From Pyrinomonadaceae bacterium (GTDB lineage: Bacteria; Acidobacteriota; Blastocatellia; Pyrinomonadales; Pyrinomonadaceae), in the NCBI GenBank assembly GCA_030841085.1, contig JAVEDP010000024.1, positions 248,001 through 312,000 on the forward strand: a stretch of 64,000 bases of DNA, in the 5' to 3' direction. The notes under the pieces are model-generated. The model made no database searches, was not told the origin of the DNA, and saw only the letters and a program-made list of their open reading frames with translations. Below are positions 1-64,000 of the stretch, in pieces; position 1 is the first letter of the stretch, and the number at the start of each line of letters is the position of its first letter. A program made the translations under genes and the position numbers.

Positions 1-909
1 GCGCCGGCGATGAACTCGTCAATGTGGGAACATCCGGCAACACAGCGGAATGTGGAAAGGCTCAAAGCCGACGGCGTCTTCTTTATCGAACCGGATGACG
101 GCGAGATGGCTTGTGGAACAATTGGTCCTGGCCGACTCAGCGAGCCCGAACGAATTGTCGCCGCCGCATTAGATATTCTGCAAACAACGAACACTGATGT
201 GCTGCAGGCCCTGGCTGGCGAGAAGTTGCTCATCACGGTGGGCGCAACTCGTGAGGCGCTCGATCCGGTACGCTTCCTTTCTAACAATTCATCAGGCCGA
301 ATGGGCTTCGCAATCGCGGAGGCAGCCAGGAAAAGAGGCGCTGAAGTTCACGTTATCGCAGGTTCCACTACGGCAGATGCACCCGCAGGTGTCGCAGTCA
401 CTCGAGCCTTTTCGGCTGCTGAAATGCACGCCGCGGTAATGAACGAGTTACCCGAGGCTACAATTTTTATTGGCGCGGCAGCGGTTGCCGACTATCGACC
501 GGCGCAATCCGCGCGGCAAAAGATAAAAAAGAGTGACGCCGAAATCACGATCAAGCTCGAACGCACGCAAGACATCCTCGCCGACGTTGCGGCCGTGAAT
601 CGAGGCGACCTGCTAGTAATTGGCTTTGCCGCAGAAACTGAAAACGTTCTCGCCAACGCGCGCGAGAAACTGGTCCGCAAGAATCTCGATGCAGTCATCG
701 CGAACGACGTCACGCGCGAAGGCGCAGGCTTTGATGCCCTGACTAACGAAGTAATCGTCATCAGCCGCGACAAAGATACCCCGATTCATGTGCCGCTAAT
801 GCCTAAAACGAATGTCGCCAACATCATCCTCGACGAGATCGTAAGATTGCGTGCGGCGCGTGAAAATCTCGCCAATTTGACGACCGATGAGCGGCGGAAA
901 AAAGCTTAA
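1..909 (+). CDS. coaBC: CoaBC, C-terminal part (phosphopantothenoylcysteine decarboxylase / phosphopantothenate-cysteine ligase), cut by window start
   Basis: A bifunctional coenzyme A biosynthesis enzyme: CoaB joins 4'-phosphopantothenate to cysteine and CoaC decarboxylates the product. The frame is open to base 1 and reads APAMNSSMW, the PxMNxxMW motif of the HFCD flavoprotein domain. The real start therefore lies upstream and the ATG at 10 is internal. EMACGTIGPGR carries the conserved active-site Cys of the decarboxylase half. The ligase half follows with TREALDPVRFLSNNSSG, GAAAVADYRP and VRKNLD, all closely matching E. coli Dfp. The stop lies 18 bases before the uracil-DNA glycosylase gene, so co-transcription with it and priA is likely. 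Identification is firm; only the N-terminal part is missing. Confidence 0.95.
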   Translation, partial: APAMNSSMWEHPATQRNVERLKADGVFFIEPDDGEMACGTIGPGRLSEPERIVAAALDILQTTNTDVLQALAGEKLLITVGATREALDPVRFLSNNSSGRMGFAIAEAARKRGAEVHVIAGSTTADAPAGVAVTRAFSAAEMHAAVMNELPEATIFIGAAAVADYRPAQSARQKIKKSDAEITIKLERTQDILADVAAVNRGDLLVIGFAAETENVLANAREKLVRKNLDAVIANDVTREGAGFDALTNEVIVISRDKDTPIHVPLMPKTNVANIILDEIVRLRAARENLANLTTDERRKKA

Positions 910-927
910 GCTCAACTTACCGATCTA

Positions 928-1824
928 ATGGAAACCCAGAACGCGCAACCTTCGGACGAACTCCTTTCACTGGCTACCGACATTCGGGAACATCTTTCTT
1001 GTCTGCACGAACTCGGCATCGCGTTTGTTGAGGCCCGGAATGTGGCCCAGACAAGCATCGAACCGGGCGCAGCTTATCCAGAGGAAGCCAACCACGAGCG
1101 ACAACCGACGCTCACCCAACCCGCGGCAATTCCGACTTTAGCTGCGCCACCTGTTCAACTTCCGAAACCAGGTAACGTGCCTGCAAGGCTTATCCAAACA
1201 GCGCCCAACACCTTGTTCGACGACTTGACCGCAAAAAGTCAAAAACTTGAAAAGACAACCGAAACTTTCGAAGAGATTTGGGCTGACATCGGCGACTGCA
1301 CGCGTTGTCCCCTTCACCAGGGGCGAACCAACATTGTGCACACTGAAGGTAACCGGCGTGCTCGCCTGATGTTCATAGGTGAAGCACCGGGCGCCGATGA
1401 AGATGCGCAAGCTCGACCTTTCGTCGGTCGCGCGGGACAGTTGTTAACAAAAATCATCGAAGCCATCGGTTTCAAACGTGAGGAAGTCTTGATTGGCAAC
1501 GTTAACCGTTGCCGTCCGCCCGGCAATCGCCCGCCGACTGAAGAAGAAGCAACGATGTGCAAGCCTTTCCTGTTACGTGAAATTGCTTCCGTCCAGCCGG
1601 AGGTCATTGTGGTGATGGGAAACACGGCGACCAGAAACCTGCTGAACGCCAAGCTGGGAATAACAAAGCTGCGAGGACAATTCCAGGATTACCACGGCGT
1701 GAAGGTGATGCCCACTTTTCATCCGGCCTATTTGTTGCGCGATCCATCCAAGAAACAGGAAACCTGGCAAGATCTCAAAAAGGTGCGCGACTATCTGGAA
1801 AGTACCGCGAAGAATAACTCGTAA
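928..1824 (+). CDS. Uracil-DNA glycosylase, family 4 (Fe-S type)
   Basis: Removes uracil from DNA to start base excision repair. The catalytic domain begins near residue 120 with CTRCPL, then GEAPGADEDAQARPFVG (motif 1, uracil-binding and water-activating loop). NVNRCRPPGNRPP and a further Cys 15 residues later complete the four cysteines of the [4Fe-4S] cluster. HPAYLLRDP is the C-terminal His motif that contacts the DNA minor groove. The first 115 or so residues are an Ala/Pro/Gln-rich extension without a recognisable domain; family members are often only about 200 residues, so 298 is long. The ATG lies 18 bases after coaBC. Family assignment is confident; the role of the N-terminal extension is unknown. 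Confidence 0.93.
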   Translation: METQNAQPSDELLSLATDIREHLSCLHELGIAFVEARNVAQTSIEPGAAYPEEANHERQPTLTQPAAIPTLAAPPVQLPKPGNVPARLIQTAPNTLFDDLTAKSQKLEKTTETFEEIWADIGDCTRCPLHQGRTNIVHTEGNRRARLMFIGEAPGADEDAQARPFVGRAGQLLTKIIEAIGFKREEVLIGNVNRCRPPGNRPPTEEEATMCKPFLLREIASVQPEVIVVMGNTATRNLLNAKLGITKLRGQFQDYHGVKVMPTFHPAYLLRDPSKKQETWQDLKKVRDYLESTAKNNS

Positions 1825-1872
1825 CGGCTAGCGGACTTTTGCAATTCAAAATTTCGCGTTACCTTCTGACGC

Positions 1873-4419
1873 GTGCACGACCCTTCCCAAGCCTTTAGCA
1901 AACCTTCAACAACGCTTGACAGTCTGTCCTTATCCGAAGCGTCTCTTGCCGCCGGACCAGCTCGATATGCCGAGGTGGCTGTACCCGTTCATGTTCTGAC
2001 AACTTTCATTTACCGCCTGCCCGAGGCGTTGCAAGCAAACGCTCAGCTCGGCTCAAGGATAACGGTCCACTTCGGCAGAAAACTTGTTACTGGTTACATC
2101 GTGGCTTTGCACACCGAACTGCGGCCGGGCACAAGTTTGAAAGAAGAGAACATCAAGGACGCGCGCGAAATTCCCGACTCCTTTCCGCTCATCACTTCTG
2201 AAATCCTGGAACTTACTCGTTGGGTTTCGGAATACTACCTGGCGCCTTGGGGCGAAGTGCTAAAAGCAGCTTTACCGCCGGGCGTAAGTCCACGTGTCGA
2301 GCAACTCCTAACGATTACCGAAGCCGGACGCGCTGAACTGGACGACGCTGCCGCGGACGACGAAAGTCCCAGACGACGCTTGCTGGAAATGGTGAGCGAC
2401 GCCGGTACGCTTGCGCTGGCATCAGCGGCTGACAAGTTGACGGAAGATGAAGTACCCAAGGTCGCGCGCCTGCTTGCGCGTGAGGGTTTATTGAACATTG
2501 AACAGCAATCCGGCACGGACTCGGTTCGCGCAAAATATGAACGGCGCGTTCGCTTGTCTCCCGCACCCGCGATTGCAAATCCGGATAACACCGGCAAACT
2601 TAGCGAGGCCCAATCAAGAGTAATCCAGTCGCTCAAAACTGCGGATTCATTAGCATTCCCGGAATTGCTCGCACGCGCGCAGGTTGGTCCATCGCCGGTG
2701 ATGACGCTTGCAAAGCGGAAGCTCGTTGAAATCTTTCAACAACCGCTACGGCGCGATCCGCTTAGTAATTCGCCGGCAGCCGCGGTTACAGACTATGTGT
2801 TGACGACAGACCAGGAGAAAGTCATTGCCGAAATCAATCAGGCGCTGGATAGCCACTCGTACTCGCCCTTTTTGTTGCATGGCGTGACCGGCAGCGGCAA
2901 GACCGAAGTTTACATCCGAGCCATGCGCGTGGCACTCCAGCTCGGCCGTTCGGCGCTCATGCTGGTTCCTGAAATTGCGCTGACGCCGGTTTTTTCTCAA
3001 CGCCTGCGCATGCACTTCGGCGAGCAAGTCGCCATTTTTCACTCGTCATTATCTAAAGGTGAACGTTTCGACGAGTGGACACGTGTCCGCAACGGCACGG
3101 CGCGAATAGTCATCGGCACACGCTCGGCTGTGTTCGCACCTATTCAAAATCTCGGGTTGGTGATTGTTGACGAAGAACATGAATCGACCTATCGCCAACA
3201 GGATTCGCCGCGCTACAACGCGCGCGACACCGCAATTGTACGGGCGCAGAAACAGGCGGCCGTGGTCATTCTCGGTTCGGCAACGCCTTCGCTCGAGTCG
3301 TTTCATAATGCCAGCACGGGCAAATATAAATACCTGCAACTGCCGAACCGGCTGGGCGGCCGGCCCTTGGCAGTGGCTGAAATCATCGACATGCGCGCAA
3401 CGTTTGCGCGCCAACGACGGCCGGCAATTTTTTCTGATGAACTATTGCGGGCGATTGATGCGACACACCAGCGCGGTGAACAATCGATCATTCTGCTGAA
3501 TCGTCGCGGCTACTCGAGCTTCGTGCTCTGTCGCTCATGCGGCGAAAGTATTCAGTGCCCAAACTGCGACGTCACGCTGACCTATCATCGCAGCGAACGG
3601 GTAATAATTTGCCACTACTGTGATCATCGCGAAGCCGCGCCAACAAAATGTCCCAGTTGCGACGGCAAGTACATTTACTACGTTGGCGAGGGCACGCAGC
3701 AGATTGAAGAGAAGTTGCGCACTCTTTTTCCCTCGATTCGAATCGCTCGCATTGATCGAGACACGACATCGCGACGGCATGCATTTGAAAAGTCCCTGCA
3801 CGACTTCAGCGAAGGCAAGATCGACATGCTGGTAGGCACGCAGATACTCGCCAAGGGCCACGATTTCCCCAACGTTACCCTGGTCGGAGTGGTCTCGGTC
3901 GATGCGGGCCTGGCCTTACCGGATTTCCGCGCCGCCGAGCGGACGTTTCAACTGCTAACGCAGGTGGCCGGTCGCGCCGGGCGCGGCGATCTTGCCGGCA
4001 AAGTTTTGATTCAGACTTATCACCCTTATCATTACGCGTTACGACATGCGAGCGGTCAGGACTACGCCGGGTTTTATGAAGAGGAGATTCGACACCGGCA
4101 GAATCACAGTTATCCTCCATTCGTCGCGCTAGCTTCGTTGCTGGTCCATGGCCCAAAACTAGATCAAGTCCGATCAGATGCTAAACAAGTGCGAAAGGAG
4201 TTGGACACGGCCAATCCGGATCGCATCGTGCGCGTCCTGGGCCCGGCGCCGGCGGCACTTGCAAGATTGAAAAATGAATTTCGCATGCAATTGCTAATTA
4301 AAGGTCGTAAGCGCCAGCAATTGCGCGACGTTATCGATGCGGCTTTGAAGGCAGTTGCAACTAACGGAGTCAATCTGCGCTCGATCAATGTGGAGATAGA
4401 TCCAGTATCAATAATGTAG
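1873..4419 (+). CDS. priA: Primosomal replication-restart helicase PriA
   Basis: A 3'-5' DNA helicase that recognises stalled forks and reloads the replisome. After an N-terminal DNA-binding region come HGVTGSGKTEVY (Walker A), IVDEEHESTYRQ (Walker B, DEEH box) and GSATPSLES. The zinc-binding insertion has CRSC, CPNC, CHYC and CPSC, eight cysteines as expected for two zinc sites. Motifs V and VI follow (GTQILAKGHDFPNV, QVAGRAGRG). The length of 848 is slightly above the usual 730-830, mostly through the N-terminus. The start used is GTG at 1873. A C-terminal SINVEIDPVSIM end is typical of the family. It sits 48 bases after the uracil-DNA glycosylase, making a coaBC-udg-priA run. Confidence 0.95.
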   Translation: MHDPSQAFSKPSTTLDSLSLSEASLAAGPARYAEVAVPVHVLTTFIYRLPEALQANAQLGSRITVHFGRKLVTGYIVALHTELRPGTSLKEENIKDAREIPDSFPLITSEILELTRWVSEYYLAPWGEVLKAALPPGVSPRVEQLLTITEAGRAELDDAAADDESPRRRLLEMVSDAGTLALASAADKLTEDEVPKVARLLAREGLLNIEQQSGTDSVRAKYERRVRLSPAPAIANPDNTGKLSEAQSRVIQSLKTADSLAFPELLARAQVGPSPVMTLAKRKLVEIFQQPLRRDPLSNSPAAAVTDYVLTTDQEKVIAEINQALDSHSYSPFLLHGVTGSGKTEVYIRAMRVALQLGRSALMLVPEIALTPVFSQRLRMHFGEQVAIFHSSLSKGERFDEWTRVRNGTARIVIGTRSAVFAPIQNLGLVIVDEEHESTYRQQDSPRYNARDTAIVRAQKQAAVVILGSATPSLESFHNASTGKYKYLQLPNRLGGRPLAVAEIIDMRATFARQRRPAIFSDELLRAIDATHQRGEQSIILLNRRGYSSFVLCRSCGESIQCPNCDVTLTYHRSERVIICHYCDHREAAPTKCPSCDGKYIYYVGEGTQQIEEKLRTLFPSIRIARIDRDTTSRRHAFEKSLHDFSEGKIDMLVGTQILAKGHDFPNVTLVGVVSVDAGLALPDFRAAERTFQLLTQVAGRAGRGDLAGKVLIQTYHPYHYALRHASGQDYAGFYEEEIRHRQNHSYPPFVALASLLVHGPKLDQVRSDAKQVRKELDTANPDRIVRVLGPAPAALARLKNEFRMQLLIKGRKRQQLRDVIDAALKAVATNGVNLRSINVEIDPVSIM

Positions 4420-4430
4420 AACCCAATGAA

Positions 4431-4514
4431 GCTAGTAGTTCAGAGTACAACCTTTAGGTTGCTCTTTTCCCAACCAAAACACGCAAGCTAAAGCTTGTAC
4501 TCTAAACTGCTGGC
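4431..4514. repeat. Palindromic intergenic repeat, family A (copy 1)
   Basis: An imperfect inverted repeat: the left arm contains AGAGTACAACCTTTAGGTTG and the right arm CAAGCTAAAGCTTGTACTCT, followed by AAACTGC. A second, diverged copy lies at 49395-49474. It fills most of the gap between priA and lpxD. It could fold in RNA and act as a terminator-like end for priA, but there is no T-tract. Confidence 0.7.
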
Positions 4515-4558
4515 CTCGCTGGTTACTCGCGATCCAATTGATGCGTTAGAATTCCCGC

Positions 4559-5608
4559 ATGAAACTTTCAGAACTTGCCCGGTTGACGGGCGCCAGCGTT
4601 GATGGAGGCCTCAACAGCATCGAGATAACGGGCGCTGCCGGGCTCGATGATGCTGGTCCATCTGATGTTAGCTTCCTGGCGAACCCTCGTTATACCGCCA
4701 AAGTAAATAGTACGCGCGCTGCGGCTGTCTATCTCGCTGAAGGAGCACAGACTGATCGCGCGATTGCCGTGCTGCGGACTAAGGATCCTTATCTCGCCTA
4801 CACACGCGCGCTTCGCTTGTTCTATCCGGAGCCAACCTTTGCGGCTATGATTCATGAATCAGCGGTGATTGATCCATCGAGCAGCGTAGCTGGAACTGCG
4901 CGAATCGAAGCCGGCGTAGTGATTGGACCAGGCTGCCAAATCGGCGAAGGCGTGCACATTTATCCAAACGTCACGATTTATGAAAACGTTGTTGTTGGCA
5001 AGAATTCAATCATTCATTCAGGCGTTGTCATCCGCGAACGTTCCCAGCTCGGCGAGCGTGTGGTCATCCATAACAACGTGGTCGTCGGCTGCGATGGTTT
5101 TGGTTATGCGAAAGACGAACAGCGCCGCTGGTTGAAGATTCCGCAAACCGGTCGAGTAGTTATTGAAGACGACGTAGAGATCGGCGCTGGAACTACAATC
5201 GATCGGGCTTCGGTTGGCGAATCGCGCATTGGACGCGGCACGAAAATCGACAACCTGGTCCAGATTGGTCACTCATGCACGGTCGGCGAAGACAGTTTGC
5301 TATGCGCTCAGGTTGGACTCGCCGGCAGTTCGCACATTGGCAATCGCGTCATTCTGGCGGGCCAGGCGGGTGTTGCCGGTCATCTGACAATTGGCGATGA
5401 CGTGGTGCTGACCGCGAAGAGCGCAACCAGCCACGACGTACCCGCGGGAAAAGTAATTTCCGGCATACCAGCGTTTGAGAATAAGGATTGGTTGCGTTCG
5501 ACGGCCGCGTTCAGGCGTCTTGGTGAGATGCAGCGCAGGCTGAGGGAACTTGAAAAAAAGCTGGAAGAAGTGTTGGGCCGGAAGAGCGGGGGCATGCCCC
5601 CTTCCTAA
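4559..5608 (+). CDS. lpxD: UDP-3-O-acylglucosamine N-acyltransferase LpxD
   Basis: Third step of lipid A synthesis: transfers a 3-hydroxyacyl chain from acyl-ACP to the 2-amino group of UDP-3-O-acylglucosamine in the cytoplasm. An N-terminal uridine-binding domain (about residues 1-100) is followed by a left-handed beta-helix of hexapeptide repeats from about residue 105 to 300. It includes IHNNVVVGCDGFGYA and IDNLVQIGHSC, whose His is the family's catalytic base. The last 30 residues form a charged helix. The extreme C-terminus (GRKSGGMPPS and the stop) is encoded by a palindromic repeat, see 5585-5663. It shows the cell makes LPS; other lpx genes are not in the window. Confidence 0.94.
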   Translation: MKLSELARLTGASVDGGLNSIEITGAAGLDDAGPSDVSFLANPRYTAKVNSTRAAAVYLAEGAQTDRAIAVLRTKDPYLAYTRALRLFYPEPTFAAMIHESAVIDPSSSVAGTARIEAGVVIGPGCQIGEGVHIYPNVTIYENVVVGKNSIIHSGVVIRERSQLGERVVIHNNVVVGCDGFGYAKDEQRRWLKIPQTGRVVIEDDVEIGAGTTIDRASVGESRIGRGTKIDNLVQIGHSCTVGEDSLLCAQVGLAGSSHIGNRVILAGQAGVAGHLTIGDDVVLTAKSATSHDVPAGKVISGIPAFENKDWLRSTAAFRRLGEMQRRLRELEKKLEEVLGRKSGGMPPS

Positions 5609-5663
5609 CCTGCAATTTAATACGTGGGCCAACTCAAGGTTGGGAAGGGGGCATGCCCCCGCT
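5585..5663. repeat. Near-perfect inverted repeat, family B (GGGGGCATGCCCCC type), between convergent genes
   Basis: The left arm at 5585-5611 and right arm at 5637-5663 are complementary over 27 bases with one mismatch; each arm also contains its own palindrome GGGGGCATGCCCCC. The left arm encodes the last residues and TAA stop of lpxD. The right arm ends two bases before the stop of the convergent SDR gene. Related copies lie at 14416-14554 and around 20530 and 20702. It may end transcription from both sides, though neither side shows a T-tract. Confidence 0.8.
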
Positions 5664-5665
5664 GG

Positions 5666-6415
5666 TTAAGTAACCGCGCCGCCATCCACGATCACAACTT
5701 CACCATTCATAAAACTGTTCCGGTCGCTGACCATGAACGCGGCATACTCAGCCAGTTCTTCCGGCCGCCCGGCACGTCCCGCTGAAGCCCAGAAATGGTG
5801 CATCTCCAACAAGCGTTGCGGAAGGGCTTGGGCCAACTCAGTATCAAAAATTCCAGCCGCTATCGCATTCACTTTCACGCCAAACGTGCCGGCCTCGCGC
5901 GACAAACATTTCGTAAACCCAATCATCGCCGCTTTCGAGGTCGCGTAATGTACCGCTGTCGGCAACGCCCTAATCGCGCCAATCGAAGTGATGTTTAGAA
6001 TGCTTCCTTTCCGCTGCCGGATCATCTGTTTGTAAATGGGTTTGGTCACAGCGAAGAGGCTGCCGACGTTTGTATTAATAACTTCGTCCCAGGCCCGATC
6101 AGTTGTCGTCGCAAAGTTATCGCCGCGATTGATGGCCGCATTGTTTACCAGAATGTCGATGCCGCCCCATTTTTCGACAATCTCGCGCGCGAGTTTTTTC
6201 ATCCCCAGCCGATCGGTGACGGAAACTTTGAAACTCAGCGCGCGGCGTTGAAACGCCTCGATCTTCGCGATTATTTCAGTCGCCAAATCGTCGCGGCTGT
6301 TGTAATTAAAAGCGACGTCCGCGCCTTCGCGCGCGAAGACTTCGCATAGCGCGGCGCCAATTCCGCGCGTGCCTCCGGTTATGAACGCGCGCTTCCCTTC
6401 CAGCAATAAACTCAC
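5666..6415 (-). CDS. Short-chain dehydrogenase/reductase (FabG-like)
   Basis: An NAD(P)-dependent oxidoreductase of the classical SDR family, substrate unknown. TGGTRGIG near residue 14 is the cofactor glycine motif, NNAAI is the adenine-stabilising motif, Ser in ITSIGAIR with YATSK forms the catalytic Ser-Tyr-Lys set, and GEVVIVDGGA is the usual C-terminal end. Length 249 is typical. The start taken is GTG at 6415 (MSLLLEGKRAF). It lies downstream of the glycosyltransferase on the same strand, but a strong terminator between them (6450-6480) suggests its own promoter. FabG, or a sugar or alcohol dehydrogenase, are equally possible roles. Confidence 0.88.
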   Translation of the reverse strand: MSLLLEGKRAFITGGTRGIGAALCEVFAREGADVAFNYNSRDDLATEIIAKIEAFQRRALSFKVSVTDRLGMKKLAREIVEKWGGIDILVNNAAINRGDNFATTTDRAWDEVINTNVGSLFAVTKPIYKQMIRQRKGSILNITSIGAIRALPTAVHYATSKAAMIGFTKCLSREAGTFGVKVNAIAAGIFDTELAQALPQRLLEMHHFWASAGRAGRPEELAEYAAFMVSDRNSFMNGEVVIVDGGAVT

Positions 6416-6449
6416 AGGCGGATTAGTCTCCTAACAGGCGAATAGTCTC

Positions 6450-6480
6450 TAAAAAGCCCGCTTCATTCAGCAAGCGGGCT
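6450..6480 (-). terminator. Rho-independent terminator after the glycosyltransferase gene
   Basis: On the minus strand a 9-bp stem (AGCCCGCTT with AAGCGGGCT) closes a loop of about 8 bases and is followed by TTTTTA. It lies about 150 bases downstream of the glycosyltransferase stop and just upstream of the SDR start, so it separates the two units. Confidence 0.8.
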
Positions 6481-6488
6481 AAGCTTTT

Positions 6489-6568
6489 TCGAGATCTCAG
6501 ATCTCAAAATCTGAGATCTCATAATGTCTTTTTTGAGATCTCAAGTCTCAAATCTGAGATCTCATAAC
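6489..6568. repeat. Short tandem/inverted repeat with about 7-base period (GATCTCA units)
   Basis: Repeated units of the kind TCTCAGA, TCTCAAA and TCTGAGA run in both orientations, so the tract is both tandem and self-complementary. It sits in the gap after the glycosyltransferase stop. Other 7-base-period tracts lie at 7838-7909, 10677-10840 and 25562-25695. Confidence 0.7.
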
Positions 6569-6627
6569 ATCTTTTATCGTGTGCTGAGGAATTAAACTCT
6601 GAAAACCAGTAACAGTCAAACTGTTGC

Positions 6628-7827
6628 TCAAGCGGAGAGCGCTTCGGCGAGTACGACTTCTTCATTAGCGTCGTTGGCAGCGGGAATGAGCGCCGTGATC
6701 TCTTCAACAATGTGTCGCGTGGCATTGGGAATAGCCAAGCCGATGGTCGCGGCGCGCAAGGCTGAGTAATGCGCTGTGTCTTCAACCATGCGCCGCACGA
6801 TCGGAACAATATCGCCGGCACGTTGCAACAGAACGCCGGCGCCGCGCTTCACAATCAAACTGGCAGTGGCCGCTTCCTGCGGCATGGGTGCGGTTATGGC
6901 ATCGCCGATAATGGGCAAGCGGCAAGCAAACGCTTCAAAAGTTGTCAGGCCGCCAAGTTTGGAAATCATGACGTTCGCCGCGCCCATCAATTCTTCGACG
7001 TGTTCCGAATATCCAATCACCTTGATGGGGAATGATGCGTCTCGGGCTAACGACTCGGCATCGGCTCGCAACGTTTCGTTCTTGCCGGCCAGAAAAATCG
7101 CCTGCACTTCCAACTGCCCGCGCACCAACTCGCGGAAAATCTGCGGAATGTTCCCGCCGCCTTCCCAACCAGCATTCACGAAGACCGTGAATTTATCCGG
7201 GTCGAGACCGAGCGCCTGGCGCGCCGCCTGCGCTGCCTCTTCGCCGGGATAGGCGAACTTCGGATGGACCGGCATGCCCGAAATCTTGATGCGCTCGGGG
7301 TTGATACCGTAATCGATCAACTGCCGTCGCGCTTCATCACTCGCCACCAGGTACAGCGTGACATCGTCGCAAGCCCAGCCCTTCCAAAAACCGTAATACG
7401 GATCGGTGACAACTGAAACGAGCGGAATGCGATCGGCGAGTTTCAACTCTTTCAGCACGCGCGCAAAAATGTGTTGCGTCAGCGGATGAACGCTGACGAC
7501 GACGTGGGGGCACCAACGCTCAAAAAGCTCTCTGATAAATCCGATGCAGCGTTTCTGAAAGAACTCACGCGTCTCCGGACGAAAGCGATTGACGCACCAA
7601 TATAGATACTTCATCCAGTGCTGCCGGTTGCGCAACAACCAGTTGTAAAGGTTGACCATCTTTGCCGTGATGGAATGCGACTCTTCGACCGCTTTTACGA
7701 CGCGCACAGCATACGACTGGCCATCGAAAAACTTCTGCACGCCGGCAACAATTGCCGCCGCAGCGGAACGATGTCCGCCGCCGGTGTCAGACGAGATGAT
7801 CAGGATTTTGGGAATGCGCTGCGACAT
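6628..7827 (-). CDS. MGDG-synthase/MurG-like glycosyltransferase (GT28-type fold)
   Basis: Probably a membrane-associated glycosyltransferase that adds a hexose to a lipid such as diacylglycerol. ILIISSDTGGGHRSAA near the N-terminus is the acceptor-side glycine loop seen in MGDG synthases and processive diacylglycerol glucosyltransferases. NAGWEGGGN starts the C-terminal half and SKLGGLTTFEAFACRLP is the GT-B sugar-nucleotide site (MurG and MGD type). The longer frame starting at 7899 would read its first 24 residues from repeat sequence, so the ATG at 7827 (MSQRIPKILI) is preferred, giving 399 residues. It lies just downstream of the radical SAM gene on the same strand, so the two may act on one glycolipid or glycoconjugate. 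Substrate is inferred only. Confidence 0.85.
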   Translation of the reverse strand: MSQRIPKILIISSDTGGGHRSAAAAIVAGVQKFFDGQSYAVRVVKAVEESHSITAKMVNLYNWLLRNRQHWMKYLYWCVNRFRPETREFFQKRCIGFIRELFERWCPHVVVSVHPLTQHIFARVLKELKLADRIPLVSVVTDPYYGFWKGWACDDVTLYLVASDEARRQLIDYGINPERIKISGMPVHPKFAYPGEEAAQAARQALGLDPDKFTVFVNAGWEGGGNIPQIFRELVRGQLEVQAIFLAGKNETLRADAESLARDASFPIKVIGYSEHVEELMGAANVMISKLGGLTTFEAFACRLPIIGDAITAPMPQEAATASLIVKRGAGVLLQRAGDIVPIVRRMVEDTAHYSALRAATIGLAIPNATRHIVEEITALIPAANDANEEVVLAEALSA

Positions 7828-7837
7828 TAACTCGATT

Positions 7838-7909
7838 GGTCTTTGGTCGTTGGTCTTTGGCTTTTGTTTTCGATCAACGATTAACGATTTACGATTCACG
7901 ATTCACGAT
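7838..7909. repeat. Heptanucleotide tandem repeats between radical SAM and glycosyltransferase genes
   Basis: Two adjacent tracts share a 7-base step: GGTCTTT/GGTCGTT/GGTCTTT, then AACGATT/AACGATT/TACGATT/CACGATT/CACGATT. The second tract runs up to the stop codon of the radical SAM gene at 7910. The first tract matches the long tract at 10677. Confidence 0.75.
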
Positions 7910-9073
7910 TTACGCCCTGACCGTCACGCCTTCCGCGTCGGGCTGCAAACGATCCATCTCTTTCCGCGCCTTCTTCATTTCCTTTTCCAACTTCTTGATT
8001 TGGATCAAGTGGCCGGGATTGAAAGGGAGCGACGGGTAATAACTATTCGATTCGTGCGTGCAGAAACAGCCGTCGGCGGCTTTCTTGCGCCGCTCTTTCA
8101 TCGCCGGCGAGAGCCACAGCTTTTGAAAGTCCCAATCAAACTCGCGCAGGTTTCCAATGGGCGCCAAATTCTCGCAAGACGAAACCGTGCCTTCATCGTA
8201 TATAACCCCGCCAGCGGTGCCCGCATAACACGTCATCTGCGCTTGTTGCGTTTCCTGGGTCTTAGCAATCAGGCCATGCATATAAATGTCGATTGCGGCT
8301 TTGAAAAAGCCGGCGTTGCCGCCGTAGTTGTTCTTAAGCGCCGCGTGACGTGAATCGTCGTCAATCATGGTTGCGAGTTTCGCGTAACGCGAATGATCAA
8401 TTTCGAGTTCAATCGGATCGGCTGATGGCGGACGAATGTAGTTGAAGTTAACTTTGTCCGGACGCAGGTCATACTTCAAAAAATCGTACCACTCAAAAAT
8501 CGTGTCCTGGTTCGAATTCATAAAGCAGGTGCACGTCTGAATGTCGAGTTTTGGATATTCTTTTTTGATCGTCTGGAGCTGGCGCGCCGTCTCGATCGCA
8601 ATATCCCACGACCCTTCTTTTTGCCGAATCTTCTCGTGCTGATGTTTCAAGCCATCGATGCCGAGGGCGACGGTCACGTTCAGATTGGGACACTCTTCGA
8701 GAATTCGTGTGATGTCCGGAAAGATTCGTTTTTGAATCTGCCCGTTTGACATGATGTAGATCGACTCGAGCTTGTTGTTCGTGTAGAACGCCTTCGCGAT
8801 TTCCGGCAGGTCTTTGCGCGTGAACGGTTCGCCGCCAGCCAAAATCAGAACGCCAAGATTGCCGCCCAACGTCTCGGAAATTCTTTCAATCTCGTGCGTC
8901 TTCATCTGCAGCTTTTTGCGCGGCCGGTCATCCAGCTCATCAGTGAAAAAGCAGTGCGTGCAGCGCATGTCACAGACGGAAGTGACCAGAATGTTCAGTA
9001 AAATTGGCGAAAACGGCTGGCCGACGGCCAATTTCGCATAACGCTTTAATAGCTCTTTAGTCGTAAAGTCCAT
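7910..9073 (-). CDS. Radical SAM protein with C-terminal SPASM-like cysteines
   Basis: A radical S-adenosylmethionine enzyme of unknown substrate. SVCDMRCTHCF gives the CxxxCxxC site for the [4Fe-4S] cluster and ILAGGEPFTRKDL the SAM-contacting GGE motif. Near the C-terminus CYAGTAGG, SSCENLAP and CFCTHES supply cysteines suited to an auxiliary cluster, as in SPASM proteins. Two starts are possible: ATG at 9115, or ATG at 9073, which has GAGGT just upstream and opens MDFTTKELLKRYAK; the second is used (387 residues). It precedes an MGDG-synthase-like glycosyltransferase with only a repeat tract between them, so joint action is plausible. Substrate could be lipid, sugar or peptide. Confidence 0.87.
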   Translation of the reverse strand: MDFTTKELLKRYAKLAVGQPFSPILLNILVTSVCDMRCTHCFFTDELDDRPRKKLQMKTHEIERISETLGGNLGVLILAGGEPFTRKDLPEIAKAFYTNNKLESIYIMSNGQIQKRIFPDITRILEECPNLNVTVALGIDGLKHQHEKIRQKEGSWDIAIETARQLQTIKKEYPKLDIQTCTCFMNSNQDTIFEWYDFLKYDLRPDKVNFNYIRPPSADPIELEIDHSRYAKLATMIDDDSRHAALKNNYGGNAGFFKAAIDIYMHGLIAKTQETQQAQMTCYAGTAGGVIYDEGTVSSCENLAPIGNLREFDWDFQKLWLSPAMKERRKKAADGCFCTHESNSYYPSLPFNPGHLIQIKKLEKEMKKARKEMDRLQPDAEGVTVRA

Positions 9074-9200
9074 TTCAACCTCAGTTAATAACGCACATCT
9101 TTTGATGCGAAACAAAGATTAACAGATAAGAGGTTTTTAACGTAACCCGAATTTGCGAGTGTAAAAGTTTTGTAATTGGAGGTGGCATGGACTTTAGTTA

Positions 9201-9272
9201 GTGGCATAGACTTCAGTCTGTGCCGACTCACCATCCACAGACTAAAGTCTATGCCACTGACTGAAGTCTGTG
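9201..9272. repeat. REP-like palindrome, GTGGCATAGACT family (copy 1)
   Basis: GTGGCATAGACTTCAGTCTG at 9201 pairs with CAGACTAAAGTCTATGCCAC ending near 9257; partial units lie on both sides (9183-9200 and 9258-9272). It abuts the stop codon of the response regulator at 9276. Other copies are near 20551, 46561, 58941 and in the 60115-60335 array. Confidence 0.85.
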
Positions 9273-9275
9273 CCA

Positions 9276-10640
9276 CTACGAAACACCGGCGCGTTCGCTG
9301 CGACTGGGAATGCCAAGCGCACGCATGCGCCGATAGAGATGGCTGCGATCGACGCCCATTAGTTCCGCGGCGCGCGAGACGTTCCCTTCCGCTTCGTCCA
9401 ACTTCCTTTGAATGAACTCACGATGATAGGCGTCGGTCGCTTCTTTAAAGGACGGAAATCTAAACGAAGTAGCGGGCGCTTCGTCTTTTCCATGCGGCGG
9501 CAGATCGGCGGCCATCACTTTGATTCCCGGATTCATGATCACGACCCGCTCGATCGTGTTTCTCAACTCGCGCACGTTGCCTGGCCAGGAATAGTTTTGC
9601 AGCTCCTCAATTGCGTCGGCCTCAAACTGTTTCGGAATCTTTCCGTAGGCCTGCGAAAAGTTGCGGTTAAAGAAATCAACCAATAGCGGCACGTCCTCAA
9701 GCCGCTCGCGCAGCGGCGGCAGCTCAAACGGAATTACGTTCAGCCGGTAAAACAAATCCGGGCGAAACTTTCCTTGTTCGATCTCCGCGTCCAGACGTTT
9801 GTTGGTAGCAGCGATCACTCGCACGTCGACTTTTACCGAATTTCCGCTGCCCACCGGCTCAAATCGCTGCTCCTCCAGCACGCGCAAAACCTTGGCCTGG
9901 ACATTGGCGCTCATGTCGCCAATCTCGTCGAGAAACAGAGTCGCGCCGTCAGCTAACTCGAACTTGCCCTTCTTCGCCGACGTCGCGCCGGTGAAAGCGC
10001 CCTTCACGTGGCCGAAAAGTTCAGACTCGATTAGCTCTTCCGGTATGGCAGCGGAATTAACTTCGATAAATGGATCGCCGGCGCGGCGGGACTTGGCGTG
10101 AATAGCGCGTGCCACCAATTCCTTGCCGGTGCCTGATTCGCCGTAAATCAAAACTCTGCCGTCGGTCGGCGCAACCACTGCAATCTGTTTACGCAGAGCG
10201 CGCATCGCCACTGAGTCGCCCACCATCTTGTAGTCGTGGGCCAACTCGGCTGACATCTCCGCGTTCATCAGTTCCAGCCGCTGCTGCTTCAGCGCGTTGC
10301 GCACAGTCAACAAAGTCTTTTCCAAAGACAGAGGCTTCTCGATGAAATCAAACGCGCCAAGCTTGGTGGCTTTGACGGCAGTCTCCACGTTGCCGTGACC
10401 AGAAATAATTACAACTGCAGCATCCGAACCGGCGGCGCGCAATCGTCGCAGCGTTTCCAGGCCATCGATTCCCGGCAGCCATACGTCGAGCAGTACGCAA
10501 CTATAAGCGCGCTTTTCCAGCGCACTAAGACACTCTTCGCCGGTCGCAACGGCCTCGACAGCGAACCCTTCATCCTCCATCACGCCACGCAGGGTGTCGC
10601 GAATCCCGGGCTCGTCGTCAACTATTAGGATCGAATGCAT
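9276..10640 (-). CDS. ntrX: Sigma-54-dependent response regulator, NtrX/NtrC type
   Basis: A three-part transcription activator. The receiver domain (residues 1-120) has ILIVDDEPGIRD acidic residues, the phospho-acceptor Asp in VLLDVWLPGIDG and the Lys in FIEKPLS. The AAA+ sigma-54 activation domain has GESGTGKELVARAIH (Walker A), ELFGHVKGAFTGA (the GAFTGA loop that contacts sigma-54) and TLFLDEIGDM (Walker B). The C-terminal Fis-type helix-turn-helix is GNVSRAAELMGVDRSHLYRR. Length 454 is normal. The kinase gene lies just upstream on the same strand, so this is its partner; NtrYX pairs commonly respond to nitrogen or redox state. The symbol rests on domain order and neighbour. Confidence 0.92.
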   Translation of the reverse strand: MHSILIVDDEPGIRDTLRGVMEDEGFAVEAVATGEECLSALEKRAYSCVLLDVWLPGIDGLETLRRLRAAGSDAAVVIISGHGNVETAVKATKLGAFDFIEKPLSLEKTLLTVRNALKQQRLELMNAEMSAELAHDYKMVGDSVAMRALRKQIAVVAPTDGRVLIYGESGTGKELVARAIHAKSRRAGDPFIEVNSAAIPEELIESELFGHVKGAFTGATSAKKGKFELADGATLFLDEIGDMSANVQAKVLRVLEEQRFEPVGSGNSVKVDVRVIAATNKRLDAEIEQGKFRPDLFYRLNVIPFELPPLRERLEDVPLLVDFFNRNFSQAYGKIPKQFEADAIEELQNYSWPGNVRELRNTIERVVIMNPGIKVMAADLPPHGKDEAPATSFRFPSFKEATDAYHREFIQRKLDEAEGNVSRAAELMGVDRSHLYRRMRALGIPSRSERAGVS

Positions 10641-10676
10641 TATTGGTTGGTTGTCAGTTCTTCGTTGTCAGTTGTT

Positions 10677-10840
10677 GGTCTTTGGTCTTTGGTCTTTGGT
10701 CTTTGGTCTTCGGTCTTCGGTCTTTGGTCTTTGGTCTTTGTGCTTTGTTCTTTGTTCTTTGTTCGTCTCTCGGTGCTTTGCTTTATCCTTATCGTTTGTA
10801 TTTACGGTTTGAAATCTGGAATTTGGAATTTGGAATTTGC
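10677..10840. repeat. Long heptanucleotide tandem repeat in the ntrY-ntrX spacer
   Basis: About a dozen near-identical 7-base units (GGTCTTT, with GGTCTTC and TTCTTTG variants) run from 10677 to about 10760. A second tract of three GGAATTT units lies at about 10817-10840. They fill most of the 238-base gap between the kinase stop and the response regulator start. Slippage could change spacing between the two genes. Confidence 0.85.
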
Positions 10841-10883
10841 AGTCTTCTTCTGCCGTTCTCGGTTTTCCGTTCTCGGTTGACGC

Positions 10884-13145
10884 TCACCCGCCAACCGCCG
10901 GCAGTTCAATCACAAACCTCGCGCCGCGCGGGTAGTTAGCTTCGGCGCGGATTCGCCCTCCATGCTCCAGAATAATGCGCTGAACGATGGCGAGCCCCAG
11001 CCCGGTCCCGCCACCGCGCGTCGAAAAGTATGGCTGAAACAGTCTTTGAAAGTCAGCCGGCCGAATCCCGTGGCCGGTATCAATAATTTCGGCAGTCAAA
11101 ATACTTCGCGGCTCATCAAAATGTGTGGTGACAGCGATGCGCTTTTCGCCCTCCACATTCGCAAGCGCGCTGATCGCGTTGTCAATCAAGTTAACAAAGA
11201 CGCGCCGCAACTGTTCCCGATCCAGCATGGCCGGGGGAAGTTGTTCGTCAAGCATGATCGCCATCGTCACGCCATCAAGCCGCTCATCGTAAAGTGAAAC
11301 CGCCTGCCGCGCGACTTCATTCAAATCCGCGAGTTCGGGACGAGCTAGCGGCAGGCGCGCAAAATGTGAGAACTCATCAACCATCGCTTTCAGCCCGGCA
11401 ACCTCACGAGTAATGGTTTCGGTGCATTCGTCGATTACTTCGGCCACGTGCTTTTCTTCGGCGGCGCGACTTCCATTCGCATTCGATCCATTTTGCGATC
11501 CGTTTTGTTCGCTGCTGCGCCGGTAGCTTTTGGCAATGCGTTCCGCTGAAAGCTGGATCGGCGTCAACGGGTTCTTGATCTCATGGGCCATGCGCCTAGC
11601 GACTTCGCTCCAGGCCGCCGCTTGCTGCGCAGCGAGCAGCTCCGACAAATCTTCGACCACCAGGACAACGCCTCGCTTTTCTGCGCTGACGGCCCGCAAA
11701 GCTGTCGCCGTCAGTGCGACCGGAAGCATTTGTCCGTTGGCCGCGCCCGCTAGCTGGGCCTGCTCGCTGGCCTGCCCCGTTCGTCGCGCGCGTCGCACCA
11801 ATCGATCCATCACCCGCCAGTTTTCTGATGCGATCAATTTCTCAAGGCGCTGTTCGCCGTTGGCCGGCGCTTGCAGGCTCAACATGCGGGTTGCGGCGGC
11901 ATTAATCGTGGTCACTCGATCATTCTCGTCAAGTGAAACCACGCCCGTCGAGAGCGACTCAAGCACCGTTTCAATGTAATCGCGCCGTTCTTCGAGGGTT
12001 AGATTTTTTTCGCGCAAAGCGGCTGAGCCCGCTTCGATCCGCGAGCGGTTGTCTTCAAGCTGTGACGTCATCTGATTGAACGAGTCTGCCAATAGCGCCA
12101 ACTCATCTTCAGCGATCGTACTGACGCGGTGACTGAGGTTGCCGCGGGCGATTTCGTCGGACGCTTCCGCAAGCGCCTTGATCGGTGTCGCGATGCCGCG
12201 CGCGAGATAGATTGCGACCCAACTGGAAACAAACAACAACATCAAGGTCATCAAACCAAGCGTGGACAAACCAAGCAGGCGCACTCTGCGCTGGCGCTCT
12301 ACCAGTTTGCGATACTCGCTCTGCGAACCCGTGATTCGCTCATTCAAATCGCTAGCCGCGCGCCGCTCCGGCACCACAATTAACTGACTACCGCCGGCGA
12401 GTTGAACGGTGACCGCGTCAAAGTCTTTGCCATCCGCAAGGCTGTCGTTATCGCCTTTCAACGAACGTGCCCTCGAAAAAAGTTCAGTTAACTCCGAATT
12501 CTCAGCGGCAGTCAGCGGTTTAGTACTCCGCGCTTGCCCCCGGCCATTGGAGTCAACGATCTCCAACGCCGCCAATTGTCCGTTCGCCACCACTCTGTCA
12601 AGCGTTTGCTGTCTCTCAACATCCGATTGCGGGTTCAAGACGACCGCGAGCAGCAATGCGGTGTCGCGCAGGCTTCGCGTTTGCGCGTCGGCGGCTTCGC
12701 GCTGCACTTCCTGCGCTTCGTTAACTACTCGTTCGGGCAAACTGCCAAACCACTTCTCCAGCGAGCGATTCAGGAACAGATAAGAAAACGAGGCCATCGC
12801 GATGATTGGCAGAAAACTGATCGCAATGAAGTAGACCAACAGTCGTGTTTTGATTTTGGAACCGAGTTGACGTTCGTGCCGCTCTCGTCGCAACTTTAGT
12901 AAGTTGCGCACGAAAATGAACGAGAAAACTACGAAGGCGACAAAGTTGAGAGTGGAAAGCGCATAAAGCAGGACCGTGTCGGCCGCTGTGTCGGGCGGAA
13001 TGATGGTCCATAACCACAACTGCTGAGAAATAATAATTGCCAGCAGCAGCAGCACCATTATGCCCAGCGCCCACAGCACAATTCTGCGCCGTCGTTTTAG
13101 TTTGGCGGCCTTTGAAGGTTCAGAAGTTTCTTGTTGATTACTCAT
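10884..13145 (-). CDS. ntrY: Membrane sensor histidine kinase, NtrY type
   Basis: The inner-membrane kinase partner of the downstream NtrX-type regulator. Three N-terminal membrane segments (for example MVLLLLAIIISQ and TLNFVAFVVFSFIFV) come before a periplasmic region. A further segment (LMTLMLLFVSSWVAIYLA) leads into a HAMP domain. A PAS domain (ESLSTGVVSLDENDR) comes next, then the H box ARRMAHEIKNPLTPIQLSAE with the phospho-His, the N box FVNLIDNAISAL and the G box GTGLGLAIVQRI. The longer frame from 13190 would start inside repeat sequence, so the ATG at 13145 (MSNQQETSEPSK) is preferred, giving 753 residues. Ligand unknown. Confidence 0.92.
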   Translation of the reverse strand: MSNQQETSEPSKAAKLKRRRRIVLWALGIMVLLLLAIIISQQLWLWTIIPPDTAADTVLLYALSTLNFVAFVVFSFIFVRNLLKLRRERHERQLGSKIKTRLLVYFIAISFLPIIAMASFSYLFLNRSLEKWFGSLPERVVNEAQEVQREAADAQTRSLRDTALLLAVVLNPQSDVERQQTLDRVVANGQLAALEIVDSNGRGQARSTKPLTAAENSELTELFSRARSLKGDNDSLADGKDFDAVTVQLAGGSQLIVVPERRAASDLNERITGSQSEYRKLVERQRRVRLLGLSTLGLMTLMLLFVSSWVAIYLARGIATPIKALAEASDEIARGNLSHRVSTIAEDELALLADSFNQMTSQLEDNRSRIEAGSAALREKNLTLEERRDYIETVLESLSTGVVSLDENDRVTTINAAATRMLSLQAPANGEQRLEKLIASENWRVMDRLVRRARRTGQASEQAQLAGAANGQMLPVALTATALRAVSAEKRGVVLVVEDLSELLAAQQAAAWSEVARRMAHEIKNPLTPIQLSAERIAKSYRRSSEQNGSQNGSNANGSRAAEEKHVAEVIDECTETITREVAGLKAMVDEFSHFARLPLARPELADLNEVARQAVSLYDERLDGVTMAIMLDEQLPPAMLDREQLRRVFVNLIDNAISALANVEGEKRIAVTTHFDEPRSILTAEIIDTGHGIRPADFQRLFQPYFSTRGGGTGLGLAIVQRIILEHGGRIRAEANYPRGARFVIELPAVGG

Positions 13146-13181
13146 GCGGGAAGTGGCCCAAAGTTTAACATAGGGCCGTAG

Positions 13182-13293
13182 CACAGGCATTCCTGCCTGT
13201 CCTGGTCAGGTAAAGCAAACTGTTAGTTTGCGGCGGTTCGCCGGTACGCAACTTGAATTGCAGCCACGACCGCAAACTAACAGTTTGCTTTAC
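13182..13293. repeat. Two nested palindromes upstream of ntrY
   Basis: First ACAGGCATTCCTGCCTGT (13182-13203), a hairpin found again at 28961-28982. Then a larger inverted repeat in which GCAAACTGTTAGTTTGCGG near 13214 pairs with CGCAAACTAACAGTTTGC near 13271-13290. Together they fill the divergent gap between ntrY and the CPBP gene, so they may overlap both promoters. Confidence 0.75.
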
Positions 13294-13403
13294 GACCTCA
13301 TTGGCCATTGAAGTCTGTCCCCGACGCTTCAGGCTCGACGTGAACATTTCCCAACCTTCGTCTAGAATCTGCGCGCTCTTTCAGACTTTCCGGTTCCACA
13401 TCA

Positions 13404-14372
13404 ATGGACGCACAACAAATTTTCATTAATTCGGTCGGCCGGCTACGCAGCGGATGGCGCGTACTAATCTTCATCGTCGTCTATGTCGCGCTGCTTTTTC
13501 TGCTAAGCACGGTGGTCCGGGTTGGCTATGCGGTGGGATTGCAACTCGCGCCTGGCCGCAACCTCGGCGGCTTTACAGAAGACTTCATATTTCGACTGAT
13601 ACTGTTCGCATCCGCGTTGCTGGCTGGTTATGTCTGCAACCGCTGGTTGGAAGGTCTGCCGTGGCGGGCATTCGGCTTGACGCGACACGCGGGTTGGTGG
13701 CGTGACTTCATTGTCGGTTCGTTGATTGGTGTTGTGTCACTCGCGCTAGCTACGGCGATTGCCGCAGCAGCGGGCGGACTACGATTCATAGCCTCGCCGC
13801 GAACGATGCTATGGCAGGTGGTCCAAACTCTATTTATGTCCGCGCTGCTTTTCGTTTTCGCAGCGCTCGCGGAAGAAGCTTTGTTTCGCGGCTATCCATT
13901 GCAGACATTGACGCGAGCGAAGTTGGCATGGTTGGCAATTTTCCTAACTTCGGTTCCCTTCGCCGCGGTCCATCTAAATAACCCCAACGTCGTAAAAGGA
14001 TTTACTTTCATCAACACCGCATTGGCTGGCGTTTGGTTGGCGGTTGCCTATTTGCGCACGCGAAGTTTGTGGCTGCCGCTCGGAGTTCATTGGGCGTGGA
14101 ATTGGGCGCTGGGATCTCTTTTCGGTTTGCCCGTCAGCGGCATTACCACCATCGCACCCAATCCGCTGTTGCATGGAACTGATCTTGGTCCGGCTTGGCT
14201 GACTGGCGGCAGCTATGGCATCGAAGGCGGACTTGCCTGCACGATCGCCCTGATCGTTTCGACGATGTTCATTTGGAAGATGCAGTTAGTTTCGGCCACG
14301 CGCGAAATGGAAGAGTTGACGTCAAAAGAAAACCCGGTCGTAACGAAGTCTTCCGTTTCAATCACACCGTAA
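13404..14372 (+). CDS. CPBP (CAAX/Abi) family intramembrane metalloprotease
   Basis: A polytopic membrane protease of the Rce1-like CPBP family. The key motifs are all present: ALAEEALFRGYPLQ (EExxxR), FAAVHLNNPN (second metal-site His) and GVHWAWNWALG (HxxxN). About eight hydrophobic segments are visible across 322 residues. The ATG at 13404 is preceded by the divergent repeat region shared with ntrY. Bacterial members process or modify small peptides or membrane proteins; no substrate candidate is next to it. Function beyond the family is unknown. Confidence 0.88.
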   Translation: MDAQQIFINSVGRLRSGWRVLIFIVVYVALLFLLSTVVRVGYAVGLQLAPGRNLGGFTEDFIFRLILFASALLAGYVCNRWLEGLPWRAFGLTRHAGWWRDFIVGSLIGVVSLALATAIAAAAGGLRFIASPRTMLWQVVQTLFMSALLFVFAALAEEALFRGYPLQTLTRAKLAWLAIFLTSVPFAAVHLNNPNVVKGFTFINTALAGVWLAVAYLRTRSLWLPLGVHWAWNWALGSLFGLPVSGITTIAPNPLLHGTDLGPAWLTGGSYGIEGGLACTIALIVSTMFIWKMQLVSATREMEELTSKENPVVTKSSVSITP

Positions 14373-14415
14373 GTTGCAGAATCGGGTTTTGCACAAAAGT
14401 GTTTTTGCCCAACTA

Positions 14416-14554
14416 AGAGCGGGGGCAAGCCCACCTTCCCGACCTCGAGATTCCCCGGTTTGCGCGATTGCTTTCGCGTTGCATGTGGTGCCGGCGCCGA
14501 TCACGTAAACTCTGATCAGCTCGAGGTGGGGAAGGCGGGCTTTCCCCCGCTCTA
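14416..14554. repeat. Inverted repeat, family B variant (GCGGGGGCAAGCCC type)
   Basis: The left arm at 14416-14449 (AGCGGGGGCAAGCCCACCTT, then CCCGACCTCGA) pairs with the right arm at 14521-14554 (TCGAGGTGGGGAAGGCGGGC, then TTTCCCCCGCTCT). It follows the CPBP gene and is related to 5585-5663. No T-tract follows. Confidence 0.75.
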
Positions 14555-14634
14555 ACTCCTTGCAAAAAGCGAGCGATAAGAAAGAGAAAGCGCCCTGGCT
14601 GCGCGCATCGGCTGGATCAATCAGTTTGCATAGT

Positions 14635-14683
14635 CCGCCTGGCGGACGGCATGAAAATAGCCCAGCGATTTATCGCTGGGATT
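14635..14683. repeat. REP element flanking the transposase, left copy
   Basis: Two short hairpins side by side: CCGCCTGGCGGAC, then AGCCCAGCGATTTATCGCTG with GG. The reverse complement of 15228-15278 reads almost the same over about 50 bases, so the transposase gene is bracketed by an inverted REP pair. A further GTCCGTGAAGCGGAT lies at 14704. Confidence 0.85.
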
Positions 14684-14726
14684 CGTCCGAAATAATGCCG
14701 TAGTCCGTGAAGCGGATGGTTGAAGT

Positions 14727-15176
14727 TCAGAACACATAACGCGAATCGTATTCAATTCCGTGCTTGTTGAGGAGTTCTAGAAACTCTTCCTTAAAAGTTT
14801 TCTTACGATGGTGTTCTTTCTGATTGTTGATATATGCGATTGTCTTTGGCACCTGAGAAGCGCTAACACTAAATGCGCCATAACCTTCTTGCCATTGGAA
14901 CTTCTGCATTGCCGGAAACGTGTCGTGCACCCACTTTGACGAGCCGCCTTTAACTAGCTGAACTGCCTTTGCAAAACTCATAACTCCCGGGAGCGACAAC
15001 AACGCGTGCACGTGATCGTCGGCGCCGCCGATCGCGAGGGCTTTCATGCGGTTCTCTCTTGCAATACCTCCAAGGTAGGGCCAGAGGCGTAACTCCAACT
15101 CAGGGGTTAAGAAAGGATATCGTTCTTTAGTGCTGAAGGTGCAATGCATGAGGTTGCTGACGTGGGAGTGTGACAT
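14727..15176 (-). CDS. REP-associated / IS200-like tyrosine transposase (Y1 HUH nuclease)
   Basis: A single-strand DNA nuclease of the TnpA_REP or IS200 kind. DDHVHALLSLPG carries the HxH metal site of HUH enzymes and VPKTIAYINNQKEHHRKK carries the likely nucleophile Tyr. WQEGYGAFSVSASQV is a family-typical stretch. At 149 residues it appears full length and intact. It lies alone between REP hairpins in opposite orientation (14635-14683 and 15228-15278), the arrangement known for RAYTs, which are thought to move or maintain REP sequences. No tnpB is present and no target duplication is obvious. Confidence 0.9.
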   Translation of the reverse strand: MSHSHVSNLMHCTFSTKERYPFLTPELELRLWPYLGGIARENRMKALAIGGADDHVHALLSLPGVMSFAKAVQLVKGGSSKWVHDTFPAMQKFQWQEGYGAFSVSASQVPKTIAYINNQKEHHRKKTFKEEFLELLNKHGIEYDSRYVF

Positions 15177-15227
15177 TGAAGTCTCCTTTCAATCGTCCGC
15201 TCAGCGGACTGCCTTAGTTACCACTCT

Positions 15228-15278
15228 AATCCCAGCGCTCAAGCGCTGGGCTATTTTCATGTCGTCCGCTAAGCGGAC
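15228..15278. repeat. REP element flanking the transposase, right copy (inverted)
   Basis: AATCCCAGCGCTCAAGCGCT, then GGGCTATTTTCATG and GTCCGCTAAGCGGAC, form two hairpins. The whole element is the mirror of 14635-14683. An extra GTCCGCTCAGCGGAC lies at 15195-15209, just upstream of the transposase start. Confidence 0.85.
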
Positions 15279-15364
15279 TTGAAGGCAACAGAATTGCACT
15301 GGAGTTTGGAATCTCCAACGGCAAACCTGTTAGGCGCTATTTAGTTTTTTACAAGATTTCTTGC

Positions 15365-16510
15365 TTATCGTTCGGTGATTTGAACGTAATGCAGGTCGCG
15401 CTGGCCAATGTATTCAGCGCGCGGGCGGATGAGTTTGTTGTCGGCATATTGTTCGAGGATGTGCCCGGTCCAACCGCTAATGCGGCTGACCGCAAAGATG
15501 GGTGTGTAGAGGTCGAGCGGAATTCCCATCATGTAGTAAGTCGAAGCAGAGTAGAAATCCACGTTCGGGAAAAGACCTTTTTCGCGCATGATCACTTCTT
15601 CAACCTTGCGCGACATTTCATACCACTTCGAATCACCTGCCGCTTCACCCATTTCTTTTGAGAATTTTCGCAAGTGAGTGGCGCGCGGATCTTCAGTTTT
15701 ATAAACAGCGTGGCCGAATCCCATGATCTTTCGTTTCTCGGACAGCGCCTTCTTAATGTAAGGCTCCGCGTTTTCCACCGCGCCAATCTCGAGCAACGTC
15801 TTCATCACGTTGGTGTTGGCGCCGCCGTGAAGTGGTCCAGACAATGCGCCGATAGCCGCGGTCACCGATGCGTACATGTCGGCGAGCGTTCCGGCCACCA
15901 CTCGCGCGGTAAATGTTGAAGCGTTGAGTTCGTGATCGGCGTGCAATATCAGGCAAACGTCGAAGATGCGCCCGTCACGTTCCGAAGGGCGTTCGCCTTT
16001 CAGTTGGTAAAGAAAGTTTGCCGCTATATTCAGATTCGGATCAGGCTTGATGGGCTCGAGTCCGCGGCGAATGCGATCGGCGCTCGCGACCAGCGTAGGA
16101 AACTGCGCCGTCAATTTGATCGCGGTTTTGACGCTTGCTTCGCGCGAGATGTTTCGCGCGTCGCGATCGTAAAACTCGAGAGCTGAAACTGCCGTGCGCA
16201 ACACGTCAATCGGATCGGCTTCGCGCGGAAACTGCTTGATCAAAGCAATAACTTCGGCGGGCACTTCGTAGGCAGCGCGGATCGACTGCTCGAGTCCGGA
16301 TAGTTCCGAAGAAGTAGGTAGCCGCTTATTCCAGAGGAGGAATATGACTTCTTCGAACGTCGAGTGTTCGGCGAGGTCGTGAATGTTGTAACCCTGGTAG
16401 ATCAGTTCGCCTTTTTCGCCGTTCACGTCGGAGATTGACGACGTAGCGGCGGCAACTCCTCTGAGTCCCGCTGCGGAGGTACCGGCCGGCGCATTTACTT
16501 TTGTAGTCAT
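15365..16510 (-). CDS. gltA: Citrate synthase
   Basis: Condenses acetyl-CoA with oxaloacetate at the entry to the TCA cycle. Family signatures are in order: HADHELNASTFTARVVAGT, SGPLHGGANTNVM (active-site His), GFGHAVYKTEDPRA (second active-site His) and the region around VDFYSASTYYMMGIP containing the catalytic Asp. A longer frame from 16687 would read about 59 residues from a palindromic repeat, so the ATG at 16510 (MTTKVNAPAG) is used, giving 381 residues, the size of short-type bacterial citrate synthases. 2-Methylcitrate synthase is a close relative and cannot be fully excluded. The gene stands alone. Confidence 0.93.
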   Translation of the reverse strand: MTTKVNAPAGTSAAGLRGVAAATSSISDVNGEKGELIYQGYNIHDLAEHSTFEEVIFLLWNKRLPTSSELSGLEQSIRAAYEVPAEVIALIKQFPREADPIDVLRTAVSALEFYDRDARNISREASVKTAIKLTAQFPTLVASADRIRRGLEPIKPDPNLNIAANFLYQLKGERPSERDGRIFDVCLILHADHELNASTFTARVVAGTLADMYASVTAAIGALSGPLHGGANTNVMKTLLEIGAVENAEPYIKKALSEKRKIMGFGHAVYKTEDPRATHLRKFSKEMGEAAGDSKWYEMSRKVEEVIMREKGLFPNVDFYSASTYYMMGIPLDLYTPIFAVSRISGWTGHILEQYADNKLIRPRAEYIGQRDLHYVQITER

Positions 16511-16595
16511 AAATTTTTCGGTGGCCCGAAGATAACAAACGACAGCGACGCGTGACAAGCGAGGGCTAAGGTCGGTGGCTGAACTTCTGAAGTCT

Positions 16596-16692
16596 TCTCT
16601 GTGCGTCCTTTGTGTCCTCTTTGACTCTGTGGTGGACCAATCGCTAATAAGACCACCACCGAGACACAGAGGACACAAAGGACGCACAGAGA
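16596..16692. repeat. Long inverted repeat, family C (CACAGAGGACACAAAGG type), copy 1
   Basis: TCTCTGTGCGTCCTTTGTGT (starting at 16596) pairs with ACACAAAGGACGCACAGAGA (ending at 16692), with further matching toward a short loop near 16640. A diverged copy lies at 40259-40355. It fills the gap upstream of citrate synthase. Confidence 0.85.
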
Positions 16693-16703
16693 AAACTAAG
16701 ACT

Positions 16704-17624
16704 CTAGGGTCTCGTTACAACCACCGGATCGCCGCGTTTCACGTTCAGAAGTTTCGCTGCGGATCGATTCTTCGCCGCGATTTCCAAAAACCCAGCGCTT
16801 CCCCAAACACAAAAGACTTTGTTCGCGCGCGTCTCTTCAGCAAAGAACCGGCGCAAGGTTTCGATATGATGACCCTGAATGGTTAACCGAAATCCGTCGT
16901 GGACCATGTTATCTGTCAATTCACGTTGGTCGATGTTGGTGACGCAGTTGCCAAAGCGATCGATGTGAATTACTCGCCCGGTAATGAGGCCAGATTGTGA
17001 AATCTGCGGTTTCAACGATGGCAGCCGAACAAGTTCGTAAACCTCGACACCGAGTTTCCTGGGGGCGATGCCACGAGCAAGGGCGGCCGCAACAGGCGCG
17101 AAAATATCGCGGCCATTAAACGTGTCGCTAACCGGCTGGCGAAAATATTTAGGATTATTAAGATGAAAGATGCGCGGTTTGGCTTCGTCGCAAACGTAAC
17201 TGCAGATGCCGTTATCGGGACCTACGAAAAATTGCCCCCTGGCTTCAATCAAAATCGGCCGGCGGTTCGAGCCCACGCCTGGATCGACGACGGCAACATG
17301 AATTGTGCCTTTGGGAAATGTAGTGTGCGCAGCCAGGAGAGTAAACGCTGCCGCCTCGATGTCTTGTGCGGGAATGTCGTGAGTGATGTCAACGATGCGC
17401 GCCGCAGGACTAATCGAGAGAATCACGCCTTTCATCGCGCCGACGAAGTAATCGGAGTTTCCGAAATCAGTAATTAATGTGATGAGGCTTGGTTTGGCTT
17501 GAGACAGACGCCTGGAAGTAGCAACGCGGAGACTTGATTCTTTTGAACCAAGTCTCCGCGTTTTTGTCTGTCGCGACTTTTTCGTCGCGGCCGCTTTTGA
17601 TTTTTTACGCGAAGCGCTCTTCAC
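16704..17624 (-). CDS. SAM hydroxide adenosyltransferase (DUF62 / SAM hydrolase family)
   Basis: The family hydrolyses S-adenosylmethionine to adenosine and methionine and is related to fluorinase and chlorinase. The domain starts near residue 46 with LITLITDFGNSDYFVGAMKG; then HDIPAQDI, VVDPGVGSNRRPI, GPDNGI, and RVIHIDRFGNCVTNI in the C-terminal barrel. The first 45 residues are a Lys/Arg/Ser-rich extension not usual in the family. The start is GTG at 17624, overlapping the upstream gene's TGA by four bases (GTGA), so translation is coupled. No later ATG, GTG or TTG precedes the domain, so the extension is probably real. A strong hairpin lies inside this extension (17525-17565). Confidence 0.9.
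   Translation of the reverse strand: MKSASRKKSKAAATKKSRQTKTRRLGSKESSLRVATSRRLSQAKPSLITLITDFGNSDYFVGAMKGVILSISPAARIVDITHDIPAQDIEAAAFTLLAAHTTFPKGTIHVAVVDPGVGSNRRPILIEARGQFFVGPDNGICSYVCDEAKPRIFHLNNPKYFRQPVSDTFNGRDIFAPVAAALARGIAPRKLGVEVYELVRLPSLKPQISQSGLITGRVIHIDRFGNCVTNIDQRELTDNMVHDGFRLTIQGHHIETLRRFFAEETRANKVFCVWGSAGFLEIAAKNRSAAKLLNVKRGDPVVVTRP
17525..17565 (+). other. Terminator-like hairpin inside coding sequence
   Basis: CGCGGAGACTTG and CAAGTCTCCGCG form a 12-bp stem around an 11-12 base loop and are followed by TTTTT on the plus strand. This lies within the basic N-terminal extension of the SAM hydrolase gene, antisense to it. It could stop antisense transcription or fold in the sense mRNA. 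The sense strand has no T-tract after the stem. Confidence 0.55.
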
Positions 17625-18631
17625 TGGATACGGGTTTCATTCCCTGTGCGAATCTTCAGTTGCTGACCGCGCTCGAGACGCAACTCTTTGCCACGGCTGG
17701 TTAGCACCCCGGCCGTCCCGACTGAGCCACCAACCGCAGCGCCAATCGCCGCGCCGTGCCCGCCGCCGAAAATTGCGCCGATGATTGCGCCGATGCCGGC
17801 GCTGGCGCCCACTTTGGAAACGGTGTCTTTGGTTGAGTCTCGCCCTTTCACGCCACCTTCAGAATCAACCGTGCCGCTGTCGCCATTACCCATGTCAAGG
17901 ATTTCGACCACCGAAGCGTTGAACGGACTGGTGCGGCCGTCGGCCGTGCGGATTGAATCGAACGATAGTTGCAACTGCGCCGATCCTTTAACCTTTCCGG
18001 CACGCTTGACGCGCGAAATGCGGCCTTCAACGATCGCGCCCGCAAACTCATTAGGACTGGTAACGCGAGCCTGAAACGGATCGCCTTGCTGGCTGACTTC
18101 GGTTGAAATGCCGGACTGCAGCTCGACCACCAGCACGGAGTCGCGCGGAATAAACACTGGTCCATTATTTACGGGCACGGAGTTGGACGTGTTCGCAGAG
18201 CTTTGCGTGTTGTTCGCTGTGTTATCAGGCGTGCTGTCCGGCGTAGTGTCCTGCGTCGAATCAACTGCGCCACGCCGGCCCAGATTAGTCGGAATTGACG
18301 AATTGAAATTGCCGCGATCGTAGCCGGTTGCATAGCCGGTTTCGAATCCTTGCTGGTAACCGTCCTTATAATCTTCGAGCGTGCCCCATGCCTGATTGTA
18401 GGTGCGGTTTGCAGTTTGGTACTCGTCCTTGTTTTGATAATTGCGCGGGGCGTGGTCGGCAACATCGCGATAGCCCGCGTTGTAGCCATCGGAATAACCC
18501 GTTCGATAACCACGTTCGAGCGCGGTCGATTGCGTTTGTGAAACTGACGCCGCAACGTTCGACGTGCCCGCCGCCAGTGAGATCAGGCCGAGGGAGATGA
18601 CGGCCAGAAACGAGAACTTGAGATATTTCAT
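17621..18631 (-). CDS. Secreted protein with GYxxGY repeats and glycine-zipper segment
   Basis: No named family is recognised with certainty. An N-terminal signal peptide (MKYLKFSFLAVISLGLISLA) ends near AAASVSQ. Residues 40-110 hold Gly-Tyr repeats of the form GYRTGYSDGYNAGY and GYQQGFETGYATGYDRG. A Ser/Thr/Asn/Asp-rich linker follows, then a beta-rich region (about 160-250) and a glycine-zipper stretch IGAIIGAIFGGGHGAAIG with AVGGSVG. Such zippers can insert in or coat membranes. The end (LRLERGQQLKIRTGNETRIQ) suggests a small beta domain. It overlaps the SAM hydrolase gene by four bases, so the two are made together. Likely periplasmic or outer-membrane associated. Confidence 0.8.
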   Translation of the reverse strand: MKYLKFSFLAVISLGLISLAAGTSNVAASVSQTQSTALERGYRTGYSDGYNAGYRDVADHAPRNYQNKDEYQTANRTYNQAWGTLEDYKDGYQQGFETGYATGYDRGNFNSSIPTNLGRRGAVDSTQDTTPDSTPDNTANNTQSSANTSNSVPVNNGPVFIPRDSVLVVELQSGISTEVSQQGDPFQARVTSPNEFAGAIVEGRISRVKRAGKVKGSAQLQLSFDSIRTADGRTSPFNASVVEILDMGNGDSGTVDSEGGVKGRDSTKDTVSKVGASAGIGAIIGAIFGGGHGAAIGAAVGGSVGTAGVLTSRGKELRLERGQQLKIRTGNETRIQ

Positions 18632-18891
18632 ATTGTTGTTCCTTCCAAAAATTTACGGCGATCCGCCGCCGCAGGGGTCTTGGGAGAGCCAACCTCGTGC
18701 GAACCGAATGCTAACACCGCATTGGCCCACTAACAATACGACGCAAGGTAGTGGGCGTCCGAAAAACTTTTCCGTTTGTCGCGGCGTTACGACAAGCTAA
18801 AGCTTATCGAACAGCAACTGGCAAGGCTCCTTAGCCTGCTTGACCACACTTTTGTGCGCGCCTAGACTCAAACGAACTTGCCCAACCAGAA

Positions 18892-20166
18892 ATGAGCCGC
18901 CATTCAGATGCTGAATTCATGGCGACGGTTGGCGAACCCTTAACTGCAAAAATGCCCGAAAACCGCCGAGTCTATTTGGATCACAGCGCCACGACGCCGG
19001 CGGACCCGCGCGTTGTCGCGGCGATGCTTCCTTATCTGACCGAGAAGTTTGGCAATCCTTCAAGCGTACATGGCTTTGGGCAAGAGGCCCGCGCCGCGGT
19101 CGACCGCGCGCGCCGCGAGGTGGCTACGCTGATTGGCGCGCGCGCGAACGAGGTCGTTTTTGTGTCCGGCGGCACGGAAGCAAACAACCTGGCGATCCGC
19201 GGAGTTTGTGAAGCGGCGGGGGTGGATGGCAAGCACCTCATCACTTCAGCCATCGAGCATTCGTCAGTTCGAGGTATTTGCGAAGCGTTGGAAAAACGCA
19301 ACTGGGAAGTGACGCGCCTGCCGGTCTATGAAAACGGAATCGTAAAGGTCGAAGACGTGAAAGCGGCTCTGCGTCCGGACACCGTTTTGGTTTCGGTGAT
19401 GCTGGCCAACAATGAAATCGGAACGATTCAGCCGATCGAAGAAATCGGCGCGCTGGTTCGTGCAGAACGCGAAAAGCATGCCCGGAAAATCTGGTTTCAT
19501 ACCGACGCCGTGCAAGCCGCCGGCCGCCTCGAACTAATTGTCGATGCGCTCTGCTGCGATCTTTTATCGCTTTCGGCCCACAAGATTTATGCACCGAAAG
19601 GCACGGGCGCGCTTTACGTTCGTCGTGGTGTTCGGCTGGCGCCACAGAATTCGGGCGGACACCAGGAGCGTGAACGGCGTGCGGGTACTGAAGGCGTTCC
19701 CGGCATCGTTGCGTTTGGAGAGGCTGCGAAACTTGCTCGTGAAGAGATGGGCCAACGCGCGGAGCATGAAGAACAGCTGCGGAATCTTTTCGAAAAGGGC
19801 GTAAGCGAACGCATTAATGACATCGTATTCAACGGTGACCGTGATCGACGGTTGCCGCACGTTTCCAATATCTCTTTTCGTTTCATCGAAGGCGAAGGGT
19901 TGCTGATTAGCTTGGACCTGCAAGGAATTGCGGTCTCAACTGGTTCCGCCTGTTCATCGGGAACGCTGGAGCCTTCGCCGGTAATAATCGCGTTGGGCCG
20001 CAACGACGAAGTCGCGCGCGGCGCAATACGGTTCAGTTTTGGTAAAGACAACACTGAAGCTGACGTTGATTACATGCTCGAAGTTCTGCCGCGCGTTGTC
20101 GAGAAACTGCGCCACCTCTCTCCACTAAATAAAGTCCGCAACAAAGAACCGGCCTTAGTTAAATAA
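18892..20166 (+). CDS. iscS: Cysteine desulfurase (IscS/NifS family)
   Basis: A PLP enzyme that removes sulfur from cysteine to supply Fe-S cluster and tRNA thiolation pathways. VYLDHSATTPADPRV is the N-terminal signature, SLSAHKIYAPKGTGALY contains the PLP Lys, and STGSACSSGTLEPS holds the catalytic Cys on its mobile loop (the IscS/NifS type rather than SufS). Residues 1-20 precede the usual start, and MPENRRVYLDH at 18952 is an alternative ATG; none of the candidates has a strong Shine-Dalgarno. A NifU-like scaffold gene follows after seven bases. No iscR, hscA or ferredoxin gene is nearby. Confidence 0.92.
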   Translation: MSRHSDAEFMATVGEPLTAKMPENRRVYLDHSATTPADPRVVAAMLPYLTEKFGNPSSVHGFGQEARAAVDRARREVATLIGARANEVVFVSGGTEANNLAIRGVCEAAGVDGKHLITSAIEHSSVRGICEALEKRNWEVTRLPVYENGIVKVEDVKAALRPDTVLVSVMLANNEIGTIQPIEEIGALVRAEREKHARKIWFHTDAVQAAGRLELIVDALCCDLLSLSAHKIYAPKGTGALYVRRGVRLAPQNSGGHQERERRAGTEGVPGIVAFGEAAKLAREEMGQRAEHEEQLRNLFEKGVSERINDIVFNGDRDRRLPHVSNISFRFIEGEGLLISLDLQGIAVSTGSACSSGTLEPSPVIIALGRNDEVARGAIRFSFGKDNTEADVDYMLEVLPRVVEKLRHLSPLNKVRNKEPALVK

Positions 20167-20172
20167 CTGCTC

Positions 20173-20559
20173 GTGCCTTATTCGCAAATCTTTAAAGATC
20201 ATTTGCAGAACCCGCGCAACGGCGGCGAACTCAAGGGCGCCGATGTTGTCGGTGAAGAAACAAATCCGGTTTGCGGCGATCGTCTGCGGCTAGCACTTAA
20301 GATAAATGATGAGACGATCGAAGCGGCGCGCTTTCTGGCTTATGGCTGTCCGCCGGTGTTGGTTTGCGGCTCGGCTCTAACAGAATTAATTGAGGGGAAA
20401 ACTACTGAAGAGGCGTTGCTGGTAACGAGAAAGCAACTGGTCGAAGCGGTCGGGGGGCTGCCATTAAGAAAACAACACGCGGCGGCGTTGGCAATTGAAA
20501 CGTTGCGATCAGCAATGGAAAAAAGAAAGAGCGGGGGCAAGCCCACCGATGTGGCATAG
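20173..20559 (+). CDS. NifU/IscU-like Fe-S scaffold protein, atypical
   Basis: Resembles the N-terminal scaffold domain of NifU/IscU that holds a nascent Fe-S cluster. FKDHLQNPRNGG and ETNPVCGDRL match the family, with the first Cys at residue 34. The second site reads YGCPPVLVCGSALTEL instead of the usual FGCGSAIA, giving two cysteines (59 and 65). The third conserved Cys, normally in a KxHCS stretch, is missing: the sequence is RKQHAAALA. It starts with GTG at 20173, seven bases after the desulfurase, so pairing is clear. The last residues (SGGKPTDVA) and the stop come from repeat sequence. It may be a sulfur-carrier or specialised scaffold rather than a standard IscU. Confidence 0.85.
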   Translation: MPYSQIFKDHLQNPRNGGELKGADVVGEETNPVCGDRLRLALKINDETIEAARFLAYGCPPVLVCGSALTELIEGKTTEEALLVTRKQLVEAVGGLPLRKQHAAALAIETLRSAMEKRKSGGKPTDVA

Positions 20560-20607
20560 ACTTCAGTCTGTGTCGCCGTACCAGCCACAGACTAAAGTCT
20601 ATGCCAC
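20530..20607. repeat. Fused repeats: family B half-element plus GTGGCATAGACT palindrome (copy 2)
   Basis: GAGCGGGGGCAAGCCCAC at about 20529-20546 runs directly into GTGGCATAGACTTCAGTCTG (20551), which pairs with CAGACTAAAGTCTATGCCAC (ending 20607). The first part encodes the C-terminus of the NifU-like protein and the TAG inside GGCATAG is its stop. The other family B half (TTGGGAAGGGGGCATGCCCC) lies at 20703-20722, so the palindrome looks inserted into, or joined to, a family B element. Confidence 0.75.
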
Positions 20608-20738
20608 TACCCAACCTGAGAGATTACTCAACTCGATCTTCAGATTTAGCGTAACGGCCCTTCGATCCAGAAATCCAAAATCCAACCTAGAAAAGCTCGT
20701 GGTTGGGAAGGGGGCATGCCCCGCTGGCGGACCAGACT

Positions 20739-23462
20739 TTAAGGTTGAGTCAGGCGCGGCCTCGTCGCTTGAGGCGTCGCTCCTGCTCGATGATATTCCG
20801 GCCCGCAATATTTTTTGGGCTCGGTGCCAAGTACAAATGTCCTCGTGCGGATTACCGGACAAGTCTCGACCGCAATCAACCCAGTGGTTGGATCAATATC
20901 AAGAGTAATAGTTCCCTCTAATCGCCCACTCTCATTCGTGCGAAGTTCGCTTCTCGGTTTTCGCGGTGAAGGACTGGGCGAAGGTTCAAGAGTCGGCAAG
21001 GGAACAACATCGCCAGGCTCGAGTGTTGGCAACTCCTCCGGCGTTAATTCTGGTTCGGCCGGAATCGTCTCGGCGCCGTGCGGCGCTGTGCCGTTGATGA
21101 AAAGCTCAAGACGCTTGTCCGGATCATCCGGCGCGGCGGGTGCTCCCGTCTTGGGATTAATTGCGATTTGTTCAATACCGGCGGGCATGGCCCAGTCGCC
21201 CTGCCACTCGGGATGTTCCGCTAGCGCAACTTGCATGAAGTCGCTCCATATCGGCAGCGCCGAATTCGCTCCGGTCAGGCCAAGTTGCGAGCCGTCGTCG
21301 AATCCCACCCAAACAACGCACACCAGATTCGGCGTGTAACCAGCGAACCAACCGTCTCGCGACGTGCCGGTTTTTCCGGCGACGTTTGCTTTGAATCCAC
21401 GCGCGCGCAATGGCGCGGCTGTGCCGCGATTCACAACGTCCTTCATAAACGAAGTCATCACGTACGCGACGTCGGGATGAAACACTTCATTCTTTTGCGG
21501 CGTGGGTGCAGCGATAGTCACACCCGTGCCCGTCGTGATGCGATTGATTGCGATGGGCGTGGTGCGCGTGCCGAGCGTCGCGAATGCGGTGTAGGCAGAA
21601 GCAACTTGCAGCGGCGTGGCTTCACTGGTGCCGAGCGCCATCGCTGGATACGCGTGCGGCGGCTTAGGCAGCCCTGCCTTGGCGGCAAGGTTCATAACAC
21701 GCCCGATCGTAACCTCCATGGCGACGTCCACGGTGACGACGTTCAAACTATGGACCAGCCCGTCGCGCAACGTAACAGGTGCATGGGAATACGAGTCTCC
21801 AAAGTTACCTGGCGAATATTCCTGATTGTCGTAAGTGAATGTTTTTGGTTCGTCAATGTAAGTCGTCGCCGCAGTAATAACGCGAGGGACCGGATCGTAA
21901 GCAGTGTTAAGCGCGGTCGCATAGACGAACGGCTTGAACGACGAGCCGGGTTGCCGCGACGCGTCAGTGACTCGATTGAGCTGGCTCTTGCCGTAATCGC
22001 GGCCGCCAACCATCGCCACAATTTCTCCCGTCTTCGCATTCATCGCCACCAACGCCGCCTGCAGCGTTCCCGGCGCAAAGCGTTTCGCCTGAATCTTATC
22101 GAGCGCGGCGAGTTGTTTTGTAACGGCGGCGTAGGCCGCGCGCTGCAAATCAAGATCGATGGTTGTATAAATTCGCAGATGCTCGGCCGCGCCTGGGCCA
22201 GCGATGATGTCGCCGAGCTGGCTCTGTACGTAGTCGGCAAAATACGGTGCGTCAGAAATATCGATGCGACCCTTGGTGGCCGCCACTTGCAAAGGTTGCG
22301 CCTTCGCCTGGGCTGCTTCGTCGGCCGTAATCGCGTTGGTTTCCGCCATGTTATCCAGCACCTGATTGCGCCGGGCCGTGGCCGTATCGAGGTCGTGATA
22401 CGGGTTATAACGGTTGGGGCTGCGGATCAATCCGGCAAGGAACGCAGACTCGGGAAGAGTCAGATTGGTGACGTCTTTGTTGAAATACGCGTCCGCGGCT
22501 TCGCCAAAACCATTTATCGAAAAACCCGATTGTTGGCCCAGGTAAACCTGGTTCGCATACAGTGCGAAGATCTGTTCCTTCGACAGGCGAGTCTCCAGAA
22601 TGATCGACATGTAGGCTTCCGCAACCTTGCGTCGCAGCGTTCGCTCAGGCGACAGCAACAGGTTCTTGACCAATTGCTGCGTGATGCTGGAACCGCCCTG
22701 CCGCGCGATTGGCGAATTGGGATCAGAATCGTAGCGACGCACCAACGCGCGCAGAATGCCGCGAAGGTTTACACCGTAGTGTTCAAAGAATGATCTATCT
22801 TCAGTCACCACGATCGCCTTCACCAGGTGAGACGGCAGATCGTTGTAGCCGACGATTTTTCGTTTAGACCGATCGCGACCCGTTACTGAGCTGATCAGTT
22901 GCGGCTCCAGCCAGGCCTTATCTAATTTTGCGTTGGTTTCGAGGTCAGAAATTCCGCTGACTGCCTTGCCCGTTCGCACAAACTGGATACGCACATGCTG
23001 AAACTGGCGTTGGCCGTCGACGACGTTACTGTCGCTTGGTTCAATCTCAACCGAACCGTTGTTTACCAAATAACGGCCACGAGCTTTGTCCGCCTGTTGG
23101 GATTTTTCAACGTAGCCGGAGCCTTTCAAAAGTTCCAGCAACTGGTCCTGGCTGATTGCCTGGCCCACGTGCAACTGCTTTGGCGCCGCATAAATTCCCG
23201 CGGATCGCGTGAAGACTTCGCCTTTTAATAAATTATCGATGCGGCCGGAAAAAACACTCCAGTAATAAATCAAAAAACCAAAAACGATAATGGATATCGC
23301 GGCGAGCGGAATGATTACGGGCGGACTGAGCAGTCTGCGCAGCAGGCGATGGCCAAAACTGGGGCTCGGCTGCGTGTAGGCAACAATGCGAGATTGGCCG
23401 CGGGAATCTTTTTCCCGTCTAACTCCGGGCGGCTTTCCTTCAGGTGGGTATCTTACTGGCAT
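20739..23462 (-). CDS. Bifunctional penicillin-binding protein 1B-like (transglycosylase/transpeptidase)
   Basis: Polymerises and crosslinks peptidoglycan in the periplasm. A cytoplasmic N-terminus of about 45 residues leads to one membrane anchor (IIPLAAISIIVFGFLIYYW). A UB2H-like region follows, then the GT51 domain with VTEDRSFFEHYGVN (catalytic Glu), QGGSSITQQLVKNL and RKVAEAYMSIILE. The transpeptidase domain has SRQPGSSFKPFVYA (SxxK), SLN in VHSLNVVTVD and AGKTGTSRDGWF (KTG). The C-terminal 100 residues are a Pro/Glu-rich linker (PSPSPSPRKP) and a small segment with two Cys. Length 907 is long for the family because of that tail. ATG at 23462. It is alone in its unit. Confidence 0.93.
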   Translation of the reverse strand: MPVRYPPEGKPPGVRREKDSRGQSRIVAYTQPSPSFGHRLLRRLLSPPVIIPLAAISIIVFGFLIYYWSVFSGRIDNLLKGEVFTRSAGIYAAPKQLHVGQAISQDQLLELLKGSGYVEKSQQADKARGRYLVNNGSVEIEPSDSNVVDGQRQFQHVRIQFVRTGKAVSGISDLETNAKLDKAWLEPQLISSVTGRDRSKRKIVGYNDLPSHLVKAIVVTEDRSFFEHYGVNLRGILRALVRRYDSDPNSPIARQGGSSITQQLVKNLLLSPERTLRRKVAEAYMSIILETRLSKEQIFALYANQVYLGQQSGFSINGFGEAADAYFNKDVTNLTLPESAFLAGLIRSPNRYNPYHDLDTATARRNQVLDNMAETNAITADEAAQAKAQPLQVAATKGRIDISDAPYFADYVQSQLGDIIAGPGAAEHLRIYTTIDLDLQRAAYAAVTKQLAALDKIQAKRFAPGTLQAALVAMNAKTGEIVAMVGGRDYGKSQLNRVTDASRQPGSSFKPFVYATALNTAYDPVPRVITAATTYIDEPKTFTYDNQEYSPGNFGDSYSHAPVTLRDGLVHSLNVVTVDVAMEVTIGRVMNLAAKAGLPKPPHAYPAMALGTSEATPLQVASAYTAFATLGTRTTPIAINRITTGTGVTIAAPTPQKNEVFHPDVAYVMTSFMKDVVNRGTAAPLRARGFKANVAGKTGTSRDGWFAGYTPNLVCVVWVGFDDGSQLGLTGANSALPIWSDFMQVALAEHPEWQGDWAMPAGIEQIAINPKTGAPAAPDDPDKRLELFINGTAPHGAETIPAEPELTPEELPTLEPGDVVPLPTLEPSPSPSPRKPRSELRTNESGRLEGTITLDIDPTTGLIAVETCPVIRTRTFVLGTEPKKYCGPEYHRAGATPQATRPRLTQP

Positions 23463-23634
23463 AAGAACAGGCGATAGACCTCGCTGGTCCAGTTCTGCAT
23501 CGGGCGCTGGTCAGTCGTCCATCCTCTTCGCTTAAATGCTAACCTCTTGCACCGAAGGTGTCCACTTAATTGACAGCCCAAGTGTCTTTAGCTAACGTCC
23601 AAAGTTAACTGCGCTTGGATGCGATTAGTAACTT

Positions 23635-24681
23635 ATGAGTCTATCGCCAACGCGAAGGCCTTCGCTTGCGGGCAACGATCGCCGTATCCTCTTTGCTCTC
23701 TTGGCAGTCGTAGTTGCCATGGGCTGCGGAGCTATCGGCTTTCATCTGATCGAAGGCTGGTCAATACTTGATAGCCTTTATGCAGCGGCGCAGACTGTTA
23801 CCACGGTCGGCTATGGCGACGTTACGCCCGCAACTCGCAATGGCAGATTGTTTGCGATGGTCTTCATGCTTGCCGGCGTTGGTGTCGTGCTTTATGCGCT
23901 GACGGCGACGGTACACGCAATTGTGCAATCTGAATTGGTGGCTACGTTTGGTGAGCGGCGACAATCGAAAAAAATGAGCAAACTAAGAAATCATTTCATC
24001 GTTTGCGGCGCCGGACGCGTGGGATCGCATTTGGTACGGAGCCTGCTGAATGGCAATGAAACTTTTGTTGTAATCGAAAGAGATCCGCAACGAGTGGCGG
24101 ACTTAAACGCACTGGGCGTAACAGTGCTGGTGCGCGACGCGACGCTGGAGGAAACTTTACGAGCAGCAGGCGTTGAGGAAGCGCGCGGCCTTGCGTCATG
24201 CCTGCCTGACGATGCTGATAACGTGTATGTCGTGCTGACCGCTCGCGATCTGAATTCGAATCTACACATTGTCGCGCGCGCCGCTGAAGAGCAGGCAGAA
24301 GCAAAGCTGATTCGCGCCGGCGCCAATCGCGTGGTCGCGCCAACGATCATCGGCGGGCACCGCATGGCAATGGCCCTGACCAAGCCGGCCGTAGACGATT
24401 TTATCGGCTCAATCACTGCCAACAAGTTGGAGCTGGCATTTGAAGAACTCAAGGTTGATCCAGCATCGCCTTTGGTTGGCCAGAAACTGAGCGAAACCAA
24501 CATTCGTTCCGAACTGGACATCGTCATCGTCAGCATCCAGCGCGCTGATGGTCAAATACTTTTCAATCCGAGTGGGGATGCGGCTATCGGCAGCGGCGAT
24601 GTGCTTATCGCTATTGGCCATTCAGAATCGTTAATGAAACTGAACGCGCTGGCCGGGGGCCTGGCCGCAAATGTTGTCTAG
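23635..24681 (+). CDS. Two-TM potassium channel with RCK (TrkA-N/TrkA-C) domains
   Basis: An inner-membrane K+ channel gated by a cytoplasmic nucleotide- or ion-binding ring. Two hydrophobic helices (residues 20-40 and about 75-100) flank the pore loop TVTTVGYGDVTP, which contains the K+ selectivity filter TVGYG. The RCK_N Rossmann domain begins at NHFIVCGAGRVGSHLV and carries the GxGxxG nucleotide site. A TrkA-C domain fills the last 90 residues. Length 348 and layout match MthK/GsuK-like channels. The stop TAG is immediately followed by the ATG of the epimerase-like gene with no gap, so the two are co-translated. Confidence 0.92.
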   Translation: MSLSPTRRPSLAGNDRRILFALLAVVVAMGCGAIGFHLIEGWSILDSLYAAAQTVTTVGYGDVTPATRNGRLFAMVFMLAGVGVVLYALTATVHAIVQSELVATFGERRQSKKMSKLRNHFIVCGAGRVGSHLVRSLLNGNETFVVIERDPQRVADLNALGVTVLVRDATLEETLRAAGVEEARGLASCLPDDADNVYVVLTARDLNSNLHIVARAAEEQAEAKLIRAGANRVVAPTIIGGHRMAMALTKPAVDDFIGSITANKLELAFEELKVDPASPLVGQKLSETNIRSELDIVIVSIQRADGQILFNPSGDAAIGSGDVLIAIGHSESLMKLNALAGGLAANVV

Positions 24682-25524
24682 ATGAAAATTCTCGTTACCG
24701 GCGGCAGTGGTTATCTGGGCACGCACGTTTGCCGCTTCTTTAACGCCGATGATTTCTCGCGGCGTACCGGCCATGACATTCTCAACGACGAAGACGTCCG
24801 ACTGGTGTCGGACTATGACGTCGTAATTCATCTTGCCGCTCATCTCGATAAGGACCCAGCAGCAGCCGACCTCTGTTTTAAGACTAACGCGGAAGCCGCG
24901 GCGAACGTAGTAAAACATCTCAAGCCTAATGCCGCATTTATTTATGCGTCGACGAAAGACGTTTACGGTACACATCCGAACTTACAGCCGCTGGTTTCGG
25001 AAACTTGTTCAACTGACTACTCCGGCCAGACCGCGTTCGAGTGGTCCAAACTAATTGGCGAGCGCTACGTTGAATATTTTGCGCGCCGCAACGACGTGCG
25101 CGCGTGCATTTTCCGCATGTCAACAATCTATGCGCGGCCCTCCGACGGTAATGAAGCCAGTTTTGTGACGCATTACGTCGAATCTGTTAAGCGCGGGTGG
25201 CCCATCCATCTGCCGCTCGACGGCCAGCCCATACGCGACATTCTGCATGTCGATGACTTTTCCCGAGCCTGTCAGCTATTCATCGATTCGGTGCATGCTT
25301 CCGGTTTGTATAATCTCGGCGGCGGAGCGCGAAACTCAGTGAGCTTGAGAGAACTCGTAGGGTTGATCGGCAAGCAGATTGAACTCGAGCCGGTGATTGC
25401 GGATGCGGGGCCGTTGCCCTCGAATGTTCCCGTTCGTTATGTTTCGGATTTGACGAAGATCCGTGAGCAGCTCGCCTGGCAACCGCAGATAGGAATCGTG
25501 GAAGGAATACGTAGTCTCTTATAG
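24682..25524 (+). CDS. NAD-dependent epimerase/dehydratase family protein (catalytic Tyr replaced by Phe)
   Basis: An extended SDR fold likely to act on a nucleotide sugar. MKILVTGGSGYLGTHV is the NAD-binding glycine motif, VVIHLAAH the following strand and helix, and YASTKDVYG carries the usual Ser/Thr. In the YxxxK position the sequence is AFEWSKLIGE, so the catalytic Tyr appears to be Phe, which would weaken normal epimerase or dehydratase chemistry. PIRDILHVDDFSRA and YNLGGGARNSVSL are typical C-terminal motifs. The ATG directly follows the potassium channel stop. The heptose operon begins 190 bases downstream, but the protein does not resemble HldD closely. Confidence 0.83.
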   Translation: MKILVTGGSGYLGTHVCRFFNADDFSRRTGHDILNDEDVRLVSDYDVVIHLAAHLDKDPAAADLCFKTNAEAAANVVKHLKPNAAFIYASTKDVYGTHPNLQPLVSETCSTDYSGQTAFEWSKLIGERYVEYFARRNDVRACIFRMSTIYARPSDGNEASFVTHYVESVKRGWPIHLPLDGQPIRDILHVDDFSRACQLFIDSVHASGLYNLGGGARNSVSLRELVGLIGKQIELEPVIADAGPLPSNVPVRYVSDLTKIREQLAWQPQIGIVEGIRSLL

Positions 25525-25561
25525 CTATGCTTGAGCACCAATAAGTCATAAGCAAAGATAA

Positions 25562-25695
25562 GATTTACCATTTGCCATTTACCATTTCTCATTTGTCATT
25601 TGGCCAGGAGAATCGAGATCGATTAAACGGAGGAAGCGCTCAAGCCGGCTGGATGAGGAATGGCAAATGAGAAATGGTAAATGGTAAATGGTAAA
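25562..25695. repeat. 7-base-period tandem repeats arranged as an inverted pair
   Basis: Left: ACCATTT, GCCATTT, ACCATTT, CTCATTT, GTCATTT (25567-25601). Right: AAATGGC, AAATGAG, then three AAATGGT units (to 25695), the reverse complement of the left. About 55 bases of unique sequence form the loop. It fills the gap before waaF. Confidence 0.85.
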
Positions 25696-25715
25696 TTCTT
25701 CCCGACGACTAAACA

Positions 25716-26852
25716 ATGAACGAACTCCAGCCAACCAGCATCAAGCGCATCATCGTCCGAGGCACCAACTGGGTTGGCGATGCGATGATGACTCTGCCTG
25801 CGTTGCGCGAGCTGAGGCGTTTGTTTCCTGAGGCACACATCACGCTGGCTACTCGTTCGTGGGCGAAAGGTTTATTCAACGATGCAGAGTTCGTTGATGA
25901 ATTACAGATTCATGACGGGCGCGGAGTGCGTCCTTTTTTTCAGCAAGTGCGGGCCTGGCGCAAAGGCCGATTTGATCTGGCGGTCCTGTTAACCAATTCT
26001 TTTGAATCCGCCCTGGTTGCGGCTCTGGCGAATATTCCAGTGCGGATTGGTTACGCAGCTGACCGACGGGCCCGTTTGCTGACGCATCCGATCGACTTGC
26101 CGGAATGGCGTAGCACCAAGCACGAAATTTTTTATTACCTCAAGATAATTGCCGGACTGGAATGGATATTTACGCGGCAGCAAACTTTTCTCGACGGGCA
26201 GCCCGATGCATCGCTCGAGGTTTCCGAAGTTCGTAAAGATGAAGCGCGCTATCTTCTAAGGCGTCAGGGTGTCGCTGAGGACCGGCCAATAATCGCGCTC
26301 TGTCCCGGCTCGATAAACAGTCGCGCCAAGCGCTGGCCCGCGGAAAGCTTCGCCGTGCTCGCCGATCGCTGCGTCGATACGCTGCAGGCGCAGATCCTGC
26401 TGGTGGGTTCGAAAGAAGAACTGGAAGTCTCAAGGCAAGTCGCCGATCGCATGCACAACAAACCCATCGTGCTGACCGGGCAAACCGATATCGCTGAAGT
26501 CGTCGCGGTGCTCAGCATTACTGATTTGTTGATTACCAACGATACGGGCCCGGCACACATCGCTGCCGCACTGGGACGACCGACGCTGGTAATTTTCGGG
26601 CCTACAAATCCCTTGACCACACGCCCCTTCTCGCCATTCGCGGAAATCATTCGCCATCCGCCGGACTGCGCGCCATGCATGCTGCGCGATTGTCCCATCG
26701 ATCATCGCTGCATGACTGCGATCACGCCTGATGACGTTTTCGCCCGCGCGCGCGAAATGTTGTCCGGTAAACTTCAGTTCGCCGCCTGCGACAGTTCAAT
26801 GTCATCGGTGCAGAAAAACGACAAGCTGAAGTTTATTGGACAGGTAAAATGA
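25716..26852 (+). CDS. waaF: ADP-heptose:LPS heptosyltransferase (WaaF family, GT9)
   Basis: Adds heptose to the LPS inner core at the cytoplasmic face of the inner membrane. RGTNWVGDAMMTLPALREL is the GT9 N-terminal signature with the catalytic Asp. LCPGSINSRAKRWPAESFA begins the C-terminal donor domain, and TNDTGPAHIAAALGRPTL with FGPTNP forms the ADP-heptose site. CAPCMLRDCPIDHRCM is the Cys motif common in WaaF. The ATG is at 25716 and the end overlaps gmhB by four bases (ATGA). It heads an operon with gmhB, the heptose kinase and the nucleotidyltransferase, so donor and transferase are produced together. Confidence 0.92.
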   Translation: MNELQPTSIKRIIVRGTNWVGDAMMTLPALRELRRLFPEAHITLATRSWAKGLFNDAEFVDELQIHDGRGVRPFFQQVRAWRKGRFDLAVLLTNSFESALVAALANIPVRIGYAADRRARLLTHPIDLPEWRSTKHEIFYYLKIIAGLEWIFTRQQTFLDGQPDASLEVSEVRKDEARYLLRRQGVAEDRPIIALCPGSINSRAKRWPAESFAVLADRCVDTLQAQILLVGSKEELEVSRQVADRMHNKPIVLTGQTDIAEVVAVLSITDLLITNDTGPAHIAAALGRPTLVIFGPTNPLTTRPFSPFAEIIRHPPDCAPCMLRDCPIDHRCMTAITPDDVFARAREMLSGKLQFAACDSSMSSVQKNDKLKFIGQVK

Positions 26853-27442
26853 ACCGAGCAGTCTTCATCGATCGCGACGGCACCATCTCTGAAGAAGTTG
26901 GTTACATCAACCACTTGTCGCGCTTTCGTTTGTTTACCTATTCGGCTGCGGCGGTCAATCAGTTACACCAAAATGGCTACCTGGCTATCGTCATCACCAA
27001 CCAGGCCGGAGTTGCGCGTGGATACTTTTCCGAACAGATGGTCCAGGCGATTCATCAAAAAATGACTGCAGACCTGGAAACAAGCGGCGCCAGGCTCGAC
27101 GCGATTTATTATTGCGCGCATCACCCGTCTGTAGGCGAGCCGCCCTATCGGCTTGATTGCGACTGTCGCAAACCAAAGCCCGGATTGCTGTTGCGCGCCG
27201 CGAGGGATTACGACATCGACCTGACAAAAAGTTGGATGGTGGGCGATCGCTATAGCGACGTTGAATTGGCGGCAAACGCCGGCGTGAAATCCGCGCTGGT
27301 TTTAAGTGGCTATGGGCGCGGTGAATGGGAACATCAACGCGAGAACTGGACCACGCTGCCGGATCTGGTGGCGGAGGATTTGTTGGCAGCCGTTAAGCAA
27401 ATCGGTAATCTTGATCTGATCAACTCGAGGGAAACAACTTGA
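26849..27442 (+). CDS. gmhB: D,D-heptose 1,7-bisphosphate phosphatase GmhB
   Basis: Removes the 7-phosphate from D-glycero-D-manno-heptose 1,7-bisphosphate in ADP-heptose synthesis. VFIDRDGTISEEVGYI is HAD motif I with the two catalytic Asp, VITNQAGVARGYF is motif II, and RKPKPGLL with MVGDRYSDVELAANAG forms motifs III and IV. CAHHPSVG and DCDCRKPK supply the zinc ligands of the GmhB loop. Length 197 is typical. It overlaps waaF by four bases and its TGA lies inside a TTGA overlap with the upstream-most possible start of the kinase frame. Confidence 0.93.
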   Translation: MNRAVFIDRDGTISEEVGYINHLSRFRLFTYSAAAVNQLHQNGYLAIVITNQAGVARGYFSEQMVQAIHQKMTADLETSGARLDAIYYCAHHPSVGEPPYRLDCDCRKPKPGLLLRAARDYDIDLTKSWMVGDRYSDVELAANAGVKSALVLSGYGRGEWEHQRENWTTLPDLVAEDLLAAVKQIGNLDLINSRETT

Positions 27443-27474
27443 CCGTTGACCGAACACTTTTACAGGAGCGTTTG

Positions 27475-28461
27475 ATGAGCATCATTAGGCGCTTTGGCGA
27501 TCGAAAGATTCTGGTGATCGGCGACCTAATTGCCGATCAATTTGTTTATGGCGCCATCGATCGCGTGTCGCGTGAAGCGCCGGTGTTCATCCTGAAGCAT
27601 GAACACACCGAAACACTTCCCGGCGGCGCGGCAAACTGCGCCATGAATCTCGCCTCGCTCGGTGCCGCGGTTTCTTTAATCGGCGTTCGCGGCAATGATG
27701 AACCTGGTAACGCCGTGAACGAGAAGCTAAACAGCGCGGGTGTCGACACCACCGGCCTGCTGGTTAAAGACGCGCTACGAACTACGACCAAGGTTCGCAT
27801 TCTCGCTGGGCAGTTACATTCGACCCGCCAACAGGTCATTCGCATTGATTACCTCGGCGACCCCTTGACTGACATGATCGTGCGCGAAAAACTTCGCGAA
27901 GTAGTGCTCGAACAAGCGCACACGGTCGATGCGGTCATCGTTTCAGACTATAACTACGGCGTTGCCGACGGCGAGATGGCTGCGTTTACCCGAGACGTCG
28001 CCGCCGCGCGAAAGATTCCTTTGCTGGCTGACTCGCGCTTTCGTCTCAAGAGTTTTGCCGGCTTCACTTCGGCAACGCCAAACGAGGACGAAGTGGAACA
28101 ACTGCTGAGTAAACAGATTGCGAGTGTCGCCGAGCTGGAGTCGGCCGCCGAAGAGTTACGAGAACAATTAGGTTACCGAGCGTTGCTGGTAACGCGCGGC
28201 GGTCACGGAATGATGTTGCTGGAAGACGGCGTCCCGGCAATTCACATTGCCGCGGTTGGCTCGCACGAACCAGTTGACGTAACCGGCGCCGGCGACACAG
28301 TCATTGCGGCGTACGCCCTCGCGCTCGCTTCTGATTCGTCTTTTCCTGATGCGGCGCGAATTGCAAACTACGCCGGCGGCTTGGTGATCATGAAGCGCGG
28401 CACCGCCTCCGTCACATGCGAGGAGTTGGAGAGCTCTGTGCTGCATTCCGATATTTCTTAA
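27475..28461 (+). CDS. D-glycero-beta-D-manno-heptose-7-phosphate kinase (HldE domain I / RfaE1)
   Basis: Phosphorylates heptose 7-phosphate at C1. A PfkB/ribokinase fold: [16 protein letters not shown] at the start, [20 protein letters not shown] (substrate loop), and [19 protein letters not shown] with the catalytic Asp and anion hole. In E. coli this is fused to the nucleotidyltransferase in HldE; here the two are separate adjacent genes. A TTG at 27439 overlapping the gmhB stop is possible, but the ATG at 27475 has AGGAG six bases upstream and opens [17 protein letters not shown], so it is used (328 residues). Confidence 0.92.
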
Positions 28462-28463
28462 CA

Positions 28464-28961
28464 ATGCCTGCCAACTCATCCGAAATTCTGGACGCTGCCG
28501 CGCGAGTTCTCGATCGCGATGCCATCATCGCCGAAACCAGATCCGCGAGGCAGGCCGGTCAAACGATTGTTCTCGCGAACGGTTGTTTTGACGTTTTGCA
28601 CGCCGGACACATTCGCTATTTGCAGGGAGCGCGCGAGTTGGGGGACGTCCTGGTCGTGGCCATCAACGCCGACGACCAGGTGAAGATCCTGAAAGGAACT
28701 GGCCGGCCGATACTTGCCGAACGAGAACGCGCTGAGTTAGTTGCTTCAATCGAGGTGGTCGATTTCGTAACTATTTTTGACGAGCCGACGGTCGAACAGT
28801 TGTTGCTCGCCATAAAGCCTGATGTTCATGCGAAAGGAACGGACTACACCGAAGAAACGATCCCGGAACGCGATGTCGTACGATCTTTTGGCGGGCGCGT
28901 AGCGATCGTCGGCGACCCAAAAAATCATTCGACCTCGGAAATGCTCAAGCGCCTTAGGTAG
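28464..28961 (+). CDS. D-glycero-beta-D-manno-heptose 1-phosphate adenylyltransferase (HldE domain II / RfaE2)
   Basis: Makes ADP-D,D-heptose from heptose 1-phosphate and [23 protein letters not shown] is the cytidylyltransferase-like HxGH motif, [11 protein letters not shown] follows, and [18 protein letters not shown] with [11 protein letters not shown] is specific to the RfaE2 branch. The ATG at 28464 lies two bases after the kinase stop; an upstream ATG at 28416 inside the kinase would add 16 residues and is unlikely. It ends the waaF-gmhB-kinase-adenylyltransferase operon. The isomerase GmhA and epimerase HldD are not seen in the window. Confidence 0.92.
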
Positions 28962-28982
28962 GACAGGCATTCCTGCCTGTCC
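28961..28982. repeat. Short perfect hairpin GGACAGGCATTCCTGCCTGTCC
   Basis: GGACAGGCA and TGCCTGTCC form a 9-bp stem starting at the last base of the adenylyltransferase stop codon. The same hairpin occurs at about 13182-13203. It is followed by CTTTTCG rather than a T-run, so it is terminator-like only. Confidence 0.7.
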
Positions 28983-29008
28983 CTTTTCGTTGCAGGCTAC
29001 TCGCGTCC

Positions 29009-29431
29009 ATGCGCAAAGCTCTATCCATCACGATTGCCCGGTTAAAGAAACAACGCGCAGGAAAATTTTTAAGAGACAACCCGTTTTTAGATCGCCTCAT
29101 CGAAGTCGGCACGAAGGCCCTGAGGCGCGAGTTGATGTCTGGGGAGACGCTGCGGGCACCGCGCCAGCAGTTACGTCGGCTTCACGCCTCGGCCTTCGAT
29201 TTATCAGCCAAATTGCCAGCAATTGCGCGCCTTTATGGCGCGCGTTGTATTTTGGGTCTCAGTCGCAACTGGTTGACTGAACCGGCCACGCCAGCTCTTC
29301 TGCCTCGATTTCTAATAATCCGAAAATCCGTACAACTGATCCGAAAAAACTCGACTATGCTTTGCTGCCTTGACGATCGCGGCTACTCTTGCGCCGCTTT
29401 TTACTTCAGCAGGGAGAGTCTCGTTGCGTAG
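29009..29431 (+). CDS. Uncertain small basic protein (hypothetical)
   Basis: A 140-residue reading frame with many Arg, Lys and Leu residues and no recognised domain, membrane segment or signal. Points in favour: it fills an otherwise empty 400-base gap, starts with ATG 27 bases after a hairpin, and its TAG overlaps by eight bases the best start of the next gene. Points against: no family resemblance and no clear Shine-Dalgarno. It may be chance. Confidence 0.22.
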   Translation: MRKALSITIARLKKQRAGKFLRDNPFLDRLIEVGTKALRRELMSGETLRAPRQQLRRLHASAFDLSAKLPAIARLYGARCILGLSRNWLTEPATPALLPRFLIIRKSVQLIRKNSTMLCCLDDRGYSCAAFYFSRESLVA

Positions 29432-29972
29432 AGGTGGAACCTGGATTCAGCGTTGGCGCGTGCCGCTCGGATTTCTTTGTGCGGCACTATTCATCTTGTT
29501 CGCGCGTCCGCGACCCGTGACGCTTTGGATTGGCGCAGCCATTTCACTCGTCGGACTGTTAATTCGAACCTGGGCGTCCGGTCACATTCGAAAAAATTCG
29601 GCGCTGGCGATTTCAGGGCCGTATGCATACACGCGCAATCCACTTTATTTGGGGAGCTTCATACTTGGCCTTGGCTTTACCGTCGGCGCCGGCCGCTGGT
29701 TGTTGGCGGTCCTGTTCGGCGTGTTGTTTCTGGGCATCTATTTTCCGGTGATGCGCGTCGAATCCGCGACCATGGGTCAGTATTTTGGGCCGGAGTTTCG
29801 CGACTATTCACAGGCCGTGCCCTTGTTTTTCCCAAGACTGACCGCTTACGGAAAAGATAGCGAAACTAAATTCGATCCCGGTCTTTACATGCGGTATCGC
29901 GAGTACCAGGCCGCGCTTGGGTTGGTGATCGCGTGGGGCCTATTGATCGTGAAAATGTATTTCTGGAAATGA
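29424..29972 (+). CDS. Isoprenylcysteine carboxyl methyltransferase-like (ICMT/PEMT) membrane methyltransferase
   Basis: A small polytopic methyltransferase family that uses SAM at the membrane; bacterial members act on lipids or unknown small molecules. About four hydrophobic segments are visible (VPLGFLCAALFILFA, LWIGAAISLVGLLI and others). GPYAYTRNPLYLGSFI is the family hallmark, and YFPVMRVESATMGQYFGPEF contains the conserved C-terminal Glu region. Two starts are possible, TTG at 29370 and TTG at 29424; the second has AGGGAGAG a few bases upstream and is used. The end overlaps the DUF3108 gene by four bases (ATGA), so the two are coupled. Confidence 0.82.
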   Translation: MRRGGTWIQRWRVPLGFLCAALFILFARPRPVTLWIGAAISLVGLLIRTWASGHIRKNSALAISGPYAYTRNPLYLGSFILGLGFTVGAGRWLLAVLFGVLFLGIYFPVMRVESATMGQYFGPEFRDYSQAVPLFFPRLTAYGKDSETKFDPGLYMRYREYQAALGLVIAWGLLIVKMYFWK

Positions 29973-30832
29973 AATTATTGTTCTCAAAACTGAACTTAAT
30001 CCTGCTGTCGTTTCTGATGCTGGCATTGGCCTGCAGTGTTTCGGGACAAAACCGCGGCGCCAAATACGCCCATCCGTTCGAACCACGCGAGGAGTTGATT
30101 TACATTGGCGAATTTTCCCGGCTGCTGCTGAAGAAGGTAGACGTCGCGGACTTTCGCTTCACCGTTTCACGCGAACCGCAGCCGCTGTCAGATGGCGGCA
30201 CTCAAACGCCGAGCAACAGTTATGCGCTGAAACTTATCGGCGACATTTCGAGCCGTGGCTTTTTCAGTAAACTTTTCAACCTGCATTTTCATGAGCGGAT
30301 GGAATCGATGGTTGAACCTGCGGGCTTCACGGTCCGCAAAACAAATCGCCTCGACGAGCAAGGCAAGCGCCGCCGCGAAAGCGAAACTCTTTTCGATCAG
30401 GCAAATGGCAAATTAGTCTGGGTTGAGCGAGATCCGAATAACACCGCCGCCGGCATTCGGAGTGTAACGACAACTTTTACCGGCCAGGTTTATGACGTCT
30501 TGTCAGCAATTTATTTCCTGCGAACGCAGCCGCTCGACGTCGGCAAGTCTTTTGCAGTTACGATCAGTGATTCGGGGAGGCTGTATCGTGTGCCCGTGAA
30601 AGTGATCGAGAAGAAGCGCCTGAAGACAGTGCTTGGCCGCGTGGAAGTTGTGCGATTGGATCCGGATCTGCAGGGACCAGACGGCATGATCAAAGAGCAG
30701 GGCCAGCTCTCGATATGGTTGACCAGCGATAGTAGACGAATTCCCGTGGCCGCCCGGTTGAAGACAGAATATGGAACGTTTGATATCACGCTGCGAAAGA
30801 TAGTGGGGACCGCGTCGCGCAAACAGAAATAG
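29969..30832 (+). CDS. Exported DUF3108-like protein
   Basis: A signal peptide (hydrophobic NLILLSFLMLALACSV, cleavage probably after VSGQ) shows export; the Cys in LALACS could also allow lipidation. The body from about residue 40 matches the DUF3108 pattern: EELIYIGEFSRLL, the DVADFRF strand, YALKLIGDISSRGFFS, a beta-rich middle, DVLSAIYFLRTQPL, and the C-terminal WLTSDSRRIPVAARLKTEYG. DUF3108 proteins are periplasmic beta-barrel-like proteins of unknown role. The ATG at 29969 overlaps the methyltransferase stop. Function unknown. Confidence 0.83.
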   Translation: MKLLFSKLNLILLSFLMLALACSVSGQNRGAKYAHPFEPREELIYIGEFSRLLLKKVDVADFRFTVSREPQPLSDGGTQTPSNSYALKLIGDISSRGFFSKLFNLHFHERMESMVEPAGFTVRKTNRLDEQGKRRRESETLFDQANGKLVWVERDPNNTAAGIRSVTTTFTGQVYDVLSAIYFLRTQPLDVGKSFAVTISDSGRLYRVPVKVIEKKRLKTVLGRVEVVRLDPDLQGPDGMIKEQGQLSIWLTSDSRRIPVAARLKTEYGTFDITLRKIVGTASRKQK

Positions 30833-30897
30833 CAATCCACCTCAACAACACAGCTCTTTCCTGGGCGCTGGTTCAGCTTCACTCATCATCCTGTATT

Positions 30898-31076
30898 AGG
30901 TCCGAAGGACCAGCAGTTAGTAGCCCCGTCCGTTAGGGCGGGGAGCTGTATCTCTCGATAGCCCAAAGGCCCGAAGGGCCGATACAAATCGTGTCGCACC
31001 TTCGGCGCTTCGAAACAACGGTCGCGTCTACCCCGCCCTAACGGACGGGGCTACTAACTGCCGGTCCTTCGGACCT
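30898..31076. repeat. Long inverted repeat (CCCCGTCCGTTAGGGCGGGG type)
   Basis: The left arm at 30898-30943 (AGGTCCGAAGGACCAGCAGT, then TAGTAGCCCCGTCCG) is nearly the exact reverse complement of the right arm at 31031-31076. About 85 bases of other sequence lie between, with their own small palindrome (GGCCCGAAGGGCC near 30968). It occupies the gap between the DUF3108 and GDPD genes. Confidence 0.85.
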
Positions 31077-31146
31077 GGGAATTAAACTGAAACAGTGCCC
31101 GTTCCTGCCCGCTCCTTTCATTTCATTCATTCACCACCGCGAGATT

Positions 31147-31968
31147 ATGATGGACGTTCAAGACGTCATGATCTCAACGCCCCTAATCATCGGCCATCGC
31201 GGTGCGTCCGCTCTCGCCCCGGAAAATACGCTTGCCGCTTTTTCGCGGGCGTTGGAAGACGGCGCCGATGGAATCGAGTTTGATGTTCGCCTTTCACGGG
31301 ATCGCGTGCCAGTCGTTATTCATGACGCGACCCTGAAGCGAACTGGAAAGCTCGATCGACGCGTCGATGAACTTGATGCTTCCGAATTACAGCAGTGCGA
31401 CGTAAGCAGTTGGTTCGGGCTGGTCCAAAGTGAGAACAAGGATGCCGGAACTGTCCCGCGGCTCGCGCAGCTTTTCGAGTTGTTTCAGCAAACGAATGGC
31501 CTGCTCTATCTTGAAATGAAATCGGATGCGGCTGATGCCACGTCCCTGGTGTCGGCCATCGTCAACGAAATTCATAAAGCACAGATAGCGAAGCAGGTGG
31601 TAGTCTCAAGTTTTGACCTCAACGCCGTTGCTCTGGTCAAGAAGATCGATCCCACAATTTCCACCGCCGCGTTGTTTGAACCAAAACTGTTCCGGCCGAT
31701 TTCCACGATCCGCAGACTCAAAATGGTCGATCTCGCCGTCGAACATCGCGCCGATGAGATCGCGCTTCACCATTCGCTGTGTTCCGCGCGTGTAGTTCAA
31801 AAGGCCGCAGAGAGTGGTTTGCCGGTAGTTGTTTGGACTGTGGACGATGTGAAGTGGATCAAACAAGCGCAGCGTTTAGGTCTAAAGGCCCTGATAACAA
31901 ACAATCCGGCGGCGATGATTCGTCACGTCAAAGAGTGCCAAACGCGATCGCGAAATACGGCCAGATGA
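31147..31968 (+). CDS. Glycerophosphodiester phosphodiesterase (GDPD family)
   Basis: Hydrolyses glycerophosphodiesters to glycerol 3-phosphate and an alcohol. IIGHRGASALAPENTLAAF carries the conserved HRG and EN residues, GIEFDVRLSRDRVPVVIHD the metal-binding Glu/Asp and catalytic His, and LYLEMKSDA the later Glu. Length 273 with no signal peptide suggests the cytoplasmic UgpQ-like type. The start taken is the first ATG; MISTPLIIGHRG at 31168 is also possible. It precedes ino1 by 59 bases on the same strand, so it may feed or recycle inositol or glycerol phosphates. Confidence 0.9.
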   Translation: MMDVQDVMISTPLIIGHRGASALAPENTLAAFSRALEDGADGIEFDVRLSRDRVPVVIHDATLKRTGKLDRRVDELDASELQQCDVSSWFGLVQSENKDAGTVPRLAQLFELFQQTNGLLYLEMKSDAADATSLVSAIVNEIHKAQIAKQVVVSSFDLNAVALVKKIDPTISTAALFEPKLFRPISTIRRLKMVDLAVEHRADEIALHHSLCSARVVQKAAESGLPVVVWTVDDVKWIKQAQRLGLKALITNNPAAMIRHVKECQTRSRNTAR

Positions 31969-32027
31969 CAGCAACGGTTCACATCTGTATCATTCGCAGG
32001 ACCACAAACTAACAGGAGAGCTAATAG

Positions 32028-33347
32028 ATGGCAGTTCAAAAGGGCGCGCCGATTGTTGAGCCCAAAGGCAAGTTGGGAGTGTTGCTGGTCGGCCTCGGCG
32101 CGGTAAGTACGACATTCATCGCCGGCGTTGAGGCGGTAAAAAAAGGCATTGGCCAACCCATTGGCAGCTTGACCCAGATGGGCACGGTCAGGCTCGGCAA
32201 ACGAACCGACAATCGCACACCGTTGATCAAGGACTTTGTGCCGCTGGCGCGACTTGAGGATTTAGTCTTCGGTGCCTGGGACATTTTTGAAGACTCAGCT
32301 TACGACGCAGCCATGCATGCTGGCGTGCTCGAAAAAGATCTTCTTAAGCAATTAAAAACACCCCTTCAGCGGATTAAGCCCATGAAGGCGGTCTTTGATC
32401 AGAATTATGTTAAGCGGCTGAGCGGCGTTAACGTAAAATCCGGCAAGAACAAGTTTGAGTTGGCGAAACAACTGATCGCCGAGATTGCTGAGTGGAAGAA
32501 AAAGAATCGTTGCTCGCGCGTGGTAATGATTTGGGCCGCCTCGACTGAAATCTTTCTCAAACAGCATCCAGTTCACAAGACGCTTGAGTCGTTTGAGAAA
32601 GCGATGCGCGAGAATCACAAGGCGATCGCACCATCGATGCTCTACGCCTACGCTGCGCTGAAATCCGGTATTCCCTTCGCGAATGGCGCGCCAAACTTGA
32701 CGGTTGATATTCCTGCTTTGAGAGTGCTGGCCGAAGAAAAGGGTCTGGCAGTTTGCGGTAAAGATTTCAAAACCGGCCAGACGTTGATGAAGACCATCCT
32801 GGCTCCTGGATTGAAAGCAAGAATGCTGGGACTCAACGGTTGGTATTCAACCAACATTTTGGGTAACCGGGACGGCGAAGTGCTCGACGATCCGGAGTCG
32901 TTCAAGACGAAGGAAGAATCGAAGCTGTCGGTACTGGAATATATTCTTCAGCCTGAAGTCTACCCTCAGCTCTACAAGGATTTTTCCCACGTTGTTCGCA
33001 TTAACTACTACCCACCGCGCGGCGACAACAAGGAAGGCTGGGACAACATCGACATTTTTGGTTGGCTCGGCTACCCGATGCAGATCAAGATCGATTTCCT
33101 TTGCCGCGATTCGATTCTGGCAGCTCCCATCGTTTTGGATCTCGCGTTGTTCCTCGATCTCGCGCAACGCGCTGGTATGAAAGGCGTGCAGGAATGGCTG
33201 TCTTTTTACTTTAAATCGCCGCAGACCGCGCCGGGCTTGTATCCTGAGCACGACATTTTTATTCAGCTCATGAAACTCAAAAACACGCTGCGTTATCTTC
33301 GTGGCGAAGACTTGATCACACACCTGGGACTCGAATACTACGACTAA
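32028..33347 (+). CDS. ino1: myo-Inositol-1-phosphate synthase
   Basis: Converts glucose 6-phosphate to inositol 1-phosphate with NAD. LGVLLVGLGAVSTTFIAGVE is the NAD-binding loop; GSLTQMGTVRLGKR follows. VMIWAASTE and the stretch from GIPFANGAPN through GKDFKTGQTLMKTILAP form the core, and MLGLNGWYSTNILGNRDG is a family signature in the catalytic domain. Length 439 matches the larger bacterial MIPS type. AGGAGAG lies eight bases before ATG. It is uncommon in most bacteria but known where inositol lipids or inositol solutes are made; no phosphatidylinositol synthase gene is nearby. Confidence 0.93.
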   Translation: MAVQKGAPIVEPKGKLGVLLVGLGAVSTTFIAGVEAVKKGIGQPIGSLTQMGTVRLGKRTDNRTPLIKDFVPLARLEDLVFGAWDIFEDSAYDAAMHAGVLEKDLLKQLKTPLQRIKPMKAVFDQNYVKRLSGVNVKSGKNKFELAKQLIAEIAEWKKKNRCSRVVMIWAASTEIFLKQHPVHKTLESFEKAMRENHKAIAPSMLYAYAALKSGIPFANGAPNLTVDIPALRVLAEEKGLAVCGKDFKTGQTLMKTILAPGLKARMLGLNGWYSTNILGNRDGEVLDDPESFKTKEESKLSVLEYILQPEVYPQLYKDFSHVVRINYYPPRGDNKEGWDNIDIFGWLGYPMQIKIDFLCRDSILAAPIVLDLALFLDLAQRAGMKGVQEWLSFYFKSPQTAPGLYPEHDIFIQLMKLKNTLRYLRGEDLITHLGLEYYD

Positions 33348-33383
33348 GTTCAGACTGTGAATCGGCGCCCGCGTCACCGTCCC

Positions 33384-33420
33384 AAGACTCATGAAGCGGT
33401 CAACCCGTTATGAGTCTTTT
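33384..33420 (+). terminator. Rho-independent terminator after ino1
   Basis: AAGACTCAT at 33384-33392 pairs with ATGAGTCTT at 33410-33418; the loop contains a possible inner pairing, and TTTT follows. It lies 37 bases after the ino1 stop. Confidence 0.65.
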
Positions 33421-33774
33421 GGTCGTGGCTTGCGCTAAAACGTGCATCTCGGCGATCGCGGTCCGTGACACTTCGCTTCGTCAACAAATAATGGCAGAGA
33501 TTTTCTGACATGAATTGTCACCGAAATTAGACGTCGAGTCGGCGGCAATCTCCCTCGATTTTCTAATCCCCTCAATATTGTGATGACATTTTCGTCGGTG
33601 TCGTATATATACCATCGGTCGATATCGGCGTTGGTCCGGGTGAGCAACTTTATTTCGGCAAACGAAGGTGGCGACCAGTGCATCAATTTGATTAGCGGAT
33701 CGTTCCTTGCAATAGATGAAGTCGGCCAACGGCGGCTCAGCTTAAAAGGCGTTACGAGCAAGAAGTGGCGCTGC
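33421..33774. other. Intergenic stretch with no recognised gene
   Basis: Short reading frames exist on both strands but none has a recognisable domain or convincing start. A run of TATATATA near 33605 and the downstream AAGGAGG suggest that promoter and leader elements of the AAA+ gene lie here. No inverted repeat like those in other gaps is seen. Confidence 0.4.
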
Positions 33775-33787
33775 AAGGAGGACCAGC

Positions 33788-35002
33788 ATGATTTCCGAAA
33801 TGGAACTAAACAAACTAAACGACACTATGGGCACAGTCTTCCTAGATCCTGATCAGAAGAGTCCGCGGGCGCAGGAATTCGAAGAACAACTTTCAGCTCG
33901 CATCGTGGGCCAGGAGCGCGCCGTTCGCCGCATGAGCGGCCTTTACCAGATATTTCTCGCCGGGATGAATCCGCCCAACCGGCCGATTGGCACGATGCTT
34001 TTTCTGGGGCCAACGGGCTCGGGAAAAACGCGCGTCATCGAGGCCGCGGCTGAAGTCTTATTTGGCGATTCGAATGCAATCGTAAAGATCGACTGCGCGG
34101 AATTTCAGCATTCGCATGAAATCGCGAAGCTAATCGGTTCGCCTCCGGGATACCTGGGCCATCGCGAGACTTCGCCAATGTTGACGCAGGAAAATCTCGA
34201 CCGCATGCATACGGACGAGTTGAAGCTTTCGCTTATCCTGTTCGACGAAATCGAAAAGGCCTCTGACAGTTTGTGGCAATTGCTGTTGGGTATTCTCGAT
34301 AAGGCAACGCTGACGTTGGGCGACAACCGTCGCGTCGACTTTCGCAATTGCATGATCGTGCTGACGTCTAACCTCGGCGCCCGCGAAATGTCAGAATTGA
34401 TTTCGGGTGGAATCGGTTTTGCCCCCGGTAAGGGTGCAAAGAATCCAAACGACACCGAAGTCGACCAGAAGATCTACCGTACGGCTGTGGAATCCGCGCG
34501 TCGCAAGTTTTCACCTGAGTTCATGAATCGCATCGATAAGGTTGTCGTGTTCCGCTCGCTAAAGGAACATCACCTGCGACAGATTCTCGATCTCGAGTTA
34601 CAAGCGGTGCAGGAACGTATCATGCAGTCAGCCGGAACCAAGTTTGTATTTCAGTGTTCTGAGACTGCCAAAGACAGGCTGTTACAGGAAGGGCTGGACT
34701 TTAAATACGGCGCTCGTCACTTGAAACGATCGGTGGAACGTTTTCTGGTTTATCCGCTTTCGAACCTGGTGGCGACTGGCCAGATCGGGCTGGGCGACCT
34801 CGTTCACATCGACCTCGACGAATACGCCCATAAGTTGATCTTCTCAAAGAGTTCGGGCGGCGCGCTGATACACGAACTACCGGCGCCAAAGGAAGAACCT
34901 GAGGTTTTGGAATCGCTGTCGGGCGGCGTGGGCCTGCCCATACCGCAAGCGACAAAGGCCGCCAAGAAAGGGCAAAGCCGCAGCGAAAAAACTGAGAACT
35001 GA
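33788..35002 (+). CDS. Single-ring AAA+ ATPase, ClpA/ClpB D2-like
   Basis: A protein-remodelling ATPase that corresponds to only the second ring of ClpB/ClpA. GTMLFLGPTGSGKTRVIEAA is Walker A, IGSPPGYLGHRETSPMLTQE contains the pore-loop region, LILFDEIEKASDS is Walker B, MIVLTSNLGAREM sensor 1, FSPEFMNRIDKVVVF the arginine-finger region and FKYGARHLKRSVERF sensor 2. There is no Clp N-domain, first ring or coiled-coil arm. About 40 residues precede the AAA core. The last 45 residues are Pro/Glu/Lys-rich. AAGGAGG six bases before ATG predicts strong translation. No ClpP gene or IGF/L-type loop is obvious, so proteolytic coupling is unproven. Confidence 0.87.
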   Translation: MISEMELNKLNDTMGTVFLDPDQKSPRAQEFEEQLSARIVGQERAVRRMSGLYQIFLAGMNPPNRPIGTMLFLGPTGSGKTRVIEAAAEVLFGDSNAIVKIDCAEFQHSHEIAKLIGSPPGYLGHRETSPMLTQENLDRMHTDELKLSLILFDEIEKASDSLWQLLLGILDKATLTLGDNRRVDFRNCMIVLTSNLGAREMSELISGGIGFAPGKGAKNPNDTEVDQKIYRTAVESARRKFSPEFMNRIDKVVVFRSLKEHHLRQILDLELQAVQERIMQSAGTKFVFQCSETAKDRLLQEGLDFKYGARHLKRSVERFLVYPLSNLVATGQIGLGDLVHIDLDEYAHKLIFSKSSGGALIHELPAPKEEPEVLESLSGGVGLPIPQATKAAKKGQSRSEKTEN

Positions 35003-35025
35003 GTTATGAGTTTTCCTAAGATGCG

Positions 35026-35060
35026 AAAAGCGCCGGTCACTTAATCGTGCCGGCGCTTTT
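35026..35060. terminator. Bidirectional terminator between AAA+ and HEAT-repeat genes
   Basis: AAAAGCGCCGG at 35026-35036 pairs with CCGGCGCTTTT at 35050-35060 around a loop of about 13 bases that can partly pair. Either strand ends in four T after the stem. It lies between convergent genes ending at 35002 and 35080. Confidence 0.85.
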
Positions 35061-35079
35061 GCTTTCATGCCTTTCAAAC

Positions 35080-35958
35080 CTAATTTCCAACGGGCGGCTT
35101 TGGTTGACGCTCAATTCTATTAATCGCCTGGCGCGCGGCTTCAGCAAGATACGGATCGCGTGCTGTCTCAACACTGTGCAAAGCTGGAACTGCTGCGGCA
35201 TCGCCAATCAGGCCCAACGCAACTGCAGCTTCCCGGCGCACATCATCCGGAACCTTCTCATCTTGAAGCGCAGCCAATAACGCCGGCAATCCAGCGCGAC
35301 TGCCAATCTGGCCTAGCGAACGAGCTGCGGCCCGCAGCAAAAACAAGTCCTTCTCCTTTTTTGATTTCTTGCTCGAGGAGGCCGCGACTCGAAATCCAGG
35401 TGAAAGCGTTTCAGCGAGACTTAATGTTGCCGACGCGTCTCGGATTTCGCCAAGCGCGACGGCAGCCGCACCGCGCACAGAATCTTTTTTGTCCGAAGTT
35501 AGTCTTTCGATGAGGGGCTGCACGGCGCTCTGTTCGCGAGTCTTTCCCAATGCAAACGCGACCTCGCGACGCACAAACTCATCCTTGTCAGCAAGCATCG
35601 GGATTAGCAGTCCGGCCCTTTCGCTGGGCGGCATGGACCAGATGGCACCTGCTGCAGTTGCTCTCACGATGGGCACCGAATCATTAAGGGCCGACACGGC
35701 CGCGCGCGAGGCTGCGGGATGATGCATTGAGCGGAGGCGAGTGACGGCGTCACGACGTTCTTCGGTTTCTATTGAGCCCAGACGTCTCGTTTGTTTCTCA
35801 ATTTCAAGTTGCAGCGGCGTCAGTGAACCGGTCGGAGTCTGCAATGCGAAGGAATGTGCATTCCTACCGGTTGAGGAGTTGGGGAAAAAAGCAAATAAGA
35901 CAAGACATAGAGTCGCCCAAAACGCAGTACGCGGTAAGTGTCTTGACGATGATGTCAT
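35080..35958 (-). CDS. Exported HEAT-repeat protein
   Basis: An N-terminal hydrophobic segment (TAFWATLCLVLFAFFPNSS) looks like a signal peptide or anchor. The rest is made of HEAT/PBS-lyase-like helical repeats of about 30 residues: DAVTRLRSMHHPAASRAAVS, DSVPIVRATAAGAIW, DEFVRREVAFALGKTRE, DSVRGAAAVALGEIRDASA, DDVRREAAVALGLIGDAA. Such proteins serve as binding scaffolds. The ATG at 35958 is used; a TTG at 36006, overlapping the J-domain gene's stop, would add 16 residues. No enzyme motif. Partner unknown. Confidence 0.82.
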   Translation of the reverse strand: MTSSSRHLPRTAFWATLCLVLFAFFPNSSTGRNAHSFALQTPTGSLTPLQLEIEKQTRRLGSIETEERRDAVTRLRSMHHPAASRAAVSALNDSVPIVRATAAGAIWSMPPSERAGLLIPMLADKDEFVRREVAFALGKTREQSAVQPLIERLTSDKKDSVRGAAAVALGEIRDASATLSLAETLSPGFRVAASSSKKSKKEKDLFLLRAAARSLGQIGSRAGLPALLAALQDEKVPDDVRREAAVALGLIGDAAAVPALHSVETARDPYLAEAARQAINRIERQPKPPVGN

Positions 35959-35998
35959 TTGCTGGGGTGTGACGAAGTCGTAACTCACGATTTTGTCG

Positions 35999-36841
35999 CT
36001 AATCAATCCGCGCAGTAATAGCCTGCATTGAATCTACGATTAGAACAGCGATAGGAGGATAAACCACCAGGTCCGGAATCAACAGCGCCGTTGAAGAGAA
36101 AAAAAGCATGTTCGATTGCACCACTTCCACTTTGTGCCTAAATAGCATGGTCAGGTCGCTGAAGAAATCCTGCGCATGCCAACCAATCAACAAACCGATG
36201 CCGATACTGATTCCGTAACCAACCAGTAGAAATGTAAATGCCGAAAATCGCGTGAATGGCTGCTCAGGTTTCTCGCCATCCTGAATGATTGAACGCCGGA
36301 TTGTCTTTGGACTGTAAGTGTAGTGATCAAAGTATTCCCGCAGGCGAGTAACCAGATGCCACACACCAATGATAAACAGCGTAAGAACAATCGCGCGGCC
36401 GAAGTAACCAAACGTCTCCCATAAATGCGGGCGAATCATTGCCACAAAGAAAGTAGAAAGGAAGAGAGACACGGTCGTGAACACCGCCCGCTGGCGTTCC
36501 CGAGTCTCGCGCCGGTCCCGCTCCAGAACCTCATCTACGACGCGGTCCCAGCGTGCCTGGACCGTCAAATTTCGCGCGCGTCGAGCGTGGGGATTGTTTG
36601 AGCTGAGAATGGAATACCCGCCGTCGCGCTCGGCGCTTAGTTGCTCGTCGTAATACGCGCGTTCCTGTGGATCCATTAGTACGCGATAAGCGCGCGACAG
36701 CAAGGCAAAATCGCGTGCGGCAGTTTCCGAGCCGGCGTTAAGGTCCGGATGGCGAAGCCGTGCAAGTTTGCGATATGCCGACTTCACGTCAGACTTTGAC
36801 GCGGTTCGCCTGATGCCTAAAACTTTGTAGTAATCAGTCAC
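35999..36841 (-). CDS. Membrane-anchored J-domain protein
   Basis: An N-terminal J-domain (DYYKVLGIRRTASKSDVKSA, then HPD in RHPDLN, and YRVLMDPQERAYYDEQL) that would stimulate a DnaK ATPase. It lacks the Gly/Phe region and zinc domain, so it is a type III J protein. From about residue 130 there are several hydrophobic segments (VSLFLSTFFVAMI, IVLTLFIIGVWHLV, FTFLLVGYGISIGIGLLIG, a last one near TALLIPDLVVYPPIAVLIV). It probably recruits DnaK to the inner membrane. The GTG at 36841 gives MTDYYKVLG; a TTG at 36865 would add eight residues. The HEAT protein follows at once on the same strand. Confidence 0.85.
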   Translation of the reverse strand: MTDYYKVLGIRRTASKSDVKSAYRKLARLRHPDLNAGSETAARDFALLSRAYRVLMDPQERAYYDEQLSAERDGGYSILSSNNPHARRARNLTVQARWDRVVDEVLERDRRETRERQRAVFTTVSLFLSTFFVAMIRPHLWETFGYFGRAIVLTLFIIGVWHLVTRLREYFDHYTYSPKTIRRSIIQDGEKPEQPFTRFSAFTFLLVGYGISIGIGLLIGWHAQDFFSDLTMLFRHKVEVVQSNMLFFSSTALLIPDLVVYPPIAVLIVDSMQAITARID

Positions 36842-37192
36842 CGTAGTACTAGCCAATGCCGCCAATAGAGCAGGAATCGGGGTTGTTCCGCGGCTAAATT
36901 ATAACACCATCCTGAGTTATGTAATGGAAGCGAATCGGACGGCGGGACTTAACCGAGTTGTGAGGGCGCCAAAGGGGCGGCTCTTAATGCCTCGAGCGGC
37001 CTTCGAGGGGGGCGAGGACGTTTTTTTCATTGTGAGTGGCTACGCCCCTTTGGCTTTGCCACTCCCTATTCAATTTCAGTGCCACGACAAAACGATGAAA
37101 GAATCCTAGTAAGTTCCGATAAACGAAAAAAACTGAGTCTCAAAGTGTCGAGAAATGAAGACTGCGGTGTCTACCGTTGAGTACACCAGCGC
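36842..37192. other. Intergenic stretch with no recognised gene
   Basis: Lies between the pepA stop and the J-domain start, both read on the minus strand. Small reading frames on the plus strand have no family resemblance. No clear palindrome or terminator is seen. Confidence 0.4.
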
Positions 37193-38707
37193 TCAGTTCT
37201 TCGCCGCTTTCAAAGACTCGCGTTCGACAATTTTTATCAATGTGCGGACCGCGATACCGGTTGGTCCCTTTGACCTGAACGGCTTGGCTTCGTCGGACCA
37301 TGCGGTGCCGGCGATATCAAGGTGTGCCCAGGCGACGCCGTCTGCGAACTCTTTTAAGAAAGCCGCTGCGGTGATGGTTCCTGCCTTTCGCCCGCCAACA
37401 TTCTTGATATCCGCAATGTCGGATTTGATCTGTTTGGAATATTCCTTATCCAGGGGTAACTGCCAAAATTTTTCGCCCACTTCTTTGCCCGCCGAGATGA
37501 CTTCGTCGATCAATTCTTGATCGGTGCCGAGAATTGCGGCGTTGACGTCACCCAGCGCAATCGAAACAGCACCGGTTAAGGTAGCCATATCGACTATTCT
37601 CGTGGCCCCGAGCTTTTTCGCGTAGGCGATCGCGTCGGCCAAAATCAATCTTCCTTCGGCGTCAGTATTAATCACTTCAATGGTCTTTCCGGTCATAGCC
37701 CGCACGACATCGCCGGGCTTTGTCGCTTTACCGGATGGCAGGTTTTCGGAGCAGGGCACAACACCCAAAACAGAAATTGACGGCTTCAGTTTGCCAATTG
37801 CCCGCATGGCGCCAATTACAGTTGCGCCGCCCGTCATGTCGTACTTCATCAACTCCATGTTTTCGCCGGGCTTCAGAGAGATGCCGCCGGAATCAAAAGT
37901 AATTCCCTTCCCGACAAACGAGAGCAAGTCTTTTACATCTCCATCTTCATTTGCCGGACTGTACTTGAGAATAATTAATTTGGCTGGTTCATCGGAGCCA
38001 CGCGAGACGCTTAACAATGAACCCATGCCTTCCTGTTCCATGCGCGCTTCATCGAGTACGTCGATGCTTAACCCGCACTCATTTGCCACTTCGCGTGCGC
38101 GGTCCGCCATCATCGTTGGTGTCAAATAAGCTCCCGGCTCGTTCGCCATGTCTCGAGTAAAGTTGACAGATTCTCCGATGATTTGTCCGCGGCGGATGCC
38201 GCTCTCGATTGCCGCCGAATCTGCGCCGTCGATGAAGACTGCCAGCCGTTCGATTTGCCTTTCTTCCTTGTCGACTGTGCGGTATTTGTCGAGATCGAAG
38301 ATTGCGATCACGGCTCCCTCGGCTGCCGCAGCTGCGGTATCTTCGGCATCGCCGTCGAAACGTGGTACCACGCCGATCGACTTGACGCTCTTCCCGCGCA
38401 ATGTGCGCACCGCTGCTCCGGCCATCTCCGACACGGAAGCGCGCGTGTACTCGCTTCGCTCACCCACCCCAACCAACAACAACCTACGCGGTTTGGCATT
38501 ACCATTGCCCGACAGATGAAGGAAAGCAGTCTCGCCTTCTTTACCTTTAATCTCTTCAGTGTCGAATACAGACTTAATCACGCCGCCGCATGGCCCATCG
38601 AGATCCTTCAGGAATCCTTCATCGGCTTTTTCGTCTTTAAAGACCGCAACTGCCAACGCCTGAACATCCGTGTCCTGAATGTTTCCGGTTCCAACTTCTA
38701 TTTGCAT
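37193..38707 (-). CDS. pepA: Cytosol (leucyl) aminopeptidase PepA
   Basis: An M17 metallo-aminopeptidase that trims N-terminal residues from peptides; some act as DNA-binding regulators. The N-terminal half (about 1-170) is the regulatory alpha/beta domain. The catalytic half has VGKGITFDSGGISLKPG (metal-binding Lys/Asp), MKYDMTGGA, NTDAEGRLILADAIAYA (the family signature with Asp, Glu and Arg) and ATLTGAVSIALG. Length 504 is typical. ATG at 38707, 37 bases downstream of smpB, so it ends the plsY-gpsA-smpB-pepA run. Confidence 0.94.
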   Translation of the reverse strand: MQIEVGTGNIQDTDVQALAVAVFKDEKADEGFLKDLDGPCGGVIKSVFDTEEIKGKEGETAFLHLSGNGNAKPRRLLLVGVGERSEYTRASVSEMAGAAVRTLRGKSVKSIGVVPRFDGDAEDTAAAAAEGAVIAIFDLDKYRTVDKEERQIERLAVFIDGADSAAIESGIRRGQIIGESVNFTRDMANEPGAYLTPTMMADRAREVANECGLSIDVLDEARMEQEGMGSLLSVSRGSDEPAKLIILKYSPANEDGDVKDLLSFVGKGITFDSGGISLKPGENMELMKYDMTGGATVIGAMRAIGKLKPSISVLGVVPCSENLPSGKATKPGDVVRAMTGKTIEVINTDAEGRLILADAIAYAKKLGATRIVDMATLTGAVSIALGDVNAAILGTDQELIDEVISAGKEVGEKFWQLPLDKEYSKQIKSDIADIKNVGGRKAGTITAAAFLKEFADGVAWAHLDIAGTAWSDEAKPFRSKGPTGIAVRTLIKIVERESLKAAKN

Positions 38708-38744
38708 GTTCTGTTTCTACTCCTACGAACTCTCAGCAAAAATG

Positions 38745-39212
38745 TTATCTGTTACGTTCTTTCAATTGCGCTCGCGTCTCTCTTTCGACAGTGCGGCGAA
38801 GTTCCGTTTCCCGCTTATCGTAAAGCTTTTTGCCACGCGCAATCGCCACTTCAATTTTTATGTGACGCTTCTTAAGATAGATTCGCGTGGCAACCAGGGT
38901 CATCCCTTCTTTGGCGATTGCCTCGTCGAGACGGGCGATTTCCCGACGATGAAGCAACAGCTTGCGGGTCCGCAAGGGTTCGTGGTTTTCGCGGTTGCCC
39001 TGAGCATAAGGCGAAATGTGGGCATTAAACAACCAGGCTTCGCCGTCGCGAATGCCAACGTAACCTTCTTTTAACTGCACCCTTCCGGCAAGCACGCTTT
39101 TCACTTCCGTTCCGGTAAGCGCAATGCCGGCCTCGTACTTATCGAGGATGTGATAGTTGTGATACGCGGCGCGATTTGAAGCGAGTACTTTTTCTTCTAT
39201 TGCAGTTAGCAT
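38745..39212 (-). CDS. smpB: SsrA-binding protein SmpB
   Basis: Binds tmRNA and brings it to stalled ribosomes for trans-translation. The N-terminal part reads NRAAYHNYHILDKYEAGI, then LTGTEVKSVLAGRVQLKEGY; HISPYAQGN and LLLHRREIARL are further signatures. The basic C-terminal tail (KLYDKRETELRRTVERETRA) is the segment that enters the empty mRNA channel. Length 155 is standard. It sits 16 bases after gpsA. No tmRNA gene was recognised in the window. Confidence 0.95.
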   Translation of the reverse strand: MLTAIEEKVLASNRAAYHNYHILDKYEAGIALTGTEVKSVLAGRVQLKEGYVGIRDGEAWLFNAHISPYAQGNRENHEPLRTRKLLLHRREIARLDEAIAKEGMTLVATRIYLKKRHIKIEVAIARGKKLYDKRETELRRTVERETRAQLKERNR

Positions 39213-39228
39213 TACATTTTCAAACTCA

Positions 39229-40230
39229 TCAATTGGCTTCGACTCGCAACGGCCGGCGCATTAGTTCCGATGCGGCATCTCTTGCGGGTTTGCCTTCATA
39301 CAACACCGCATAAACTTCACTAGTTATCGGCATCTCAACGAAGAGGCGACCGGCGAGTTCCTTGACAGCGCGCGTCGTGTTAATGCCTTCGGCCACCTCA
39401 TGCATGCCCGCAGTAATTTCTTTCAGAGTACGGCCTTTGCCCAATTCCTCGCCTACAAAACGATTGCGTGAAAGACTGCCGGTACACGTCAACACCAGAT
39501 CGCCCAACCCGGCCAATCCCATCATAGTTTCAAGTTTTGCGCCCTCATGCAACGCGAGGCGCGTCATCTCAGCCAGGCCGCGCGTGATCAAAGCGGCGCC
39601 GCTGTTTGAACCAAAACCAAGTCCGGCCACCATGCCGGCAGCGATTGCCATGACGTTTTTTATCGAGCCGCCGAGTTCGGTGCCGACTAGATCGTCATTG
39701 GTATAGACACGCAGATTTTCAAAACTGAGTTCAGACTGGACCACGCGCGCGGCAGCGGAATTTTCACTGGCGGCGACAATCGCAGTTGGATGATGTGCAA
39801 CTACTTCGCTCGCGAACGACGGTCCCGACAAACAAACGAATGGCGCCGCGACTGCCTCGCTCATAACGTCAGCTACGACTTGCGAAATGCGCTTGCCGCT
39901 TTCGATCTCAATGCCCTTCGTCGCGCTGACGATTATTGAATCAGGCGGCAGCAGCGTGCGCATGCACTGAAGAATCGCACGTGTCGCATGTGATGGAGCC
40001 GCCAGGATGACAAGCTCCGCTCGTTTCAAAGCGTCGCCTATGTTCTCGGTCGCTCGCACAGTTTCGGGAATTGACGCACCGTTCAAGTAAGCGGAATTTG
40101 TGTGCGTACCATTTATTGAAGCCACAACTGCTGAATTGCGCGACCAGACCGAGACGTCGTGGCCGGCCCGCGCCGCGATGATGGCCAGCCCTGTGCCCCA
40201 GTTACCTGCTCCAATGACGGCGATGCGCAT
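39229..40230 (-). CDS. gpsA: Glycerol-3-phosphate dehydrogenase [NAD(P)+] GpsA
   Basis: Makes sn-glycerol 3-phosphate from dihydroxyacetone phosphate for phospholipid synthesis. MRIAVIGAGNWGTGLAIIAA is the NAD-binding motif; VSATKGIE, VCLSGPSFASEV, GTELGGSIKNVMAIAAGM (catalytic Lys) and GLAGLGDLVLTCTGSLSRN (substrate-binding region with Asp and Arg-Asn) are all present. Length 333 is usual. Upstream on the same strand is plsY, the acyltransferase that uses its product, separated only by a repeat. Confidence 0.95.
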   Translation of the reverse strand: MRIAVIGAGNWGTGLAIIAARAGHDVSVWSRNSAVVASINGTHTNSAYLNGASIPETVRATENIGDALKRAELVILAAPSHATRAILQCMRTLLPPDSIIVSATKGIEIESGKRISQVVADVMSEAVAAPFVCLSGPSFASEVVAHHPTAIVAASENSAAARVVQSELSFENLRVYTNDDLVGTELGGSIKNVMAIAAGMVAGLGFGSNSGAALITRGLAEMTRLALHEGAKLETMMGLAGLGDLVLTCTGSLSRNRFVGEELGKGRTLKEITAGMHEVAEGINTTRAVKELAGRLFVEMPITSEVYAVLYEGKPARDAASELMRRPLRVEAN

Positions 40231-40258
40231 GCGCTATTCGAGTAGTGTCGCTTGCCTC

Positions 40259-40355
40259 TTTTCTGTGCGGCCTCAGAGTCCTCTGTGCCTCAGTGGTGAC
40301 TGTTAGTTGATTGCCACCACAGAGACACAAAGGGCACAAAGGTTACACAGAGAAG
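40259..40355. repeat. Long inverted repeat, family C, copy 2 (between plsY and gpsA)
   Basis: TTCTGTGCGGCCTCAGAGTC, then CTCTGTGCCTCAGTGGTG, pairs imperfectly with CACCACAGAGACACAAAGGG, then CACAAAGGTTACACAGAG. It is a diverged relative of 16596-16692 and lies in the mRNA between two cooperating genes. Confidence 0.78.
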
Positions 40356-40377
40356 ACCTTAAATAAAAGACTCATGT

Positions 40378-41046
40378 TTATTCGAACCGGGTTTCTGTTC
40401 GGCTAATCAATCTTCGAATATTTTGCCGGTGCGCAAAAATAATCAGCGCTGCGCCTGCCACAGCCGCAGTAATCAGCGGCCAGAAATCAACACGCGGCGT
40501 GATGTAATTCTCAATCAGAATCAGCAACGGGATTGCGGCGGCGGCAACGAGCGAACCAAGAGAAACGTATCGAGTTAACAAAACAATCACGAGAAAAACC
40601 GCACCTGCAACAGCGACGGCCAGCGGGGCCAGCATAAGAAACACTCCAACGCCGGTCGCGACTCCCTTCCCGCCGCGAAATCGAAGCCAAACGGGAAAGA
40701 TATGTCCCACGATCACGGCAACCGCTGCCGCAGCTAGCCACCAATTTCCGTTTTCTGAAGCGGCACTGTTTACGGCTTGATGTAAAGATGCGCTGCCGAA
40801 AATTCCGAAAAGCGACAAGCCTAAAACGATCCGGGCGATCAGAACCGCGACCGCACCTTTCAAAGCATCCAATACCAGCGTCAACACGCCCGCGCCTTTG
40901 CCAGCGCGCCGCGACACGTTAGTCGCTCCCGTTCCACCCGAACCCGTTTCCCTTATATCAGCACGTTTCGACGCGCGCACGATTAGATAGCCGAACGGTA
41001 TCGAGCCGAGCAGATACGCGATTGGAATGAGCAGAGCTGTTCGCAC
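40378..41046 (-). CDS. plsY: Acyl-phosphate:glycerol-3-phosphate acyltransferase PlsY
   Basis: Transfers an acyl group from acyl-phosphate to glycerol 3-phosphate in the inner membrane, the first step of phosphatidate synthesis. LGSIPFGYLIVRASKRADIR is loop 1, ETGSGGTGATNVSRRAGKG the conserved GSGxxGATNxxR motif, FPVWLRFRGGKGVATGVGV loop 2 with the GGKG motif. Five or more membrane segments are visible. Start GTG at 41046. Length 222 is normal. gpsA follows and supplies the acceptor. Confidence 0.94.
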   Translation of the reverse strand: MRTALLIPIAYLLGSIPFGYLIVRASKRADIRETGSGGTGATNVSRRAGKGAGVLTLVLDALKGAVAVLIARIVLGLSLFGIFGSASLHQAVNSAASENGNWWLAAAAVAVIVGHIFPVWLRFRGGKGVATGVGVFLMLAPLAVAVAGAVFLVIVLLTRYVSLGSLVAAAAIPLLILIENYITPRVDFWPLITAAVAGAALIIFAHRQNIRRLISRTETRFE

Positions 41047-41177
41047 TAGCTAACCTTCGATGAAAGCATTCTTGCTATTTCTTGGAGGCGTGCTTCGCCG
41101 ACCTGAAGCAGACGTTTCGAATAGCGACGGCTATCATTGTCCAGCTTCTCCAAATTTTCAATGTAAGCCGGGAACGA

Positions 41178-41417
41178 GTGAGTCCTACCGTCTTCAAGAA
41201 ATCAGGCTTGAGATTCGCCTTCTATTCGAATGAGGAACCACGAATGCATGTGCACGTCACTTACGAGAAGTATGAGGCGAAGTTCTGGCTTGAACCGACT
41301 ATCCAGTTAGCGCACAATAACGGTCTCAAGTCGAGACAGATAAAGAAAGCTCTTAGGCTGATTCAGGAGTATGAAGATGAACTCAAAGCTCATTGGCAAA
41401 CGCATTTCGGAAGTTGA
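41178..41417 (+). CDS. DUF4160 domain protein
   Basis: A small cytoplasmic protein: SPTVFKKSGLRFAFYSNEEP, MHVHVTYEKYEAKFWLEP, and a C-terminal helix ALRLIQEYEDELKAHW match the DUF4160 pattern, whose members are often about 80 residues. A longer frame from 41082 exists, but the GTG at 41178 (79 residues) gives the usual family start. It overlaps the next gene by about 45 bases. DUF4160 and DUF2442 genes are often adjacent and have been proposed as toxin-antitoxin-like pairs; that is not established. Confidence 0.8.
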   Translation: MSPTVFKKSGLRFAFYSNEEPRMHVHVTYEKYEAKFWLEPTIQLAHNNGLKSRQIKKALRLIQEYEDELKAHWQTHFGS

Positions 41418-41634
41418 AGTCACCCAGATTTCGTTAGGTGGAATCTGGATATTGATTGACGACAAGGAGTACTTTTTGCCTTTTGAGAAATTTCCCTGGT
41501 TCAAGAACGCTAACGTTGGTCAAATCCACAACGTTCAACTTCTGAATGGCCGCGAACTGCATTGGCCTGATCTAAACCTCAACTTGTCAGTGGAATCCTT
41601 GGGACAGTCTGATCATGTTCCTACGTATGACTAG
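41371..41634 (+). CDS. DUF2442 domain protein
   Basis: An 87-residue protein: ISEVEVTQISLGGIWILIDD, KEYFLPFEKFPWFKNA, IHNVQLLNGRELHWPDLNLN, then LSVESLG, the DUF2442 layout (a beta-rich domain ending in a WPxLDxDLSVEsL-like motif). The start at 41371, or the second ATG at 41377, lies inside the end of the DUF4160 gene, so the two are translationally linked. In other genomes DUF2442 is sometimes joined to a helix-turn-helix; none is present here. It runs tail to tail with cinA. Confidence 0.85.
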   Translation: MKMNSKLIGKRISEVEVTQISLGGIWILIDDKEYFLPFEKFPWFKNANVGQIHNVQLLNGRELHWPDLNLNLSVESLGQSDHVPTYD

Positions 41635-41651
41635 ACGTACAATATTAAGAC

Positions 41652-42896
41652 TCAGATCAATCGTCGCCGCAAAAGATCCAGCGCTGCCTGCGACGCGCGC
41701 CAACGCACGAGTTGTCGGTCGCCGGGAATTTGCAGTTTGCGAGATTTTGTTTGCACCTCATCTGCAAGCGCGATGAAAACCAGCCCGACCGGCTTCTCTT
41801 CGCTGCCGCCGCCCGGTCCGGCAATTCCGGTTACAGACAAACCAAAATCGGCGCCGGATCGTTTACGAATCCCGACAGCCATTGCTTCAGCGACTTCAGC
41901 GCTAACAGCACCGTGCGCCAGCAGCAGCTTTCGCTTAACATCAAGTGTCCGCGTCTTTGCTTCATTCGAGTACGCGACCACGCCTTCAATGAAATATTTC
42001 GACGAGCCCGCCACGTCGGTCAGGCGTTGCGCGATCAGTCCACCCGTGCAGCTTTCTGCAACTGCCAAAGTGTAACCGCCGACAGATAGTTTCAAACCAA
42101 CCACCTGCTCCATCGTCTCTCCGGCAAACGAAAACACTGCGTTGCCCAGACGCTCTTCGAGTTGTTCCGACAAATGATCGAGCAGCGTGTTGGCTTCGGT
42201 TTCACTTCTGCCGCGCGCGGTCAGGTGAATTTCGATTTCGCTTTGATTAAAGAGAATGGTCGTCTGCGGGTTTTCATACTTGGTATAGATGGGCGCGATC
42301 TTTTCGTCGACAGCAGATTCGCCCAGGCCAGCGACCCGCAACATACGCCGCAAGACTTTTACTGAACCCGCTCGGCTAACCAACCTGGGCTGCACGTGAT
42401 TCTCAAACATCGGTCGCATCTCACGTGGCGGGCCCGGAAGCAGAACAATCGCAGCGCCTTCGTGTTCGATGAACATTCCCGGCGCGCTGCCGTTCGGATT
42501 TGGCAGCACTTCCGCATCTTCAATCACCATTGCCTGCCGCGAGTTTCGTTCCGGCATTGGCTGGCCGAAACTCAAAAACTTTTGGCGCAGTTCCTCCAGA
42601 ATGGTTTCATTCAACGAAAGTCTGCGGCCAAGCGCGCGCGCCGCAACTTTTCGCGTAACGTCATCTTCGGTCGGGCCGAGTCCGCCTGTAGTTATCACAA
42701 TCTTCGATCGTCGCGCGGCATCTTTAATTGCTTCTTCGAGGCGCGCGTCGTCGTCGCCGACAATCGTTTTCAGCTTCACTTCGATGCCGATGCTATTGAG
42801 TTTTTCGGTGAGCCAGAGACTGTTGGTGTCGGTGCGGTCGGACGCCAAAAGTTCGGACCCTATGGCGATGATTTCGGCTGTAAGAGTTTCGAGCAA
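41652..42896 (-). CDS. cinA: CinA: competence/damage-inducible protein (NMN amidohydrolase plus COG1058 domain)
   Basis: Two domains. The N-terminal MoCF-like domain (1-170) has EIIAIGSELLASDRTDTNS and VITTGGLGPTEDDVTR, the ADP-ribose or NMN-related pyrophosphatase part. The C-terminal PncC-type domain has AESCTGGLIAQRLTDVAGSS (catalytic Ser), GVVAYSNEAKTRTL and SVTGIAGPGGGSEEKPVG; it deamidates NMN in pyridine nucleotide recycling. Length 414 is typical. The start is TTG at 42896, 14 bases after the unknown membrane protein gene, so it is in the run fur-M28-leuB-unknown-cinA. Confidence 0.93.
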   Translation of the reverse strand: MLETLTAEIIAIGSELLASDRTDTNSLWLTEKLNSIGIEVKLKTIVGDDDARLEEAIKDAARRSKIVITTGGLGPTEDDVTRKVAARALGRRLSLNETILEELRQKFLSFGQPMPERNSRQAMVIEDAEVLPNPNGSAPGMFIEHEGAAIVLLPGPPREMRPMFENHVQPRLVSRAGSVKVLRRMLRVAGLGESAVDEKIAPIYTKYENPQTTILFNQSEIEIHLTARGRSETEANTLLDHLSEQLEERLGNAVFSFAGETMEQVVGLKLSVGGYTLAVAESCTGGLIAQRLTDVAGSSKYFIEGVVAYSNEAKTRTLDVKRKLLLAHGAVSAEVAEAMAVGIRKRSGADFGLSVTGIAGPGGGSEEKPVGLVFIALADEVQTKSRKLQIPGDRQLVRWRASQAALDLLRRRLI

Positions 42897-42910
42897 GAGG
42901 TGGTTGGCTC

Positions 42911-43678
42911 TCAGGAAGAGGCCGCTTCTTCCTGGTAAACATCATTCAGCACCTGGGAGATTGGCGGCGGTGCGGTAATTGAATTCAACTGGCGCGCCGG
43001 CGAGATCATTCCGCCGTCAGGCTGCGGCAATTTACTTTGTTCAGTAGCCTCATTGGCATACGCCTCGACCAGCTTCTTTAAATGATGCTGGCTTTCGGCC
43101 AACAAGCGCGCGCCCGTATCGCGATGCAGTCGCTCCAAGTTTTGCATCGCAGCATTCACTCGCGCGAAGCGCTGCGGTGCTCGTTCAATTTGCCGCAACC
43201 TCGCGACGTAACGTCGTAGCTGACGCGATGGCTTCTTGTGAATGCTATCTTTCAAAATCTTTTCTTCGGCTGCCAGGCCCAGATGTTCGATCGCTGCGTT
43301 GTGATCGTCAACGGAGTAATACAAAGCGCCCAAGGCAAAACTGCCGAGCGGCGGCGGATCGGGCAGCAGCCTGACAACCCTTTCACCTGCCTTGATCGCA
43401 TCTGCAACTTCAAAACGATACCTGCGCTCTTCGTCGCAAAGCACTTCATCGGCAGCAATGTAAAAACCGAAAACGAGATCGGTTTTGCGCCGTTGTGAAC
43501 GCTCGACCGCGATCATGATCAGCACGCCCGCACCGACAATAAGCAGAATAATGACGGCGGGAACGCGAACCGCCGCGAGCATCGCCACGACAAGCAGCAC
43601 GGCAATAAACTTCTGCACCAGCTTGCCGCTGTCACCAGTCATCACGCGCTCCAGTCCAGGTTGAAATAATCGCTTCAT
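42911..43678 (-). CDS. Unknown membrane protein with helical C-terminal region
   Basis: Not recognised. Residues 20-58 contain two close hydrophobic segments (FIAVLLVVAMLAAVRVP, VIILLIVGAGVLIMIAV) forming a hairpin in the membrane. The remaining 190 residues are soluble and helical: GFYIAADEVLCDEERRYRFE, a stretch with TPR-like spacing (FALGALYYSVDDHNAAIEHL), and a long basic helix QLRRYVARLRQIERAPQRFA. The last 30 residues are Pro/Gln-rich. It lies 11 bases after the leuB-like gene and 14 before cinA. Function cannot be inferred. Confidence 0.7.
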   Translation of the reverse strand: MKRLFQPGLERVMTGDSGKLVQKFIAVLLVVAMLAAVRVPAVIILLIVGAGVLIMIAVERSQRRKTDLVFGFYIAADEVLCDEERRYRFEVADAIKAGERVVRLLPDPPPLGSFALGALYYSVDDHNAAIEHLGLAAEEKILKDSIHKKPSRQLRRYVARLRQIERAPQRFARVNAAMQNLERLHRDTGARLLAESQHHLKKLVEAYANEATEQSKLPQPDGGMISPARQLNSITAPPPISQVLNDVYQEEAASS

Positions 43679-43689
43679 TGCTCGTTTGG

Positions 43690-44757
43690 TCAGTTTGCCG
43701 TGATCCGTTTGGAAATTGCCTCGCCCGCTTGTTCGCAGGAAAGCTGGCCGCCGAGATCGCGTGTCGTTTCGCTGTTAACGATCGACTCGCGTACCGCTTT
43801 CTCAATTGCTTCGCTGGCTTTCTTGTGGCCCAGGTATTCTAGCATCATGCCCGAGGTCAGAATAGCGCCGACCGGATTCGCGGTGCCCTTGCCCGCCAGC
43901 GCCGGCGCGCTGCCATGAACCGGCTCGAACAAGGAAACTTGTCCCGGATGAATGTTGCCTGACGCAGCCAAACCCAATCCACCCTGAATTGCCGCGCCCA
44001 GGTCAGTCAATATATCGCCAAACAAATTGTTACTGACGATGACGTCGTATTGGACCGGGTTAAGCACCATGAACATGGCCATCGCATCGACGTATTGATG
44101 GTTCGCTTCAATCTCCGGATAGTCAGCCGCTACTTCCTTAAATACGCGCTGCCAAAGGTCGCCGCCAAAACGTTGCACATTTGATTTGTCGGCCATCGTC
44201 ACTCGCTGTCGCGCATTCGCGCGCGCGTATTCGAACGCGGCAACGATGATGCGCTCAACGCCGCGGCGCGTGTTCAACTCTTCCTGCGTCGCAATCTCGT
44301 CGGCAGTTCCCTTCTTGAGAAAACCGCCGGCGCCGCAATATGCGCCTTCAGTGTTTTCGCGAAAGACTACGAAGTCGACGTCGTCAACAGTAACGTTTCG
44401 CAGCGGACTCAGACGCGCATCGAGCAAACGAACCGGACGCAGATTGATGTACAGGTCAAGTCCGCGGCGCATACCCAGCAGGATGTCTTCCGCATGTTGG
44501 TTTGAAGGAACACGCGGGTCGCCAAACGCCCCGGCCAGAATTGCGTGAAACTCATTCGACAGCATTTGCAGCGCGTCGGGCGGCAACGTGACACCATCGC
44601 GAAGAAACCTATCGGCGCCCCAATCGAAGTTGACTAACTCGAGCGACGCGCCGTGCGTTTCCTCAATTCGTTGGAGCACACGGACCGCCTGCGCGATCAC
44701 TTCGGGACCGATGCCGTCGCCCGGAATAACCGCTATGCGTTTTTTATCTGCAGTCAT
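43690..44757 (-). CDS. leuB: 3-Isopropylmalate dehydrogenase-family enzyme
   Basis: A decarboxylating beta-hydroxyacid dehydrogenase. RIAVIPGDGIGPEV starts the fold, GMRRGLDLYINLRPVRLL is the substrate loop with conserved Arg residues, VVFRENTEGAYCGA follows, VTMADKSNVQRFGG has the catalytic Lys, YVDAMAMFMV the metal Asp, SNNLFGDILTDLGAAIQGGL the second metal motif and FEPVHGSAPALAGKGTANP the NAD-binding end. The MRxxLDLYxNLRP loop fits LeuB; the following VRLL is also seen in tartrate dehydrogenases, so another substrate is possible. No leuA, leuC or leuD is nearby. It lies between the M28 peptidase and an unknown membrane protein gene. Confidence 0.85.
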   Translation of the reverse strand: MTADKKRIAVIPGDGIGPEVIAQAVRVLQRIEETHGASLELVNFDWGADRFLRDGVTLPPDALQMLSNEFHAILAGAFGDPRVPSNQHAEDILLGMRRGLDLYINLRPVRLLDARLSPLRNVTVDDVDFVVFRENTEGAYCGAGGFLKKGTADEIATQEELNTRRGVERIIVAAFEYARANARQRVTMADKSNVQRFGGDLWQRVFKEVAADYPEIEANHQYVDAMAMFMVLNPVQYDVIVSNNLFGDILTDLGAAIQGGLGLAASGNIHPGQVSLFEPVHGSAPALAGKGTANPVGAILTSGMMLEYLGHKKASEAIEKAVRESIVNSETTRDLGGQLSCEQAGEAISKRITAN

Positions 44758-44772
44758 GTTGATAAGGACGAG

Positions 44773-45816
44773 TTAGCGGCTCTTGCTTTGAAGATACTGT
44801 TCGATGCGGGGCAGACTGGCAAGTACAACGTCGCCGACGACTTTCATGCTCTGGGGCGAAATCTTGTCCGCGGTGTCGTCGGCCCGATGCCAATACGGAT
44901 AGCCGGCGAGTTGAATTATATCGAGCGCATCTATCCCCGCGCGCAAAAACGGTTCGTGATCGTCGCCGCCCACGCCTTCCGGTCGATCGACAAAATACTT
45001 TCCGTAACCAAGGTCGTTCGCCGTGCGCCAAACAATATCCTGCAGCCAGCGCGTACTCATGTCGTCGCGGCCGAGTTCGAGGTTCTTGTATCCCATCATG
45101 TCCAGGAGTATCAGCGCACGAACGCGGCCCAGTTCATTGTTGTTGCGCAGTTGAGCAACATAGTGACGACTGCCGTAGGTGTTGTCCGGAGCATCGGGCT
45201 TGCTGCACTGATCCCACTCTTCGCAAAAAGCCTCTTCGCCGTCGAAAAACACCAGCCGATAGGTAAACTTTGGTTTCTGTGGATTCGCGGCTAAGACATG
45301 TGCAATCTCGAGCAGTGTGGCCACCGACGCTCCCGGATCGTTCGCGCCGACAAACTGCATGTTGGTGAAAAGCTTCGTATCGTAATGACTGGAGATGATG
45401 ATGACATCCCTGGACTCACCGGGAATTTCGGCGGTGATGTTAGCCATTCTGCGTTCGCCGACTGGGGTTGATACATCGAATTCGTCGGTCGTGACTTTCA
45501 TTCCGCTGTCTCGCAGCGCATTGACAATGTACAAGCGTGTCTTCGCCAGCTGTGCCGAGCCGGCGACGCGTGGGCCAAACTCGATCTGCTTGCGCAGCTG
45601 GTCCATCGCGCGCTCGCCGTTGAAAGCGGTCGCGCCGGCAACCGGGCTGTTCGTTTCTGCAGGCCGTTCGGAAGCGCCGGCGGCCGGTCTGTTAGGTCCC
45701 CTATCGTTCCGCGGACACGCCGAGACAATTAATGTCACGACAAGCAGGCACAACAACCACGCTAACTTTGCAGCACGAATTTGCAAGACATCGATGTCGT
45801 TTTGTATACCGTTCAT
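44773..45816 (-). CDS. M28 family peptidase / glutaminyl-peptide cyclotransferase-like lipoprotein
   Basis: An exported zinc enzyme. The N-terminus has a hydrophobic stretch ending LIVSACPRND, a lipobox, so a lipoprotein is likely. A Pro/Ala-rich linker precedes the M28 domain: ISSHYDTKLF (zinc His), GANDPGASVATLLE (bridging Asp), RLVFFDGEEAFCEEW (Glu base and zinc Glu) and YPYWHRADDTADKI (last zinc His). YGSRHYVAQL after a Trp/Asp-rich insertion is more like glutaminyl cyclases than aminopeptidases. ATG at 45816 is chosen over a TTG at 45837. The true activity needs testing. Confidence 0.87.
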   Translation of the reverse strand: MNGIQNDIDVLQIRAAKLAWLLCLLVVTLIVSACPRNDRGPNRPAAGASERPAETNSPVAGATAFNGERAMDQLRKQIEFGPRVAGSAQLAKTRLYIVNALRDSGMKVTTDEFDVSTPVGERRMANITAEIPGESRDVIIISSHYDTKLFTNMQFVGANDPGASVATLLEIAHVLAANPQKPKFTYRLVFFDGEEAFCEEWDQCSKPDAPDNTYGSRHYVAQLRNNNELGRVRALILLDMMGYKNLELGRDDMSTRWLQDIVWRTANDLGYGKYFVDRPEGVGGDDHEPFLRAGIDALDIIQLAGYPYWHRADDTADKISPQSMKVVGDVVLASLPRIEQYLQSKSR

Positions 45817-45890
45817 TTCTCGCCAAAGCTTTTTCAAGGTTCATCCGAAGCGAATAACGTCAACGAAACTTACCTTATTCCCGATGAAAC

Positions 45891-45927
45891 ATAAAAGCCG
45901 AGAAACGCTTAACGTGCTCGGCTCTTT
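45891..45927 (-). terminator. Terminator after fur
   Basis: On the minus strand AGCCGAG (bases 45917-45923) pairs with CTCGGCT (45896-45902) and is followed by TTTTAT. It lies 30 bases after the fur stop, before the M28 gene. Confidence 0.6.
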
Positions 45928-45953
45928 AAACATTCGCAGACTCTTCAGACTCG

Positions 45954-46454
45954 TTATCGGGCGCGAGCGCTCGTCTGCTTTGCGCCGGTCCCCACCAGGG
46001 CCTGGGCCTTGTCTGCTTCCCGCAGCGCGCGGCGGCATTCGGCGCAGATGCCGATGATGCGCAGCAGGTGCTGCGTTACCTGAAAGCGATGCTTGGCAGC
46101 CATCGCATCCTGAATCGCTTCGAGCTCGGCAGAAAAGAACTCAATAATTCGGCCACACTCGGAACAGATCATGTGGTCGTGATGTTGATGCTTGTAGTTA
46201 TGCTCGTAATGCGTAACGCCATCGCCAAAGCGAACTTCGCGCGCGAGTCCGGCTTCAGTCAAAAGTTTCAAGGTGCGATAGACAGTTGTCTGGCCAATGG
46301 TCGGATCTTGTTTTTGGACCAGACGATAGAGATCTTCGCTGGACAGATGTTCCTCGGTGCGCAGAAACATATCGAGAATCAAATCACGCTGCGCCGTGCG
46401 TTTGAGGCCCTTCTTTTGAATGTGTTGGAGGAAAACTTCCTGCTCTTCAGTCAT
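45954..46454 (-). CDS. fur: Fur family metalloregulator
   Basis: A metal-dependent repressor. The winged helix covers residues 10-85: [51 protein letters not shown]. The metal and dimer domain has [18 protein letters not shown] and [10 protein letters not shown], giving His ligands and the CxxC pairs of the structural zinc. Length 166 with a basic tail is normal. Fur, Zur or PerR cannot be separated by sequence alone; the HHDH motif fits Fur. The M28 gene follows after a terminator. Confidence 0.92.
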
Positions 46455-46560
46455 TTATATAGGCGAACTTGTTTATTAGACTGTACCAATTCCTAACCGA
46501 TTCTACACTTCGAAACGATCACTGTGAAGACGAGGCGGGCGCCCGCTTGACTGACATAGT

Positions 46561-46617
46561 GGGCATAGACTTCAGTCTGTGCTACCACTGAACGCCACAG
46601 ACTAAAGTCTATGCCAC
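46561..46617. repeat. REP-like palindrome, GTGGCATAGACT family (copy 3)
   Basis: GGGCATAGACTTCAGTCTGT pairs with ACAGACTAAAGTCTATGCCA. It lies in the 410-base gap between divergent fur and metacaspase genes. The rest of that gap (46455-46560 and 46618-46850) holds no recognised gene; both promoters should be there. Confidence 0.82.
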
Positions 46618-46864
46618 TGCCCTGGCGTCGCGAAAAATCTATTGACTTTCGTTGGTAGCCGGAATATCGTCCCGCCGTCTCCTGGTACGCCGACTTCTCA
46701 CGAGCCGCTGCTTCTGCACACTCGCTAATTCTGCTCTTGAAAGCTGCTTGAATTTGCGTGCGAGAATTAGTGCTAATCGCGTCTTACACATCCGAGCGAT
46801 ATTTAACAAAGGGACCGCCAATTAAAACCATTTCTTACTAACCTCAGCTACAAAGGAAGATGAC

Positions 46865-47683
46865 ATGACTAAAAAAGCACTCTGCGTAGGTATCAACGAC
46901 TATCCATTCGGCGAAGAGAATGATCTAAGAGGATGCGTGAACGACGCAAACGACTGGACGGGCCTCCTGAAAAATCATTTCGGCTTCGCCGACGTCAAAC
47001 AATTGCTCAACGCCGACGCCACTAAAGCCAAGATAATGACGGGCATCAAAGACCTCTTGAATGGAGCGAAAGCCGGCGACATTCTGGTCTTCACGAACGC
47101 TTCGCATGGGACCTATCTCGCCGATACCGATGGCGATGAAGACAAATATGACGAGGCCATTTGTCCGTATGACACTGATTCAAACTTGCTGGTCGATGAC
47201 GAGTTGCGCCAGTTGTTTGCGAACATTCCGGACGGTGTTCGACTTTCCGTTATTTCGGATTCCTGTCACTCCGGCTCCGTTACTCGGGTCATGGTGAATG
47301 AGTACCGGCGCAATCGGCAATTGAACCCCCGCGTCTTCGGCGGTAAGGAACTTTCACCAGATCAACTGCGGGCGGCACGCAAGGGCGCGAGTGGCAGCGG
47401 AGCCAAGATTGTAGGTACGGACAAACATCCGGAATCCGCCATGAAGGAAATTCTGTTAAGCGGCTGCAAGAGCAATCAGACCTCCGCCGACGCCTACATA
47501 AACAGCGACTACCACGGCGCGATGAGTTATCACGCCATCAAAGCTATCACCGATGCTAACTACAATCTCACCTATGCCGATCTGCATAAGAGCGTGGTTT
47601 CGCTGCTCGAGGACGAAAACTACGATCAGGTACCGCAACTCGAAGGAACAGACGAATTCAAGAACCGACGGATTTTCACCTGA
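46865..47683 (+). CDS. Metacaspase-like caspase-fold peptidase (C14)
   Basis: A caspase-hemoglobinase fold protease. KKALCVGINDYPFGEENDLR is the N-terminal strand motif; LVFTNASHGTYLADTDGDE holds the catalytic His (residue 81) in place of the usual YSGHG; VRLSVISDSCHSGSVTRVM holds the catalytic Cys (134). Acidic stretches (DTDGDEDKYDE, DTDSNLLVDDE) could bind Ca2+, which activates many metacaspases. There is no signal peptide and no extra domain; 272 residues is a bare catalytic unit. AAGGAAG lies just before the ATG. A phosphoesterase gene follows after about 100 bases on the same strand. Substrate unknown. Confidence 0.9.
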   Translation: MTKKALCVGINDYPFGEENDLRGCVNDANDWTGLLKNHFGFADVKQLLNADATKAKIMTGIKDLLNGAKAGDILVFTNASHGTYLADTDGDEDKYDEAICPYDTDSNLLVDDELRQLFANIPDGVRLSVISDSCHSGSVTRVMVNEYRRNRQLNPRVFGGKELSPDQLRAARKGASGSGAKIVGTDKHPESAMKEILLSGCKSNQTSADAYINSDYHGAMSYHAIKAITDANYNLTYADLHKSVVSLLEDENYDQVPQLEGTDEFKNRRIFT

Positions 47684-47785
47684 CCTTCAACAACTCCGGA
47701 CGGCCTGACCGACAAATCGAACGCCCGCATAGTCGAAGAGATCTAGGCAACGACCATCCCAACTAAAAGATAAAGGGAAACCAAT

Positions 47786-49301
47786 ATGGCCCAAAAATCC
47801 AAGAAAGCGCGTGCTTCGAAGAAAGCCACAAAGCGTAAGGCAGTCACAAAAGCCTCGCGTTCAACCAGGAAAGTTGCAGCGCGCAGCGCGAAGGTCAAGG
47901 GGGTCGGTGCGACGAAGGCTGCGCGCGGTCGTTCAATGAAGCCAACCGTTGCTCGCGCTGCTCCGGTTAGATTTGTTCCGGGCGGGCCAACCGATAATTT
48001 AGAGAAGATCGATCACATCGTTGTGCTGATGATGGAGAACCGCTCGTTTGATCACATGCTGGGCTATCTGAAACTTGAAGGAGCGAACCCGGAGGTAAAT
48101 GGGCTCGAGGCTGGGATGTCGAATATGCATGGGAACAACTCTTATCCTGTGCGTCACTTGCCGAAAACAGTATTCGAGCACGACCCCGGGCACCAGGAAG
48201 ATGCGGTCGCGGTTCAGTTGAGCAATAACAACGGCGGGTTCGTCGATAATTATGCCAGCATTCACAAAGACGACGACCCGGGCCTGATCATGGGTTACCA
48301 CAACGCCTCAGCGGTTCCGGTTTACGATCATCTGGTACGCCACTTCTGTGTCTGTGATTCCTGGTTCTGTTCCGTTCCTGGCGCTACCTGGCCCAATCGC
48401 TTGTACTCGGTGACGGGCCAATCACCAAACAAGAGCAACAAGAAAGTCCCAATCTATGACTATCCTTCGTTTGTCCGGCATTTGGACGCGGCGAACGTTT
48501 CATGGCGCTGGTACGCTCATGACATGGCTACTCTTCGGCTGATTGACGGCCGCTATCGAGTGGGCCGCGGCTCAAACTTTTTTTGGTTTGACCGGCGAAC
48601 GTTGGTGAATCCAATTACATTTCTGGACCACGCAGCTTCCGGCGATCTCGCTTCGGTTTCGTGGATCGATCCGAACTTTGTGGATTACTCAGTCACTGGT
48701 CCAAGGGAATCAAATGACGAATCATCCACCGTCAGATGTGATGTCCGGGCAAGACCTCGCGTTGAAACTTTATAACGCGGTCATCAATAGCCCAGCCTGG
48801 CCCCGGACCCTGCTTGTATTTGTTTACGACGAACATGGCGGCTTCTATGATCATGTGCAACCTGAGAACGCGGCCGACGACAAGCCGGATTTTCGCAGTT
48901 ACGGCGCGCGCGTGCCGGCGATCATCGTTTCACCCTGGGTTGAACGCGGAAAAGTTTCCCACAAAGTTTTCGATCACACTTCAATCATCAAAACGATCCT
49001 CTTGCGATTCTGCCGGCGGCCAGACGGAACTATTCCGGACATGGGCGCGCGGGTGAACAACGCAGAACACCTGGGAACGCTATTGACATTGGACACGGCG
49101 CGGGAGCCGACGCCTCTCGAAGCGTATCAACATCTGATTGAACGCGTGGCCCAGTGGCGGGCCGAAGGGTTCAAGCAGCGGACCATGAGACAGTCCCGAG
49201 GGCGGGCGCCCGTGCAGCGCGAAGTCACGGAGTTTCAGGAAGGAATTGAAGCAGCGAGGAAGCGGTTAAGAAAAGAAGGACTGCCCGAAGGCCAACCGTG
49301 A
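47786..49301 (+). pseudogene. Phospholipase C / acid phosphatase-like phosphoesterase with one-base frameshift
   Basis: A metal-dependent phosphoesterase of the AcpA/phospholipase C family. IDHIVVLMMENRSFDHMLGY is the family's first motif; WFCSVPGATWPNRLYSVTGQ and SWIDPNFVDYSVTGPRESND follow. The reading then shifts by one base: the second frame continues HPPSDVMSGQDLALKLYNAV and VFVYDEHGGFYDHVQP, which contain the remaining metal residues. The extra base lies within 48719-48722 (GAAT between the Asp and His codons). The N-terminus is a Lys/Ala/Arg/Ser-rich tail of about 50 residues with no signal peptide. All motifs are intact, so the shift may be recent, a sequencing error or recoding. AGGGAAA precedes the ATG. 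Confidence 0.85.
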
Positions 49302-49394
49302 ACGACACCGATCTCCGGCGGGTCGGTCAACTCTCGTGACTATCCTCGGCAAACTTGACGGGGGTGAAGGACAAGCGGTTCGGCTGACGAAGCT

Positions 49395-49474
49395 TGCAGT
49401 TCAGAGTTCAACCTTGAGGCTGCAGATTGTGGCGCTCCACGAAACCGCAAGCTAAAGCTTGTACCCTAAACTGC
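49395..49474. repeat. Palindromic intergenic repeat, family A (copy 2)
   Basis: GCAGTTCAGAGTTCAACCTT pairs with AAGCTTGTACCCTAAACTGC; it is a diverged copy of 4431-4514 and shares the CAAGCTAAAGCTTGTAC core and a following GCCTCG. It lies between the phosphoesterase and tRNA-Leu. Confidence 0.72.
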
Positions 49475-49532
49475 ATGCCTCGGGTCAGCGAGATTGTTTG
49501 CGTTTGTCCGCGCGTGGTATTTTGACTGCCGT

Positions 49533-49618
49533 GCCGGGGTGGCGGAATGGCAGACGCTACGGACTTAAAATCCGTTGTCCGCAAGGACGTGCGGGTTCGA
49601 CTCCCGCCCTCGGCACCA
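49533..49618 (+). tRNA. tRNA-Leu (anticodon UAA)
   Basis: The acceptor stem GCCGGGG pairs with CCTCGGC (one G-T); the anticodon stem ACGGA/TCCGT closes the loop CTTAAAA with anticodon TAA. A long variable arm (TTGTCCGCAAGGACG region) is typical of type II tRNAs, the T-loop is GGGTTCGACTCCC, and CCA is encoded. Length 86. Confidence 0.96.
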
Positions 49619-49656
49619 CTAAGGCAACCTGAGAAGCACGAACGCGGTGTTAATTT

Positions 49657-50484
49657 CTATTTTGGCATTTGCCAAAAAGACTCTTCATTTCCGTTTCCCC
49701 AAACAATGTCGCCGGTGTCAACTCCCAGCTTGTCAAAAAACTTGGTCCAGAGCATTTTTAGATTTTCCAGGCTTTGTTTGTCGTCCTGTGAGGTCAAAAC
49801 TACGTAGACTTTTGGCCGCAACGACTTCAATTCGACTTGATGAAAACTTTTGTCTATGCGGTGCTGAATATCCTCGAGATGTTTCTCTTCGTCCTTATCG
49901 TTGGCGTTTCGTTGGAAGGCCAATGGTTTACCGTCAAACGAGTTCGAGCAATCTTCAATCATGTCTGAATAAAAATAGACTCTGATTTCGTAGTCAGGAT
50001 AATTACTGCTCTTGTTTCTAATCATGTCCGACAACGAATTCAGTTTATTCGTCAGACAACTAACCGGCCCTTTTTGACTGGCGATCAACGTGTGATAAGA
50101 ATCCAGCGAGTCTTTTAGCTTTTTCAGTTCAACCTCTTCCTTCGCCTTTTGATTGTCTTCCATTTCCTTTTTGACTTTGTCTTCGTCGCTGGCCACTTTG
50201 ATTTCGCTAAAGTGCGGGATGAATTCATAGATATCCGGCTTGCTTGTACCGCGATCCACAGAAAACAAATAGAACCTTGTGTTCGGCGGCGTCTTGCTGA
50301 AAAGCTCACCAATATTTCGTTTGATCCGATTTGCTGTTTCCTCGTTAATGCTTCTAGTCAGATCGGCATAAACGATTGCGACGATACCTTCTTTGACATG
50401 TGGCGTGGGCTTATCGATACCACACCCCGCAAGGGCCAGCGAAACTAGCGTCAGCGAAACATGGCCTAATCTTCTGGTTTGCAT
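49657..50484 (-). CDS. Lipoprotein with von Willebrand A-like MIDAS motif (third gene of unknown operon)
   Basis: Residues 1-21 (LTLVSLALAGC) form a clear lipoprotein signal with Cys 21. Directly after, GIVAIVYADLTRSINEETAN has strand-D-x-T-x-S, close to the DxSxS metal-site motif of von Willebrand A domains (D41, T43, S45). RVYFYSDMIEDCSNS later resembles the third metal-site strand, and RPKVYVVLTSQDD the strand after it. A charged helix (about residues 95-125) interrupts the domain. It starts one base after the stop of the upstream membrane protein gene, so it belongs to that operon. It converges on tRNA-Leu. No known name; the vWA assignment is inferred from motif order. Confidence 0.8.
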   Translation of the reverse strand: MQTRRLGHVSLTLVSLALAGCGIDKPTPHVKEGIVAIVYADLTRSINEETANRIKRNIGELFSKTPPNTRFYLFSVDRGTSKPDIYEFIPHFSEIKVASDEDKVKKEMEDNQKAKEEVELKKLKDSLDSYHTLIASQKGPVSCLTNKLNSLSDMIRNKSSNYPDYEIRVYFYSDMIEDCSNSFDGKPLAFQRNANDKDEEKHLEDIQHRIDKSFHQVELKSLRPKVYVVLTSQDDKQSLENLKMLWTKFFDKLGVDTGDIVWGNGNEESFWQMPK

Positions 50485-50485
50485 A

Positions 50486-51988
50486 CTAATTCACGGCGCC
50501 CTCAAGGATTTTCACCGAGCTTACGGCGGGCACTTCGCTGGTTAGGGGTTGATCCGGATCCGCCAGGTTGCGATTTCTCAAGGCTTCGGCTCGGGTATAC
50601 AAGTCACCACCGAAAATCCACTGGGGATACAAGTAACCAAACTTATACCCGGCGTTGTAACAATCAATCAGAAAGTTTTTTAGATGTTTAAGCGTTTCTT
50701 CCTTTTTCATCCATTCGAGAAAACTCTTATTCCGTTCCTTTTCTTCCCACTTGATTCTGAATCGATCGGTCGCCTCGAGCAGTTTCTGTTCCGCACGGGC
50801 GTTCTCTTTTCGCGCCTTATTCATCTCGCTCCAATTGTGAAAGCTACTGAGTGAAAGTGAACCGCAAATACCGCTGATGATTGGGAAGATCAGCGTTAAC
50901 AAGGTATAGGTAAGAAAGATAACCAAGCGGGGTACGCCAGCCACCTCGCTCTGCGTTTGAGAGGTGACCGAGTAACGGAAGTATCCAAGCACCAGAATCG
51001 TCGCAAACAACACCAGCAACACTGCTAGTTTCACACAGAAACGCACCCACCAAAGCCGACTAAATCTAGCCGCCCTTGCTTCTTTCCGTGATTCATTTTC
51101 GTTAATTCCAGATTGGTCCACCGTAGTAATTTCTTGCACCAAGGAGGCATCGCCATTCTCTCTAGTTGCGACTTCAACGTCCCCTAATTCGGCTTCACCG
51201 TAGTCCTCCGGAGATTCTGAAGCCTTCTTGATCAAGTTTTCCAACGGAACGCCAACAAAGTCATCGTAGAAGATTTTGATGTAGATAGTGCAAAAGGCGA
51301 TCCCGGTAGCAAATATCACAACTTCCCAATTAACGGTCAAAACTCTGAGGAAATGAGGGATGAAGCCTTCGGGAGTACCAAAGGCAAACAAATCACTAAT
51401 TGCGCTGAATTTGTCCGACTTGAGGTTGAGACCTCTCTTGGTTAGCTCAAGAGCAAGAGGAATATCAGCAAGTATCAACGCTAATGCAAAGAAGCCATAA
51501 ATACACCCCAGGACTAATGAAAACTGCCGGTGGCTGTACTGATAAGCGCGGTTTAGTTTCTGGTAATAACGGTTCTTTGCCTGGTAGTCGCGCTCGGCGT
51601 TAGTCCTAAGTGTCTCCAGAAGCTTGACATGACTTTCCAAGTTTCTTTGGTTGCTTTGAAACTTCTCTTCGATAAGGTTTTTGGTTATGAGGACGCGCAT
51701 CGCAGCCGTTCCCTCGAGACCGTGCTCGCGTATTCCCCAAAGTCCCGCGACGTAGCCTGATTTCCTAAACGACTCGCCGATAACGAGAAACTCACGCAAG
51801 TAGGTGTTTTCTTCGAGCTTATTGACGGTACTTTTGAAGAAATCAGTAAATGAACCAATCGCGTCGGCAAATTTTTGACGAGCCTGCCCGGCTTCATCTA
51901 GCGGATTATTAACTGGCGAGGGCGGCGCGCCCGCGTTTCTAATCACGTTAATCTTTTCACGAATCCATCGTGATGCGGTTTCAATCAT
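50486..51988 (-). CDS. Polytopic membrane protein with coiled-coil segments (second gene of unknown operon)
   Basis: Not recognised. An N-terminal soluble part of about 165 residues includes a coiled coil (NQRNLESHVKLLETLRTNAE). Two membrane segments follow (VLGCIYGFFALALILADIPL, WEVVIFATGIAFCTIYIKI), then an acidic loop (SPEDYGEAELGDVEV). Another two come next (VRFCVKLAVLLVLFATILVL, LVIFLTYTLLTLIFPIISGI), then a charged helix KENARAEQKLLEATDRF and a Tyr/Trp-rich end. ATG at 51988 overlaps the stop of the first gene by eight bases; a GTG at 51997 is an alternative. Base composition looks AT-richer than the housekeeping genes. No nucleotide-binding motif is seen. Confidence 0.8.
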   Translation of the reverse strand: MIETASRWIREKINVIRNAGAPPSPVNNPLDEAGQARQKFADAIGSFTDFFKSTVNKLEENTYLREFLVIGESFRKSGYVAGLWGIREHGLEGTAAMRVLITKNLIEEKFQSNQRNLESHVKLLETLRTNAERDYQAKNRYYQKLNRAYQYSHRQFSLVLGCIYGFFALALILADIPLALELTKRGLNLKSDKFSAISDLFAFGTPEGFIPHFLRVLTVNWEVVIFATGIAFCTIYIKIFYDDFVGVPLENLIKKASESPEDYGEAELGDVEVATRENGDASLVQEITTVDQSGINENESRKEARAARFSRLWWVRFCVKLAVLLVLFATILVLGYFRYSVTSQTQSEVAGVPRLVIFLTYTLLTLIFPIISGICGSLSLSSFHNWSEMNKARKENARAEQKLLEATDRFRIKWEEKERNKSFLEWMKKEETLKHLKNFLIDCYNAGYKFGYLYPQWIFGGDLYTRAEALRNRNLADPDQPLTSEVPAVSSVKILEGAVN

Positions 51989-54272
51989 GATTACCACCGT
52001 TTGTAGTGTGGCTAAGATGCGGGATTTTTGAACTCTTTAGACCGTGTCTGGTGAACCAGTCGCCCAACTCGAAGCCCTCGACAATCTTCTGGGTGAAAAA
52101 CTTTTGTTTACGCAGCTCAAGATTGATGTCGTAATGCGACTTTCTCTTTCGATTAGTAATAGCCTTGTGATAGTTTCTCGCTCGGATTTCCTGAACCTGT
52201 AGTTCCCGAAGTTTCTTTTCGTAGAACTCGCCTTTTTGTTCAGTCCGAAATTTCATTTCCGTTTCAATCGAGGCAATTCGTTCTCTTACCTCTTTAGCTT
52301 CTGCCTCCAGGGCACCCAATTCCGCTTCAAGTTTGGGAAAACACAATCGAATCTCCTCAGATGCCGTGAAACCGCTCAAGTCATTTTCATGTGGTTGCTC
52401 ATCAGTTTGCCTTGCCGCTCCACCAAACCGACTTACAAGACGTCTCCCTTTGAGCCACTTGTTAAGTTTCATTAAAAAGGAATCGTGCTCATCAATCTTT
52501 ATCAGAGGTGTATCGATTGCTTTGCGTGTCACCCTGGTGCGCGCCAACATCAAGTTCATAATCTCGTCTCTGATCAATATGAACCGACGATTAAAGTGGG
52601 CATTTTCTACCTGCGTCAAGTAGATTTGCAGCGGTCGGGAAATTCGAATCAACTTCGTCTGAATAATGTCGCAGGTCTGTTCAAGTTCTCGCCGAGACGC
52701 ATCCAAACCCTGGAGACGTAAACCAAAACCTAGAAGCAGAGCCGTCAACAGGCAGGCGCCCGCAAAGAACATCAATGAGACGATTGACAGCGTATTGCTT
52801 GCTGATTTGAACGGATGCTGAAACCCAAACAAGGTAATCAACACAATCGCTATAAATGTCAGAATAACGACAAAGAGTTCAAGGTTTAGCCTGACCCAGG
52901 AGCCTCCGGCGTTACTGGTCAAGGCGTCTGTTTGACTTTCAGCCCTTTGTTCAACTCTTTTTTCAAGTACCATCGTGAGGTAAACGTATGACACCCCGCC
53001 ACACCCCAATGCGATTAAGAAACCCATTCCATATCCAGCCATCGAGGCGTCCAAACTTTTGATGTTGCCCATGTCGGTTCCCAGGGAAACAAGCAGGAAG
53101 GCAATTGTCAGGAACAACAGGTAGGGAATGGCTTTAATCCAAAAACCAAAGAAAGTCTTTTCTCGCACTGCCGCCCGGACGGGAAACTCGTTATTCAAGT
53201 TGATTTCTATGGCGAAGTTATTCATGGAGAGGTCGCCTTCGCCGGAATCTTTGCTCTTCAGCGCCTCCGCTTGAGAATCCGTTTGCAGCAACCGTTTATA
53301 GGCCGCGTGGCAGATCCAGGAAACCGCAAAAATTAGCGCCAGCAAAACGAGAAAGATTGCCAACAAGACGCCTGCATACATTAGTCTTGCGCTAAATGCT
53401 GGCGGACTTCCCTCTGGCGATTGGCCAATGAATCCTGTGCTGAAAGCAAAGAGTCCTTGAACTACGAACGAAAGGATTCCGCCTGACGCAAAATAGTTGG
53501 TTTCGGCAAATGATGCGAAAAATGCGCCAGCGACAGTTGCAGCGACAAAACCCGCGTTATAGAGAAAGCTGGAACTCAAAAAATGAAAGCCTGACACGTT
53601 AAGCAGTCTTAACTTGGACAGTACGTCTCGATGTTCACGGTGGTACTGTTCAAATAAGGCAAGCAGGAAAATCTTCTTCTTTTCTAACGCCTCCTTTTGT
53701 TTTTCAAAGATTTCCTCATTAAGTGACATTCTTGTTCTTACGACAGTCTCGAGCTCTGCATTGAGACGGTTGAGCTCGTCCAGAAGAGCTTCCTGCCTAT
53801 CTTTAATGAGGGTTTCTTTTTTAGCACCAATATCGACGACTGCATTCCTTATTTCTCCGCGCAGCGCTTCGAGACGTGCTTTTAGTAGAGGCAAATCATT
53901 CTTGAGCAGTTGAACCTCTTCCTCATAACGCTTCAAACTAGCCTTGATCTCTTCTCTTTTGTTTTCTGCTTCTTCCTTCCGAATGGTGAACCGAGCGACA
54001 TCCTCATCGAGTTCGATGGTCAAGTCTCCTACTCTCTTTTCAACTGACTTGACTAATCTTCCTATCGCCTGTCGGAATTCGTCTTCGGAGGATTTGTTGA
54101 ACGCAGAATAAAAACCTACTCGTTTGTAAAACTCGGCGTCGACCCGAGTTTTCTCGGTGGTCGCTTCCTTTTCGGTAGCGTCGGAAATTTTCCAGGGGTA
54201 GAAGTCGGATTCGAGATTTTGTTCTTCCCCGACTACGGCATGATTACCGTTGTGAGATGTTTGCGGGTCCAT
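51981..54272 (-). CDS. Large polytopic membrane protein with N- and C-terminal coiled coils (first gene of unknown operon)
   Basis: Not recognised. Residues 60-215 are a long coiled coil (EEAENKREEIKASLKRYEEE, QEALLDELNRLNAELETVVR). About seven hydrophobic segments follow between residues 235 and 535 (SFVVQGLFAFSTGFIG, YAGVLLAIFLVLLALIFAVS, AIPYLLFLTIAFLLVSLG, GYGMGFLIALGCGGVSYVYL, LFVVILTFIAIVLITLFGF, FFAGACLLTALLLGFGL). A second coiled coil (KLEAELGALEAEAKEVRERI) and a basic tail end the protein. No enzyme motif is visible. The ATG at 54272 has only a weak ribosome site. It heads the three-gene operon. Shape suggests a membrane scaffold or force-sensing assembly, but that is inference. Confidence 0.8.
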   Translation of the reverse strand: MDPQTSHNGNHAVVGEEQNLESDFYPWKISDATEKEATTEKTRVDAEFYKRVGFYSAFNKSSEDEFRQAIGRLVKSVEKRVGDLTIELDEDVARFTIRKEEAENKREEIKASLKRYEEEVQLLKNDLPLLKARLEALRGEIRNAVVDIGAKKETLIKDRQEALLDELNRLNAELETVVRTRMSLNEEIFEKQKEALEKKKIFLLALFEQYHREHRDVLSKLRLLNVSGFHFLSSSFLYNAGFVAATVAGAFFASFAETNYFASGGILSFVVQGLFAFSTGFIGQSPEGSPPAFSARLMYAGVLLAIFLVLLALIFAVSWICHAAYKRLLQTDSQAEALKSKDSGEGDLSMNNFAIEINLNNEFPVRAAVREKTFFGFWIKAIPYLLFLTIAFLLVSLGTDMGNIKSLDASMAGYGMGFLIALGCGGVSYVYLTMVLEKRVEQRAESQTDALTSNAGGSWVRLNLELFVVILTFIAIVLITLFGFQHPFKSASNTLSIVSLMFFAGACLLTALLLGFGLRLQGLDASRRELEQTCDIIQTKLIRISRPLQIYLTQVENAHFNRRFILIRDEIMNLMLARTRVTRKAIDTPLIKIDEHDSFLMKLNKWLKGRRLVSRFGGAARQTDEQPHENDLSGFTASEEIRLCFPKLEAELGALEAEAKEVRERIASIETEMKFRTEQKGEFYEKKLRELQVQEIRARNYHKAITNRKRKSHYDINLELRKQKFFTQKIVEGFELGDWFTRHGLKSSKIPHLSHTTNGGNHD

Positions 54273-54635
54273 AAGCGGCTTAGACCTTTGTAAGGGGCAT
54301 TCAGGAGCCTGAGACTGTGCTCTTGAAGGCTAATAACGATTGTTTCGGGTTCCCTCAACTGTCAAAACAGCCTTGGGAAAGAACCCAACCACCAATCTCA
54401 GAGATAATCCAAAACTGGATGCGAGGATACGGGCAAAATACCCTGGGCAACCAAGGCTGAGTATTAGGGGGGACGGAATCTAGCACCATGAAAAACCGCT
54501 GTCAAGAAAAAACCTCAGGTTTTTTGGTACATCATCTCGATCGGCTCGGCCGTGGGCGAACGTGTCGTACTGACTTTCCGATTTTGAACGATTTATTGGG
54601 CGATATCAGTAAAACATCAAACGATTAATCATGTT
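54273..54635. other. Intergenic stretch upstream of the three-gene operon
   Basis: No gene is recognised. It contains AAAAAACCTCAGGTTTTTT (54507-54525), a small palindrome, and presumably the operon promoter. It lacks the long inverted repeats common in other gaps. Confidence 0.45.
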
Positions 54636-55082
54636 TTAATGCGAGGATAGTTGTTGGAACAGAATCGACCAATCTTCGCCGTCGATTACAGTCGGCTGAA
54701 ACGCGAATTGGCCTTGAGTCCGAATTACGTTATTCCACTGGCTTCCTGAGTTTCTCACAACCGGAAGATTTGCAATGTCTGTTTTCTCCATTTGTTTTTC
54801 AGGAGAACCCAAAGGATAAATATCGAACGGGAGTTTCCATTCTTCGGGCCAGATATTTCTGACTATGACGCCTTCATCGGGAGTTGAAGCAACAATGAAG
54901 GGAGTCGTGAGCGATTGCGTCTCGACGCAATACAAAATACCTAGAGATCCAATACGCAACGCTTTAGCTTTTGTGATAATACCCGGGTTAGCGGCTTGAT
55001 CTTGTGAGACAGCCCACTTTCGTGCACCGATACCGGCCCAAATGTTAGTCAGGGTCTTTGAGCTGAAAACAAAGAGTTCCAT
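54636..55082 (-). CDS. Small soluble protein, possible EVE/PUA-like fold
   Basis: No firm family. The order of short motifs (KTLTNIWAGIGARKWAVS, LRIGSLGILYCVE, TPFIVASTP, NIWPEEWKLPFDIYPLG) resembles EVE/PUA-like domains, which bind modified nucleotides in RNA or DNA and often sit near restriction or defence genes. 148 residues with no signal or membrane segment. The ATG at 55082 has AAGGGAG eight bases upstream; a longer frame from 55121 is less likely. It is on the same strand as the three-gene operon, 363 bases upstream of it, probably a separate unit. Confidence 0.65.
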   Translation of the reverse strand: MELFVFSSKTLTNIWAGIGARKWAVSQDQAANPGIITKAKALRIGSLGILYCVETQSLTTPFIVASTPDEGVIVRNIWPEEWKLPFDIYPLGSPEKQMEKTDIANLPVVRNSGSQWNNVIRTQGQFAFQPTVIDGEDWSILFQQLSSH

Positions 55083-55293
55083 TAGATATCTCCCTTGAAG
55101 GATCGGCGCATCGCCCAACATCCTAAGTATTTATCAACTGCTCAATAATACCCCCAAACGCGGTATTGAACATTATCCGCGGGCCACCAAATCAGGACCA
55201 TACATTTACCCACAACCCAATTCTCGGAATGAGTCAGGCCAAAGATCGTTGAAAATAAAGCAACCAGCGTGCTCCGCCGGCTATTCGTCGCTT

Positions 55294-55471
55294 CGCCCCA
55301 GAGGGGCGAGATGTTTATAGCCTGGCGGTCCTTTCGGTACTCCGAAGCTCCGTTAGGAGCGCAATCGCTTTGCCGCCTCAGTGAAGTTTCTGTTCAGGGG
55401 TTTCGCTCCTAACGGAGCGAGATCTTTTGGGGGGTGTGCTCGTAGCTATAAACATCTCGCTCCTCTGGAGC
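55294..55471. repeat. Nested inverted repeats (CGCTCCTAACGGAGCGAG type)
   Basis: Outer pair: CGCCCCAGAGGGGCGAGATG, then TTTATAG at 55294-55320, with CTATAAACATCTCGCTCCTC (55445 on). Inner pair: GCTCCGTTAGGAGCG at about 55347 with CGCTCCTAACGGAGC at 55405. Other short matches flank them up to about 55505. They fill the roughly 580-base gap 55083-55662 before the STAS gene; nothing else is recognised there. Confidence 0.8.
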
Positions 55472-55662
55472 GAAAACAAAACGTCTGGGCTTCTCTGGAA
55501 CGAAACTAATTCAATTGCGATCAACGCCGATGCTCCAGGCTGAGTTTTCAGCAAACGCCGAAAAAGCGGCCCATAGCGAAAACGAAAACGCAGTGATTCA
55601 AGGAAATTGCAACTGGCACTCAGCGTGCAACGTTCAAGCGTGGCACTTGAGAGCAAACGAAC

Positions 55663-55929
55663 GTGACCTTAAGAATCGAAAAAGATTCGGATGGACAGAC
55701 GACGACGCTACGGCTGATTGGCCGCATGCGGCGGGAGCATATAGAAGAATTGAAAGCGCAAATAAAGGCCGGAGGGGCGAGCGTCATACTCGACTTGAAC
55801 GAAGTAAGCCTGGTCGACCTGGATGTCATTCGCTTCCTGGCAGCATGTCAAACCGAAGGCATCTCCCTCGTTCATTGTTCCCGTTATATCAACAACTGGA
55901 TCACCAAAGAGCGGTTCAGAGGTCAATAA
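55663..55929 (+). CDS. STAS domain protein (anti-sigma factor antagonist-like)
   Basis: An 88-residue single-domain protein: TLRIEKDSDGQTTTLRLIGR, REHIEELKAQIKAGGASVIL, DLNEVSLVDLDVIRFLAACQ give the STAS fold. In SpoIIAA-type antagonists a Ser follows the Asp of this last strand; here the sequence is LVDLDV, so the phosphorylated Ser is absent and normal partner switching is unlikely. Start GTG at 55663. No anti-sigma kinase or phosphatase gene is adjacent. It may be a constitutive binder or a regulator of a distant partner. Confidence 0.72.
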   Translation: MTLRIEKDSDGQTTTLRLIGRMRREHIEELKAQIKAGGASVILDLNEVSLVDLDVIRFLAACQTEGISLVHCSRYINNWITKERFRGQ

Positions 55930-55950
55930 AGTTCGCGGAGCATCAACCCA

Positions 55951-56081
55951 GGCTGCGGAAAGTAAATTTGGAGTGCGGCGGCAAGCGTAGCGCGAGCCGC
56001 TTTGGATTCGCTGACCGACAAAAATGTTAAGAAATCCAAAGCGCCGCCGTTGTCGGCGCACTCCAAATTTCTTCCGCAGCC
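55951..56081. repeat. Long inverted repeat (GGAGTGCGGCGGCAAGCG type)
   Basis: GGCTGCGGAAAGTAAATTTG, then GAGTGCGGCGGC at the left, pairs with GCGCACTCCAAATTTCTTCC, then GCAGCC at the right, ending at 56081. An inner pair GCTTTGGATT / AATCCAAAGC lies near 55999 and 56034. It lies between the STAS gene and the SDR fragment. Confidence 0.83.
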
Positions 56082-56162
56082 CTGTCGCGTGACGCGGTCG
56101 AATTTAGCGCGTAAACTCCCCACAAACGGAATTTCGCCCTCAAAACTTATGGGAGTTTACAA

Positions 56163-56432
56163 GTGCACAACAACCACCCAAACGCGGAACCAACTGAATT
56201 CAAAGGCAGGCGAATTCTGGTTACGGGTGGCACCAAAGGCATTGGCGAGGCCATCGTTAACCGCTTGGTTCGCGGTGGTGGAGACGTAATCGCTACCGCC
56301 CGATCTGTTTCGCCGGGAACTTCCGCTGATCGTTTTGTTCAGGCAGATATCAGTACTCCAGAAGGAATAGAGACAGTTGTAAGAGCCGTCACAGATCGTT
56401 TCAAGGGTCTCGACAAGCTCCGAGTGAGGTGA
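56163..56432 (+). pseudogene. Truncated short-chain dehydrogenase (N-terminal fragment)
   Basis: Starts with GTG and reads RRILVTGGTKGIGEAIVNRL, DVIATARSVSPG, FVQADISTPEGIETVV, the first 80 or so residues of an SDR including the NAD(P) glycine motif. It then ends after DRFKGLDKLRVR, where the family expects ILVNNAG. The Ser, Tyr and Lys of the active site are missing, and no continuation is found in other frames before the next gene at 56524. Most likely a deletion remnant of an SDR of about 250 residues. Confidence 0.75.
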
Positions 56433-56523
56433 TTCCGCAACTCGTCGCGTTCATCAACAAGTCGCAGTAGGCTCGACTGCCTGAACGACACGCTAGAGGC
56501 CATCGTTGAAGCGACAGGACAAA

Positions 56524-58212
56524 ATGTCGAATCTGCCAGACGCTGAGGATGCCTTATCGCCACCGCCGGGAACTACCCCCAGCGAAATGTTTCCCGTCCT
56601 AACCTCCGCCCAACAAGCTCGCGTGCTCGCACACGGCCAACGTCGCACCGTGGAACAGGGTGAGATCGTTGTCGAGCTTAATGAGCATGTAACCAAAGTC
56701 TTCGTTGTAGTTAACGGGCAACTGCACATCCTGCAGGTCTCGAACAATCAGGAGCAAATCGTCGCCATCTGCAATCCGGGCATGTTTACCGGCGAACTAA
56801 ACGTGCTCTCGGGCCGTCGTGGACTGGTGCGCATACGCGCCGCGGAAAAATCAGAACTCATTGAGATAGAGCGCGAGGCATTGCAGGGCTTGGTCGAGAC
56901 CGACAGCGAACTCAGCGATATCTTTCTACGAGCTTTCATCCTGCGTCGTCTCGAATTAATTGCGCGCGAAGTTGGTGACATCGTTTTGATTGGCTCCAGT
57001 CATTCGCTTGACACCTTTCGCATCAAGGAGTTTCTGACTCGCAATTACCAACCGTATTCCTACATCGATCTCGAGCGTGATGCCGAGGTTCAGGAAATGC
57101 TCGATCGCTTTTCTCTGTCGATTGATGACCTGCCCGTTCTGATCTGTCGGGGCACCGCAGTACTGCGCAATCCAACCAATGAGGAAATTACCGAATGTCT
57201 CGGGCTCAACGAAGGCATCGAGCAAACCCACGTACGCGACCTGATCATCGTTGGCGCCGGGCCCGCCGGTTTGGCGGCAGCAGTGTACGGCGCATCCGAG
57301 GGACTCGATGTTCTGGTGGTTGAGTCCAACTCACCCGGAGGACAAGCAGGTGCAAGTTCAAAGATTGAAAACTATTTGGGTTTCCCAACCGGAATAACAG
57401 GCAAAGAGCTGGCCGGAAATGCATACGCGCAGGCACAGAAGTTCGGTGCGCAAATATTGATTGCCAAAGAAGCTCACGGTTTAGCTTGTGACCGGCGGCC
57501 TTATGCGTTGAAGTTTGATGATGGCGAGAAAGTGACGGCTCGAACCGTTGTTATTGCCACCGGCGCAATGTATCGAAGACTTTCGTTGGAGAATTTGTCC
57601 CGGTTTGAAGGGGCGGGCGTCTATTACGGCGCAACACACCTCGAGTCGCAGTTGTGCAGTGGAGAAGAAGTCGTTGTCGTTGGTGGAGGAAATTCCGCTG
57701 GACAAGCAGCTGTATTTCTCTCCCAAACCGCGCGTCGTGTTTATGTCCTTGTTCGCTCAAACGGTTTAGCTAAGAGCATGTCGCGCTATCTAATCCGGCG
57801 AATCGAAGAAAGCCCGAATATAGAATTGCGCATAGACACTGAAGTGATTGCATTGAGTGGAAACGATCATCTTGAGGCGATCGAGTGGCGCAACAACAAG
57901 AGTGGTAAGGTTGAGAAGCATAAGATCGGTGCACTATTTTCGATGATTGGCGCCGTGCCAAATTCCGCTTGGGTTGAAGATTGTGTGGCGCGCGATGGCG
58001 CGGGCTTCATTAAGACCGGTTCCGATCTTTCCAAGGAAGATTTGGAGCGTGCTAAATGGCCGCTCGCTCGCGCTCCTTATTTACTTGAAACCAGTCTGCC
58101 AGGTGTTTTCGCCGTCGGAGACGTTCGCGGCGGAAACGTTAAGCGCGTCGCGTCAGCTGTGGGCGAAGGATCGATTGCCGTCGCTTTCGTGCATCGAGTG
58201 CTCGCCGAATAA
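56524..58212 (+). CDS. Cyclic-nucleotide-binding domain / thioredoxin-like / thioredoxin-reductase-like flavoprotein
   Basis: Three parts. Residues 20-140 are a cNMP-binding beta-roll (EQGEIVVELNEHVTKVFVVV, GMFTGELNVLSGRR). About 150-235 is a thioredoxin/glutaredoxin-like domain without a CxxC (LIGSSHSLDTFRIKEFLTRN). From 240 the flavoprotein core has LIIVGAGPAGLAAAVYGASE (FAD), IENYLGFPTGITGKELA, VVVVGGGNSAGQAAVFLS (NADPH) and GVFAVGDVRGGNVKRVA (FAD end). At the place of the redox CATC motif the sequence is YYGATHLESQLC, so the cysteine pair of real thioredoxin reductases is absent. ATG at 56524 has AGGA five bases upstream. Confidence 0.9.
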   Translation: MSNLPDAEDALSPPPGTTPSEMFPVLTSAQQARVLAHGQRRTVEQGEIVVELNEHVTKVFVVVNGQLHILQVSNNQEQIVAICNPGMFTGELNVLSGRRGLVRIRAAEKSELIEIEREALQGLVETDSELSDIFLRAFILRRLELIAREVGDIVLIGSSHSLDTFRIKEFLTRNYQPYSYIDLERDAEVQEMLDRFSLSIDDLPVLICRGTAVLRNPTNEEITECLGLNEGIEQTHVRDLIIVGAGPAGLAAAVYGASEGLDVLVVESNSPGGQAGASSKIENYLGFPTGITGKELAGNAYAQAQKFGAQILIAKEAHGLACDRRPYALKFDDGEKVTARTVVIATGAMYRRLSLENLSRFEGAGVYYGATHLESQLCSGEEVVVVGGGNSAGQAAVFLSQTARRVYVLVRSNGLAKSMSRYLIRRIEESPNIELRIDTEVIALSGNDHLEAIEWRNNKSGKVEKHKIGALFSMIGAVPNSAWVEDCVARDGAGFIKTGSDLSKEDLERAKWPLARAPYLLETSLPGVFAVGDVRGGNVKRVASAVGEGSIAVAFVHRVLAE

Positions 58213-58284
58213 TTGAAACTTTGATTAGTTTTGCGTTTACCTTCCTTTGGGTTCTTCATCTCGAAGATCAGGTACAAATCACGC

Positions 58285-58935
58285 TCATGAGGCTCGAGTC
58301 ATTCGCACGATCTCGAGAAATTGTCGCGCCCGCTCGGTAATTAGGTCGGTGTTGCCGTCGCGTAAAGCTTGGGAGTCTACAAGATCGCCGCCCACGCCAA
58401 GCGCCATGGCTCCGGCCTTGATAAAGTCGGCTGCCGTCTTCAGAGAAACTCCACCCGTAGGAATTAATTCAATCTGTGGCAGCGGAGCTCTTAAGGCTCT
58501 TAGGTAGTTGGCGCCGCCGACTGCGCCGGCGGGAAAAACTTTTACCGCGTCAGCTCCGGCTTTCCATGCACGCACTACTTCAGTCGGTGTCAGCGCTCCG
58601 GGGAAAATCGCCACGTCCTGTGCGCGGCAGAAGCTGATCGTTTCTTCGTTGAGCGCCGGGCTGACAATAAATTTCGCCCCGGCGTGGATGCAGGCTTGCG
58701 CCGTTTCCGGATCGAGAACGGTGCCTGCTCCGATCAATGTTTCGGCGCCGTACTCGCTCACCAACGTCCGGATTACTTCAATGGCGCCGGGAACGGTCAT
58801 AGTTACTTCGAGAACATCGAGGCCCCCAGCCTTCAGGGCTGCCACCGCGCGTAGCGCCTGGTCAGACGACTCGGCGCGCACTACCGGTATTAAGCCCGTG
58901 TCGCGAATGCGTTTTAAGACTTCGGATTTATTCAT
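58285..58935 (-). CDS. eda: 2-Keto-3-deoxy-6-phosphogluconate (KDPG) aldolase
   Basis: Cleaves KDPG to pyruvate and glyceraldehyde 3-phosphate, the last step of this uronate pathway. LIPVVRAESSDQALRAVAAL, GLDVLEVTMTVPGAIEVI (catalytic Glu), LIGAGTVLDPETAQACIHAG, FIVSPALNEETI, and ADAVKVFPAGAVGGANYL with the Schiff-base Lys are all present; IPTGGVSLKTAADFI binds phosphate. A longer frame from 58947 begins in a repeat, so the ATG at 58935 (MNKSEVLKRI) is used. Upstream on the same strand is kdgK, separated by a REP-like palindrome. Confidence 0.94.
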   Translation of the reverse strand: MNKSEVLKRIRDTGLIPVVRAESSDQALRAVAALKAGGLDVLEVTMTVPGAIEVIRTLVSEYGAETLIGAGTVLDPETAQACIHAGAKFIVSPALNEETISFCRAQDVAIFPGALTPTEVVRAWKAGADAVKVFPAGAVGGANYLRALRAPLPQIELIPTGGVSLKTAADFIKAGAMALGVGGDLVDSQALRDGNTDLITERARQFLEIVRMTRAS

Positions 58936-58940
58936 AAGGC

Positions 58941-58995
58941 GTGGCATAGACTTCAGTCTGTGGCTGCGAACGACACACAGACTAAAGTCTGTGCT
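58941..58995. repeat. REP-like palindrome, GTGGCATAGACT family (copy 4)
   Basis: GTGGCATAGACTTCAGTCTG at 58941 pairs with CACAGACTAAAGTCTGTGCT at about 58975. It fills the gap between kdgK and eda within the operon. Confidence 0.82.
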
Positions 58996-58998
58996 ACT

Positions 58999-60102
58999 TC
59001 AGCGGTCCACTCGCGCGGTGCCGCCCTTCATCACTTTCTCAACTTCGCTCAGCGTGGCCATCGTCGTGTCACCGGGAGTCGTCATCGCCAGCGCTCCATG
59101 CGCGGCGCCGCAATCGACTGCCCATTGCGGTCCCTTCACTTCCAGAAAGCCATAGATCAATCCGGAAGCGAAGGAGTCACCGCCACCAATCCGATCGAGA
59201 ATCTCCAGGTTCTCGCGCGTCGGCGCTTGATAAAATTGTCCATCGGCAAAACTAATCGCGCCCCAATCGTTGAGCGTCGCCGTACGAGCGTGGCGCAAAG
59301 TAGTAGCGACTACCTGGAAATTAGGAAACTCTTTAACCGCCCGCTCGATCATTTTTTGAAAGTTAACTGGATCGGGTTTAGAGTGTGGCCGATTCAGGTC
59401 CAAACCGTCGACTTCCAAACCCAATGCGGCAGTGAAGTCTTCTTCATTCCCCAGCATGACATCTATTAAAGGCGCGAGTTCGCGATTGACTGTGCGCGCC
59501 TCTGTTGGACCACCGATGTCTTTCCAAAGAGAAGCGCGGTAATTCAGATCAAAAGAAACGATTGTTCCATGTTTGCGAGCAGCTGCAATGGCTTCGAGTG
59601 CAACTTCCGGAGTCGTCTCAGAAAGGGCGCAAAAAATCCCACCGGTATGAAACCAGCGAACACCTTCGTCGCCAAAAATTGTTTCCCAATCAATGTCGCC
59701 GGCTTTCAGTTGCGATATGGCAGTGTGCCCCCGATCGGAACAACCCAGAGCCGCGCGCAAACCAAAACCGCGCTCGGTAAAATTCAAGCCGTTGCGAACA
59801 CTGCGGCCGACGCCGTCAAAGTCGACCCATTTGACATGTGATTGATCGACGCCGCCCTGGTAGATGAGATCCTGGACCAGACGACCCACTGAATTGTCGG
59901 CGAGCGCGGTGACAATGCTCGTGTCCATTCCGAAACAGCGCCGCAGACCGCGGGCTACGTTGTATTCGCCGCCACCCTCCCAGACCTGGAAACTGCGAGT
60001 CGTGTGAACGCGACCTTCGCCGGGATCGAGCCGCAGCATTACTTCGCCGAGGCTTAGAAAGTCCCAGCGGCACTTATCTTTGGGTTTGATATTGAGAGTC
60101 AT
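58999..60102 (-). CDS. kdgK: 2-Keto-3-deoxygluconate kinase-like PfkB sugar kinase
   Basis: Phosphorylates 2-keto-3-deoxygluconate to KDPG. WDFLSLGEVMLRLDPGEGRV at the start and EGGGEYNVARGLRRCFGMDT (substrate glycine motif) are PfkB signatures; FDLNYRASLWKD, MLGNEEDFTAALGLE and the C-terminal DRIGGGDSFASGLIYGFLE (catalytic Asp and anion hole) follow. 367 residues is longer than most KdgK by an insertion after residue 220. Between eda and a KdgF-like cupin gene, its substrate is well supported by context. ATG at 60102. Confidence 0.9.
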   Translation of the reverse strand: MTLNIKPKDKCRWDFLSLGEVMLRLDPGEGRVHTTRSFQVWEGGGEYNVARGLRRCFGMDTSIVTALADNSVGRLVQDLIYQGGVDQSHVKWVDFDGVGRSVRNGLNFTERGFGLRAALGCSDRGHTAISQLKAGDIDWETIFGDEGVRWFHTGGIFCALSETTPEVALEAIAAARKHGTIVSFDLNYRASLWKDIGGPTEARTVNRELAPLIDVMLGNEEDFTAALGLEVDGLDLNRPHSKPDPVNFQKMIERAVKEFPNFQVVATTLRHARTATLNDWGAISFADGQFYQAPTRENLEILDRIGGGDSFASGLIYGFLEVKGPQWAVDCGAAHGALAMTTPGDTTMATLSEVEKVMKGGTARVDR

Positions 60103-60114
60103 TCGTTGTGTGAT

Positions 60115-60335
60115 GTGGCATAGACTTTAGTCTGTGGCTGCGAGCGAAACACAGATCATGAAATCTACGACTAACTCCGGTTGTGGCATAGACAGTCTGT
60201 GGCTGCGAGCGAAACACAGATCATGAAATCTACGACTAACTCCGGTTGTGGCATAGACTTTAGTCTGTGGCTGCGAGCGAAACACAGACTAAAGTCTATG
60301 CCACTCAGACTAAAGTCTATGCCACTCAGACTAAT
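60115..60335. repeat. Array of GTGGCATAGACT palindromes with internal tandem duplication (copy 5)
   Basis: A unit of about 65 bases (TCTGTGGCTGCGAGCGAAAC, then ACAGATCATGAAATCTACGA and CTAACTCCGGTTGTGGCATA) occurs twice in tandem, followed by a full palindrome and two extra half-units ACTAAAGTCTATGCCACTCA. It fills the 238-base gap between the cupin gene and kdgK. Confidence 0.88.
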
Positions 60336-60340
60336 GTGCG

Positions 60341-60691
60341 CTAAGTCAGAAAGTCTTCTCTTATCGGTGAGAAGATATCGATGAGAATCACTTCCTCGTC
60401 GAGCATCGTTGCCCCATGCCACGCGCCCGGTGGAAAGTGGAGTACATCCCCTGCTTGCGCGGTCCGTTGTTCATCGCCAATCGTAAAAAGCACGCGGCCG
60501 CGCTCGACTATTGTCATTTGTTCATGTGGATGATCATGCGCGGGAGTGACGATGTTCGGCCCAATGCGCAGGCGACAAATCATCAGGTTTTCCCCGACGA
60601 TCATTTGCCGCTGAATGCCCGGCTCCAGTTGTTCGACCGGAACGCTGTTCCAGTCCGTGTGCTTTGCTTTTATCTGTTCAATAGCTGACAT
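60341..60691 (-). CDS. kdgF: Cupin protein, KdgF-like
   Basis: A small single-domain cupin. PAHDHPHEQMTIVERG provides two His and a Glu as metal ligands, and FPPGAWHGATMLDEEV the last His; RIGPNIVTP and VLFTIGDEQRTAQAGDVLHF are the strands between. 116 residues matches KdgF, which opens the unsaturated uronate ring (4,5-unsaturated galacturonate to 5-keto-4-deoxyuronate) before KduI/KduD. Between an exported DUF2264-like gene and kdgK, this role fits well. The exact substrate is inferred. Confidence 0.85.
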   Translation of the reverse strand: MSAIEQIKAKHTDWNSVPVEQLEPGIQRQMIVGENLMICRLRIGPNIVTPAHDHPHEQMTIVERGRVLFTIGDEQRTAQAGDVLHFPPGAWHGATMLDEEVILIDIFSPIREDFLT

Positions 60692-60740
60692 GGTCGTTTT
60701 TTCTCAGGTTTAAGTATTCCGAAATATCAAACGCGATCAA

Positions 60741-62711
60741 TCAATCAAACGGTTTCAGAGTCTTCAGGAGCTTAATCGTCATGCGCCAATGCATATCCTG
60801 TTTAGCGGGCAGGTGTAAATGTGGCGACTCGTAAATCAAATGAAGCGGCACCCCTCTGCGTGCTGCGCGGCCGAACGGACTATCGCCCGGCGCCCAGGTC
60901 GAAATGGCAACTGGCCAGTCCGCCTTGACGGTCACCAAAAGGCCTGAATTCTCATCCATCAGAAGATCGTGCCGCTCCGAACCCGGTTCCACACGATCGT
61001 GATTGTGTGTGCTCGGCACGGCAACCCACCAGCGGTACAAGCTAACGTCTTCGTCTGATCTTAAAGTTTCATCACGTGTCAGCGTCGCCGTCGCTCCATC
61101 AATGCGCCAGATCACTTCGCTGGTGATATGCGGATCGATCAATTCTCCCGACTTCGTTCCGACTTGTGCCCACCGTCGCCAAACCACACGCAAAGACTTG
61201 CCATCGGCGCCCGGTTCGATTTCGTCTGCACCGTCGGATGCTACCAGAGTCCGGCCGTCGGCAAGTTGCAGGAATGGGACCAGCGAAGCGTAGACTTGCT
61301 CGACTGGATTCGCGAATCCCACCAGACCATGCGGCGCCGGCAGATAGTCCGCGACGCCCGGTTTAGTTCCCGTAGTGATCGGCAGACTGAAATACAGCGA
61401 CCCTTGTCGTACGAGCCAGACTCCTGCCGGCCGCAGACCTTGACGAAAGAACACAAAGCGCGCGAGGTCCGGCCGCACAATCTCAGCGGGGAAGGTTGAT
61501 ACCTGCTCTCGTTTGAGGCCTTTCATAAATCTCGCATGGGCCAACGAGCCTTTGCCAAAAAAGTTTATCGTCTGTTGCCATTCGCGGTCGCGAGAGATGT
61601 AGGAATAGTTGCCGCGCCCGAAAGCGAAAACGGAAAGCACGTGCGTCTTATCGTTGTAGTCGCGCCGTAACGATTCCCACGCCTGATAGTACGCGCCGGC
61701 CAGTTGCTCGAGCGGCGCCGGGCGGAACTCGGGATGCTCCGCCAGAAAGCCGACGATCTCGAGCGTGTCCATGTAACTAACGACACCCATGCTGCGACCC
61801 CACGCGTAACCGTAGCCGTCCGGCAGGACCAGGTCCCACCACAAACGCATCTGCTCTTTTAAAGAGGGCCTGACCGCATCGAGAATGTCCTGGCGATCGA
61901 CACTCTCCGCCGCTTCCCAAACGAAGCGCGCGTATTCATTTGAGTAGCGATCAAAGCGACCGGTGGGCGGACCATCATCGGCATAGATCCCCTGATTAAG
62001 GAACGGCTGCGCCGCACGCGTGATCACACTGTCAACCAGCGCGCGATCTTTGAGCAGGCCGAGTTGATAACTGACACTCGCGATACGCGCCGCCACTCCC
62101 AAATAGTTTTCCGGCAGTTTAATAACCTGTTGTGTCTTGGGATCATAAAATGCGGAGACATCGAGGAAGCGTCGCCATTGCGCGCGCTGTTCTTCGTTGA
62201 GACTCTGCCAAACCGGATTGGTGTCGAGGCTCTTGCCGAAATACCGCAGCGCCAGCACTCCATACAATTGCGAGAAACGAGTGCTCTTCAAACGGTATTC
62301 AAGTAAACCAACCTGGCCCACCTCGCGGGCAAGATCGCGATCGCCAAGCTTACTTTTGTCAGTCATTGCGGCAAACGCGCCGACTGAGTTCATGAAGCTG
62401 CCCCAGGTATATTCACCTGTCGTGCCCGCGCCAAAAATTTTATCAGGAGCCGGGTCGTAAGATTTGATCTCATTGAGATGGGCGGTCATCTCCTGGGTGA
62501 AGAAGTCTGTGACTTCTTTGTCGAACGATGATGTTGCGATCATCGAAGCTGAGCGGCGGGGTGCCTGCGCAACGAGTATGCTGCTCGAAGCTAGTAGTCC
62601 GATCAGCACCAAAGGCGCGAAATGTAATAGCCTGGGCCAGCGGCCCAGGTAGGACCGGTTGAAAATCGCCAGCGCTGAAAGCGCGAAATGTGATGAACGC
62701 AACTTAATCAC
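60741..62711 (-). CDS. Exported DUF2264-like protein, probable uronate-glycan acting enzyme
   Basis: A large exported protein of helical-barrel type. The N-terminal half (about 60-350) is rich in Trp/Tyr/Asp motifs: FGAGTTGEYTWGSFMNSVGA, LPENYLGVAARIASVSYQLG, IYADDGPPTGRFDRYSNEYA, VLPDGYGYAWGRSMGVVSYM, fitting an (alpha/alpha) barrel. The C-terminal half is beta-rich. A hydrophobic segment ending SSSILVAQA looks like a signal peptide. The first 35 or so residues lie in a palindromic repeat, so the true start is uncertain. Its place in a uronate operon suggests it releases uronates from a polysaccharide. Lyase or glycoside hydrolase activity cannot be told apart. Confidence 0.75.
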   Translation of the reverse strand: MIKLRSSHFALSALAIFNRSYLGRWPRLLHFAPLVLIGLLASSSILVAQAPRRSASMIATSSFDKEVTDFFTQEMTAHLNEIKSYDPAPDKIFGAGTTGEYTWGSFMNSVGAFAAMTDKSKLGDRDLAREVGQVGLLEYRLKSTRFSQLYGVLALRYFGKSLDTNPVWQSLNEEQRAQWRRFLDVSAFYDPKTQQVIKLPENYLGVAARIASVSYQLGLLKDRALVDSVITRAAQPFLNQGIYADDGPPTGRFDRYSNEYARFVWEAAESVDRQDILDAVRPSLKEQMRLWWDLVLPDGYGYAWGRSMGVVSYMDTLEIVGFLAEHPEFRPAPLEQLAGAYYQAWESLRRDYNDKTHVLSVFAFGRGNYSYISRDREWQQTINFFGKGSLAHARFMKGLKREQVSTFPAEIVRPDLARFVFFRQGLRPAGVWLVRQGSLYFSLPITTGTKPGVADYLPAPHGLVGFANPVEQVYASLVPFLQLADGRTLVASDGADEIEPGADGKSLRVVWRRWAQVGTKSGELIDPHITSEVIWRIDGATATLTRDETLRSDEDVSLYRWWVAVPSTHNHDRVEPGSERHDLLMDENSGLLVTVKADWPVAISTWAPGDSPFGRAARRGVPLHLIYESPHLHLPAKQDMHWRMTIKLLKTLKPFD

Positions 62712-62818
62712 TATTCTCTTTCGATCCTTCTTATTCCGCGCCTTCAGCGCTCACAACAACTCGTTGCCGTTCACCTGGGGCGTTGCCCCAAGCTATTACA
62801 TTTCGCGCCTTTGGCGCT
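62605..62818. repeat. Inverted repeat (GGCGCGAAATGTAATAGCC type) overlapping the start of the DUF2264-like gene
   Basis: AAAGGCGCGAAATGTAATAG at 62611 pairs with CTATTACATTTCGCGCCTTT at 62792; extra half-units lie at about 62673-62690 and 62822-62843. The left arm encodes part of the signal peptide region of the exported protein; the right arm is in the gap after kduD. Confidence 0.82.
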
Positions 62819-62864
62819 GATACATTTTGCGCCTTTGGTGCTGAGCCCATGAGTGCCCAATCCT

Positions 62865-63626
62865 TCACCTTCCCATCCAACCACCGTCAACCAACAGCAC
62901 GTGACCGTTCACATAGTCGCTCGCCGCTGAACACAGAAAAACCGCCGCACCAGCCAAATCACCTGGCTCGCCCCAACGGCCCGCGGGAATCCGTTCAAGT
63001 ATCTGCCGGTTGCGCGTCTCGTCTTGTTGCAACGCGCGCGTGTTGTCGGTGCGCATGTAGCCGGGAGCGATCGCGTTCACGTTAATATTTTTCGCAGCCC
63101 ACTCGTTCGCCAGTGCCTTAGTCAATTGCGCCACGCCGCCCTTCGAAGCTGCATACGCCGGCACCGTGACTCCTCCCTGGAACGAAAGCAGCGAAGCGAT
63201 GTTGAGAATCTTTCCGCCGCCGCGTTCAATCATGTGCCGGCCCGCCAGTTGGGCCATGCGAAAAACGCTGGAAAGATTCACCTCGATGACCGCCGCCCAA
63301 TCTTCCTCTGAATATTCAGTCGCGGCAGCGCGGCGAATAGTTCCGGCGTTGTTAACGAGAATATCCAGTTGGCCGAAGTGCGCGATCGTCTTCTCAACCA
63401 GCCGCCGCGGCGTTTCTTTGTCACCAAGGTCGCCCGTAAGCGCCAGCGCTTTCCGACCGGCGTTGCCGACCGCCGTGCAAGTCGCATCAGGAACGTGCGT
63501 GTTGCCATGACAAGCAACGTCGGCACCGGCTTCCGCCAGCGCGATTGCGATCGCCTGGCCCAGTCCGGTTGAGGCGCCAGTCACCAGCGCAACGCGACCA
63601 TCGAGTTTGAATGCGTCGAGGATCAA
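62865..63626 (-). CDS. kduD: 2-Keto-3-deoxy-D-gluconate / 2-deoxy-D-gluconate 3-dehydrogenase KduD
   Basis: An SDR that reduces 2,5-diketo-3-deoxygluconate to 2-keto-3-deoxygluconate. LVTGASTGLGQAIAIALAEA is the NAD site, LVNNAGTIRRAAATEYSEED is typical of KduD, ASLLSFQGGVTVPAYAASKG carries Ser, Tyr and Lys, and NVNAIAPGYMRTDNTRALQQ and GHVLLVDGGWMGR match the family closely. Start TTG at 63626 overlaps the transporter gene's stop by four bases (TTGA). Its product is the substrate of the downstream kinase. Confidence 0.92.
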   Translation of the reverse strand: MILDAFKLDGRVALVTGASTGLGQAIAIALAEAGADVACHGNTHVPDATCTAVGNAGRKALALTGDLGDKETPRRLVEKTIAHFGQLDILVNNAGTIRRAAATEYSEEDWAAVIEVNLSSVFRMAQLAGRHMIERGGGKILNIASLLSFQGGVTVPAYAASKGGVAQLTKALANEWAAKNINVNAIAPGYMRTDNTRALQQDETRNRQILERIPAGRWGEPGDLAGAAVFLCSAASDYVNGHVLLVDGGWMGR

Positions 63627-64000
63627 GCCGCTCCTTGTTGGTCAACCCTCGCGGGCGTAAACCGCGGGACCAGCAGATGGACCACTAATAGCGCCGTTAA
63701 GTAGGCTGAACCCGCGATGATGAAGATCGGTAGATAACTTCCCGTCCATTGCAGCACGTAACCAACCACCTTTGCGATTAGCATTCCGCCCACCGCTCCG
63801 GCCATTCCGCCGATGCCGACAACCGAGCCCACGGCGCGGCGCGGAAATAGATCCGACGTCATCGTAAAGACGTTCGCGGACCAGCCCTGGTGAGCAGACG
63901 CCGCCAGTCCGATCAGCGCGACAGCAACCCAAATGTTTGCGGTCTGCGAAACAAATACGATTGGCACGACGCAGACTGCGCAAATCAACATTGCAGTTTT
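63623..64000 (-). CDS. MFS sugar-acid transporter (ExuT-like), C-terminal part, cut by window end
   Basis: The frame is open to base 64000, so only the C-terminal part is seen; the ATG at 63991 is internal. Three to four membrane segments are visible (VVPIVFVSQ region, VAVALIGLAASAHQGWSANV, VGIGGMAGAVGGMLIAKVVG, LPIFIIAGSAYLTALLVVHL). AHQGWSANVFTMTSDLFPRR and VGSVVGIGGMAGAVGG are typical of hexuronate (ExuT/GudP) transporters. It overlaps kduD by four bases and likely brings uronate into the cell. Confidence 0.85.
   Translation of the reverse strand, partial: KTAMLICAVCVVPIVFVSQTANIWVAVALIGLAASAHQGWSANVFTMTSDLFPRRAVGSVVGIGGMAGAVGGMLIAKVVGYVLQWTGSYLPIFIIAGSAYLTALLVVHLLVPRFTPARVDQQGAA

What the first reader, a model, noticed from the sequence alone, without database searches (positions are those of the whole stretch)
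49657..54272. Unrecognised three-gene envelope operon: two coiled-coil polytopic proteins and a MIDAS-type lipoprotein
Seen: three genes on one strand, overlapping by 8 bases and then spaced by 1 base. They encode about seven membrane segments with coiled coils at both ends (763 aa), four segments with coiled coils (about 500 aa), and a lipoprotein with LAGC and a D-x-T-x-S strand motif. The region looks AT-richer than its surroundings and abuts tRNA-Leu(UAA), a common island site. Known: vWA/MIDAS domains bind partners through a metal. Inference: a conserved membrane complex with an extracytoplasmic sensor or adhesion subunit, possibly stress or defence related.
Basis: partly seen in the sequence, partly recalled or inferred. 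Interest (0 to 1): 0.75.

Follow-up and report, generated by a model that had tools for sequence, protein, structure and literature searches.

The report
Mobile membrane trio with MIDAS lipoprotein
Three neighbouring bacterial genes of no known family encode what looks like a sensor complex in the cell envelope, and the same trio recurs in distant bacteria, in some of them next to protein-cutting enzymes of the kinds seen in bacterial immune and cell-suicide systems.

Summary
Three co-directional genes encode A (763 aa, multi-TM, coiled coils at both ends), B (500 aa, four TM, coiled coils) and C (275-aa lipoprotein with D-x-T-x-S). Their GC (46.3%) lies far below the rest of the window. None reaches a Pfam or NCBIfam cut-off, and none has a convincing PADLOC or PHROGs match. 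The trio is not strain-specific: A-B-C recurs in the same order in seven loci of two phyla (five Acidobacteriota, two flavobacteria), at 14-31% identity across lineages, and the A, B and C distance matrices agree (r 0.88-0.97). It is sporadic: 2 of 119 genomes of the family, 2 of 162 of the class, 3 of 148 of another class. C models as a vWA fold (Z 13.3) with MIDAS positions kept in 7 of 7. In Kordia and Croceitalea the trio ends a conserved cluster with a trypsin-like protease and a two-component system; in one acidobacterium it follows caspase, TPR-CHAT, vWA, tubulin-like and vWA genes on one strand; in two others no such partner was seen. Best reading: a portable envelope sensor coupled to varying, often proteolytic, outputs, probably a conflict system. 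Complex formation, ligand and function are inferred.

The parts
51981..54272 (-). Gene A: 763-aa polytopic membrane protein, six conserved TM segments plus one extra hydrophobic stretch, long coiled-coil regions at both ends; first gene of the trio
   Evidence: ORF; hydropathy and heptad script; homologues in six further loci, split into two ORFs in G516 and Croceitalea
50486..51988 (-). Gene B: 500-aa membrane protein with four TM segments and coiled coils on the predicted cytoplasmic ends; overlaps A by 8 bases
   Evidence: ORF; hydropathy; seven-row alignment A10 with invariant polar positions D175, K238, D242, R316, R338
49657..50484 (-). Gene C: 275-aa lipoprotein with a vWA fold and MIDAS motifs (D41-x-T43-x-S45, S142, D174) and invariant Cys143/Cys179
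   Evidence: ORF; seven-row alignment A11; AF2 model and structural matches
54636..55121 (-). Possible accessory gene: 161-aa protein in the same AT-rich block, same strand, 363 bases upstream of A; its only relative found lies in a restriction-type cluster of the same genome. Membership in the system is uncertain; not found beside the other trios
49533..49618 (+). tRNA-Leu(UAA) at the border of the AT-rich block; likely integration site in the genus (context, not part of the system)

Best explanation
A, B and C form one inner-membrane complex carried as an accessory (mobile) module. C is lipid-anchored on the outer side of the cytoplasm, and its vWA domain binds a ligand or partner protein through a metal at its MIDAS. 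Binding or loss of that partner is passed through the TM segments of B and A to their long cytoplasmic coiled coils, which assemble or rearrange and switch on an output. The output differs by host: a trypsin-like protease and a two-component system in two flavobacteria, and a caspase/CHAT/tubulin-like/vWA set in one acidobacterium. In the window the partner is the adjacent 161-aa gene, a gene elsewhere, or none. The likeliest role is a conflict (immune or cell-death) system that detects envelope damage or an invader at the cell surface. Shown: the genes, their order, cross-phylum conservation, agreeing divergence, lipobox, vWA fold model, MIDAS and Cys conservation, sporadic spread, and the neighbourhoods. 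Inferred: complex, topology in the cell, metal, ligand, direction of the signal, immune role.
For: Seven loci in two phyla with A-B-C in one order on one strand, 14-31% identity outside the G311/G523/G516 group, agreeing distance matrices. C: lipobox Cys and MIDAS positions in 7 of 7, vWA fold. Sporadic: 2 of 119, 2 of 162, 3 of 148 genomes. AT-richer than the surroundings in 6 of 7 genomes (for the two flavobacteria the whole seven-gene cluster was measured). Trypsin-like protease with intact H, D, S and a histidine kinase/regulator pair upstream in both flavobacteria, same order. Caspase, TPR-CHAT, vWA, tubulin-like, vWA directly upstream in G523, gaps of 33 bases or less. The window's fourth gene has a 49% paralogue inside a type IIG R-M/PLD-SNF2 helicase cluster.
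Against: No co-folding or experiment. G311 and G516 show no recognised protease or defence partner beside the trio, and G440's contig ends just upstream. The flavobacterial 172-aa gene is absent from all 5 acidobacterial trio genomes and the trypsin-like gene from 4 of 5, with one weak hit in G516, so no output is shared. No convincing PADLOC match for A, B or C. Not found in 50,697 phage records (B only) or 72,556 plasmid records, so mobility rests on GC, the tRNA and patchy spread. The seven-tip matrices are dominated by one close group. Croceitalea's cluster is not AT-rich.
Confidence: 0.45

Rival explanations
1. A non-immune envelope complex: a membrane-to-wall or membrane-to-outer-membrane tether or ordinary envelope-stress sensor, whose vWA lipoprotein holds a structural partner; the proteases and two-component system serve stress response.
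For: Lipoprotein plus coiled-coil membrane proteins; a two-component system beside the trio in both flavobacteria; trio without defence partners in G311 and G516.
Against: Sporadic presence (2 of 119, 2 of 162, 3 of 148), low GC and signs of transfer between phyla are unlike a housekeeping envelope complex; caspase/CHAT/vWA/tubulin company in G523.
Confidence: 0.27
2. A membrane-attacking effector with its brake: A and B are the pore or membrane-disrupting part (invariant charged residues at TM ends of B), and C restrains them from outside until triggered.
For: Invariant D175, K238, D242, R316 and R338 at or near TM ends of B; multi-TM proteins as effectors are described in conflict systems (PMC7159879, passages and two sections).
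Against: No similarity to a known pore or effector at a cut-off; the long coiled coils suggest scaffolding.
Confidence: 0.12
3. Part of a transport, secretion or conjugation apparatus.
For: A distant B-C pair in G315 is followed by an FtsK/TrwB/HerA-like ATPase gene.
Against: No such ATPase was recognised in the seven trio loci as far as genes were scanned or read; the G315 pair is only weakly related (B E 7e-8, C E 7e-6) and lacks A in the stretch read.
Confidence: 0.1
4. Three unrelated genes together by chance, or a strain-specific oddity.
For: Single-protein searches at first found nothing outside the genome, and none reaches a known family.
Against: Seven loci in two phyla, one gene order, agreeing divergence.
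Confidence: 0.01

Closest known systems
GAP1-N2 GTPase-centric conflict systems with tubulin and vWA genes (Kaur et al. 2020, PMC7159879; that section read)
   Same: Membrane-proximal; tubulin-family gene plus two vWA genes, one extracytoplasmic, as in the G523 locus
   Different: No GTPase or GAP1 was found among the scanned genes; A and B are not described in the parts of the paper that I read; only one of seven trio loci has the tubulin-like gene
EACC1 two-gene membrane system and NucA-trypsin system (same paper; EACC1 section read; NucA passages)
   Same: A membrane component proposed to sense and to activate a caspase- or trypsin-type protease
   Different: EACC1 has a single TM helix; here two multi-TM coiled-coil proteins and a vWA lipoprotein; no NucA nuclease seen
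vWA domains with MIDAS, such as integrin I domains and Ku80 (fold matches)
   Same: Fold of C; D-x-[ST]-x-S, S/T and D positions
   Different: About 8-10% identity; lipobox; invariant Cys pair; no Pfam vWA cut-off reached
Zorya ZorA (PADLOC models)
   Same: Multi-TM membrane protein with a long helical cytoplasmic part (recalled)
   Different: No MotA/ExbB match in the A and B proteins scanned; the ZorA matches to Kordia A fall on its coiled coil (best E 0.0014, residues 96-201)

Membership tests
vWA/MIDAS domain (protein C) | vWA fold | tested here: met
   AF2 model from 7 rows, mean pLDDT 69.8, pTM 0.70; VIA Z 13.3, rmsd 3.3, 180 aligned to Ku80 7axz_B; Z 12.4, rmsd 3.4, 171 aligned to integrin CR3 I domain 1ido
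vWA/MIDAS domain (protein C) | MIDAS residues D-x-[ST]-x-S, T/S, D | tested here: met
   D41, T/S43, S45, S/T142, D174 in 7 of 7; places after strands 1 and 4 and before a helix in the model; the MIDAS scheme itself is recalled
vWA/MIDAS domain (protein C) | Reaches a Pfam vWA cut-off | tested here: not met
   No vWA match for the window's C, G440, G523 or Croceitalea C; VWA_2 at E 0.085 below cut-off for G516; G311 and Kordia C not scanned with Pfam
vWA/MIDAS domain (protein C) | Binds a divalent metal | not testable with these tools
   Needs a structure or binding assay
Bacterial lipoprotein (protein C) | Signal peptide ending in a lipobox Cys | tested here: met
   LAGC, Cys21; the Cys is aligned in 7 of 7; no signal-peptide program was available
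MoxR-vWA ternary conflict systems | MoxR AAA+ ATPase gene in the system | tested here: not met
   No AAA+ match among the four genes of the window block or the flanking genes P0013 and P0014; genes further out were read by eye only
GAP1-N2 tubulin/vWA systems | GTPase with GAP1 | tested here: inconclusive
   Absent among the G523 genes scanned, but genes further away were not scanned; no tubulin-like gene recognised at the other six loci
GAP1-N2 tubulin/vWA systems | Tubulin-family gene with vWA genes | tested here: met
   For the G523 locus only: Tubulin_2 6.3e-24, VWA_2 1.3e-9, VWA 5.6e-12
Zorya ZorA (proteins A, B) | MotA/ExbB/TolQ domain | tested here: not met
   No such Pfam match for A or B of the window, G440, G523 or Croceitalea (N piece of A); G311, G516 and Kordia A/B not scanned with Pfam
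Known or candidate defence system in PADLOC-DB 2.0.0 | Specific match to a system protein | tested here: not met
   Window A, B, C: only coiled-coil LmuB matches to A, best E 0.0026. Kordia A, B, C and G523 C: best is JetC 9.7e-7 on the coiled coil of Kordia A. Other loci not scanned
tRNA-borne genomic island | Synteny break at the tRNA 3' end with a foreign-like composition | tested here: met
   DNA match to G014 and G005 stops at 49618 with other DNA beyond; G011 contig ends 133 bases on; GC 46.3% against 54.1% mean
tRNA-borne genomic island | Second tRNA-end copy at the far border, and an integrase | tested here: not met
   No second copy in the window; no integrase match among the four genes of the block; a lone 52-base end lies on another contig of this genome

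The most novel reading that the evidence does not exclude
An unnamed class of trans-envelope immune receptor in bacteria: an integrin-like MIDAS lipoprotein outside, two new families of coiled-coil membrane transducers, and interchangeable proteases (trypsin-, caspase- or CHAT-type) as output, passed horizontally between Acidobacteriota and Bacteroidota. It would be a bacterial surface receptor wired to a protease cascade.
Probability: 0.27. Interest if true: 0.85.

Novelty: new variant of a known kind. Interest (0 to 1): 0.6.

Why it matters
Most characterised bacterial defence sensors act in the cytosol (recalled). A conserved, patchily spread module whose binding domain lies outside the cytoplasm, and which in three of seven loci travels with caspase-, CHAT- or trypsin-type proteases, would make surface-triggered immunity or cell death in bacteria directly testable. 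It also gives two new membrane protein families and seven starting loci.

Tried and rejected
Single-protein searches first suggested a strain-specific trio: nothing in 38 relatives (A), 395 further phylum genomes (B), plasmids, phages (B only), viral contigs (and profiles), or a first genome-contig scan with A. The family search with A and later profiles overturned that.

Profile hits dropped after reading their loci: G373 (housekeeping genes); G512 and G601 (transporter-like, Nramp by recall); G406 (permease-like, by recall). G315 is kept apart as a distant B-C pair and not counted among the seven loci.

Considered and rejected: the caspase-like gene at 46865-47683 as partner. A fold identity for B (AF2 mean pLDDT 66.0, no PDB match at E 0.001 or better). 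PDB by sequence with a two-row profile of C: no match up to E 10. A promoter or terminator signal: promoter-like sites no more than in shuffles, terminator-like sites within one standard deviation of shuffles. Locus L080, upstream of G311, was fetched but not read.

Literature: five searches list no description of this trio. I read two sections of PMC7159879 and passages of it, passages of PMC8195603, and otherwise listings only. Subscription journals are mostly not covered.

In G516 and Croceitalea gene A is in two ORFs (a 4-base overlap in another frame; an in-frame stop followed by a start 6 bases on). Natural fission and sequence error cannot be told apart. The pieces were kept apart, and only the N-terminal piece entered.
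Full report
Observation. The three ORFs, their overlap and spacing, the lipobox and the D-x-T-x-S motif are as described. The AT-rich block is real: 46.3% GC over 49657-54272 against 52.3-56.5% in 195 overlapping same-length windows outside it. It extends to about 55.2 kb and so includes a fourth gene, 54636-55121. Hydropathy gives seven hydrophobic segments in A of the window and of G440, six in the unsplit A of G311, G523 and Kordia, four plus two in the pieces of G516, and five in the pieces of Croceitalea; six with both ends inside fits best. B has four in six of seven and three in Croceitalea.

Island border. Between 37 kb and the tRNA much of the sequence is syntenic with G011, G014 and G005 (the stretch 46.8-49.3 kb only with G011), and in all three the match ends at the last base of the tRNA, 49618. 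G014 and G005 carry other genes beyond it; G011's contig ends 133 bases on. Partial copies matching only the 3' part of this tRNA occur in other genomes of the genus and on contig C24 of this genome; in ten such loci, from ten genomes, ARAGORN finds no tRNA gene, so they look like attachment-site remnants. In G015 a tyrosine-integrase gene lies 100 bases from the tRNA. The tRNA is therefore a likely integration site, although the window's own block shows neither a second copy of the tRNA end nor an integrase.

Not a known family. A, B and C reach no Pfam or NCBIfam cut-off and give no PHROGs match at E 0.01. In PADLOC, A matches LmuB at E 0.0026 on its coiled coil and nothing better. Not every homologue was scanned in every library.

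Relatives. A search with A gave one relative besides the window's own in 119 genomes of the family (G440, E 5.5e-38); its neighbours are B and C in the same order with the same 8-base A-B overlap. A two-row profile of B found G311 in a phylum sample, and a three-row profile found G523 and G516 in the class of G311. With the window that makes seven loci, each A-B-C on one strand. Tallies, own genome included where it lies in the group: 2 of 119 (family), 2 of 162 (class), 3 of 148 in the class of G311 after dropping 2 of 5 raw hits, and 2 of 396 in a phylum sample, plus one distant pair, after dropping 1 of 4 raw hits.

One unit. Outside the G311/G523/G516 group pairwise identities are 14-31%, yet the A, B and C matrices agree (r 0.91 AB, 0.88 AC, 0.97 BC; 4, 8 and 6 of 5040 permutations do as well). 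With seven tips, three of them close, this is supportive rather than strong. G440's B and C are nearer to Kordia's (0.30, 0.29) than to the window's (0.24, 0.20); A shows no clear difference (0.24 against 0.23). This hints at transfer between phyla; no tree was built.

Protein C. In all seven: lipobox Cys21, D41, T or S at 43, S45, S or T at 142, C143, S173-D174-M175, E177, C179, W246, G254. The AF2 model (seven rows, mean pLDDT 69.8) is an alternating alpha/beta fold; its best structural matches include Ku80 (Z 13.3), integrin I domains (12.4 for 1ido) and proteasome Rpn10, which I recognise as vWA proteins. The invariant Cys pair suggests a disulfide outside the cytoplasm (inference). B modelled poorly and matched nothing in PDB at E 0.001 or better.

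Neighbourhoods. In Kordia and Croceitalea seven gene positions keep their order: a 172-215-aa protein with a shared C-terminal NEEPRT stretch, a histidine kinase, a response regulator (GerE type in Kordia; Croceitalea's, 59% identical, was not scanned), a trypsin-like protease, A, B, C. The protease keeps H, D and S in the expected contexts and is 57% identical between the two, while B and C are 27-33%. For the Kordia protease the best PADLOC models are RT-Protease_XI (1.3e-13) and a NACHT model (4.5e-10). These two partner genes are not general: the 172-aa protein is in 0 of 5 acidobacterial trio genomes and the protease in 0 of 5 but for one weak hit in G516 (E 9.1e-4). In G523 one strand carries caspase (C14), TPR-CHAT, vWA, tubulin-like, vWA, A, B, C and a small membrane protein; from caspase to C no gap exceeds 33 bases, and a second CHAT gene lies 1.1 kb further upstream. 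In G311 and G516 no such partners were seen, by eye. G440's contig ends after one 170-aa ORF upstream of A, and a 194-aa membrane protein follows C. The window's fourth gene has one relative in 118 genomes of the family, a 49% paralogue in the same genome, beside a type IIG R-M gene, a PLD/SNF2-type helicase gene and a DUF3800 gene. The trio (for the flavobacteria the seven-gene cluster) is AT-richer than its surroundings in six of seven genomes, not in Croceitalea.

Reading. Two unlike protease modules carry the same membrane trio, and the trio also occurs without a recognised partner. The simplest account is a transferable envelope sensor or transducer whose output varies. An immune or cell-death role rests on the company it keeps and on its patchy spread. 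Kaur et al. 2020 (PMC7159879; the GAP1-N2 and EACC1 sections read; passages) describe similar logic with other parts. A MoxR ATPase or GTPase/GAP1 core was not found among the genes scanned, so membership is not claimed. I rate it a new variant of a known kind (vWA-containing, protease-coupled conflict systems) with a fair chance of being its own class.

Limits. Seven loci; no co-folding; the genome sets are samples; many flanking genes were read by eye; the two flavobacterial genomes could not serve as search centres, so how common the cluster is in Bacteroidota is unknown.

Noticed in passing
46865-47683 (+): Caspase-like peptidase gene (Pfam Peptidase_C14, E 3.6e-29), syntenic in same-genus G011 and present in G006; not linked to the trio.
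   Followed up: partly
49533-49618 (+) and loci L038-L041, L044-L049: Lone 3' parts of this tRNA-Leu are scattered in ten genomes of the genus, one of them this genome (C24), with no tRNA gene called there: a much used integration site.
   Followed up: partly
L073 8727-17336 (own genome, contig C12): Paralogue (49%) of the window's 161-aa gene in a cluster with a type IIG R-M protein, a PLD/SNF2 helicase and DUF3800: a probable defence locus whose small gene has no Pfam family.
   Followed up: partly
L071 6395-8538: Distant B-C pair with a 4-base overlap; C-like lipoprotein with D-x-T-x-S; followed by an FtsK/TrwB/HerA-like ATPase gene. A wider superfamily may exist.
   Followed up: no
L059 8696-9928 and 10029-19502: In G015 a tyrosine integrase beside the tRNA-Leu, and two further 3' tRNA copies 4.3 and 9.4 kb on: tandem insertions.
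   Followed up: no
L079 126-12666 with L020 6474-16121: G523 run of caspase, TPR-CHAT, vWA, tubulin-like, vWA and the trio, with a second CHAT gene upstream; worth study as a system of its own.
   Followed up: partly
14415-15282, 16590-16701, 30863-31096, 40259-40357: Short dispersed repeats, also found on other contigs of this genome and in G014, often in both orientations.
   Followed up: no
55288-55475: Cluster of short GC-rich hairpins just right of the AT-rich block.
   Followed up: no
56506-58212 (+): Thioredoxin-reductase-like oxidoreductase fused to a cyclic-nucleotide-binding domain (Pfam).
   Followed up: no
L024 9901-10584: Two small GG-containing, Cys-rich peptides just downstream of the Kordia trio, resembling ribosomal peptide precursors (recalled).
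   Followed up: no
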